Positions 1 through 42,653 of a stretch of DNA of 42,653 nucleotides are shown here, in pieces. Position numbers and translations under genes: made by a program. Each line of letters opens with the position of its first letter. The first letter of the stretch is position 1. The notes below the pieces were generated by a model that was not told where the DNA came from, made no database searches, and saw nothing but the letters and a program-made list of their open reading frames with translations. The DNA is taken from NCBI GenBank assembly GCA_025056375.1, contig JANWWH010000008.1, forward strand, positions 1 through 42,653, written 5' to 3'. Source of the DNA: Aquificaceae bacterium (GTDB lineage Bacteria > Aquificota > Aquificia > Aquificales > Aquificaceae).

Positions 1-361
1 TAAAGGTCGTAAAGTTAAGGAGGTTATAGCAGACACAGGCATAGATAGCTATGAGATATTCAGGTATTTAGGCAGGAAGGGCATAAAGCTAGTGATAGAG
101 GTTAGAGAGTATGCAGTGATTACTGGCAACAGGGCAAGAGATGAGGTGGTGAGGGCAATAAGGAAAGGTAAAAGGAAATGGAGAGAGGCTAATGGGTATG
201 GTAGGCGGTGGCACGTGGAGAGTTTCTTTTCCTCTTTCAAGCGATGGTTTGGAGAGTATGTGAGTGGTGTGAAGTTTGAGAACATACGTAAGGAGCTAAC
301 CTTCAAGGTTATGATAACGAGTATGTTTTTAAGTGGTGGTGTGGGTATGTGGGTAAGTTAA
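1..361 (+). mobile_element. C-terminal part of a DDE transposase (IS4/IS5-like), truncated by the window edge
   Basis: Frame 2 is open from base 2: KGRKVKEVIADTGIDSYEIFRYLGRKGIKLVIEVREYAVITGN...GRRWHVESFFSSFKRWFGEYVSG; the R..VE..FS..KR.FG block resembles the C-terminal Glu region of IS4/IS5-type transposases. Stop at 359-361. Confidence 0.75.
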
Positions 362-449
362 AGGTAAGGGTAATGGGTTAGGGGCAGGTGATGGGTAGGG
401 GTGTGGGGTGTTCTGGAGGATATTTGAACTCTTATCGAACACAGCAGCA

Positions 450-1682
450 TTATATAATAACTTTCACAACTTTACCAAAGGATGTGTAGCCCTTCCTCTC
501 CAATTCTATGTAGTTCTCCGTGAGGAGCTTGTTTTCTTCAAGGACAACCGCCCTTAGTTCCTTGCCTATGTGAGCCCTGCGAAAATCCTCCCTCTTTTTT
601 CCGTCCATTTCTCTTAAAATGCCTATCCTTTCTTCCTTAAGTGCATGGCTTACTTTATCCTTCATCCTACTTGCCTTTGTAAAAGGTCTATCTGAGTAAG
701 GAAAAACATGCATGTAGGCTATGGGAAGTTCCTGTAAGAGTCTGCAGGTTTCCAGAAAGTCCTCTTCTCTCTCCGAAGGGAAGCCTACGATGATGTCCGT
801 GCCTATGGCGGTTATGGGTCTTCTTCTCGTTATTTCTTCCACGAGCCTTGCGTAGTTTTCAACCTTGTAGCCCCTTTCCATAAGCTCAAGTATCCTGTTT
901 GAGCCGCTCTGAAGGGATAGGTGGAAGTGAGGTGCTATCTTTTCTTCGGAGGTTATGAGGTCAAGGAGCTCCTCAGGTATCTCGGAGGGGTGCATAGAGG
1001 AAAGTCTAATGAGCTCAACGCCTTTGACCTTTATCAGCTCTTTGAGGAGTTCAAACAGGCTCGTGCCCAGGTCCCAGCCATACTGAGTAAGCTGAGTCCC
1101 GCTAAGAACCACTTCCTGAAAGCCACTCTCAGCCAGTAGCCTCACTTCCTGAAGGACCCTCTGTGGTGGCACACTTCTTACTTTTCCCCTTGCAAAGGGT
1201 ATGACGCAAAAGGTGCAGAATTTATTACAGCCTTCTTGGACCTTTAAGAAGGGTCTTGCCTTTTCAAAGTATGTGAAAAGGTCAAAGCTCTCAAGGGTGG
1301 ATTGCCTGAATATGTTCTCCACATAAACCCTCTGACCCTTTCTTTCAAGAAACTCCTCTACAATCTCGCCAATTCTGTGCTTTTCAGAATTGCCAACTAC
1401 CAGGTCCACCTCCTTTAGACCCGCCAGCGCCTCTGGGCTAACCTGAGCGTAACAGCCCGTTGCTACCACCACCGCATTGGGATTTTTCCTCTTTGCCCTG
1501 TATATGGTTTGTCTTGAGGACCTGTCCGCCTCAGAGGTGACGGTGCAGGTGTTTATCACATAGACATCCGCTAACTCTTCTGAAGAGGCAATTTCATAAC
1601 CTTTGACTCTAAAGCGGTGTGCCATAAGCTCTGTGTCAAAGTAATTGCTCCTACAACCCAGAGTTAAAAGCTTTACCTTCAT
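450..1682 (-). CDS. mtaB: MiaB/MtaB-family tRNA methylthiotransferase (likely MtaB)
   Basis: N-terminal LGCRSNYFDTE, CYAQ, radical SAM CNKFCTFCVIPFARG, C-terminal TRAM-like segment. Confidence 0.85.
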   Translation of the reverse strand: MKVKLLTLGCRSNYFDTELMAHRFRVKGYEIASSEELADVYVINTCTVTSEADRSSRQTIYRAKRKNPNAVVVATGCYAQVSPEALAGLKEVDLVVGNSEKHRIGEIVEEFLERKGQRVYVENIFRQSTLESFDLFTYFEKARPFLKVQEGCNKFCTFCVIPFARGKVRSVPPQRVLQEVRLLAESGFQEVVLSGTQLTQYGWDLGTSLFELLKELIKVKGVELIRLSSMHPSEIPEELLDLITSEEKIAPHFHLSLQSGSNRILELMERGYKVENYARLVEEITRRRPITAIGTDIIVGFPSEREEDFLETCRLLQELPIAYMHVFPYSDRPFTKASRMKDKVSHALKEERIGILREMDGKKREDFRRAHIGKELRAVVLEENKLLTENYIELERKGYTSFGKVVKVII

Positions 1683-1779
1683 GGATTTAGTATAATCTAA
1701 CCTGCCAAACTCTGAAGGGGCTGGCTTTTGTATTTCTCCAAGGTAGAGGCTTCTCGGGAGCCGTGTTAGAATATAGAAG

Positions 1780-3432
1780 ATGAAAGATGTTGTTATATCC
1801 TCTTTGAGAGAAACTCTAAAAAAGGTCTGTGACCGAGTTCCTGAGGGCTTTATCCTTACGCCGCCGAGAGAAGAGAGCCATGGGGACTACTCTACCAACG
1901 TGGCTTTTTTGTTAGCAAAGGAGCTGAGAAAAAGCCCCAGAGATATAGCTCGGGAGATAGCGGACAAGCTACCACAGGAGGTTTTCTTTGCGGAGGCGGT
2001 CAACGGCTTTATAAACTTCCGTCTAAAGCCACAACTTCTAAAGGAAGAGTTTAGTAAGCTCTTGAAGGAGAAAGGTAAATACTTCTTTAAGTCTGTGGAT
2101 AAGCCACTATACCTACAGTTAGAGTTCGTGAGCGCCAATCCTACAGGTCCTCTTCATGTGGGTCATGGCAGAGGGGCGGTTTTGGGAGATGTTCTAAGCA
2201 GGGTCCTTAAGGAGTTCGGTTACAAGGTTTACAGAGAATACTACATAAACGACGCAGGTAATCAGGTGCATATGCTGGGGCTTTCGGTGCTCTACCGATA
2301 TTATCAGCTTTGCGGTAAGGAAGAAGAAGGTCTTAAGGAGGTATTTGAAAAAGAAGGCTACAGAGGTAACTATGTGGTAAGACTTGCCAGAGACTTGAGC
2401 GTCTTTTACGGAGACAAGCTCCTCCAGCTTCCGCAGGACGGGGCTATAAACCTGGCAAAGGACTATGCCCACCGGAGGCTTTTGGAAGACATAAAAGAAA
2501 CTCTGGAGTTATTAGGCGTGGAGTTTGACCGCTGGTTCAGCGAAAAAAGTCTCTACCAGAGTGGGCTCGTGGAGGAGGTCGTAAAACTTCTTGAGGAAAA
2601 GGGCTATGTCTACGAGCAGGATGGAGCTCTATGGTTTAGGAGCACCGCCTTTGGTGACGACAAGGACAGGGTCCTGAGAAAGTCTGACCTTTCTTATACT
2701 TACTTCGCCTCTGACATAGCTTACCATTGGGACAAGTTTAAGAGAGGCTTTGATAAGGTTATAAACCTCTGGGGTGCGGACCACCACGGCTATGAGAGAC
2801 GGCTCCTTGGTGCCCTGAGAGCTCTTGGTGTTCCTGAGGGATGGTTAAGGGTGGAGTTTGTGCAGATGGTAAGGCTTCTGAGCGGTGGTCAGGAAGTGAG
2901 GATGTCCAAGAGAACTGGAGAGTTCCTGACCCTTCAGGAGCTTCTTGAAGAGGTGGGCAGGGATGCGGTCAGGTTTATTTTTCTTACCAGGGACAGCGAC
3001 ACGCCATTGGACTTTGACATAGACCTCGTAAAGAGGAAGACCTCTGAAAACCCCGTCTTTTACGTGCAGTATGCCCACGCAAGGGTAAGGGGCGTCTTCC
3101 GAGAGGTCAAAGAAAGATATGGTTTAGATGTGGAGGAGGACCTGACCCCTTATGTAGAGGGTCTCAACTCTGAGGAAGACCTGAAGCTGATAAAGAGGTG
3201 TCTTGGGCTCAGGGACGTATACGAGGGTGTCCTTCAAAACCTTTCACCCCATCTGATAACCTACTCTCTGATAGAACTGGCAAAGGACTTTCACCACTAC
3301 TACAACCACCATAGGGTCATGGTGGAAGACAGAAATCTCATGCTTTCGAGGCTTGCCCTGTTCAAAGGCGTGGAGATAACCCTTAAGAAAGCTTTCGAAG
3401 TTCTTGGAATAAAGGCACCGGAGAGGATGTAG
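1780..3432 (+). CDS. argS: Arginyl-tRNA synthetase
   Basis: Class I signature FVSANPTGPLHVGHGRGAVLGD, MSKRTGEFLTL, C-terminal DALR-like domain. Confidence 0.95.
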   Translation: MKDVVISSLRETLKKVCDRVPEGFILTPPREESHGDYSTNVAFLLAKELRKSPRDIAREIADKLPQEVFFAEAVNGFINFRLKPQLLKEEFSKLLKEKGKYFFKSVDKPLYLQLEFVSANPTGPLHVGHGRGAVLGDVLSRVLKEFGYKVYREYYINDAGNQVHMLGLSVLYRYYQLCGKEEEGLKEVFEKEGYRGNYVVRLARDLSVFYGDKLLQLPQDGAINLAKDYAHRRLLEDIKETLELLGVEFDRWFSEKSLYQSGLVEEVVKLLEEKGYVYEQDGALWFRSTAFGDDKDRVLRKSDLSYTYFASDIAYHWDKFKRGFDKVINLWGADHHGYERRLLGALRALGVPEGWLRVEFVQMVRLLSGGQEVRMSKRTGEFLTLQELLEEVGRDAVRFIFLTRDSDTPLDFDIDLVKRKTSENPVFYVQYAHARVRGVFREVKERYGLDVEEDLTPYVEGLNSEEDLKLIKRCLGLRDVYEGVLQNLSPHLITYSLIELAKDFHHYYNHHRVMVEDRNLMLSRLALFKGVEITLKKAFEVLGIKAPERM

Positions 3433-3434
3433 CC

Positions 3435-4736
3435 ATGAGGATAACGGTAGTAGGTGGAGGTTACGTGGGGCTTACCACGGGGGCATGTTTTGCCCACTTA
3501 GGACACGAGGTCGTGGTAGTTGAAAAAATACCTCAGAAGGTGGAGCTCCTGAAGAAAGGCAGGTCTCCTATATACGAGCCGGGTCTTGAGGAAATACTGC
3601 AGGAAAACCTCAAAGAAGGGCGTATACACTTCACCACGAGCCTCAAGGAGGGGCTCGAGTTTTCGGAGGTCATCTTTATCTGCGTGGGGACACCCCAAAG
3701 ACCGGACGGCTCAGCAGACCTCTCGCAGGTAGAGGAGGTAGCTCGTGAGACCGCAAAGCTTATGACCTCCTACAGATTGCTGGTAGAGAAGTCCACCGTG
3801 CCCATAAACACCCACAAGCTCATAAAGAAAACGGTGCAGAGATACCTCAAGGATAAAAGCATACCCTACGATGTGGCTTCAAACCCCGAGTTTTTAAGAG
3901 AAGGCTCCGCCATAGAAGATTTCCTAAAGCCAGACCGCATCGTGGTAGGCGTGGAAAGTGAAAGAGCAAGGAGGATATTTGAGGAGCTCTACGGAGATTT
4001 TGACTGTCCTATAATCTACACAGACCCAGCCACTTCTGAGCTTATAAAACACGCGAGCAACTCCTTCCTTGCCATGAAGATATCCTTTATAAACATGGTG
4101 GCTGACCTGTGTGAGAAAGCGGGTGCGGACGTAAAACTGGTGGCGGAGGGTATGGGTTATGACAAACGGATAGGCAGGGCTTTCCTGAACGCGGGGGTAG
4201 GCTACGGCGGTTCTTGCTTTCCCAAGGACGTGAAAGCCTTCATAAGGATGGCTCAGGACTATGGGCTGGACTTTGGGCTTCTAAAGGAGGTGGAAAGGAT
4301 AAATCAGGAAAGACCCAAAAAGTTTGTGGAAAAGGTTAAAGGTATACTATGGAGCTTGAAGGGCAAAAAGTTGGGGGTATGGGGGCTTTCTTTCAAACCA
4401 AACACCGACGACATCAGAGAAGCACCCTCCTTAAAGGTGGTAGAGATACTACTGAAAGAAGGCGCAAGCCTATCTCTATACGACCCCAAGGCGATGGAAA
4501 ACTTCAAACTTATCTTTCCTGAGGGGGGTCAGGTCAGCTACGCAAAGGACATTTACTCCGCAGTGGAAGATGCCTCCGCCCTACTCATACTCACCGAATG
4601 GGAGGAGTTTCAGGGTGCAGACCTCAGAAAGGTAAAAGACCTTATGGAGCTTCCTATCATCGTAGACGGAAGGAACCTCTTTGAACCTCAGGAACTTAGA
4701 GCTATGGGCTTTGAATATTACCCAGTAGGAAGATGA
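3435..4736 (+). CDS. ugd: UDP-glucose 6-dehydrogenase
   Basis: [20 protein letters not shown] Rossmann motif, [30 protein letters not shown] catalytic Cys motif. Confidence 0.93.
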
Positions 4737-5665
4737 GGGTGCTTATCACGGGGGTTGCGGGCTTTATAGGCTCTCACCTTTGCGAAAGGTTTCTAAGAGA
4801 GGGCTTTCAGGTCATAGGTATGGACAACTTCCTCACTGGTCTGCCGGACAACATAGCTCACCTTTTCGGGGATAGAGCTTTCCACTTTGTTCACTATAAT
4901 GTGGTCAACTACATATACATAGAGGGTCCTGTGGACCTCGTTGTCCACCTCGCCTGCCCCGCCTCACCTATAGATTACATGAACCATCCTATACATACTA
5001 TGAAGGTAGATTCTCTCGGAACCCTTCATACCCTTGGGCTTGCAAAGCTAAAAAGAGCCCGCTACATCCTTGCCTCCTCCTCGGAGGTTTACGGCTCTCC
5101 ACAAGTGCACCCACAAACTGAAGAATACTGGGGACATGTGAACCCGGTAGGTCCCAGAAGCGTCTACGACGAAGCAAAGAGGTTCTCTGAGGCACTTTGC
5201 ATGGCTTACCATAGAGAGCACGGTCTTGATGTGAGGATTGCCAGAATATTTAACACTTACGGACCGAGGATGAGAAAGAGAGATGGCAGGGTTATACCCA
5301 CCTTTATAGACAGGGCTTTGAGAGGAAAACCCTTGCCCATACACGGAGATGGTTCTCAGACCCGGAGCTTCTGCTACATAGAAGACTTGGTAGAAGGGCT
5401 CTTTAGGCTATCAGTGGCCGAAGGGCTCTCCGGTCAGGTGGTAAACCTGGGCAACCCAGAAGAGGTAACCATAAGAGAGCTCGCCATAAAGATAATAAAA
5501 GTCACTCGGTCCACCTCCGAGTTGGAGTTCCTGCCACCCAGACCTGACGACCCACCCAGAAGATGCCCCGATGTAAGTAAGGCGAGGAAGCTCCTCCAGT
5601 GGTTTCCTCGCATACCGCTCGAAGAAGGTTTAGAAAAGACAGTAAAATGGTTTGCGGGTTTATAA
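4733..5665 (+). CDS. uxs: UDP-glucuronate decarboxylase (UDP-xylose synthase)-like SDR
   Basis: [68 protein letters not shown] overlap with ugd. Confidence 0.87.
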
Positions 5666-5687
5666 TTATTCCCTAAGGAGGGTAAAA

Positions 5688-6290
5688 GTGAAAAGAGAGA
5701 GGCTCATAATACTACTTGGAGTGCTGATAGCTCTGGTTTTCTTCTATTTGGGCCTTAACGAGTGGCTAAAAACAAGGGAAGAAAGGGTTCAACCCCCACC
5801 CCTCGTGGTAAAGCCCACACCACAACCCAAAGAACCCCCCTTGAAGGAAGGAGAGGCCGCCGCACAGAAGGAAGAAAAGCCTCCAGCGGAGCAGAAGGAC
5901 ATAGCGGAGAAGACGCCTCAGAAAGAGGTTAAAGGAGAAGCCCCCGAGGAAAAAAAGGAAGAGCCACCACAAAAGGCCGCAAAGAAAGAGCAGAAGGACC
6001 TGATAGCCCAGAAGATTAAAGAGGAAAGGCTGGAAGGGAAGCAGAAAGAGCCAAAGGCTAAAGTGCAAGAGAAGGCAGATATGAAGGTATACACGGTGCA
6101 GATAGGGGCTTTTAAAGATAGAGAGCGGGCAAAGAAGGTAGCAGAAAGGGCTAAGGGTATGGGATATGAGGTAAAGCTTGTGGAGGAGGACGACTTTTAC
6201 AAGGTAAGGCTCACCCTTCGCACGGACAGTATAAATACAGAGCTGGGTAAACTCAAGAAGACTTTTGGTGGTGCAATTCTGAAGCAATGA
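5688..6290 (+). CDS. SPOR-domain protein with N-terminal TM segment and Pro/Lys/Glu-rich linker
   Basis: GTG start at 5688 preceded by AAGGAGG; TM LIILLGVLIALVFFYLGL; C-terminal MKVYTVQIGAFKDRERAKKVAERAKGMGYEVKLV SPOR signature. The track start at 5652 (TTG) lies upstream of the Shine-Dalgarno. Confidence 0.8.
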   Translation: MKRERLIILLGVLIALVFFYLGLNEWLKTREERVQPPPLVVKPTPQPKEPPLKEGEAAAQKEEKPPAEQKDIAEKTPQKEVKGEAPEEKKEEPPQKAAKKEQKDLIAQKIKEERLEGKQKEPKAKVQEKADMKVYTVQIGAFKDRERAKKVAERAKGMGYEVKLVEEDDFYKVRLTLRTDSINTELGKLKKTFGGAILKQ

Positions 6291-7381
6291 TAAAACTTTT
6301 TTTACTTTTCTTCCTGCTCTTCTCCTGTGCAGTAAAAGAAGAGGAAAAGGGAAAGGCTCAGTGGCAATACTACTACGACTTGGGCATGTCCTCTTACATG
6401 GCAAAAAACTACTCAGAAGCCATAGCCAACTTCTTTAGAGCTTCTCAGCTTGCACCCAATGAGCCAAAGGTCTGGAACGCTCTCGGGCTTGCTTATATGG
6501 AAGTGCAAGAACATCAGAAATCGGAGACTGCCTTTTTGAGAGCTCTTCAGGTGGATAAGGCTTACACGGAGGCAAAGCTGAACCTTGGTGTCCTCTATTA
6601 CAGACAGCGACAATACGAAAGGTCTATAAGCACCCTCAGAGAGGTCCTTGAGGACGAAGCCTTTCCCCAGAAACACATGGCTTTTTACTACCTTGGCAAA
6701 GCTTATCAGGCTATGGGCAACATCAAGGAATACATAAACAACTTAAGAAGGGCAACCGCCTACAACCCCATGTTTGCGGACGCTCAGCTTGAACTTGCCC
6801 AGGCTTACGAGAACGAGGGTGACTACGCCTCCGCAAAAAATGTGTATCTGAGCCTTATAAACAACGGGCTGGTAAGCCCCACCATAGACCTAAGCATGGC
6901 TAGGGTAGAATACATGCTGGGCAACTACGCATCGGTCAAAAGCCACCTGAAAAGGGTTCTGGAGGACAAACAAACCAGCCCACAGCTCAGGTCTCAGGCT
7001 TACGACCTTCTGAGTCAGGTACTGATAGCGGAGCAGGCGAGGGTGGTGCAAAGGGTAGAAAAAGACAGACAACCACAGCAAGAAAAACCCCCCGAGCCCC
7101 CTGCTATACCAGAAGCTTCTCTTAGAGAAACGGCGCAGGAGAACCCCCAGTCCAGAGGTAGGGCTTACAGGATACAGGTGGGTGCCTTCTCCTCCGCAAA
7201 TCTTGCAAGGGCTTGGAAAGACAGGTTAGAAAAGGAGCTTGGGCTTAAAGAAGTAACGGTGGTGGAAGCTTCGGGCATCTTTAAGGTCTTTTACGGTGCT
7301 TTCAACACCAAAGAGGAAGCCCAGAGGGAGCTGACGAGGCTAAAGGGTGTGAACATATACGGCTTTATAGTTAACGAGTAG
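6287..7381 (+). CDS. TPR-repeat lipoprotein with C-terminal SPOR domain
   Basis: Lipobox-like LFLLFFLLFSC, several TPR motifs (EAIANFFRASQLAPNEPKVWNALGLAY), C-terminal AYRIQVGAFSSANLARAWKDRLEKE; 4-nt overlap with the preceding gene. Confidence 0.82.
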   Translation: MIKLFLLFFLLFSCAVKEEEKGKAQWQYYYDLGMSSYMAKNYSEAIANFFRASQLAPNEPKVWNALGLAYMEVQEHQKSETAFLRALQVDKAYTEAKLNLGVLYYRQRQYERSISTLREVLEDEAFPQKHMAFYYLGKAYQAMGNIKEYINNLRRATAYNPMFADAQLELAQAYENEGDYASAKNVYLSLINNGLVSPTIDLSMARVEYMLGNYASVKSHLKRVLEDKQTSPQLRSQAYDLLSQVLIAEQARVVQRVEKDRQPQQEKPPEPPAIPEASLRETAQENPQSRGRAYRIQVGAFSSANLARAWKDRLEKELGLKEVTVVEASGIFKVFYGAFNTKEEAQRELTRLKGVNIYGFIVNE

Positions 7382-7960
7382 TTACAGGCTCTCCTTCGTG
7401 GAAGGTATACCACCACCGGAGAGACTAACCGCCTGCCTGAGACTAAGGGCAAAAGCCTTAAAACACGCCTCCGCCACATGGTGAAGGAGCTTGCCAGACA
7501 TAACCCTTATGTGAAGGGTGCTCTTGCTCTCGAGGGCGAAGCCCTTGAAGAACTCCCATATGAGCTCAAAGTCAAACTCTGTAATTTTGCCCCTCAGCCC
7601 CAAGTCCTCGTAAAAAAAGAGCGGTCTTCCTGAAAGGTCCATGCTTACCATTACCAGAGCTTCGTCCATAGGCACGATGGCATAGCCATAGCGGTTTATA
7701 CCTCTTTTGTCTCCAAGAGCCTGAAGGAAAGCCATACCCAGGGTTATACCCACATCCTCCACCGTGTGATGATGAGAAACATGCACGTCACCCTCCGCCA
7801 AAAGTTCTAAGTCAAACCTGCCATGCCTTGCCAAGGTTTCTATCATGTGAGTTAAAAAACCCACAGGTGTTTGAACCCTGTAACTACCCTCTCCCTCAAG
7901 GTTCAGCGTCAACTCCACTGTAGTCTCTCGCGTCTGCCGTATGGTATGCACCTTCCTCAT
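7382..7960 (-). CDS. hisB: Imidazoleglycerol-phosphate dehydratase
   Basis: [65 protein letters not shown]. Confidence 0.95.
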
Positions 7961-8939
7961 GGAGCATGTATTCTATCACAAAGTTTCTTATGGACTGGGC
8001 TGGGTCTGAATAGTAAACCTTCATGTTTAGGTCAAGAAGGTGGAGCCTTTCAAGCAAAAACCAGATTTCTTCCTTTGAGTTCCTTTCAAGATACTTCTTA
8101 AAGTTCAACACCTGAAAGGGGTGTTTTATGTCCAGAAGTGTAAGGGCTTCCTCTACTTTTTTACCCTCCTCTAACAGCACCTTTGCGGTGTATAGCTTTA
8201 GGGTGGAGTTGACCAGAAAGGTAAAGAGTTGAAGGGAATGAGTGCCGGTCCGCAGGGTTGAGTTTAGGGCTTCAATAGCCTTCTGATAGTCCTTGAGGAG
8301 TATGCCATCAAGAAAGTCAAAAAGGCTCCTCTCTCTCTGAGCAAACACCACCCTCCTTATGTCCTCAAGGCTAAGTTGGGATGCTCCGTAGAGGAGGAGC
8401 TTGTCCGTTTCACCCTTTAAGAGCATAAGGTCGTAGGAGAAGGCTTCAAGAAGGTAGTCCAGCGCCTCCTCTTCCACCTCTATACCGCCCTTCTGCAGTT
8501 TCTTCTTCACCAGCTCCCTAATTCTTTTCTTATCGAGCCTTCTTGCACTTATAACCTCTCCTATCTTTGAAAGACTGCGAAAGGGCTCTTTCTGAAGTTC
8601 CTTCTCCGTAAGCCCCGTCTCCACATAGAAGAAAACCCTTTTATTCCTTAGCCTTTCAAGCAAGGAGAGGAATTGTTTGTAATCCTTTAGACCTTTGAAA
8701 AACTCCAAAGACCTGTAGACAAAGAGGGTCTCTTCCCTCTCAAAGATACCCCCCGTAAGTGCCAACCTCTCAAAATCCTGAAGGGTAAGCTCGTCTCCCC
8801 AGAGCACTCTCACCCGGTAAATTTCCTTAAGCTTGTCCAGAAAGGTCTTTATAAGATACTCCTCCTCGCCATGCAAGAGGTTTACCGCCTTCGGCTCTTT
8901 CTTGCCGAGGGTTTTCTGATATTCGGCAAGACTTATCAT
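7896..8939 (-). CDS. holA: DNA polymerase III delta subunit (HolA-like)
   Basis: [20 protein letters not shown]..., [14 protein letters not shown]-type layout, position upstream of hisB; overlaps hisB by 65 nt on the same strand. Confidence 0.75.
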
Positions 8940-10222
8940 GAATGCATAGCCTTAAGGAAGTCTTTGTTTGTTTTAAACTTCTTGAGTTTATCAAGCAGGA
9001 ACTCCATGGCTTCTATCGCATCCATGGTGGCAAGGAACTTTCGGAGCACCCAGGTTCTCTGTAGTTCCCAGTCTTCAAGCAGGAGCTCCTCCTTTCTGGT
9101 GCCAGACTTTTCTATGTTTATGGCAGGGAAAATCCGCCTTTCCATAAGCCTTCTGTCCAGATGTATCTCCATGTTGCCTGTGCCCTTAAACTCTTCGTAT
9201 ATCACATCGTCCATCTTTGAGCCCGTCTCTATGAGGGCGGTGGCTATAATGGTCAACGAACCACCCTCTTCTATGTTTCTTGCGGCGCCGAAGAACTTCT
9301 TTGGTCTTTGCAGGGCGGTTGCCTCAATACCACCGGTCAGCACCCTTCCCGTGGGTGGGGTGACTGCGTTGGAAGCCCTGCCAAAACGCGTCATAGAGTC
9401 AAGGAGTATGACCACATCCTGCTTGAGTTCCACGAGCCTCTTTGCCTTTTCCACTACCAACTCCGCTACCTGCATGTGCCTCTCCGGTGGTTCGTCAAAG
9501 GTGGAAGCCACCACCTCTGCGCCCTCTCCTACTATGCGACGCATCTCAGTAACTTCCTCTGGACGCTCGTCTATGAGGAGTATGATAAGATGCACCTCTG
9601 GATGGTTGGCTATGAGGGCTTTGGCTATTTTCTGGAGTAGGACCGTTTTTCCTGCCTTTGGTGGTGCCACTATCATACCCCTCTGACCCTTACCTATGGG
9701 TGCGATGAGACTTATGACTCTGGTGGAAAGCTCGGTGGGTAGGGTTTCAAGGTTGAACCTTTCAGTAGGATGGTAGGGGGTGAGTTTTTCGAAGTAGGGT
9801 CTTGTCCTTAGCACCTCTGGCTCTGGCGGAAGTCCGTTGACGGATTCAATCTTCAAAAGAGCCTGATACTTTTCCTTCTCTTGGGGTGGTCTTGCAAAGC
9901 CGATGATAGTATCGCCCGTCCTGAGACCAAACCTTTTTATCTGTGAAGGTGCCACATACACGTCCGTGTGGCTGGGCATGTAGTTGTTCTCAGGGCTTCT
10001 TATAAAGCCGTAGCTTTCGGGCAGTATCTCGAGCAAACCTTTTACGAAGTTAAGACCCTCTTCCTTTGCCTGAACGGTGAGTATCTTTTCTATGAGCTCC
10101 TCCTTCCTGAGCCCCGTTACCCTTGACAGCTCAAGCTCCCTTCCGATCTTTTGGAGCTCCTGAAGAGAGAGCTTCTTAAGCTCTTCAAGGCTGTAGACCT
10201 TTTTCTCCTGAACCTGCTCCAT
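8936..10222 (-). CDS. rho: Transcription termination factor Rho
   Basis: [116 protein letters not shown] upstream of the ATG. Confidence 0.98.
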
Positions 10223-10240
10223 CTTTTTAAAACCTCCTCT

Positions 10241-11593
10241 TTATTTTCCTATGCAGAACCTTGAAAATATGCTCCCGAGGAGCTCCTCGGTGCTTACCAC
10301 GCCTATGATTTCCTCCAAGTAGCTTAGGGCTTCCCTCAAGTCTAACATGAGTATCTCTGGAAAGACTTCCTCTGCGGTCAGCCTGTTTATTACTGATTTT
10401 AACACTTCCTGCGATTTTTTCAAGAGGTCCTCATGCCTGACAGACAGGTAAACCTGTATGCTATCGGTGAGATGGAGCCCGAGCCTTTCCAAGAGGCTTT
10501 CTTTGAGCTCTTCCATGCCCTCACCCTTCAGAGCACTGACCCTTTTAGCTTCTGGAAAAGCCTTTAATACTTCCTCCTTAAGCCCCAGGTCTGCTTTGTT
10601 AACCACCACCACATGCTCCAACCCCTTCACTAAAGAGTAGACGCGGAGGTCCGCATCTTCTAAAGGCTTGCTTCCGTCTACCACAAAAAGCACCAGGTCC
10701 GCATCTCTCAGCTTTTTCAAACTCCTCTCCACGCCTACCCTTTCCACTGGGTCCTCCGTATGCCTTATGCCCGCGGTATCTATAAGGTTTACGGGCACGC
10801 CTTCCAGCGTGAGGCTTTCCTGTAGAAAGTCTCTCGTGGTTCCAGGTATGGGGGTAACTATAGCCCTTTCTTTTCCAAGAAGGGCGTTGAAAAGAGAAGA
10901 CTTACCCACGTTGGGCTTACCCACTATAGCCAAGTTTATACCCCTTCTCAAGAACTCACCGGTTTTTACTGTAGAAAGTAGCTTCTCTATAGCTATCTCC
11001 ACTTCTCCAAGAAGGTTTAACATCTGTTCTTTGCTAAGGGTTGGTATGTCCTCCTCAGAAAACTCTATGTCCGCCTCTACGTAGGCGAGGAGCTCGAGGA
11101 GTTTGTCTCTCAAAGCCCTTATGTAAGAGGAAAGCTCACCCTGTAGCTGTCTCTGTGCGGACTTAAGCGCCCTCTCCGACCTTGCCCCTACGATGTCAGC
11201 CACCGCCTCCGCCTGCAGGAGGTCTATCTTGTGGTTGAGGAAGGCTCTTTTTGTAAACTCCCCGGGCTCCGCAAGCCTTACGCCCTTTGAGATGAAAAGC
11301 TGAAGAGCCCTCCTGAGTATTAGGGGGTTTCCGTGAAGGAAGAGCTCCAACATGTCCTCTCCCGTGTAGCTCTTAGGTGAGGGGTAGTAGATGAGTATAC
11401 CCTCATCCAGTATGTCACCTCCTTGGTCTCTTAACTTTACGAGGTGAGCGTATCTCGGCTTTGGTTCAGCCTTCAGAGACACAAACTCCCTTATCCTTTC
11501 CCAGACACCAAGACCAGAAAGTCTCACCACCCCTATGGCACTCTCGCCAAAAGGTGTAGCTATAGCCACTATGGGCTCTCTCTGCTTTACCAT
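10241..11593 (-). CDS. mnmE: tRNA modification GTPase MnmE
   Basis: VAIATPFGESAIGVVRLSG, AIVGKPNVGKSSLFNALLGKERAIVTPIPGTTRD, C-terminal IFSRFCIGK. Confidence 0.97.
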   Translation of the reverse strand: MVKQREPIVAIATPFGESAIGVVRLSGLGVWERIREFVSLKAEPKPRYAHLVKLRDQGGDILDEGILIYYPSPKSYTGEDMLELFLHGNPLILRRALQLFISKGVRLAEPGEFTKRAFLNHKIDLLQAEAVADIVGARSERALKSAQRQLQGELSSYIRALRDKLLELLAYVEADIEFSEEDIPTLSKEQMLNLLGEVEIAIEKLLSTVKTGEFLRRGINLAIVGKPNVGKSSLFNALLGKERAIVTPIPGTTRDFLQESLTLEGVPVNLIDTAGIRHTEDPVERVGVERSLKKLRDADLVLFVVDGSKPLEDADLRVYSLVKGLEHVVVVNKADLGLKEEVLKAFPEAKRVSALKGEGMEELKESLLERLGLHLTDSIQVYLSVRHEDLLKKSQEVLKSVINRLTAEEVFPEILMLDLREALSYLEEIIGVVSTEELLGSIFSRFCIGK

Positions 11594-11594
11594 A

Positions 11595-12494
11595 TCAATC
11601 CCTTATTAGGTTTAGACCCTTCGCAAAGCGCAGAGCCTCCTCGTATTCTTCTGAGCTTATCCTTCTTGAAAGCTCGGGGTAATCATAGGCTTTATAGTAA
11701 GGCATATATTGGTCCATCACATTTATGGCTATGCGTGGAGATATGTCCCTGAGAGCCTGAACCACTATCTCAGTGTCCGCAAGTCTTTGAGGAAGGACGA
11801 GGTGTCTTATTAGGACGCCCCTCACCGCTAAGCCCTCCTCGTCCAGCATCAGGTCGCCCACCTGCCGGTGCATTTCCCTTACCGCCTGAAGAGCTATCTG
11901 GTAATAGTTCTTGACCTTGGAATACTTCTTTCCCTTCTCACTGTCTCCGTATTTAAAGTCCGCAAGGTATATATCCACGATACCTTCCAGAAGTTTAAGG
12001 CTCTCCAGACTGTCGTAGGAGGAGGTATTGTAAACTATGGGTATCCTCAAACCCTTCTTTACCGCAAGATAAAGGGCTTCGAGTATTTGAGGCACCACGT
12101 GTGAGGGGCTTACCAGATTTATGTTGTGACAGCCCAGCCTTTGCAAAGTGAGGAAGACCTCAGCCATCTCCTCTGGCTTTAACTCTTCCCCTTCTCCTAG
12201 ATGACTTATGGCGTAGTTCTGACAGTAGACACAGCGCATATTACACTGAGAGAAAAAAACCGTGCCCGAACCACGCCTACCTCTTATAGGCTTTTCCTCG
12301 CCCCTGTGAGGAAAGTAGCTGGCTACCAAAGCATACCTACCCGTCTTGCAGTAGCCTATCTCCCCCTCTACCCTGTTCACACCGCACCTGTGGGGGCATA
12401 CCTCGCACCTTTTTAGCATCTCAAGGGCGACCTCTAACCTTTCCTGCCACTCTCTTTCTTCAAGGTTCAAGTAGGAAGGATACTTCTTATCCAT
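11595..12494 (-). CDS. PflA-like radical SAM protein (putative activating enzyme)
   Basis: CEVCPHRCGVNR...GYCKTG then CNMRCVYCQNY radical SAM motif, LVSPSHVVPQILEAL. Confidence 0.85.
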   Translation of the reverse strand: MDKKYPSYLNLEEREWQERLEVALEMLKRCEVCPHRCGVNRVEGEIGYCKTGRYALVASYFPHRGEEKPIRGRRGSGTVFFSQCNMRCVYCQNYAISHLGEGEELKPEEMAEVFLTLQRLGCHNINLVSPSHVVPQILEALYLAVKKGLRIPIVYNTSSYDSLESLKLLEGIVDIYLADFKYGDSEKGKKYSKVKNYYQIALQAVREMHRQVGDLMLDEEGLAVRGVLIRHLVLPQRLADTEIVVQALRDISPRIAINVMDQYMPYYKAYDYPELSRRISSEEYEEALRFAKGLNLIRD

Positions 12495-12546
12495 GAGATT
12501 AAAGGGTTCAAATCAAGCTTTTATTCTATCCCTTAGGGCTTTTCAG

Positions 12547-13848
12547 TCAACCCTCCTTTAACCAGTTTTCCATAGCCTTAAGTGCCCTCTCCGCAAGCCT
12601 TCTGTTCCTTTCCTGTCTGTTTTTTACCCTTGAACCGAGAGGGGGGAGAAGCCCCAACACAGGAGACATAGGTTGGAGAGTTCCACCTCTGGTAGTTATG
12701 TATCGCACGAGAGAGCCCAGCATAGTCTCCTCCGGAGGGAGGAGGAGCTCTTCGCCTTTGACCAGCCTTCCTGCGTTTATACCAGCCAATATGCCGGTTG
12801 CAGCGGAGGCTACATAGCCTTCCACGCCCGTTATCTGTCCTGCAAAGAAGAGGTTTTCATATTTCCTCATGTTCAAGAAGGGCGTCAGGACGCGGTTAGA
12901 TTGGATAAAGGTGTTTCGGTGCATGGAGCCCAGCTTTACAAAGACCGCATGCCTTAGGCAGGGTATGAGGCTAAAAACCCTTTTCTGCTCCGAGTAAGTC
13001 ATGCGCGTCTGAAAACCCACGAGAGATAAGAGAGTTCCCTCTCTGTTTTCTTTCCTTAACTGAACCACTGCGAAAGGCTGTTTACCACTATCTGGGTCCA
13101 GTAACCCTACGGGCTTCATAGGTCCAAAGAGGAGGGTTTTGTAGCCTCTCTCCGCCAACTCTTCCACGGGCATACAGCCCTCGAAATAGACGAGGTTTTC
13201 AAAGTCTTTGGGTTTCACCTTCTCCGCCTTTAAAAGTTCCTGATAGAAAAGGTCGTATTCCTCCTCCGTAAGAGTGCAGTTAAAGTAGTCTTGACCACCC
13301 TTGCCGTAGCGAGAAGCCCAGAAACCCTTAGAGAAGTCCACGCTATCCGCCTCTACGATGGGGGCTATGGCATCGTAAAAGTGAAGGTAATCAAAGCCCA
13401 CAAGTTCTCTTATGTCCTCTGCGAGGGCTTCTGAGGTTAGAGGACCGGAGGCTATTACCACAACCCTGTCTCTCGGCACCTTTTTCATCTCTTCTCTTAT
13501 GAGGGTTATGTTTGGGTGCTCTTGAAGCCTCCTCGTTATATGTTGAGAGAAGAGGTATCTGTCTACCCCTAAGGCTGTGCCTGCCGGCACATAGGCTCTT
13601 TTACCAGCCTCGACCACCAAAGAGCCAAGCAGTTCCATCTCCGCTTTTAGAAGACCTGCGCCAGAGGTTAGCTCCATGCTTCCAAGTGTGTTACTACATA
13701 CCAGCTCCGCGAGCTCGCCAGTTCTGTGTGCGGGCGTGAACTTGTTGGGTCTCATCTCGTAGAGCAAAACCTTTAGACCCATACATGCCAGTTTGTAGCT
13801 AGCCTCCGAGCCAGCCAGACCACCCCCTATAACGACCACTTCTTCCAT
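12547..13848 (-). CDS. trmFO: Methylenetetrahydrofolate-tRNA-(uracil-5-)-methyltransferase TrmFO
   Basis: VVIGGGLAGSEASYKLACMGLKVLLYEMRPNKFTPAHRTGELAELVCSNTLGS; the internal ATG at 13848 fits the family N-terminus better than the track start at 13884. Confidence 0.95.
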   Translation of the reverse strand: MEEVVVIGGGLAGSEASYKLACMGLKVLLYEMRPNKFTPAHRTGELAELVCSNTLGSMELTSGAGLLKAEMELLGSLVVEAGKRAYVPAGTALGVDRYLFSQHITRRLQEHPNITLIREEMKKVPRDRVVVIASGPLTSEALAEDIRELVGFDYLHFYDAIAPIVEADSVDFSKGFWASRYGKGGQDYFNCTLTEEEYDLFYQELLKAEKVKPKDFENLVYFEGCMPVEELAERGYKTLLFGPMKPVGLLDPDSGKQPFAVVQLRKENREGTLLSLVGFQTRMTYSEQKRVFSLIPCLRHAVFVKLGSMHRNTFIQSNRVLTPFLNMRKYENLFFAGQITGVEGYVASAATGILAGINAGRLVKGEELLLPPEETMLGSLVRYITTRGGTLQPMSPVLGLLPPLGSRVKNRQERNRRLAERALKAMENWLKEG

Positions 13849-13904
13849 AATTAGTATGAAACACGAAACCTTCCCCCGTGTCAACGAGTTTTATAATTAT
13901 TCCT

Positions 13905-15119
13905 ATGTCCGAATTTCAAAGTTTAAGAGGCTTTCATGACCTTTTAGGAGAAGAGTTTAAAAGGTTCAAATATGTCTCGGAGCTCGTAAGGGGAAAACTC
14001 AAGCTCTACAACTTTGAGGAGATAGTGCTTCCCGTCGTAGAATACCTTGAGGTTTTCAGGCGGAGCATAGGAGAAGCAACGGACATAGTGCAGAAGGAGA
14101 TGTTTGCCTTTCAGGACAGGAAGGGCAGATGGCTTGCCCTAAGACCGGAGGGCACTGCGGGTGCGGTCAGAGCCTACATACAAAACAGGCTATATGCCCT
14201 AAAACCCTACACAAAACTTTTCTACGAAGGTCCTATGTTTCGCTACGAGCGACCTCAGGCGGGTAGATACAGGCAGTTCCATCAGATAGGGGCAGAGGTC
14301 TTTGGCTCAATAGACCCTCTCGTAGATGCGGAGATTATACAGATTGTGTATGAAATACTCTCGGAGCTGAACGCGAAGGTTATCATAGAGATAAACTCTA
14401 TAGGCTGTAAGGTTTGCAGACCCCCCTACAAAGAAGCCCTTAGCACCTATCTTAGGACGGTCGCCGGCCATCTATGTGAGGTGTGCATAGACAGAAGCGA
14501 TAGAAACCCCCTCAGGGTGCTTGACTGTAAAGTGCCAACCTGTAAGGAGGCGGTAAAAGAAGCCCCGAAAATGGTGGATTTTCTCTGTAATGAGTGTAGA
14601 GAGCATTATTCCAAGCTCAAGGAATACCTAACCCTGCTCTCCATACCTTACAGAGAAAACCCTCATCTCGTTCGAGGTCTTGACTACTACACGAAGACGG
14701 TCTTTGAGGCGGTTTCGGAGGAGTTGGATGTTGCCCTGATAGCGGGTGGAAGGTACGATTATCTCGTAGAAGAAATGGGCGGACCACCAACCCCTGCGGT
14801 AGGTTTTGCGGTGGGTGTTGAAAGGCTTTCCCTGTTGGTAAGGGAAGGGCTTACGGAAGACCCTCTTTACATGCTCATACCCTTCGGTGATGTTATGGAC
14901 TACGCCCTTCTGGTGGCAAAGGCTCTGCGCTCTGAGGGCAAGAGAGTGGAGCTCTCCTACAAGAGGGCGGGTCTAAAAAAACAGTTGGAGCTCGCCAACA
15001 GGCTGGGTGCAAAGTATGCGGTTCTGGTGGGTGAGGAAGAAAGGGCAGGCAACTTCTACACCCTAAAGGACATGGAAACGGGTCATCAGCTGAAAATAGA
15101 GTTGAGCCCTGCTATGTAA
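13905..15119 (+). CDS. hisS: Histidyl-tRNA synthetase
   Basis: LRGFHDLLGEEF, LRPEGTAGAVRAYIQNRL, MFRYERPQAGRYRQFHQIGAEVFG, LVRGLDYYTKTVFE, AGGRYDYLVEEMGG; start placed at the internal ATG 13905. Confidence 0.95.
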   Translation: MSEFQSLRGFHDLLGEEFKRFKYVSELVRGKLKLYNFEEIVLPVVEYLEVFRRSIGEATDIVQKEMFAFQDRKGRWLALRPEGTAGAVRAYIQNRLYALKPYTKLFYEGPMFRYERPQAGRYRQFHQIGAEVFGSIDPLVDAEIIQIVYEILSELNAKVIIEINSIGCKVCRPPYKEALSTYLRTVAGHLCEVCIDRSDRNPLRVLDCKVPTCKEAVKEAPKMVDFLCNECREHYSKLKEYLTLLSIPYRENPHLVRGLDYYTKTVFEAVSEELDVALIAGGRYDYLVEEMGGPPTPAVGFAVGVERLSLLVREGLTEDPLYMLIPFGDVMDYALLVAKALRSEGKRVELSYKRAGLKKQLELANRLGAKYAVLVGEEERAGNFYTLKDMETGHQLKIELSPAM

Positions 15120-16080
15120 AACGCAGGAAGGCGGTATAACGCCTTTTAAGTCTAATCCTTAGTTCGTAGCCATACCTTTTCAACACGCTTCGGGTAAGCT
15201 CCGCACCCATACCCATACCCCCACCCGCACCCTTTCCTACATCGTTGCTGACTATAAGGGCTTTACCCTTAGGACATATCCTTATGTGGAGGAAACTTTC
15301 TGAGTGCTTCACCGCGTTTCCTATGAGGTTGTAGAGCACGTCCTCGAGGTCCGCCTTGTCCATACGCACCCAGAAGTCTCTAAGCCCAAGTATAACTCTT
15401 TTCTTTTCCAGTTGGTCCTCAAAGTATACAAGGCTTTCCCGCACATACTCGCTCAGATTAAGCTCCAAAATGTTCAAACCCTTGTCTTCTCTCACCAGGT
15501 TTGTGAATATGTGAAAGTCCTTTTGGGCTTTTGTTAGGCTTTTTTCAAGCTTTTTTAGGTTAATTTCCTCAGGGTAGCTTTTTTTCAGAAGGGCAAGGAG
15601 CACCTTCTGAGTAGCCATGAAGTTTCCTAGCCGATGGGTCAGGGAAAGCATAAGTCCTCTAACCCACTCTTCCTTTTCCTTCAGCTTTTTTATGTAACCC
15701 TCCACCACCGTCTGATACAAAAAAACCAAAGTGAATACGAGGATAAACTCTACAAAGAGGAGCTTTTTGAGAAGCCTGTCTTTCTTCTTTTCAAACAGTT
15801 CCTGCCTTATACCTATTCTTATCGCTCTTGGAGGGTTCCCTGGTTCTTCAAAGGTGTAAATCCTATAACCCCCCTCCTGCGTCGGGTTTATGGATACATA
15901 CTCGTCGCCCCTATGTTCTGGGTTGCACAGATAGTGCTTAAAGTGCTGGCTGGCAAGCAGGTAGAGCTGTTCCTCTTCCTCTCCTCTCATCTCCATAAAG
16001 ACTGTTAGGTTTATAAGACTGAAACCCACCACCAGAAGAAAGGAAAGGGAAAAGTAGAGCCAGAACTTTTCAGCTTTCAA
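15112..16080 (-). CDS. Sensor histidine kinase, divergent catalytic motifs
   Basis: Two TM segments around a periplasmic domain, LTHRLGNFMATQK H-box candidate, NLIGNAVKHS N-box; directly follows an OmpR-type regulator. Confidence 0.8.
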   Translation of the reverse strand: MKAEKFWLYFSLSFLLVVGFSLINLTVFMEMRGEEEEQLYLLASQHFKHYLCNPEHRGDEYVSINPTQEGGYRIYTFEEPGNPPRAIRIGIRQELFEKKKDRLLKKLLFVEFILVFTLVFLYQTVVEGYIKKLKEKEEWVRGLMLSLTHRLGNFMATQKVLLALLKKSYPEEINLKKLEKSLTKAQKDFHIFTNLVREDKGLNILELNLSEYVRESLVYFEDQLEKKRVILGLRDFWVRMDKADLEDVLYNLIGNAVKHSESFLHIRICPKGKALIVSNDVGKGAGGGMGMGAELTRSVLKRYGYELRIRLKRRYTAFLRFT

Positions 16081-16717
16081 CCTTGTAACCCCAGCCCTTG
16101 TGTGAGAGGATAAAGCCCTCCGGCAGGACCTTCCTAAGGTTCTTTATGTGGGCTCGGACTACCTCATCACCCACAGGCTCATCCCCCCACACGTAGTTAA
16201 GAAGCTCTGCAGTGGAAACAAACCTTCCTCTGTTCTCCACGAGATACTTCAAAAGTAGCCATTCCTTCTTACTTATCCTCACCTCTCTGCCCCCTACCCA
16301 TAGCTTGCAGGATTGCAGGTCCACCTCCACAATTCCCAGCTTTACCCTTTCTTCCTTTACCACCCTCCTGTGAAGAGCCCTTATCCTAAGGAGGAGCTCC
16401 TTCGGTTCAAAGGGTTTTGTGAGGTAGTCATCCGCCCCGAGAGAAAAACACCTTTCTTTGTCTTCAATTCTGCTCTTTGCGGTCAGAATAAGGACCGGCG
16501 TCCTGTCTCCTCTCTCTCTGAGCTTTTTTAAAAGCTCTTCTCCGCTCACATGGGGCATCATAAGGTCGAGCACTATCACATCGTAAATAGACACCTCCAG
16601 AAGGTCAAAGAACTCCCTGCTATCCTCAACCCAGTCTACCTTCAAGCCCTCGGAGGTGAGATATTCCTTAAGAGACTCCCCCAAAAGCCTGTCATCTTCT
16701 ACCAAAAGCACCTTCAC
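16070..16717 (-). CDS. OmpR/PhoB-family response regulator
   Basis: MKVLLVEDDRLLGESLKEYL, VIVLDLMMPHVSGEELL, LGADDYLTKPFEPKELLLR, C-terminal winged helix; GTG start. Confidence 0.93.
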   Translation of the reverse strand: MKVLLVEDDRLLGESLKEYLTSEGLKVDWVEDSREFFDLLEVSIYDVIVLDLMMPHVSGEELLKKLRERGDRTPVLILTAKSRIEDKERCFSLGADDYLTKPFEPKELLLRIRALHRRVVKEERVKLGIVEVDLQSCKLWVGGREVRISKKEWLLLKYLVENRGRFVSTAELLNYVWGDEPVGDEVVRAHIKNLRKVLPEGFILSHKGWGYKVES

Positions 16718-16721
16718 GCTG

Positions 16722-18062
16722 TTAAATTATAATGTCCAGAGCTTCTCTCAGATGTTTCACGGGTATAACCTCCATCCCATCAACCTCCACATAAGAACCC
16801 TTCGGCACTATTGCCTTTTCAAAACCAAACCTCAAACCTTCCTTTAGCCTTTCCTGGGCAAAGTGCACAGACCTCACCTCTCCAGAAAGCCCAATCTCAC
16901 CAAAAACCACGAAGTCCCCTACGGGTCTGTCCTTGACGGAGCTTGCTATTGCAAGGGCAACTGCTAGGTCTATAGCAGGCTCTTCCACCCTCACGCCACC
17001 CACCACGTTAACAAACACATCCCTGTCTCTTGTAAAGACCTTCGCCTCCTTTTCTAACACCGCAAGTATGAGAGAGAGCCTGTTTGGGTCAAAACCCTGA
17101 GTTCTTCTCTGTGGGGTTGTGTAAAGAGCGTGTATGGTGAGGGACTGAACCTCGAGAAGGAGGGGCTTACTACCCTCTGTATGGGGGAATACCACATTAC
17201 CTGAAGAACTGACCCTCTCCTGAAGGAGGAAGGCGGAAGGCTCGGGCACTTCCTCCAGACCCCTCTCTGACATCTTGAAAAAGACAAGCTCACCACCCGC
17301 ACCAAAACGGTTCTTTATAACCTTAAGAACCCTGTAGAAGTTGAACCTCTCACCTTCAAAATACAAGACCGTATCCACGAGATGTTCCAAGACCTTAGGA
17401 CCCGCCACCACGCCCTCTTTGTTTACCTGACCTACAAGGAAGAGAGGTATGCCCAGAGTTTTACAGGCTTCAGAAAGCCTAAAGGCACACTCTCTTACCT
17501 GAGCTACCGAACCCGGTGAGGACTGGAGCTCCGAGCTGTAAAGGGTCTGTATGGAGTCTATTACAAGGAGCGAGGGTCTTTCTTCCTCAAGGGTGTGGAG
17601 CAGTGCCTCAAGGTTGGTCTCAGGTAAGGTCATGAGCCCTCTGGAGGAAAGGGCAAGCCTTTTAGCCCTTAGGGCAATCTGCGAAGGAGACTCTTCCCCA
17701 GAAACATAAAGGACATTACCATACTCTTTTGAAAAGCTGTCGGAGAGCTGAAGCAGAAGAGTGGACTTTCCTATACCCGGCTCACCCGCCAGCAAAACCA
17801 CCTGCCCACTTACCAGACCCCCACCCATGGCGTGGTTGAGGTTCTTAAAGCCCGTGCTCAGCCTCTCCAACTTTTCCTCCCCCCAGCTGAGCACCGGTCT
17901 TGCCCTTTTCCTCTCTGAGGTTCTCAGGACCCCCTTATGGAGCTCTCTCTCTTCCACCATGGAGTTCCACGCACCACAAGAAGGGCATTTACCAAGCCAT
18001 CTGAGGCTTGAAAAACCACACTCTTGACAGACGAAGGAAACCGTCTCATTTCTCTTAGCCAT
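16722..18062 (-). CDS. radA: DNA repair protein RadA
   Basis: FVCQECGFSSLRWLGKCPSCGAWNS zinc finger, LLAGEPGIGKSTLLLQ, KNRFGAGGELVFF (KNRFG motif), Lon-like C-terminal domain. Confidence 0.97.
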   Translation of the reverse strand: MAKRNETVSFVCQECGFSSLRWLGKCPSCGAWNSMVEERELHKGVLRTSERKRARPVLSWGEEKLERLSTGFKNLNHAMGGGLVSGQVVLLAGEPGIGKSTLLLQLSDSFSKEYGNVLYVSGEESPSQIALRAKRLALSSRGLMTLPETNLEALLHTLEEERPSLLVIDSIQTLYSSELQSSPGSVAQVRECAFRLSEACKTLGIPLFLVGQVNKEGVVAGPKVLEHLVDTVLYFEGERFNFYRVLKVIKNRFGAGGELVFFKMSERGLEEVPEPSAFLLQERVSSSGNVVFPHTEGSKPLLLEVQSLTIHALYTTPQRRTQGFDPNRLSLILAVLEKEAKVFTRDRDVFVNVVGGVRVEEPAIDLAVALAIASSVKDRPVGDFVVFGEIGLSGEVRSVHFAQERLKEGLRFGFEKAIVPKGSYVEVDGMEVIPVKHLREALDIII

Positions 18063-18203
18063 ACCTAACCACGCTTAACCACTTGAGTTAGCATTTTATA
18101 GCTTTTTAAGGTTATACTTTGTGTAGTTAAACTTAGGCAGTGCAAATCAAAAATCAAGTTGAACCAGCGTTTGCGATAGGGTTCTTAGAGGACTTAGATA
18201 TGG

Positions 18204-18209
18204 TATAAT
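18204..18209 (+). promoter_or_regulatory. -10 (TATAAT) upstream of the FBP aldolase/phosphatase gene
   Basis: ATGGTATAATATGGGG followed by GAGGAGGTAGCCATG; conventional short 5'UTR with Shine-Dalgarno. Confidence 0.55.
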
Positions 18210-18237
18210 ATGGGGACAAAAACCTGAGGAGGTAGCC

Positions 18238-19383
18238 ATGAAGTTGACGCTGAGCGTTATCAAGGCGGACATAGGGGGATACGTAGGTCATTCCTCCGCC
18301 CATCCTGAGGTCGTGGAAAAGGTGAAGGAGATAGGTCTTGGGGAAGTAGAGAGGGGTAACCTTATCGACTGTCAGGTGCTCGTTTGCGGTGACGACATAG
18401 CTCTGGTGATGACCCACCAGCAGGGCGTGGATAGCGAACTGGTGCATGGCATAGCTTGGAGAGCCTTTGAAGAAGGAACGCAGGTAGCGAAAAAGCTAAA
18501 GCTTTACGGTGCGGGGCAGGACCTTCTTTCTGATACCTTTTCGGGCAACGTAAAGGGTATGGGCCCCGGCGTGGCTGAGATGGAGTTTGAGGAAAGACCT
18601 TCTGAGCCTGTTATAGTCTTCTTCGCAGACAAGACCGCACCCAGTGCATGGAACCTTCCCCTCTATGAGATGTTTGCGGACCCAATGGTGTGCGCAGGTC
18701 TTGTGATAGACCCTAAGATGCACGAAGGGTTTACCTTTGAAGTTCTTGATACCTTTACGGGTAAAGCGGTAAAGCTCTCCACACCGGCGGAGCTCTACGA
18801 CCTTCTTGCCCTTATAGGCACTGTAGAAAGGTATGCGGTAAAGAGCGTATGGAGAAACTCGGACGGTGAGATAGGGGCGGTTGCTTCAACGCAGAGGCTC
18901 TCTTTAATAGCGGGCAAGTATGTAGGTAAGGACGACCCTGTGATGATAGTAAGGTCTCAGTCGGGTTTCCCTGCCATAGGTGAAATCTTAGAGCCCTTTG
19001 CAAGACCTTGGATAGTGGAAGGCTGGATGAGGGGTTCTCACAACGGACCTCTCATGCCCGTATCCTTTAGAAACGCAACCCCCTCAAGGTTTGACGGACC
19101 CCCCAGAGTTATAGCCGCAGGCTACCAGATAGCCAACGGAAAGCTCATAGGTCCCAGAGACCTCTTTGACGACCCAGCCTTTGATGAAGCAAGGCGTCAG
19201 GCACAGCTCATTGCGGACATACTCAGAAGGCAGGGCATCTTTGAACCTCACAGGCTACCCTCTGAGGAGATGGAATACACAACCCTCCCCAAGATACTGA
19301 AAAAACTTGAGGACAGGTTCTACGATATGGAGGAGGGCAAGAAGGCACCAACCGGTGAAGAGCACCACACGGAGACAGACTGA
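18238..19383 (+). CDS. Archaeal-type bifunctional fructose-1,6-bisphosphate aldolase/phosphatase
   Basis: MKLTLSVIKADIGGYVGHSSAHPEV, GDDIALVMTHQQGVDSELVHGIAW, GAGQDLLSDTFSGNVKGMGPGVAEMEFEERPSEP. Confidence 0.95.
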   Translation: MKLTLSVIKADIGGYVGHSSAHPEVVEKVKEIGLGEVERGNLIDCQVLVCGDDIALVMTHQQGVDSELVHGIAWRAFEEGTQVAKKLKLYGAGQDLLSDTFSGNVKGMGPGVAEMEFEERPSEPVIVFFADKTAPSAWNLPLYEMFADPMVCAGLVIDPKMHEGFTFEVLDTFTGKAVKLSTPAELYDLLALIGTVERYAVKSVWRNSDGEIGAVASTQRLSLIAGKYVGKDDPVMIVRSQSGFPAIGEILEPFARPWIVEGWMRGSHNGPLMPVSFRNATPSRFDGPPRVIAAGYQIANGKLIGPRDLFDDPAFDEARRQAQLIADILRRQGIFEPHRLPSEEMEYTTLPKILKKLEDRFYDMEEGKKAPTGEEHHTETD

Positions 19384-19838
19384 TGGAAAAAATCTACAGC
19401 ATAGAGGAAAGGGTCATCTTGCTTGTGGAGGAGTTTTTGACAGACTTATCCTCCAAAGAGCCCTTTCCCTCTCTCCTCTCCGAATACAGGTTTAACCTAA
19501 GGTCAAAGCTCATCCAGCTACTCAGCCAATTTCCTAACGATGCGCAGGCGAGGAACGCAAGCTTTGATAGTGCTCTTGAGGGCATAGTCAAGAGCCTGGA
19601 GGAAGCCATAAACAGAGCAAACCTTCAGGAAAAAAAGGAGTTGATGAGGCTTATAAAAACCCTTGAAGAGACCAACGAGGTTCTCAAAGAGTTTCTCTAC
19701 GGAGACCAGATAAGGGACAAGTCGGTGCTTTCAAAGGTTTCTGGAAGGATAGGCGAGTGGGCGGAGAAGCTTAACATAGAGTTTAGGAGGAGGTTTGGCG
19801 GACTTATAAACCGTATAAAGTCCCTTTTTGGTAGATGA
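19383..19838 (+). CDS. Hypothetical helical protein
   Basis: Start overlaps the upstream stop (TGATG); stop overlaps the next start; predicted alpha-helical with an amphipathic basic C-terminus (FRRRFGGLINRIKSLFGR). Confidence 0.7.
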   Translation: MEKIYSIEERVILLVEEFLTDLSSKEPFPSLLSEYRFNLRSKLIQLLSQFPNDAQARNASFDSALEGIVKSLEEAINRANLQEKKELMRLIKTLEETNEVLKEFLYGDQIRDKSVLSKVSGRIGEWAEKLNIEFRRRFGGLINRIKSLFGR

Positions 19839-20560
19839 TACCCTTCCTTGTGGTCTTCTTTGCTTGGTTTTTCCAGTCTTTAACTGGCTTCGGTGCAGGC
19901 ATATTTATAATAGCCATACTTTCCCTGCTCTACGACCCAAAGATGGTAGTGGTTTCCTCCGCTCTTTTTAACCTTCTTGGCACTCTTGGGCTTCTTTATC
20001 AAAACAGAAAGGGTGCAGTAGAACCTTACCTTTTATTCTTTTTGGTTCTCGGCTCTCTGCCGGGGGTCTTTCTGGGTGCCTATTTTCTTGATAAGGTTGA
20101 CCAAAAGACACTGAGACTCCTCATAGGCGTATTTATAGTCCTTATAGGGTTATACGACCTATTGGTAAACAAAGGTTGGCTAAGATTAAGGTTTGGCAAG
20201 AGGATGGCTCTACCCGTCGGTTTTCTTGGGGGTCTTTTTGCGGGTTTAGTGGGTATGGGTGGTCCCCCACCCGTAGTTTTCCTGAGCCAACAGCTAAAAG
20301 ACCCACGCTCCATAAAGCTCATGTTAAACCTTTACTTTACTTCCAACATCCTCCTCAGGCTCACCTTCTATCAGCAAATGGAGGTGGTTAGACTTGACTG
20401 GGATTTTATAAAAGCTGGCTTGCTTGGGCTTTTCTTTGGGCTTCTCTTTGGCGGTCTCATGTCATCAAAGCTACCCCAAAACCTCTATAGGGCAGGCGTG
20501 TCCTATGGGGTTATAATACTGGGCTTCCTGCTTATAATCCTTACGGAGGTTAGTTTATAA
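19835..20560 (+). CDS. TauE/SafE-family membrane transporter
   Basis: FFAWFFQSLTGFGAGIFIIAILSLL, GLFAGLVGMGGPPPVVFL, multiple TM segments. Confidence 0.88.
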   Translation: MIPFLVVFFAWFFQSLTGFGAGIFIIAILSLLYDPKMVVVSSALFNLLGTLGLLYQNRKGAVEPYLLFFLVLGSLPGVFLGAYFLDKVDQKTLRLLIGVFIVLIGLYDLLVNKGWLRLRFGKRMALPVGFLGGLFAGLVGMGGPPPVVFLSQQLKDPRSIKLMLNLYFTSNILLRLTFYQQMEVVRLDWDFIKAGLLGLFFGLLFGGLMSSKLPQNLYRAGVSYGVIILGFLLIILTEVSL

Positions 20561-20567
20561 TCAAAGT

Positions 20568-21473
20568 ATGAAGGTAGGCTATGTGGCTATAGTGGGTAAG
20601 CCTAACGTAGGGAAGTCTACCCTTCTTAACCAAGTGTTGGGAACGAAAATATCCATAATCTCACCAAAGCCTGGAACCACCCGCATAAGGGTGCTTGGCG
20701 TAAAAAACTTTCCTGAAGAGGCTCAGATAATATTTCTGGACACTCCGGGCATCTACAAGCCAAAGGATGCGCTTGGGGAAGCTATGGTGGAAATGGCGAG
20801 CAGTTCTCTCAGTGATGCGGACCTCATACTTTTCATGATAGACGCAGAAAGCGGCTTTAGGGAAGAGGACATGCAGGTTTTTGAAAACTACATAAAACCC
20901 TATGCGGAAGAAAAGCCCGTGTTTCTAATCATAAACAAGGTGGACAGGGTGGGTGGGGTTGAGAACCTCCTGCCTTTGGTAGAAGAGCTCTCTAAGAAAT
21001 ACCCCCAGTTCAGAGAGGTTCTCCCCCTTAGTGCCCTTAAAGGTTATAACTTAGACAGACTGCTGAAGACCTTACTCAAATACTTACCCGAGGGTGAGCC
21101 CCTCTTTCCCGAGGACAGTGTTACTGACCTGCCCTTCAGGCTTATGGCTTCTGAGGTAATAAGAGAAAAAATCCTGCTAAAGGTGCATCAGGAAATACCT
21201 CAGGGCGTGGCGGTGGTGGTAACGGAGGTGTCTGAAGGGAAGCACGACCCCAGCGTGCTGGTGGTAAAGGCGGACATAATCTTAGACAGAGAAAACCACA
21301 AGCCTATAATCTTGGGTAAGGGTGGACGGATGATAAAGACCATAGGAAAGCTTGCCAGAGAGGAGCTGGAACTCATAACAGGTAGGAAAGTCTACTTAGA
21401 GCTCTTCGTAAGGGTAAAGCCCGACTGGAAAAAGAGACCCGAGTTAGTCAGAAGCTTCGGATACACCCTCTGA
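20568..21473 (+). CDS. era: GTPase Era
   Basis: VAIVGKPNVGKSTLLNQVLGTKISIISPKPGTTR, INKVDR, KH domain KPIILGKGGRMIKTIGKLAREELE. Confidence 0.96.
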   Translation: MKVGYVAIVGKPNVGKSTLLNQVLGTKISIISPKPGTTRIRVLGVKNFPEEAQIIFLDTPGIYKPKDALGEAMVEMASSSLSDADLILFMIDAESGFREEDMQVFENYIKPYAEEKPVFLIINKVDRVGGVENLLPLVEELSKKYPQFREVLPLSALKGYNLDRLLKTLLKYLPEGEPLFPEDSVTDLPFRLMASEVIREKILLKVHQEIPQGVAVVVTEVSEGKHDPSVLVVKADIILDRENHKPIILGKGGRMIKTIGKLAREELELITGRKVYLELFVRVKPDWKKRPELVRSFGYTL

Positions 21474-21620
21474 TAGGAGTATAACCACGTCCGCCCTTTT
21501 TGGAAGCTTCTTTTCAAGCTCCTCCTCTTTTTCCACCTGAGCTACCACAAGACCTTTCTTAAGAAGCCTTTCTGTGAGCTTCTTTGCAACTTTCTTGTCC
21601 TTAACAGTAAGAACCTTCAT
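21444..21620 (-). CDS. Small hypothetical protein (58 aa from ATG 21620)
   Basis: MKVLTVKDKKVAKKLTERLLKKGLVVAQVEKEEELEKKLPKRADVVILLSEG...; GGAGGTG about 6 nt upstream; 30-nt convergent overlap with era. Confidence 0.55.
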   Translation of the reverse strand: MKVLTVKDKKVAKKLTERLLKKGLVVAQVEKEEELEKKLPKRADVVILLSEGVSEASD

Positions 21621-21689
21621 AGGCACACCTCCATCAACACCACATGCAGGGTCATAACTTATGGCTCATCACCTCCTCGGTTGTAAAAG

Positions 21690-23630
21690 TTACTTCTCCT
21701 CTGTTAAGATTTGATTAAGACTTTCGTATTTTTGACAGCTCTGCCCTTCACATACCACGAGACCTTCCACATCGGACCTTAACACAAACTTGAAAGGTCT
21801 GAAAAACCTGAGAGCTCCATCAAAGAAGTCTCTGGTCTCTACCCTGTATATGCCCTTAAGGTAAGCATAAAGGCTTATCAAGTAGGAATGAGAGACCATG
21901 GGCACCTGCTTAACAAACCTTGAAAAGGCCTGAAGGCTCTTCTCTCCATAATCGGTAAACCTGCCGTCACCAGTAAGAGCACCGAGCAGGAGTAAGGTAT
22001 AGCCCGCAGAGCCGTTTGCCGACTGAGTAGGTGTGTCCTGAAGGTTTTTAAACCTCAGGCGAAGCAGACCTTCCCCTTCTCTCGCCGTGTCATAAAAACC
22101 CCAGTCCCTCTCATCCCAAAAGAGCTCTATCGCCCTTTCCGCGAGCTCTGAAGCGGTCCGAAGGTAAAGGGTCTCCTGCGTAATTTCAAAAAGGTCAAGG
22201 AGAGCCCGTGAGAGGAAAAGGTAGTCCTCAGAAAAACCTTCCACACCCTCTCTGTGGTAAAGGGTTCCCCCTCTGTAGTGCTCTTCCATAAGCCTTCTGA
22301 CAGTCCTCTCCGCCATATCCTTGGCTTCTGGCTCGGAGAAGACCTTCCAGTATTGGCAGAGGGCGGATACCATAAGCGCGTTCCAGTTGGTGTAAAGGGT
22401 TTTATCTATGTAGGGTCTTTCTCTTCTTTCCCTAAAGTCTCGCAGTTTAAGCCTGACCAACTCCAAGAGCTTGCTCACCTCCTGAGAGGTCATACCCATA
22501 ATCTCAGAAACCTCTTCCTCTTCCCTCTCTATGTAAAGCACCACTCTTTCAGGTTCGTGGGGCATTGGGGCAAATCCAAAATGCACGCTTGCAACTCTAA
22601 GCTCTTCGGGCGTAAGTGTGCCCTCCAGCTCTTCTCTGGTAAAGGTGTAGTATCCACCTTCTTCTAACACGCCGATGTCTGCATCCTGAGAGGCATAAAA
22701 GCCTCCATTGGGGTCGTAGCCCTGGAGCTTGTAGTATTCAAGAATACCCTTTGCGGTTTTCCTGTAGAGCTCCTTGCCAAAGACCATGTAAGAAAGAGAG
22801 TAAAGGCTGAGGAGTTCTGCGTTGTCGTATAGCATTTTTTCAAAATGGGGGATGTGCCATCTGTCGTCTGTAGAATACCTGAAGAAACCACCAAGAAGAT
22901 GGTCGTAGATGCCACCCTTTGCCATGGCATCAAGAGAACGCTCTAAAGCCTTCTCAAGGGTTTCTGAGGGATGGAAGTGGTTATGGTATATGAGCAGTTC
23001 AAAGGCTTTTGCGTGATGAAACTTGGGTGCTGAGCCTATACCTCCTCTCTCGTAATCCATACTGGTCAGGATAGAGGATATGCCTCTATGGATAAGCTCT
23101 ACCTCTATCGGGTCTTTGAAGTTTTCTCTGCTGTAAGACTGAAGGCTTTCGTATATGCTCTCCGCAGACCTGAGTATTTTGTGTCTCTCTTCCTTCCAAA
23201 GCTGGACGATGCGCATAAGTAAACTCTTGAACCCTGGCCTGCCCCAACGGTCTTCGGGTGGAAAGTAGGTCCCGCCAAAGAAAGCCTTCCCCTCTGGCGT
23301 TAGAAAGACAGTAAGAGGCCAGCCCCCCGAACCCGTCAAACCTATGACCACTTCCTGATACCTTCTGTCTATATCAGGGCGTTCGTCTCTGTCCACCTTT
23401 ATGGGGACGAAGTGCGTGTTTATTATCTCTGCAATCTCGGGGTTCTCAAAGCTCTCGTGAGCCATCACATGACACCAGTGGCACCAGACGCCCCCTATGG
23501 AAAGCAGGACAGGCTTGTTCTCCTCCCTTGCCCTACTGAAAGCTTCTTCGGACCATTCATACCAGTCCACCGGCTGGTGCGCAGACTTCTGAAGGTAGGG
23601 ACTTTTAGAATGTATAAGCCTATTTGCCAT
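21690..23630 (-). CDS. DUF255 / thioredoxin-domain protein (YyaL/SPATA20 family)
   Basis: [73 protein letters not shown] upstream. Confidence 0.95.
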
Positions 23631-23701
23631 TCTTTCCTCCTGGAACTAAAATTAGAGAAACTATTATCTGCCAGCACTGAGAAAGCTCAGCTTAGCGGAA
23701 T

Positions 23702-24166
23702 TTACTGAAGCATGTAGTCGTAGTTAACCTTCCAGGTTTTACCACCACTCCTTATGTATAGGTTTATAGAGTAAAGACCTTTCTCCGCCATCTGGAACCA
23801 TCCACCGAAATTCTCTCCGTGCGTATGAGGATAAAGGGAAAGGCTTTTCTGTTGAGCCCTCAACAGAGGTGACCTGACCTCTGCCTCAACCTTAAAATTC
23901 GAAAGGTAGACTACTTTATCACCTTCCTTCTTCCAAAGGGATACTGCCAGATGGTGGGTGTCGTGTTTTGTGGGTGTTCCATTGTGCTTTTCCAGAAGGG
24001 CGTAAGCCCTCGGGAAGGTCTTTTTCAATTCTTCAATACTAACTACGCCTATGCTCACATTGAAACCCTCAAGCCTTTTCGTGAGGGGTGTCTTGATGAG
24101 TATGTCCTCTTCCTGAGCAAAAGAAAAGACTACAAAAAGAAGCAAGTAGAGCACATACTTAACCAT
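23702..24166 (-). CDS. Hypothetical exported protein, His-rich
   Basis: Signal peptide MVKYVLYLLLFVVFSFAQ; segments KHDTHHLAV and YPHTHGENFGGWF; AAGGAGG upstream. Confidence 0.65.
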   Translation of the reverse strand: MVKYVLYLLLFVVFSFAQEEDILIKTPLTKRLEGFNVSIGVVSIEELKKTFPRAYALLEKHNGTPTKHDTHHLAVSLWKKEGDKVVYLSNFKVEAEVRSPLLRAQQKSLSLYPHTHGENFGGWFQMAEKGLYSINLYIRSGGKTWKVNYDYMLQ

Positions 24167-24262
24167 TACCCAACCTCCTTCTTGTATAAGAAGATTATCT
24201 CAAAGGGTCAAAAAAGGCAATTAAAGGTGTTTGGAGGTTAAATAAGTGTATCTTATACTCTC

Positions 24263-25540
24263 ATGCGTGTAAACTTACTGCCAGAAGAGGTAAGAAGCCA
24301 CATAGCTTCGGGTGAGGTCATAGAAGGTCCTGCGGAGTGTTTAAAGGAACTCTTGGAAAACTCTCTGGATGCGGAGGCTACGAGGGTAGAGGTAGAGATA
24401 GTAAAGGGTGGTAAAAGGTTTATAGGCGTGCGGGACAATGGTATGGGCATTCCTGCGGAGGACCTACCAAAAGCCCTGCTCGGCGGAGCTACCAGTAAGA
24501 TAAGGACCCTTGAAGACCTTCAAAACCTTCACACTTACGGCTACAGGGGTGAAGCTCTCCATGCCATATCCTTAGTGAGCAGGATGGTTATAAGGTCTCG
24601 CTTTTATCAGGAAGAGGTAGGGAGGGAGGTCAGGGTCGAAGGAGGGAAGGTAACAAGCCAGAGGGCGGTGGGTATGCAGGTAGGCACTCATGTGGAGGTT
24701 TACGACCTTTTTTACAATCTGCCGCTGAGGAAAGCCTTTCTCGGTAAAGAAGACAGAGAAAGGAGGCGGATTTACCACATATTTAAGGCTCTCGCCCTGG
24801 CTAATCCTTCCGTTTTCTTCCGGCTTGAGGCGGAGGGGAGGGAAGTCTTCAGACTAAAGCCCGGGGACATAAGAGAGAGGGCTGAAGAGGTTTTTGAGGA
24901 AAGGATGGAACACCTAAGCTTTGAGGAAAAGCCCTTTCGGGTTGACCTTTTGCTATCTCTTGGCAACACCAGAAAGGTGCCTTTCCTTTTCGTCAACAGA
25001 AGACCAGTTCACAACAAGGAGCTGATAGAATACCTCAAAAAGTCCGTAGGCAGGTGGGGTCTGTGCATCTGCCACATAAGCATGCCCCCTTACCTTCTTG
25101 ATGTAAATGTCCACCCTAAGAAGACAGAGGTAAGGTTGATGAAGGAGGGCAAGATAAGAGAAATCATAAGAGAAGCACTCCGTAATAGACACAGCTTGAG
25201 ACCCCCCAGCCTCTCTCAGGAAAGGGCGGTTTATGCCCAAGACCCCGAGTTTGTTGGTATAATAGATAATACCCTTATAGTGGCAAAGTATGGAGATTAC
25301 CTCTACTTCTTCGACCAGCACCTCCTCTCCGAGAGGTATAACTACGAAATGGGTATGAGCGCAGAGGAGGCCTGCGGTATGTCTTTTAAGGCGGGGGACA
25401 GGCTTGGAAGAGAGCTCGCCAGAGAACTCCTCCGTAGATGGCTTCATTTTAAAAACAGAGAGGTTTGCCCTCACGGGAGACCCATCTACTACAGGATATA
25501 TCTGGGTGAGCTCTACAGAAAGCTCGGAAGAGAATACTGA
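24263..25540 (+). CDS. mutL: DNA mismatch repair protein MutL (short form)
   Basis: [53 protein letters not shown]-terminal [12 protein letters not shown] and CPHGRP. Confidence 0.93.
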
Positions 25541-26301
25541 TGCTTGCAAAGAGAATAATACCCTGTCTTGATGTGGATAAGGGAAGGGTGGTGAAGGGTG
25601 TAAGGTTTGTGAACTTAGTGGACGCAGGAGACCCAGTGGAAGTTGCAAAGGTTTACGAGGAAGAGGGAGCGGACGAGCTTGTTTTCCTTGACATAACCGC
25701 CTCTGCAGAGGACAGGAAGATAATGCTTGAAGTGGTAAAAAAGGTAGCGGAGGAGGTCTTTATGCCCTTTACCGTGGGTGGAGGTGTTTCAAACCTTGAG
25801 GACATGCGCAGGCTTCTCGAGGCGGGGGCGGACAAGGTTTCCATAAACACCTCTGCAGTAAAAAACCCCCAGCTCATACACGAGGGGGCAAAAAGATTTG
25901 GCTCTCAGTGCATAGTGGTTGCCATAGACGCCAAAAGAAAGGGTCAGAGCTGGGAGGTTTACATCCACGGGGGAAGGACTGCCACAGGTTTGGATGCAGT
26001 GGAGTGGGCAAGAAAGGCGGAAAGCCTGGGAGCGGGTGAGATACTGCTCACCTCCATGGACAGAGACGGCACAAAATCCGGCTACGACCTTGAGCTCATA
26101 GGAAGGGTGGTGGAGGCGGTCAACATTCCAGTAATAGCCTCTGGCGGAGCTGGCAGGATGGAGCACTTTTACGAAGGCTTTACCCTTGGTATGGCGGATG
26201 CCTGCCTTGCAGCTTCTCTTTTCCACTTTAGAGAGATAAGCATACCCGAGCTGAAAAGCTACTTAGTCTCTATGGGCGTGCCCGTAAGACCTTTCGCATA
26301 G
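25540..26301 (+). CDS. hisF: Imidazole glycerol phosphate synthase subunit HisF
   Basis: [52 protein letters not shown]. Confidence 0.97.
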
Positions 26302-27080
26302 AAGTAATTCTTAAGACACGCCACACTTCCGCTAAGCATGTGACTTACCAGTTGTTCCGCCCTTTTCCTAGCTAAATTACTGCTTATGCGATAAGGTCCT
26401 GAAGCATCCGCGTAGCCCTTAACCCTTATTTCGTATTCTCCTTCAAAGGGTAAGAGGCTAACTTCCATCATCAACTTCTCCAAGAATTTTTTATCTACCC
26501 TCGTTTTGCCCTGCTCAAAGTAGAAGCTGTAACTTCCGACGACCTTCTCTTCAACCCTTTCCTTCTTAACTATCGGTGAGGCAATCACTGGTCTGTGGAT
26601 GAAAGAAGCCAGAACCCTATATTCAAGCTGTAGAGTTTCACCGGGCATAAGCTTTGGAACGCCTATGTATAGTTTGTTTCTTTCCATGTTATAGGGAGCG
26701 GTGACGAAGTCTTCCACCAGAAGAGGGCTTCTGGAGAGTATGCGTCTGCCCCTTATGAGACCTTCTATAGAACCCTCCAGAGCCTGAGTTATAACTATGT
26801 TGCTGATGGTCTCACCGCTCCCATTGGAAACCTCCACCCTAACATAGCCCGAGGGACTAACCTCAGACCTAAGAAAAAGTCTACTATCTGGATGGAGGGT
26901 CTGATACCTTTCCACTTTGAGTATATGGATGTCTACCCGCCTGTATTCCTTACCCTTCTTTGGGGAAACCTCATAATCCCAGGATACGCGAGGCATGCTC
27001 TCGGTGCATGAGAGGGAAGGATAGACAAAAAGCAAGGAACCTGCAAAGACCCCCACTAAAGATTTATAAACATACCCCAT
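26259..27080 (-). CDS. Exported protein with C-terminal OmpA-like domain
   Basis: Signal-like [26 protein letters not shown]-terminal [31 protein letters not shown] 27080 preferred because a promoter occupies 27088-27116. Confidence 0.72.
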
Positions 27081-27087
27081 GGCTTTA

Positions 27088-27116
27088 ATACTAAAACAAA
27101 AAGGTTGAAATGTCAA
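27088..27116 (-). promoter_or_regulatory. Sigma70-type promoter: TTGACA (27111-27116), 17-nt spacer, TAGTAT (27088-27093), 7 nt to ATG 27080
   Basis: Read directly from the minus strand: TTGACAtttcaacctttttgtttTAGTATtaaagccATG. Confidence 0.75.
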
Positions 27117-27123
27117 ATTTTTA

Positions 27124-27140
27124 TGGGGGCGGAGCCCCCA
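27124..27140 (-). terminator. GC-rich hairpin just after the oxidoreductase operon
   Basis: Minus strand TGGGGGC-TCC-GCCCCCA, 7-bp perfect stem, 3 nt past the stop at 27144. No U-tract follows (ATAAAAATTT), so canonical intrinsic termination is uncertain. Confidence 0.45.
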
Positions 27141-27143
27141 ACT

Positions 27144-27857
27144 TCAAACGGCGACTTTTCTTGGCGGCGGTGGCAGGAAGGATTCAAGCCCCTGCTCTTG
27201 AGCCCATCTGTGAGAAAGCTCGTAGGCAGCCTTTGCTGTGTTTAGGTTCTTCTCTATAAGTTCCAACTTCTTCTTGAACTTTCTCTCAAGGGCAGAGTCA
27301 AGAGAGGCGGTTCCACCCGAGGCTACAAACTTCTTTAAAAACCTTGACTTTATGCCTTCCTCTATAGCTTCAACACCAACTGCACCTATTGCCCCAAAGA
27401 GTGCACCGATCATAGCCATGTTTGTGGAAAGCTCCGTGCCTGCTATGTCTATGGCGAACTTGGTAGCAGGGAAGTTAAGAACCTTCACTTCCAGGCTTTC
27501 CAGTCTTTCTTTGTCCTCTTCCGTAAGTAGGTCTTCCTCCGTGTTTATTATGATAAGCCCCCTTCTCTTTACGCCTGAGTAGAAGGGCATGGTGTAGGAC
27601 TTACCCATGGTGATAACTTGCGGATGGAAAACCATTATCACATCTGGGTAAACCACTTCACCTCTGTCGTATATGGGCTCCATGCCTATACGAGCGTAGC
27701 TCTCCGCCGGCGCCATCCTCTTCTCCGCACCGAAGAAGGGGTTAGATACCGCATAATAACCCTCGTAGTCTGCGGCAGTGGCTATAATGTGGGCCGCTGT
27801 AACTGCGCCTTGTCCACCCAAGGCAGGCATCCTTATGTTAACCCTTCTCCTTTTCAT
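27144..27857 (-). CDS. 2-oxoacid:ferredoxin oxidoreductase gamma subunit
   Basis: RMPALGGQGAVTAAHIIATAADYEGYYAVSNPFFGAEKR; operon context. Confidence 0.88.
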   Translation of the reverse strand: MKRRRVNIRMPALGGQGAVTAAHIIATAADYEGYYAVSNPFFGAEKRMAPAESYARIGMEPIYDRGEVVYPDVIMVFHPQVITMGKSYTMPFYSGVKRRGLIIINTEEDLLTEEDKERLESLEVKVLNFPATKFAIDIAGTELSTNMAMIGALFGAIGAVGVEAIEEGIKSRFLKKFVASGGTASLDSALERKFKKKLELIEKNLNTAKAAYELSHRWAQEQGLESFLPPPPRKVAV

Positions 27858-28714
27858 AACAGACCCTCCTCTTTCTTGCGCTCTATAACCTCTTTTGCGG
27901 GCTCACTAACATACTCAAAGAAGGCGAATCTCTCCTTATCCCTCTGTCTCATCTCATCAAGACCATCGTCGGAGTTAAGACCTATTTCCAGGATGCAAGG
28001 GGTGTAAAGGTGGACGTAGGTTGGTCCAACCTCTCTCGCCACGTAGATTGCCTTCTTTATGACCGTTTCTACCCTTTTTGGTGAGGAGACGGTGAGCCTT
28101 GCCACATAGTGGCAGCCTGAGTCTATGGCTATTTGCCAAAAGGGCACTTTCTCCCACTGTTTACCCTTCGGTGCCATTTTGAAAACATGACCCTTGACCG
28201 TTAGACCGCTCTCCTGTCCTCCCGTGTTTGCGTAGACTTCGTTGTCAAAGCATATGGTGGTTATCTTTTCTTGACGGAAGAAGGACTGAAGGGTGCAGTC
28301 AAGACCTATGTCTACGGTCGCACCATCGCCTGCAAGAACTACCACGTCCTTTACCTTGTCCGGGAACCTCCACTCAAGCACTCTCTTGATGCCAGAAGCA
28401 ACCGCGTTCTGGTTTCCAAAGAGGGAATGAACCGTGTGGAGGGCTATGTGAGGGAAAACAAGAGAGGTGCAACCGGTGGAGTTTATGATTATGGTATCCT
28501 CAGGGGCTGGGAGGGACGCCAGTATGTATCTTAAAGCCATGGATTCGGGGCATCCTGCACAAAGGGAGTGCTCCTCTATAAGCTCCTTGGAGTAAGGGAG
28601 GTCCATAACACCTCTTTTTGGATTGCTCCAAGTTGCTCTAAATTGAAGGTCCCTTATCTCCTGAGGCATAACGTCCAGAAGGTCTTCGTTTATTTCGTAA
28701 ATCTTATAAGACAT
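27854..28714 (-). CDS. 2-oxoacid:ferredoxin oxidoreductase beta subunit (TPP-binding)
   Basis: LCAGCPESMALRYIL, GDGATVDIGLDCTLQSFFRQEKITTICFDNEVYANTGGQ. Confidence 0.92.
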   Translation of the reverse strand: MSYKIYEINEDLLDVMPQEIRDLQFRATWSNPKRGVMDLPYSKELIEEHSLCAGCPESMALRYILASLPAPEDTIIINSTGCTSLVFPHIALHTVHSLFGNQNAVASGIKRVLEWRFPDKVKDVVVLAGDGATVDIGLDCTLQSFFRQEKITTICFDNEVYANTGGQESGLTVKGHVFKMAPKGKQWEKVPFWQIAIDSGCHYVARLTVSSPKRVETVIKKAIYVAREVGPTYVHLYTPCILEIGLNSDDGLDEMRQRDKERFAFFEYVSEPAKEVIERKKEEGLL

Positions 28715-29909
28715 GTTTCACCTCCTTACCTGTTAGCTTAAGGACTTCTTTGACTATAACCTCTGCGGGCATGGTCATACCACCAGCCACTCTTGGAGCA
28801 CCTATTACCTCCGCCTCAGATACGCCGTAGAGATATCTTCTTACCTCACGCTCCAGCCAGCCAACCACATTAAACTCGGGCACGAATATGTATTTTGCAC
28901 CCTTTACCAACTGCTTTAGCTCCTCTATGGGGAAGGGTCTTATGGTCTTTAGCTTTACCACTCTTGCCCTTATACCCTCATCCTCAAGAAGTCTAACCGC
29001 TTCCTTTGCCTGTGCGGCGGCGGTTCCGCAGGCTACAAAGACCAGCTCGGCGGATGGGTCGCCAAACTCCTCCACGAGACCTCTGAGGTAGTGCTTGGCG
29101 TATGGTCTTGACCTTTCAATGGCGGAGCGCACCTCCCATTGCCAGCTGGCATGGGTTGCGTAGGATATGTAGTTGGACTTCATGACGAAGGGGTCTCTAA
29201 GAAACCTGCCGGGTGGCACCTCCGCATCTATGACTGGCATGGGTGCTTTGTAGGGGTTATAAGGTGGCAGGGCTATATCATCCGGCGGTAGCATGATGGC
29301 TTCTCTCGTGTGTGAGACAAAAAAGCCGTCCACTACCGTTACGACGGGCACATGGACATCGGGTTGCTCCGCCACAGTAAAGCCTGCCAGTATCATGTCA
29401 AAGAGGTCTTGGGCGTTCTCCGCATACCATATCATACAACCCGTATCGAGGAGAAAACTTACCTCTAAGTTGTCAGGTTGTATGGAAAGGGGTGAGTTTA
29501 CGCCCCTCGCCATGAGCACGAGCTGAACGGGTATTCTGGTGCCAGCCCACATGGGGAAGTTTTCAAAGGCTCTGAGGGTTCCCGGTCCTGAGGTGGTGGT
29601 TATGGTTCTTGCACCCGCCATGGCACAACCTGCAATTTCGGACATAACCCCAAACTCAGACTCACCCCTGAAGTAGACACCCACATAACCTTCTACCCAG
29701 AGCTCACCTATGAGGTGCGCAGCCTCCGACTGGGGCGTTATAGGATAGGAAACAGAAGCATCCACAGAAGCTCTTTTGACTGCCTCCTTGACCGCTTCGG
29801 AGCCCGTCATAAAGTGCTTGGTTCTTGGCGCCTCAAAAAGAAGGTAGTCTGGCGAGACTACCCTTTGTCCCGCCCTGTTGTATGTAAGGTTTTCGCTGAT
29901 GGTCTGCAT
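28704..29909 (-). CDS. 2-oxoacid:ferredoxin oxidoreductase alpha subunit
   Basis: MTGSEAVKEAVKRASVDASVSYPITPQSEAAHLIGEL, TTSGPGTLRAFENFPMWAGTRIPVQLVLMARG; GAGGAGG before ATG. Confidence 0.92.
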   Translation of the reverse strand: MQTISENLTYNRAGQRVVSPDYLLFEAPRTKHFMTGSEAVKEAVKRASVDASVSYPITPQSEAAHLIGELWVEGYVGVYFRGESEFGVMSEIAGCAMAGARTITTTSGPGTLRAFENFPMWAGTRIPVQLVLMARGVNSPLSIQPDNLEVSFLLDTGCMIWYAENAQDLFDMILAGFTVAEQPDVHVPVVTVVDGFFVSHTREAIMLPPDDIALPPYNPYKAPMPVIDAEVPPGRFLRDPFVMKSNYISYATHASWQWEVRSAIERSRPYAKHYLRGLVEEFGDPSAELVFVACGTAAAQAKEAVRLLEDEGIRARVVKLKTIRPFPIEELKQLVKGAKYIFVPEFNVVGWLEREVRRYLYGVSEAEVIGAPRVAGGMTMPAEVIVKEVLKLTGKEVKHVL

Positions 29910-29970
29910 GGTTTACCTCCTCGTTAGGTTTTGTATAAATGTATAGAAATAGGCTGTTGAAAGCATGACC

Positions 29971-30519
29971 TTAATCACCGAAGACCTCCTCTAAGCTTAT
30001 GCAAAAGCCTTCCAGAAGTTTAGAGCATATCTTACCCTTTTCATAACCCCAAGAGTGCACCTTGTATTCTGAACCCTCGAGGCGGAAGACCTCAATTACC
30101 TTCTCCTCAGGAAAGACGAGCCAAAACTCTTTTACACCATAGCTTGCATAGAGCCTTCTTTTGTCCTCTGTGTCTTTTTTAAGGCTTGAGGGTGAAACTA
30201 TTTCCACCACCACATCTGGCACGCCAAATATTCCTTTTTCCTTTACCAAAGACAGACTATCCTTCAAAACCACCACCAAGTCTGGCTGAACCACATTCTC
30301 CTCGCTCAAAACCACATCAAAGGGTGGTATGTAAACTTCACCTAAGCCTATTCTTTCTATATGGTTGGTAAAGGCAAGGGTGAGCCTTAGGGCAACTCTC
30401 TGATGTTTTCTACTTGCACCGGGCATGAAATAGAGTTCTCCTTCTATTATCTCATATCTTTTGTCCTCTTCCAGCTTCAGGTAATCTTCGTAAGTCCAGA
30501 CCTTTGAGGTAGTTTTCAT
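29971..30519 (-). CDS. Uma2-family (DUF820) PD-(D/E)XK nuclease-like protein
   Basis: TYEDYLKLEEDKRYEIIEGELYFMPGASRKHQRV, VVQPDLVVV, GVPDVVVEIVSPSSLKKDTEDKRRLYASYGVKEFWLV. Confidence 0.88.
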   Translation of the reverse strand: MKTTSKVWTYEDYLKLEEDKRYEIIEGELYFMPGASRKHQRVALRLTLAFTNHIERIGLGEVYIPPFDVVLSEENVVQPDLVVVLKDSLSLVKEKGIFGVPDVVVEIVSPSSLKKDTEDKRRLYASYGVKEFWLVFPEEKVIEVFRLEGSEYKVHSWGYEKGKICSKLLEGFCISLEEVFGD

Positions 30520-31085
30520 TTCCCCAACTCTCTCTTGACCTCTTCCACAATCCTTATGAACTTTTCCATCTCTTCTATGTGCTGGTCTCTTAGGGTTATC
30601 ATAGCATCCTCATGCCCTGCCATACCGCACATGGCTATGGTAAAGCAGTCTGTCTCCGCCCTTATTATCTTTAGGGCTACATTTGCATAATGGCAGTGGA
30701 CGCCCACAAAGATACAGGCTTTTATCCTGTTGTGCCATATGGTCAGGTTGGGGTGGTTGGGGTTTATCTCAACCGCTGGGTTTATCTTTGGATACTTAGG
30801 TCTGTAGTCATACATGGGTATTATCTTCGCCCCTAACAGCTCCCCCATTTTCTTAACCAACTTTGCCTTTTCCTTTGCTTCTTCGTTCCAGCCGTAGAGC
30901 ACCTGAGGTCCTGGGAATATGGTGGGGTTCTGGCGGGTGAGCATGGCTCTTGCTGCCTCTCTCATGGCAACATTTTCCTCAACTATCTCGTTAAACATGA
31001 GAGCGTATCCCGGTGGTGGGTTCAGAAGGCTTTCGTAAACCGCAACCGGGTAAGGAGAAAAACCGCTTGGTCCAAGCGTTGCCAT
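30516..31085 (-). CDS. Accessory subunit (E-type) of a five-subunit 2-oxoacid:ferredoxin oxidoreductase
   Basis: Position in the operon between the ferredoxin-like subunit and alpha/beta/gamma; resembles the extra subunit described for Hydrogenobacter five-subunit enzymes (recall, not searched); GAGGAGG upstream. Confidence 0.6.
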   Translation of the reverse strand: MATLGPSGFSPYPVAVYESLLNPPPGYALMFNEIVEENVAMREAARAMLTRQNPTIFPGPQVLYGWNEEAKEKAKLVKKMGELLGAKIIPMYDYRPKYPKINPAVEINPNHPNLTIWHNRIKACIFVGVHCHYANVALKIIRAETDCFTIAMCGMAGHEDAMITLRDQHIEEMEKFIRIVEEVKRELGK

Positions 31086-31160
31086 AATTTACCTCCTCAA
31101 AAATGTATTTTCTACCGTAAAAGTCTTCTCAAAAATAAAAGACATAAAACCCTTCATATC

Positions 31161-31391
31161 TCACTTCTCGGCATGCACCTCCGGCATCACCATGTGTATG
31201 GCATTTCTCTTTAGGAGGTTTATGCACACATAGACGCACAGGGCACAGCCCTTACATCTTTCCTGAACCACATAAGCGTGGTGTTCCTCATCAGTATACA
31301 TGAGGGTGTTGGGCTCTGGACAGAAGAGAGTGCACTGCTTGCAGTTGTACTTACTGCACTCCTCGTTAATCACCTCCGCCACATAGTACAT
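31161..31391 (-). CDS. 4Fe-4S ferredoxin-like delta subunit
   Basis: CSKYNCKQCTLFCP and CKGCALCVYVC clusters; AGGAGG upstream; first gene of the operon. Confidence 0.85.
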   Translation of the reverse strand: MYYVAEVINEECSKYNCKQCTLFCPEPNTLMYTDEEHHAYVVQERCKGCALCVYVCINLLKRNAIHMVMPEVHAEK

Positions 31392-31483
31392 GCCTTGCCT
31401 CCTGGTAAGTTAGTTGAGTTTTTATTAAGTTATTACCCTTGAATATTTTGTCAACAGAACTATATTTACCTCCACGAGCATCC

Positions 31484-32584
31484 ATGGGCGTGTCCCTTCT
31501 TTTGATACTTGTGCTTCTTCAGGTAGCGGTAGGTGGAGAGCAATGCTCAAGAGAGGAAGCCATATCAAAGATTAACAGCCTTCTGGAAAGACACTATCTG
31601 TGGTGGGACAAAATAAGAGAACTTAAATGGAAAGATGAACAGGAGCTCATAGAACATTTGAGAAAGATAGGAGACCGGTGGACATCTATATCAAGGCAAG
31701 AAGAAGACAGACTTTGGTATTCAAGTTCAAAGATGGTTGGTCTGGGCATAAGGTGGGATGACAAAGGGTATGTGACAAGGGTCTTTCCCGGTTCACCCGC
31801 AGAGAGACATGGCTTGAAAGAGGGTGACCTTATAATATCTGTACAGGATATAACAGACAGAAACCTCTGGAGAAAGGCGATAAGAGAAACGGAGAAGGGA
31901 GAGCCTGTAAGGGTGGAGCTTATAAGGGATGGGCTTTTCCTAAGGACAGAAGTTAAAAAGGGAGAGTTCGTTGTTCCGGTCGTAGAGGAGTTGAAGGTTC
32001 TCAGGAACGAAAACAGAAGTTTGGGCTATATAAAGTTGAGCAACTTTACCCAACCTGCAGTGGAGGAATTTAGAGAGGCTCTGAGCCTTTTCAACAGGGA
32101 GGGCGTAGATGTGTTGCTGATAGACTTCAGAGACAACGGCGGGGGGCTCATATCGGTGGCAAAAAGCATAGTGGACATGTTGGTTGGAGGAGAGGGAGTC
32201 ATGTTCTATCTTGAGGGTAGGGGTGCAAACATGGGTGTTTACCAGTTTAAAAACAGAGAAGGCTTCAAGAAACCTATAGTGGTGCTGGTAAATAGACATA
32301 CCGCCTCGGCCGCAGAGCTGGTTGCGGTTCTTCTAAGACGCTACGCAAAGGCAGTTATAGTGGGGGAAAACACAGCGGGTAAGTATGTGGGTAGCAACCT
32401 CTTTCCTTTTGATACCTGCAAGGGTGATGTTTTAAGGCTTATAACCTTTGAGATGAAACTACCAACGGGTGAAAGGATAACCGGTGATAAAGGTATATCG
32501 CCAGACTGCAAGCTTGAGGGTAAAGACCCTATATATGGGTCTCTTGAGTGCCTTTCCAACCCTGCTGTAGGAGTATCTCCTTAA
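31484..32584 (+). CDS. S41-family C-terminal processing protease with PDZ domain
   Basis: Signal MGVSLLLILVLLQVAVGG, PDZ GLGIRWDDKGYVTRVFPGSPAERHGLKEGDLIISV, catalytic NRHTASAAELVAVLLR and VGENTAGKYV. The track start 31439 (TTG) coincides with a likely -35 box. Confidence 0.88.
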   Translation: MGVSLLLILVLLQVAVGGEQCSREEAISKINSLLERHYLWWDKIRELKWKDEQELIEHLRKIGDRWTSISRQEEDRLWYSSSKMVGLGIRWDDKGYVTRVFPGSPAERHGLKEGDLIISVQDITDRNLWRKAIRETEKGEPVRVELIRDGLFLRTEVKKGEFVVPVVEELKVLRNENRSLGYIKLSNFTQPAVEEFREALSLFNREGVDVLLIDFRDNGGGLISVAKSIVDMLVGGEGVMFYLEGRGANMGVYQFKNREGFKKPIVVLVNRHTASAAELVAVLLRRYAKAVIVGENTAGKYVGSNLFPFDTCKGDVLRLITFEMKLPTGERITGDKGISPDCKLEGKDPIYGSLECLSNPAVGVSP

Positions 32585-33071
32585 GCATAGCTCTGAGCTC
32601 TTCTCTATCTTTCTGCGTATTCAGTGGTAAGGCGTAATCGGGTGGCAGGAAGGTGCTCTTCTGTCTAAGATACACTTCCAGGTTTGCGTCAGATATGTCC
32701 TCTCTTTCTTTAAGCCTTTTGATTATCTCTTCCTCCTCCGCCCATGCCAATAAGAAGACCGCCTGTGGAAACTTTTCCCTTACCAGGCTTCTTTGCCACT
32801 CCTCGAGGAAAGTAGCGTCGAGAACCACATCCTTCCCATCCTTTACCATCTCCTCCGCCCTTCTTAGCATCTCTCCATAAACCTTCCTTGTCCACTCTGG
32901 GGCGTAGATGCCCTCACCGTAACCCAGACTGACCTTTTGGTCTATATCCATTCCAGCCATTTCCTTTCTGAGCTTGTCGCTCCTGAGCCACTCAAAGCCG
33001 AAGTCTTCTTGCAGTATCCTTGCCAGAAAGGACTTGCCCGAACCAGAAAGACCCATAAGGACCACTATCAT
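32529..33071 (-). CDS. P-loop kinase-like ATP-binding protein (AAA_33 type)
   Basis: MIVVLMGLSGSGKSFLARIL Walker A, LRSDKLRKEM, VVLDATFLEEWQR. Confidence 0.8.
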   Translation of the reverse strand: MIVVLMGLSGSGKSFLARILQEDFGFEWLRSDKLRKEMAGMDIDQKVSLGYGEGIYAPEWTRKVYGEMLRRAEEMVKDGKDVVLDATFLEEWQRSLVREKFPQAVFLLAWAEEEEIIKRLKEREDISDANLEVYLRQKSTFLPPDYALPLNTQKDREELRAMLKEILLQQGWKGTQETHI

Positions 33072-33565
33072 TTTATCCCCAGCTCTTCAAGAAGCTTAGG
33101 GCTGTATCCTTCTATCACCTTGTAGCTTCCCAGAACTATGTTGTAAGGTGTGCTTTGAATGTTTAACTTCTCTGCGACCTTCGTGTGTTCCTTAACGAGC
33201 GGGCACTCTCCCACCTGTGGAGGATTTCCGTCCCAGACCCCTGAGAGAACCTCCTCGAGAGCTTTCAGCTTGTCCTTTGAGCAGGCTATGTAGTTGGACT
33301 TTGCATAGCTCTCGGGAAAACTCCTAAAGGGCAGGAGGAACACATATACCTTTAGCTTATCCATGTGGGGTTTAAGAGCCTGCCACTCCTTCCTACAGTG
33401 TCCACAGTCGGGGTTTATAAAAGTAATGAGCTCTCTTTTCCCCTTACCTGCCACTATGGCTTTGTTGAGGGGTATTTCCTTCACCTGAGACTTTATAAAC
33501 TCTCTGTAAAGGTCCTGAGCGGTGCCAAAGCCAAGCAACAAAAGGAGAAAAAGGAGAAGCCTCAT
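33068..33565 (-). CDS. Exported thioredoxin-fold (DsbC/G-like) thiol:disulfide protein
   Basis: Signal MRLLLFLLLLLGFGTAQ, ELITFINPDCGHCRKEWQAL (CGHC), STPYNIV (cis-Pro region). Confidence 0.85.
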   Translation of the reverse strand: MRLLLFLLLLLGFGTAQDLYREFIKSQVKEIPLNKAIVAGKGKRELITFINPDCGHCRKEWQALKPHMDKLKVYVFLLPFRSFPESYAKSNYIACSKDKLKALEEVLSGVWDGNPPQVGECPLVKEHTKVAEKLNIQSTPYNIVLGSYKVIEGYSPKLLEELGIK

Positions 33566-33573
33566 ATTTAGGA

Positions 33574-34434
33574 TTATACCACCAGATGCTCTATGTTACT
33601 TACCACCTCTCTTATTATCCAGTCTGGCGTGGAGGCACCTGCGGTGATACCCACCCTACTCACACCTTCAAACCAGTCTTTCTTGAGTTCCTCAGGCGTT
33701 TCAATGTGATAGCTTCTTGGGTTGAGGCTTTTGGCTATTTCGTATAGTCTCCTGGTGTTTCCACTGTTTTTGCCACCTACAACTATCATAACATCCACTT
33801 GAGGTGCCAGCTCGTAGACATCTTCTTGACGCTCGGAAGTGGCATTGCATATGGTGTTTATAACTTTTAATTCCTTTGCCCAAAGGGCTATCTCTCCAAC
33901 CACCTCCTTGAAAAACTGCTCGTTCTGAGTGGTCTGTGCAACAAGACCAACTCGGTCTCTTCTGAGCACCTCCTTGAGGTCTTCTTTAGTTTCCACCACC
34001 ACGCCCCTCCCGCCGCAAGCCTGCAGGTATCCTAAGGTGCCTATGACCTCAGGGTGGTTCTTTTCACCGACAAGAACCACAAAGTAGCCCTCCTTAGAGA
34101 GCTTGACCACTGCCTCGTGAACTGCCTTGACGAAGGGGCAGGTAGCATCCACAAGTCTTACACCTCTTGAGAGGAGCTCTGCTTCCTTCTGGGGTGGTAT
34201 GCCATGAGAACGCACTATAACCGTGCTGTTTGCTTTCAACCCATCCTCGCTCTCAAGAAGGCATAGACCCTTACCCTCCAACCTCTTCACCTCTTGAGGG
34301 TTGTGTATAAGGGGTCCAAGGCTAAAAACCTTACTGCCATGACCCCCTTCCTTTAGTGCCTCTTCCGCAAGGTTTATCGCCCTCTTTACTCCAAAGCAAA
34401 AACCCGCATGCTCCGCTACTACTATCTCCACCAT
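33574..34434 (-). CDS. ispH: 4-hydroxy-3-methylbut-2-enyl diphosphate reductase
   Basis: AEHAGFCFGVKRAINLAEEAL, SHGIPP, DATCPFVKAVH, GGKNSGNTRRLYEIA, TAGASTPDWIIREV. Confidence 0.97.
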   Translation of the reverse strand: MVEIVVAEHAGFCFGVKRAINLAEEALKEGGHGSKVFSLGPLIHNPQEVKRLEGKGLCLLESEDGLKANSTVIVRSHGIPPQKEAELLSRGVRLVDATCPFVKAVHEAVVKLSKEGYFVVLVGEKNHPEVIGTLGYLQACGGRGVVVETKEDLKEVLRRDRVGLVAQTTQNEQFFKEVVGEIALWAKELKVINTICNATSERQEDVYELAPQVDVMIVVGGKNSGNTRRLYEIAKSLNPRSYHIETPEELKKDWFEGVSRVGITAGASTPDWIIREVVSNIEHLVV

Positions 34435-34453
34435 GTTATGAAATTATAGGCTT

Positions 34454-35320
34454 TTACCTCTGCTGATGTCTGAGCTTTCTCATGCACAGGAAGAGCTCTT
34501 CAGTAAAAAAACCTTCAAAGACCTTACAGACGCCACCTTCCAGAAAGGTTTCCTCAAGGTTATCCTCGAAGTCAACCCTGAGGAGTTCACCCCCCTTCGT
34601 ATAAACCTCCACGGGCTTTTCCTTCACCAAACCTTTCCTGTAAGCTACGAGGGCGGAAGCAACCGCACCAGTTCCACACGCCAAGGTCTCGCCCTCCACA
34701 CCGCGCTCGTAGGTTCTTATCCGCACAGCTCTACGGGACAGTGGCTGGATAAAGTTTACGTTAGTGCCCTTGGGTTCGAACTCTTTATGAAACCTTATAG
34801 CTCTACCCAGCTTTTTTATGTCCAGAGCTTCCAGTTCATCCACCACAACTACAAAGTGAGGCACGCCAGTGTTTATAAAACTCCCCTCTATGATATGTCC
34901 ATCAATGTCAAGAGTAGCCTCCCTGTAATCCCGAGGCTTAGTGAGCTGAACCTTCACCCTGCTACCCCCTTCGAACACCCAAGCTTCTATCACGCCTGCC
35001 AGCGTCTCAAACCTTGCTTCCTTATCCACTATGCCTCTGTCATAGGCAAACCTGACCGCACAGCGAGAACCGTTGCCACACATCTCGGCCACCGAGCCAT
35101 CCGCATTAAAAAACTGCCACCGGAAGTGGTTTTCTGGGCTACTGGGGTTCTCTATGAGTATAAGACCGTCCGCCCCAATACCCCTATGAGGTTCGCAAAG
35201 GGCTAACACAAAATCCTTTACCTCAAGCCCCAGCCTTCGGAGAAAGAGGTCCACCTTTCCGTCTCTGTTGTCTATGAGTATAAAGTCGTTTCCTGACCCT
35301 TGCAATTTTGCAAACTCCAT
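34454..35320 (-). CDS. dapF: Diaminopimelate epimerase
   Basis: FAKLQGSGNDFILIDNRDG, NADGSVAEMCGNGSRCAVRF, GETLACGTGAVASALVAYR. Confidence 0.97.
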   Translation of the reverse strand: MEFAKLQGSGNDFILIDNRDGKVDLFLRRLGLEVKDFVLALCEPHRGIGADGLILIENPSSPENHFRWQFFNADGSVAEMCGNGSRCAVRFAYDRGIVDKEARFETLAGVIEAWVFEGGSRVKVQLTKPRDYREATLDIDGHIIEGSFINTGVPHFVVVVDELEALDIKKLGRAIRFHKEFEPKGTNVNFIQPLSRRAVRIRTYERGVEGETLACGTGAVASALVAYRKGLVKEKPVEVYTKGGELLRVDFEDNLEETFLEGGVCKVFEGFFTEELFLCMRKLRHQQR

Positions 35321-35372
35321 GCTATATTATTATACTCTAACACCCCAGCAACCCCATGGCTCACCTCCTCCC

Positions 35373-35391
35373 CACCCCCCTCTGGGGGGTG
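35373..35391 (-). other. Perfect hairpin CACCCCCC-AGA-GGGGGGTG upstream of dapF
   Basis: 8-bp perfect inverted repeat with 3-nt loop in an ORF-poor divergent intergenic region; followed on the minus strand by GGAGGAGG and a 6-codon ORF. Confidence 0.6.
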
Positions 35392-35519
35392 ACAAACACT
35401 GAGCTTAACACAGCCCAAACCCAAAGTCTCCAACCCCCAAAAGGGGTAGTCCACAACCTTTTAATGCCTAAAGTAGTTTCTTGCCTGACACGTGTAAGGG
35501 TTTATAATCTTATAACAGG

Positions 35520-36002
35520 ATGAAAGTTCTTTTGGTCTTTTATTCCAAGCTTCTGGAGGATGGTGACCTCTTGCGGAAGGTCAACGAAAAGGTCAACCTT
35601 CTAAAGAGGTTTATAGGCCCAGACAGCCTGTATGCGGTGATAACCACCGAGATGAAGGATTTTATAGACCGTTTTCCCGACCTTGTTTTCATAAGGAACG
35701 ATAGGGGGACTTTTCTCTACGGACTTTATAAGGGTCTTAGAAAGCTAAGGGGAAACGATGTGCTTGTCCTTGACCCTTTGAGGTTCACGAGCCTCGATAG
35801 GCTAAAAGACTTCATCAGTAAGAGGAGAAGAAACGCCCTTTATACCTCCGAAGGCCAGTGGAAGGGTCTGGCTCTTTTCAGGCTCGTAGACCTTGACTAT
35901 TTTATAAGGACTCTGGAGAGCTCTTTTCAAGAGGAAAGAGACCTGTTCGCTGTTGTTGAAAAGGTTAAAGAGGATTATGGTATAGAATACGAAACACTCT
36001 AA
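35520..36002 (+). CDS. Hypothetical protein, possibly nucleotidyltransferase/DUF2064-like
   Basis: MKVLLVFYSKLLEDGDLLRKVNEKVNLLKRF...GNDVLVLDPLRF; family assignment weak. Confidence 0.55.
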   Translation: MKVLLVFYSKLLEDGDLLRKVNEKVNLLKRFIGPDSLYAVITTEMKDFIDRFPDLVFIRNDRGTFLYGLYKGLRKLRGNDVLVLDPLRFTSLDRLKDFISKRRRNALYTSEGQWKGLALFRLVDLDYFIRTLESSFQEERDLFAVVEKVKEDYGIEYETL

Positions 36003-36013
36003 GGAGGTTATAG

Positions 36014-36538
36014 ATGGAGGATATTCTGGTAGGCAAATACGAAGTAAAAAGGGACAGATATTACACGAAGGACCATGAATGGGTTATGGTGAAAGGTAAC
36101 AAAGCTTGGATAGGTGTAACGGACTATGCTCAGAAGGAACTTGGAGATGTGGTGTATTTAGACCTACCTCAGGTGGGTGAGAAATACGAGAGCGGGGACA
36201 TCCTCGCCAACATAGAATCTGTGAAAAGCGTGTCCCCTGTTTACGCCCCCCTTTCGGGCACAGTGGTAGAGGTTAACGAGACTTTGGAGGACGAGCCCCA
36301 TCTTGTGAACGAATCACCCTACGAAGAAGGTTGGATTGCGGTCATAGAACTTCTTGACCCTATGGAAGTTGAGGACCTTATGCCTGCAGAGGATTATGCC
36401 CAGCTTTTGGTGGAAATTATAAAGGATGATAAGGGAGAGGTAGTAAAGCTCGGTCTTCCTGAAGAGGAGGAGAGATTTGAAGAATCTCTCGAAGCTCTGC
36501 CAGAGGAAGAGCTGGGATACGAGGAAAGAGAAAGATAA
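36014..36538 (+). CDS. gcvH: Glycine cleavage system H protein with acidic C-terminal extension
   Basis: DRYYTKDHEWVMVKGNKAWIGVTDYAQKELGDVVYLDLP, lipoyl site ESVKSVSPVYAPLSG; AAGGAGG upstream; next to gcvPA. Confidence 0.95.
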   Translation: MEDILVGKYEVKRDRYYTKDHEWVMVKGNKAWIGVTDYAQKELGDVVYLDLPQVGEKYESGDILANIESVKSVSPVYAPLSGTVVEVNETLEDEPHLVNESPYEEGWIAVIELLDPMEVEDLMPAEDYAQLLVEIIKDDKGEVVKLGLPEEEERFEESLEALPEEELGYEERER

Positions 36539-37848
36539 TGTTTATACCCCACTCGGAGGACGAAACCAAAAGCATACTGGAAACCCTCGGTTTTTCCTCG
36601 CTTGAGGACCTCTTTTCCCATATAGACCCTTCTCTCCTCTCCGAACCTCAGCTCCCTGCGGGTAAGGCTGAAGAAGAACTGAGAAGCTATTTCAAAGAGG
36701 TGGGTTCACTGAACAGAAAACTCCTTTGCTTTGCAGGCTTTGGAGCCTATGACAGGATAATTCCTTCTGCCATAGGGCAATTGCTTAGCAGGGGCGAGTT
36801 TTTCAGCGCCTACACACCTTACCAACCAGAAGCCTCCCAGGGAACACTTCAGGCGATATTTGAATACCAGACTTTGATAAGCGAGCTTACGGGAATGGAA
36901 GTGGCAAACGCCGGACTTTATGATGGTGCCTCCGCCCTTGCGGAGGCGGTGCTTATGGCAAGGGCTATAAGGGGAAGGGGCAAGAGGGTGGTGCTCTCCG
37001 AAGGCATCCACCCTTACCACAGAAAGGTGGTAAATACCTACCTTTTGGGTTATCAAGATGAGCCGGTGATTTGCCCCCTGGGGCAAGAGGGTTATACAAA
37101 CCTCGAAAGGCTCGAGGAGCTTTTAAGGGATGGCGAGGTTCATGCCCTTGCAGTTCAGTATCCCAACTTCCTTGGTTTTGTGGAACCTCTTAAAGAGCTT
37201 TCTGAACTTTCAGGTAGGTATGGAGTGCCTTTGGTGGTATCCGCAGAGCCTATAGCCCTTAGCCTTCTAAGACCCCCGGGCGAGCTTGGTGCGGAGCTGG
37301 TAGTGGGCGAAGGACAGCCTATGGGCATACCCCTGAGTTTTGGCGGACCCTATGCAGGTTTCTTTGCCACGCGAAAGGAACACGTGAGGAAGATGCCAGG
37401 GAGGCTCGTGGGTATGGCAGAGGACATAGAGGGCAAGAGAGCCTTCACCCTCGTATTGCAAACCAGAGAACAGCACATAAGAAGAGAAAGGGCTACTTCC
37501 AACATATGCACCAATCAGAACCTTATGGCTTTGGCAAACCTGCTCTACATGGTGCTCTTAGGAAAGGAAGGTATGAGAGAAGTGGCAGTTCAGAGCCTTT
37601 CAAAAGCCATGTATCTGAAAGGAAAACTCCTCGAGTTTGGTTTTGAGGAGGTCTACAGTGGAAGGCATCTGTGGGAGTTCCCCCTGAGGCATGGCAGGGC
37701 AAGAGAACTCTACGAGAAGGCTTTGAAGGCTGGTTTTCTCTTCGGTGTGCCTCTGGATAGGTTTGGCTACACAGACACGCTTCTTCTTGCGGTTACGGAG
37801 AAGAGAAGAAAAGATGAGATAGACAGGCTTCTAAAAGCTCTAACCTAA
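36538..37848 (+). CDS. gcvPA: Glycine dehydrogenase (decarboxylating) subunit 1
   Basis: FIPHSEDETKSILETLGFSSLEDLF, FAGFGAYDRIIPSAIGQLLSRGEFFSAYTPYQPEASQGTLQAIFEYQT; TAATG overlap with gcvH. Confidence 0.96.
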   Translation: MFIPHSEDETKSILETLGFSSLEDLFSHIDPSLLSEPQLPAGKAEEELRSYFKEVGSLNRKLLCFAGFGAYDRIIPSAIGQLLSRGEFFSAYTPYQPEASQGTLQAIFEYQTLISELTGMEVANAGLYDGASALAEAVLMARAIRGRGKRVVLSEGIHPYHRKVVNTYLLGYQDEPVICPLGQEGYTNLERLEELLRDGEVHALAVQYPNFLGFVEPLKELSELSGRYGVPLVVSAEPIALSLLRPPGELGAELVVGEGQPMGIPLSFGGPYAGFFATRKEHVRKMPGRLVGMAEDIEGKRAFTLVLQTREQHIRRERATSNICTNQNLMALANLLYMVLLGKEGMREVAVQSLSKAMYLKGKLLEFGFEEVYSGRHLWEFPLRHGRARELYEKALKAGFLFGVPLDRFGYTDTLLLAVTEKRRKDEIDRLLKALT

Positions 37849-37899
37849 GCCCTTCCGGTAGCTAAACCCCGAGAGGTTCTATAATAGAAAGGAGAGTTT

Positions 37900-39336
37900 A
37901 TGGAAAGGCTTGCTGGGGTTTTACTGCATATAAGTTCTCTACCCTCCGACTACGGCATAGGGGACCTGGGACCCTCCGCTTACAGATTTGTGGACTTTTT
38001 GGCAGGGTCTGGGCAAAGCTTGTGGCAAGTGTTGCCCCTAAATCCAACGGAGCTTGCCCATGGAAACTCTCCTTATTTTTCCCAGTCTCTCTTTGCGGGT
38101 AACTTCTTGTTTATAAGCCCTGAGCTTATGTATGAGGATGGTCTTCTCAAGAGTTCTCACCTTGAAGCACTAAGGTCAGAAGCTTATCATAGGGTAGACT
38201 ACACGGAGGTCTACAGAAAAAAAGAGCATATGCTCTCCCTTGCCTTTGAAAACTTTAAGGGAGGAGAGGACTTTGAAAGGTTCTGCGAAAGAGAGGCTTT
38301 CTGGCTTGAAGAATACTCAAGGTTTAAGGTTATAGGGGATAGGACGAAAAAACCTTGGTGGTATTGGTCAGGAGAGGAAAAACCCCCAGAGAGAGAGCTC
38401 CTAAGGGAAAAGTTCGTGCAGTTTGTCTTTTTCCGTCAGTGGGAAAGGTTGAAAAACTATGCCAACAGCAAGGGCGTAAGGCTCGTGGGTGACCTACCCA
38501 TATACCCTGCCCACGACAGCGCGGATGTATGGGCAAACAGAGAGCTTTTCAAGCTGAGGGAGGACGGACTTCCTGCCCTTGTGGCTGGCGTGCCACCTGA
38601 CTACTTTTCAAAGACGGGACAGCTCTGGGGTAATCCCGTTTACAACTGGGAGAATTTGAAGGAAAGGGGCTTTGACTGGTGGCTACAGAGGATAAGACAC
38701 AGCTTAAAGCTCTTTGACCTTTTGAGGTTTGACCACTTTAGAGGCTTCTCCGCCTTTTATCAGGTGCCTTATGGAGAAAAGACCGCAGAGAGGGGGTGGT
38801 GGGAAAGGGCACCGGGCTACGAGCTTTTTGAAAGGGTAAAAGAGGAGTTCCCCGATATGCCCTTTTTAGCAGAAGACCTGGGCACCATAGACAGAGAAGT
38901 CATAGAGCTCAGAGAACGCTACCAGCTTCCGGGTATGAAGGTTCTCGTCTTTGCCTTCTTTGACAGAAACTCCACCCACCTACCTCACAACCACACCTAC
39001 AACTCGGTAGTATATACCTCCACCCACGACACCATGCCAATAAAGGGTTGGTTTTATCAGGAGATAGAGGAGTATACGAGAGCAAAGGTGTTGGACTATC
39101 TGGGTTATGCCCCAGAAGATATAAGCCAAGCCCTCGTAAGGCTCGCCTACATGTCTGTGGCGAAGTACTGCATAATTCCTATGCAGGACATTCTGGGGCT
39201 TGGAGGAGAGAGCAGGATGAACACGCCGGGAAGAATTCACGGTAACTGGGAATGGAGGATGAAAAACATACCCTCGGAGGGACATAGAGAATTTTTGCTT
39301 TTTCTCTGCGAGACCTACGGAAGGCTCGCTAATTGA
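37900..39336 (+). CDS. malQ: 4-alpha-glucanotransferase
   Basis: AGVLLHISSLPSDYGIGDLGPSAYRFVDFLAGSGQSLWQVLPLNPT, RFDHFRGFSAFYQVP, LAEDLGTID, STHDTMPIKGW. Confidence 0.96.
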   Translation: MERLAGVLLHISSLPSDYGIGDLGPSAYRFVDFLAGSGQSLWQVLPLNPTELAHGNSPYFSQSLFAGNFLFISPELMYEDGLLKSSHLEALRSEAYHRVDYTEVYRKKEHMLSLAFENFKGGEDFERFCEREAFWLEEYSRFKVIGDRTKKPWWYWSGEEKPPERELLREKFVQFVFFRQWERLKNYANSKGVRLVGDLPIYPAHDSADVWANRELFKLREDGLPALVAGVPPDYFSKTGQLWGNPVYNWENLKERGFDWWLQRIRHSLKLFDLLRFDHFRGFSAFYQVPYGEKTAERGWWERAPGYELFERVKEEFPDMPFLAEDLGTIDREVIELRERYQLPGMKVLVFAFFDRNSTHLPHNHTYNSVVYTSTHDTMPIKGWFYQEIEEYTRAKVLDYLGYAPEDISQALVRLAYMSVAKYCIIPMQDILGLGGESRMNTPGRIHGNWEWRMKNIPSEGHREFLLFLCETYGRLAN

Positions 39337-39342
39337 GCTATC

Positions 39343-39418
39343 TGGTCGGGGTGAGGGGACTTGAACCCCTGACCTCCTGCTCCCGAAGCAGGCGCTCTGC
39401 CACCTGAGCCACACCCCG
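39343..39418 (-). tRNA. tRNA-Pro (anticodon CGG), CCA encoded
   Basis: Minus strand CGGGGTGTGGCTCAGGTGGCAGAGCGCCTGCTTCGGGAGCAGGAGGTCAGGGGTTCAAGTCCCCTCACCCCGACCA; 7-bp acceptor CGGGGTG/CACCCCG, anticodon stem CCTGC/GCAGG with loop TTCGGGA, T-arm GGGGTTCAAGTCCCC. Confidence 0.95.
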
Positions 39419-40714
39419 TCAGTTAAACATTTTACTTCTCAGGAATTCTTCTATTCTTTCTTTCCACTTGCTTGCCAAAAAGAGGACCTCTTCCTGGTCT
39501 ATGGTTTTAAGCTCTCCCTTCTCCATGATGACCTTCCCCTTGCATATAACCGTATCTATGTCCGAGGACTTGGCGGAGTAGACAAGTTGTGCTATAGGGT
39601 CGTAGAGGGGTTGGAGATGGGGGCTGTTGGGGTTTAGGAGAAGGAGGTCCGCGTCGTAACCCACTTCAACCCTTCCAGCCCTTATGCCTACAGCTCTGAA
39701 ACCTTCCTCAGTGGCGATTTTGAGAGCAGTCCTTGCGTCCATAGCCTTTGCGTCAAGATTTATACCCTTCTGAAGCTTTACCATAAGGCTTGTCTCCTCC
39801 AGCATATCCAGATTGTCGTTAGAAGCTGGTCCGTCGGTGCCTAAACACACATGAATACCCCGCCTCAAGTAGTCACTTATGGGTGCTATGCCCGAGGCAA
39901 GTTTCAGATTACTCTCAGGGCAGTGGAGCACCTTTGCACCCTTTTCTCTTATCATCTCCCTCTCTTCTTCAGTCGTCCATACCACATGGGCCATAAGGAG
40001 CTTATCTCCGAGAACTCCGAGAGAATGCAAGTGCTCAACAGGTCTTTTACCAAACCTCTCGAGAGAAGCCTCCACCTCCGAAGGCGTCTCCGCAACATGC
40101 GTATGGAGGTAGACCCCCTCCTCAAGGGCCATCTCCAGAGACCTCTTGAAGGTTTGGGGTGAACAAGTGTAAACCGCATGAGGGCAGAGAACGGGGAAAA
40201 GGAGTTCCTCCCCTCTAAATGCTCTAATAAAACTCCTTGCCCTCTGAAGGTATTCCTCGGGGGAGCTTGCTACCTTCGTGGGGAAGTCAAGCACGCCAAA
40301 ACCAAGACCCGCCCTTATACCTGCCTTCTGAGCTACCTCCGCCACAGCTTCCTCAAAGAAATACATGTCCATAAACAGGGTAGTCCCGGAGCGTATAGCC
40401 TCCGCAATACCTATCAAAGCCCCATCTCTGACGAATTCAGAAGACACGAACTCCCCCTCCAGCACCCAAATAACCTTCTGAAGCCAGTCCATGAGAGGAA
40501 GGTCAGCACCGAGACCCCTCAGAAGGCTCATGGATATATGAGTATGCATGTTGGCAAAGGTAGGAAAGAGCAACTTTCCCTCCGCCCTTATGATGTATCT
40601 CGCCTCCTGCCCTATGCCCTCTCCTATCTCCACTATCAAACCATCCTTTATGCCCACATCTACAGAAGAGGGTCCCTCAGGAAGTCTTGCGGACTTAATC
40701 AGAAGGTCAAGCAT
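39419..40714 (-). CDS. Amidohydrolase (S-adenosylhomocysteine/methylthioadenosine deaminase-like)
   Basis: LLFPTFANMHTHISMSLLRGLGADLPLMDWL, HTHVAETPSEVEASLERFG, HCPESNLKLASGIAPISDYLRRGIHVCLGTDGPASNDNLDMLEE. Confidence 0.92.
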   Translation of the reverse strand: MLDLLIKSARLPEGPSSVDVGIKDGLIVEIGEGIGQEARYIIRAEGKLLFPTFANMHTHISMSLLRGLGADLPLMDWLQKVIWVLEGEFVSSEFVRDGALIGIAEAIRSGTTLFMDMYFFEEAVAEVAQKAGIRAGLGFGVLDFPTKVASSPEEYLQRARSFIRAFRGEELLFPVLCPHAVYTCSPQTFKRSLEMALEEGVYLHTHVAETPSEVEASLERFGKRPVEHLHSLGVLGDKLLMAHVVWTTEEEREMIREKGAKVLHCPESNLKLASGIAPISDYLRRGIHVCLGTDGPASNDNLDMLEETSLMVKLQKGINLDAKAMDARTALKIATEEGFRAVGIRAGRVEVGYDADLLLLNPNSPHLQPLYDPIAQLVYSAKSSDIDTVICKGKVIMEKGELKTIDQEEVLFLASKWKERIEEFLRSKMFN

Positions 40715-40720
40715 GGCTTA

Positions 40721-40727
40721 TATTATA
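40721..40727. promoter_or_regulatory. Overlapping divergent -10 elements (TATTAT on +, 40721-40726; TATAAT on -, 40722-40727)
   Basis: Each hexamer ends exactly 7 nt before its start codon (ATG 40714 on -, GTG 40734 on +). Confidence 0.6.
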
Positions 40728-40733
40728 TTCCTT

Positions 40734-41441
40734 GTGAAGTCTGAAAAACTCCGAAAAATCTTGCACTTCCAGAACTTGGAGATGGAAGTCCTCAGAACTA
40801 AAACCGCCATTGAAAAACTACAACTCCGTATAGAAGAGGTTATGGAGGTTGTGGAGAAGTCCAAAGAGAGAAGAGAAGCCCTGTTAAAGAAGATAGAAGA
40901 AGTCAAGGCGGAGATAGAGAGGCATAGAGAGATGGTAGAGGAATGCAGAGGTAAGGCTAAAAAGGCAGAAGAAAGGTTAAACCTTGTAAAGAAGGCGGAA
41001 GAATACAGAGCCCTTCTTAAGGAAAAGGCAAAGCAGGAAGACTGCGCTATAAAGCTTGGAGAGAGCCTTAAAAAACTGGAGGAAGAGCTAAGAGCTCTCG
41101 AAAGGGAAAAGGAGGATAGAAAGCCCCTCAAGGAACTGGCAGAGCTTGAAGAAGAGCTCTCAGACATGAGATACTCCCAATCAAGGTTAAGAGGTAGGCT
41201 CGAAGAGCTGGAAAGGGAGCTCGAAAGTCTTAGAAGTGAGGTAGGGGGCGATTTCCTTCAAGAGTATGAAAGGCTCAAGAGGAAGCACGGTTTACCGATA
41301 GCCCTTCCTATAGACGCCTTCGGTGCCTGCGGTAGCTGTGGGACAAAGCTACCCTCCGCCCTCTACTCAAGGCTCGTCAGCGGAGAGGTGGTGGTATGTC
41401 CTTCCTGCGGAAGGCTTGTTTACTATGAAGAGGCTGTTTAG
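40734..41441 (+). CDS. Coiled-coil protein with C-terminal C4 zinc ribbon
   Basis: Long heptad-like helical region; C-terminal CGSCGTKLPSALYSRLVSGEVVVCPSCGRLVYY. GTG 40734 gives MKSEKLRKILHFQNLEMEV; the upstream extension reads through the divergent amidohydrolase gene. Confidence 0.82.
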   Translation: MKSEKLRKILHFQNLEMEVLRTKTAIEKLQLRIEEVMEVVEKSKERREALLKKIEEVKAEIERHREMVEECRGKAKKAEERLNLVKKAEEYRALLKEKAKQEDCAIKLGESLKKLEEELRALEREKEDRKPLKELAELEEELSDMRYSQSRLRGRLEELERELESLRSEVGGDFLQEYERLKRKHGLPIALPIDAFGACGSCGTKLPSALYSRLVSGEVVVCPSCGRLVYYEEAV

Positions 41442-42534
41442 AAGTTTCCTCTCCGACTACGACCCCTATCTGGTCTTTGCCCTCGCCTCTCTATGTCTTG
41501 TGGGACTTCTGGGTTTATACAGTGCCACCTACAAAGGAGGTCCCTCGCCCCTCTTTATCAAGCAGGCGGTATACCTAACTGCGGGCTGGTTCATCATAAT
41601 CCTTTTGTCGAGGCTCAACTTCAGAACCCTCTACGACTTAGCACCTCTGGTCTATTTTGTGAACCTCTTTCTTTTGGTGCTCGTGCCCCTTTTTGGAAAA
41701 ACTGTCTACGGTGCCAAGAGGTGGCTTGACCTTGGTCCCATCAACCTTCAACCTTCAGAACTCTTTAAGTTCTCCTTCGCCCTTTTCTCTCTCTACACCC
41801 TTAGCCATACAAAAAGGCTCTTCAGCAGGGAAAGCCTCATACTTCTCTTCGCCTTCGCACTACCTTCGGTGCTTACCCTCAAACAACCAGACCTTGGCAC
41901 CACTATAACTTACGGGGTCACCCTTACCCTTCTCCTCTTTTTCTGGGGTATTAGAGGTAGATACTTCCTCCTTGCCGGCTTTACCCTTGCCCTCTCCTCA
42001 CCCCTTCTCTGGCAACTTTTGAAAGACTACCAAAAGGAGCGCATCCTTGCAGTGCTTGACCCTTACAGAGACTACCACGGTAGTGGCTACCAGCTGGTTC
42101 AGTCTGTTATAGCCATAGGCTCGGGAGGTTTGTGGGGAAAGGGTTTACTTCAAGGAACTCAGGCTCACCTACTCTTCCTGCCTGAAAAGCACACGGACTT
42201 TATATTCTCCGTGATAGCGGAGGAGTGGGGGCTTCTTGGTAGTATCCTGCTCGTTTCCTTGATATTTTTGATTTTTTACAGAGTAGCCATCTATGCCTTG
42301 CGGACGCCCCACTTGCAGGAGAGGGCTTATCTCAGTGTCTTTGCGGGTCTGTGGCTTTTCCAGAGCCTCGTAAACCTTATGATGACCATGGGATGGGCAC
42401 CAGTGGTGGGCATACCTTTACCCTTTGTGAGCTACGGTGGAAGCAGCGTGCTTACCTTTTCCCTCTTTATGGGTCTTGCACTTTCTATTATCAGAGAACA
42501 AAGGAACAGACCCATAAGGTTTGAAGATGGTTAG
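41425..42534 (+). CDS. rodA: Rod shape-determining SEDS protein RodA (RodA/FtsW/SpoVE family)
   Basis: Multi-TM; GLLGLYSATYKGG, GAKRWLDLGPINLQPSELFKFSFALF, DFIFSVIAEEWGLLGSILL, GIPLPFVSYGGSSVLTFSLFMGLALSI; ATG 41425. Confidence 0.9.
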   Translation: MKRLFRSFLSDYDPYLVFALASLCLVGLLGLYSATYKGGPSPLFIKQAVYLTAGWFIIILLSRLNFRTLYDLAPLVYFVNLFLLVLVPLFGKTVYGAKRWLDLGPINLQPSELFKFSFALFSLYTLSHTKRLFSRESLILLFAFALPSVLTLKQPDLGTTITYGVTLTLLLFFWGIRGRYFLLAGFTLALSSPLLWQLLKDYQKERILAVLDPYRDYHGSGYQLVQSVIAIGSGGLWGKGLLQGTQAHLLFLPEKHTDFIFSVIAEEWGLLGSILLVSLIFLIFYRVAIYALRTPHLQERAYLSVFAGLWLFQSLVNLMMTMGWAPVVGIPLPFVSYGGSSVLTFSLFMGLALSIIREQRNRPIRFEDG

Positions 42535-42653
42535 GGGGCTATACTTTCACGTGCCCTTCTGTTCCTACAAATGTCCTTACTGCGACTTTCTCTCTCTAGT
42601 GGACCCAGGGGCAGACCACAGGGAATATCTTAACCTCCTCCTCAGAGAGCTTG
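42527..42653 (+). CDS. hemW: HemW/HemN-like radical SAM protein, 5' end only
   Basis: ATG 42527: MVRGLYFHVPFCSYKCPYCDFLSLVDPGADHREYLNLLLREL, with CxxxCxxC motif; truncated by the window edge. Confidence 0.85.
   Translation, partial: MVRGLYFHVPFCSYKCPYCDFLSLVDPGADHREYLNLLLREL

Follow-up and report, generated by a model that had tools for sequence, protein, structure and literature searches.

A candidate -10-only bidirectional promoter filling the 19 bp between two divergent start codons in an Aquificaceae genus

Two divergent genes in the genome of a thermophilic Aquificaceae bacterium (G000; 1.34 Mb) have start codons separated by only 19 bp, which raises the question of how both are transcribed and where their mRNAs begin. 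Within the window—the whole stretch of 42,653 nt analysed here—an amidohydrolase-family gene (deaminase-like, TRZ/ATZ group; 39419–40714, minus strand; Pfam PF01979, E = 8.4e-77; best NCBIfam match NF006549) lies head-to-head with a gene for a coiled-coil C4 zinc-ribbon protein (40734–41441, plus strand; Pfam PF02591, E = 2.9e-9). A rodA-like gene (41425–42534, plus strand; TIGR02210, 339 bits against a cut-off of 336.7; start codon picked by eye) overlaps the 3′ end of the zinc-ribbon gene, the two belonging to one unit. On the minus strand, the first base of a tRNA-Pro(CGG) gene (39343–39418; ARAGORN) directly follows the amidohydrolase stop codon. This tRNA gene is found 3′ of the amidohydrolase in 12 of 12 congeners with the full locus, including those whose zinc-ribbon gene has been relocated, and the same order occurs in none of the seven other Aquificaceae genera checked. 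The processing of the junction (39343–39421) is of interest, RNase P RNA being reportedly absent in Aquificaceae (PMC4227106).

Sequence and geometry of the gap

Read directly from the sequence, the minus-strand ATG appears as CAT at 40712–40714, the gap spans 40715–40733 and the plus-strand GTG occupies 40734–40736. From its sequence and its conservation among congeners, the 19-bp gap (GGCTTATATTATATTCCTT) is a predicted intergenic promoter assigned to neither strand in particular. On the same grounds, it holds a putative -10 box for either gene: TATTAT on the plus strand (40721–40726), with one mismatch to the consensus, 7 nt 5′ of the zinc-ribbon GTG, and TATAAT on the minus strand (40722–40727), 7 nt 5′ of the amidohydrolase ATG. 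An earlier note on this DNA had given these coordinates and both 7-nt spacings, which proved exact on re-reading. The two boxes overlap by 5 bp (40722–40726), and their -7T and -11A positions are reciprocal, at 40726 and 40722, as in a shared -10 element. In leaderless genes, a TANNNT box precedes the start codon by about 12 bp (PMC3160421; for Deinococcus-Thermus, PMC12340547), and here the first T of either box stands at a distance of 13 bp from the respective start codon, in agreement with that class. The core of the gap, TATATTATA, is a near-perfect 9-bp palindrome that recurs at other genes. Scanning 39000–42653 for promoters returned no -35/-10 pair, and no -35 element is evident.

Conservation and rearrangement among congeners

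A contig scan for relatives returned only two matches, both Aquificaceae MAGs. The start of the zinc-ribbon gene is visible in 13 genomes of the genus, the window included, and the merged box is present in all ten of them that have a head-to-head amidohydrolase (10 of 13 Aquificaceae congeners, again with the window). The spacer comparison covered nine of the ten coupled genomes, with G013 left out as nearly identical to G003. Among the eight congeners with a 19-bp spacer, mean majority conservation was 0.92 within the spacer, lowered mainly by one genome (G012), as compared to 0.64 and 0.57 at the flanking third codon positions. In G012, the box is shifted by one or two bases, placing TATTAT 6 nt from the GTG and TATAAT 8 nt from the ATG in a spacer that is still 19 bp, while G009 has an 18-bp spacer and gaps of 6 and 7 nt. 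That both genomes keep gaps of 6–8 nt despite the shift or the shorter spacer counts in favour of a shared promoter. The plus-strand TATTAT is kept 6–7 nt from the GTG in 12 of 12 congeners with the gene start, three of which have a different neighbour, and the minus-strand TATAAT is kept 7–8 nt from the ATG in coupled congeners. Motif and spacings are hence retained in syntenic relatives (gaps of 6–8 nt in coupled congeners), where the earlier note had proposed to look for them.

At the family level, the pattern CAYN7ATTATAN6RTG had 54 matches, several of which look coding, in the 23 genomes searched, against 6 for the reversed pattern, an excess that lends weak support to the shared-box layout. 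One genome has CATAGGGAATATTATAGCTTTTGTG at two places, letter for letter (G007:C1:31590-31614 and 462394-462418), and such a promoter may here belong to an element that has been duplicated or is mobile.

Conservation of a near-palindrome cannot separate the strands, so relatives in which the two genes have been uncoupled provide the best evidence for a merged box serving both. In G002, G008 and G011, the zinc-ribbon gene lies beside another neighbour with TATTAT still 6–7 nt from its GTG, and G008 retains GGCTTATATTATAT 5′ of this codon. Uncoupled amidohydrolase genes have TATAAT 8 nt (G005) and 6 nt (G008) from the ATG; the same hexamer stands 8 nt from the ATG in G014, which belongs to another genus, and TAAAAT at 7–9 nt occurs in several further genera. 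The exception is G002, with TATAAT 12 nt from an amidohydrolase start that is a GTG. In the amidohydrolase tree, G002 groups with the coupled G006 (support 86/90), with the trees of both proteins resolving too weakly to prove the uncoupling secondary. As both genes have boxes of their own when uncoupled, each appears to need such a box itself, and the merged box appears to serve both, the case for the minus-strand gene resting on these uncoupled relatives.

Recurrence in the genome and alternative readings

Two samples, 800 kb from the closed genome of the relative G006 and about 380 kb from G000, served to determine how prevalent such boxes are. In G006, TAWAAT before candidate starts showed a sharp peak at 6–9 nt, the position also taken by the window boxes, with 35, 47, 39 and 21 occurrences, as compared to mostly 5–13 farther out. 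It stands 6–9 nt before the start of 142 of 751 called genes in G006 and 55 of 362 in G000 (15–19%). Of the 161 head-to-head pairs in both samples, 46 carried -10-like boxes 6–9 nt before both starts, against 3, 11, 6, 7, 8 and 9 pairs in six control gap windows. For pairs whose starts are separated by 30 bp or less, the count was 20 double-box pairs against 1, 3, 1, 1, 0 and 0 in the controls. Sixteen of these 20 lie at 15–21 bp. Some of the sixteen are expected to be coincidental or to reflect wrongly called starts, and two pairs look orthologous between the samples, so that not all are independent. The window's own pair is absent from the count of 161 (an in-frame ATG at 40548 extends the called ORF), while its G006 ortholog (L087) is included. 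Judged by its conservation and by these counts, the window layout is non-chance; it appears to be one instance of a compact design that is used repeatedly. The earlier note had regarded the combination as an extreme case; as a one-off, this was not borne out, similar pairs recurring in the genus.

Another merged -10 box built in this way (e.g., CATTGGGTATAATATAGCCCATG) lies between mazG and a gene for a 401-aa hypothetical protein (L106 9157-9174; L091 8769-8788) and is conserved in 10 congeners; the mazG TATAAT is kept at 6–8 nt in three genomes whose layout is different or cannot be made out (G002, G004 and G005). Further merged-box pairs were noted at L086 3505-3522, L085 18949-18968 and L142 2046-2066, comprising pdxJ with a gene of unknown function, a SurA-like with an SBF transporter gene (G006), and an IF-2B-family with an amidase gene (another genus). 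Orthologous-looking pairs in G006 (L081 11307-11325) and G000 (L122 1701-1719), of the form CAT..TATAATTTTA..CATG, have a smaller box overlap, which suggests a second spacing class at 15–17 bp. The window itself contains another head-to-head pair at 13870–13910 (coordinates of the strand read there), with TATAAT 7 nt from an ATG and a neighbouring ORF about 20 bp off. In close divergent pairs, the best -35 match scores were not above those at control spacings. As a longer motif, TATAATATA occurred in 21% of close divergent pairs and in 5–17% of other classes, the numbers being too small to mark it as a special feature of such pairs.

The reading of the gap as a promoter for two leaderless genes depends on the start codons. 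The earlier note had named a zinc-ribbon start at another codon as an outcome that would speak against it, and an in-frame ATG that the note does not mention exists at 40713–40715, overlapping the minus-strand ATG, from which the protein would be 7 residues longer. Were it used, the mRNA would be leadered and would arise from an upstream promoter; an SD-like AGAAGGT (40701–40707) ends 5 nt before this ATG and the frame is open upstream. We rejected this start, and hold such an arrangement to be very improbable, given that the codon is ATT in G006, is out of frame in G009 owing to a 1-nt length change, and is absent in G011, which has an in-frame stop codon just 5′ of the box. The apparent Shine-Dalgarno sequence, moreover, consists of amidohydrolase codons for DLLIK. 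The GTG, by contrast, was found in every relative compared, is the sole start common to congeners and yields an N-terminus matching that of other genera; no Shine-Dalgarno sequence lies 5′ of it, as in leaderless genes. On the minus strand, congeners share the N-terminus MxDLLIKxA, and a TAA two codons 5′ of the ATG implies that the amidohydrolase does not start farther upstream. An AAGGA 14 nt 5′ of this ATG is not kept in most relatives, and this start, too, is taken to be free of a Shine-Dalgarno sequence.

With the GTG and ATG in place, the box might still drive one direction only, the other gene having a leader and a promoter inside its neighbour's coding sequence. A near-symmetrical TATAAT automatically yields a similar hexamer on the opposite strand, and here the minus box lies almost inside the plus box, leaving coupled genomes uninformative as to strand. 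The 12-nt distance in G002, the lack of an evident -35 element and the mismatch in the plus box also count against a bidirectional promoter. We nevertheless consider a one-way promoter unlikely, since the uncoupled genes each keep or have their own box at 6–8 nt, the promoter scan returned no alternative pair in the searched interval and neither start is served by a Shine-Dalgarno sequence. Even less credence is due to the palindrome being the operator of a dimeric regulator, with an incidental likeness to a -10 box: its near-perfect symmetry and its recurrence are compatible with an operator, but what recurs is TAWAAT at a constant 6–9 nt from the start in 15–19% of genes, as for a core promoter, and many of its instances are not palindromic.

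A probable shared promoter for two leaderless mRNAs and its known counterparts

Together, these data make it quite probable that the 19-bp gap is a -10-only bidirectional promoter of the sigma-70 type producing two leaderless mRNAs, and they support the earlier note's reading of shared -10 boxes with double leaderless initiation. RNA polymerase would bind the near-palindrome either way round and melt it. The start of transcription would fall about 8 nt past the box's final base, on the initial A of the amidohydrolase start codon in one direction or on the initial G of the zinc-ribbon start codon in the other, and both mRNAs, being leaderless, would be translated without a Shine-Dalgarno sequence. 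The geometry predicts divergent transcription start sites (TSSs) 18–20 bp apart. The canonical positions, 40733 and 40715, are T and C on their respective strands, and the next bases out are G at 40734 and A at 40714; as both are purines and open the start codons, starts at 40734 and 40714, 20 bp apart, appear more likely. By ancestry or selection, each gene may have had its own leaderless box, the two having merged into one at this locus.

The earlier note further held that this layout forces competition between the amidohydrolase–tRNA-Pro unit and the zinc-ribbon/rodA/hemW unit. Two polymerases could presumably not bind both ways at once, but "forces" is too strong in view of Escherichia coli data: at all five bidirectional promoters tested, transcription at the basal level was too low for the two directions to compete, and interference arose only upon strong activation (PMC12825309). 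By analogy, competition here is possible rather than established.

With somewhat less assurance, we favour the view that, in this genus and perhaps the family, such pairing is genome-wide, a -10-only near-palindrome of ~15–21 bp making up all the DNA between the start codons of many head-to-head genes and giving rise to two leaderless mRNAs. If true, two start codons would effectively be the two ends of a single promoter. With its recurrent pairs, some of them broken up by rearrangement, the genus offers a natural set for studying how polymerase chooses direction without a -35 element, whether the members of a pair are regulated jointly or compete, and what course the evolution of gene order takes once a single promoter serves two start codons.

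Bidirectional promoters with overlapping symmetric -10 elements were reportedly described by Warman et al. in Nat Microbiol in 2021. The commonest bacterial bidirectional promoters have reciprocal -7T/-11A positions and TSSs 18 bp apart (PMC10268837; PMC12825309), within an overall range of about 10–23 bp. The window pair resembles them in its single near-symmetrical -10 with reciprocal -7/-11 positions, and its expected separation of 18–20 bp falls within the reported range. It differs in that both expected TSSs lie on start codons and the promoter is the whole intergenic region; the word "leaderless" is absent from both texts (PMC10268837; PMC12825309).

For Aquificae, a 2011 survey had already predicted a wealth of leaderless genes with a TAtaaT box, at 20.7–32.4% in two genomes (PMC3160421). 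The genes studied here share with that class (PMC3160421; PMC12340547) a box 6–9 nt from the start, the lack of a Shine-Dalgarno sequence and the TAtaaT form given for Aquificae, whereas those surveys treat single genes, without mention of bidirectional or divergent sharing. EcoRV-type promoters (PMC5333194) likewise serve divergent genes with overlapping core promoters, but the C transcript is not leaderless and the pair is controlled by the C regulator. The lysG/lysE pair of Mycobacterium tuberculosis (PMC5648196) is also divergent, with overlapping -10 and -35 elements and a leaderless lysE transcript; there, however, the gap is 108 bp and the leaderless transcript comes from a second, separate promoter. 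Both ingredients are known, and their recurrent, conserved combination appears unreported: symmetric -10 elements with leaderless pairs were not found as a recurrent combination in the searchable literature, which leaves out most subscription journals. Symmetric -10 promoters and leaderless mRNAs would here be joined at their minimal limit, in a bidirectional promoter that is complete and yet flanked by no untranslated region in either direction.
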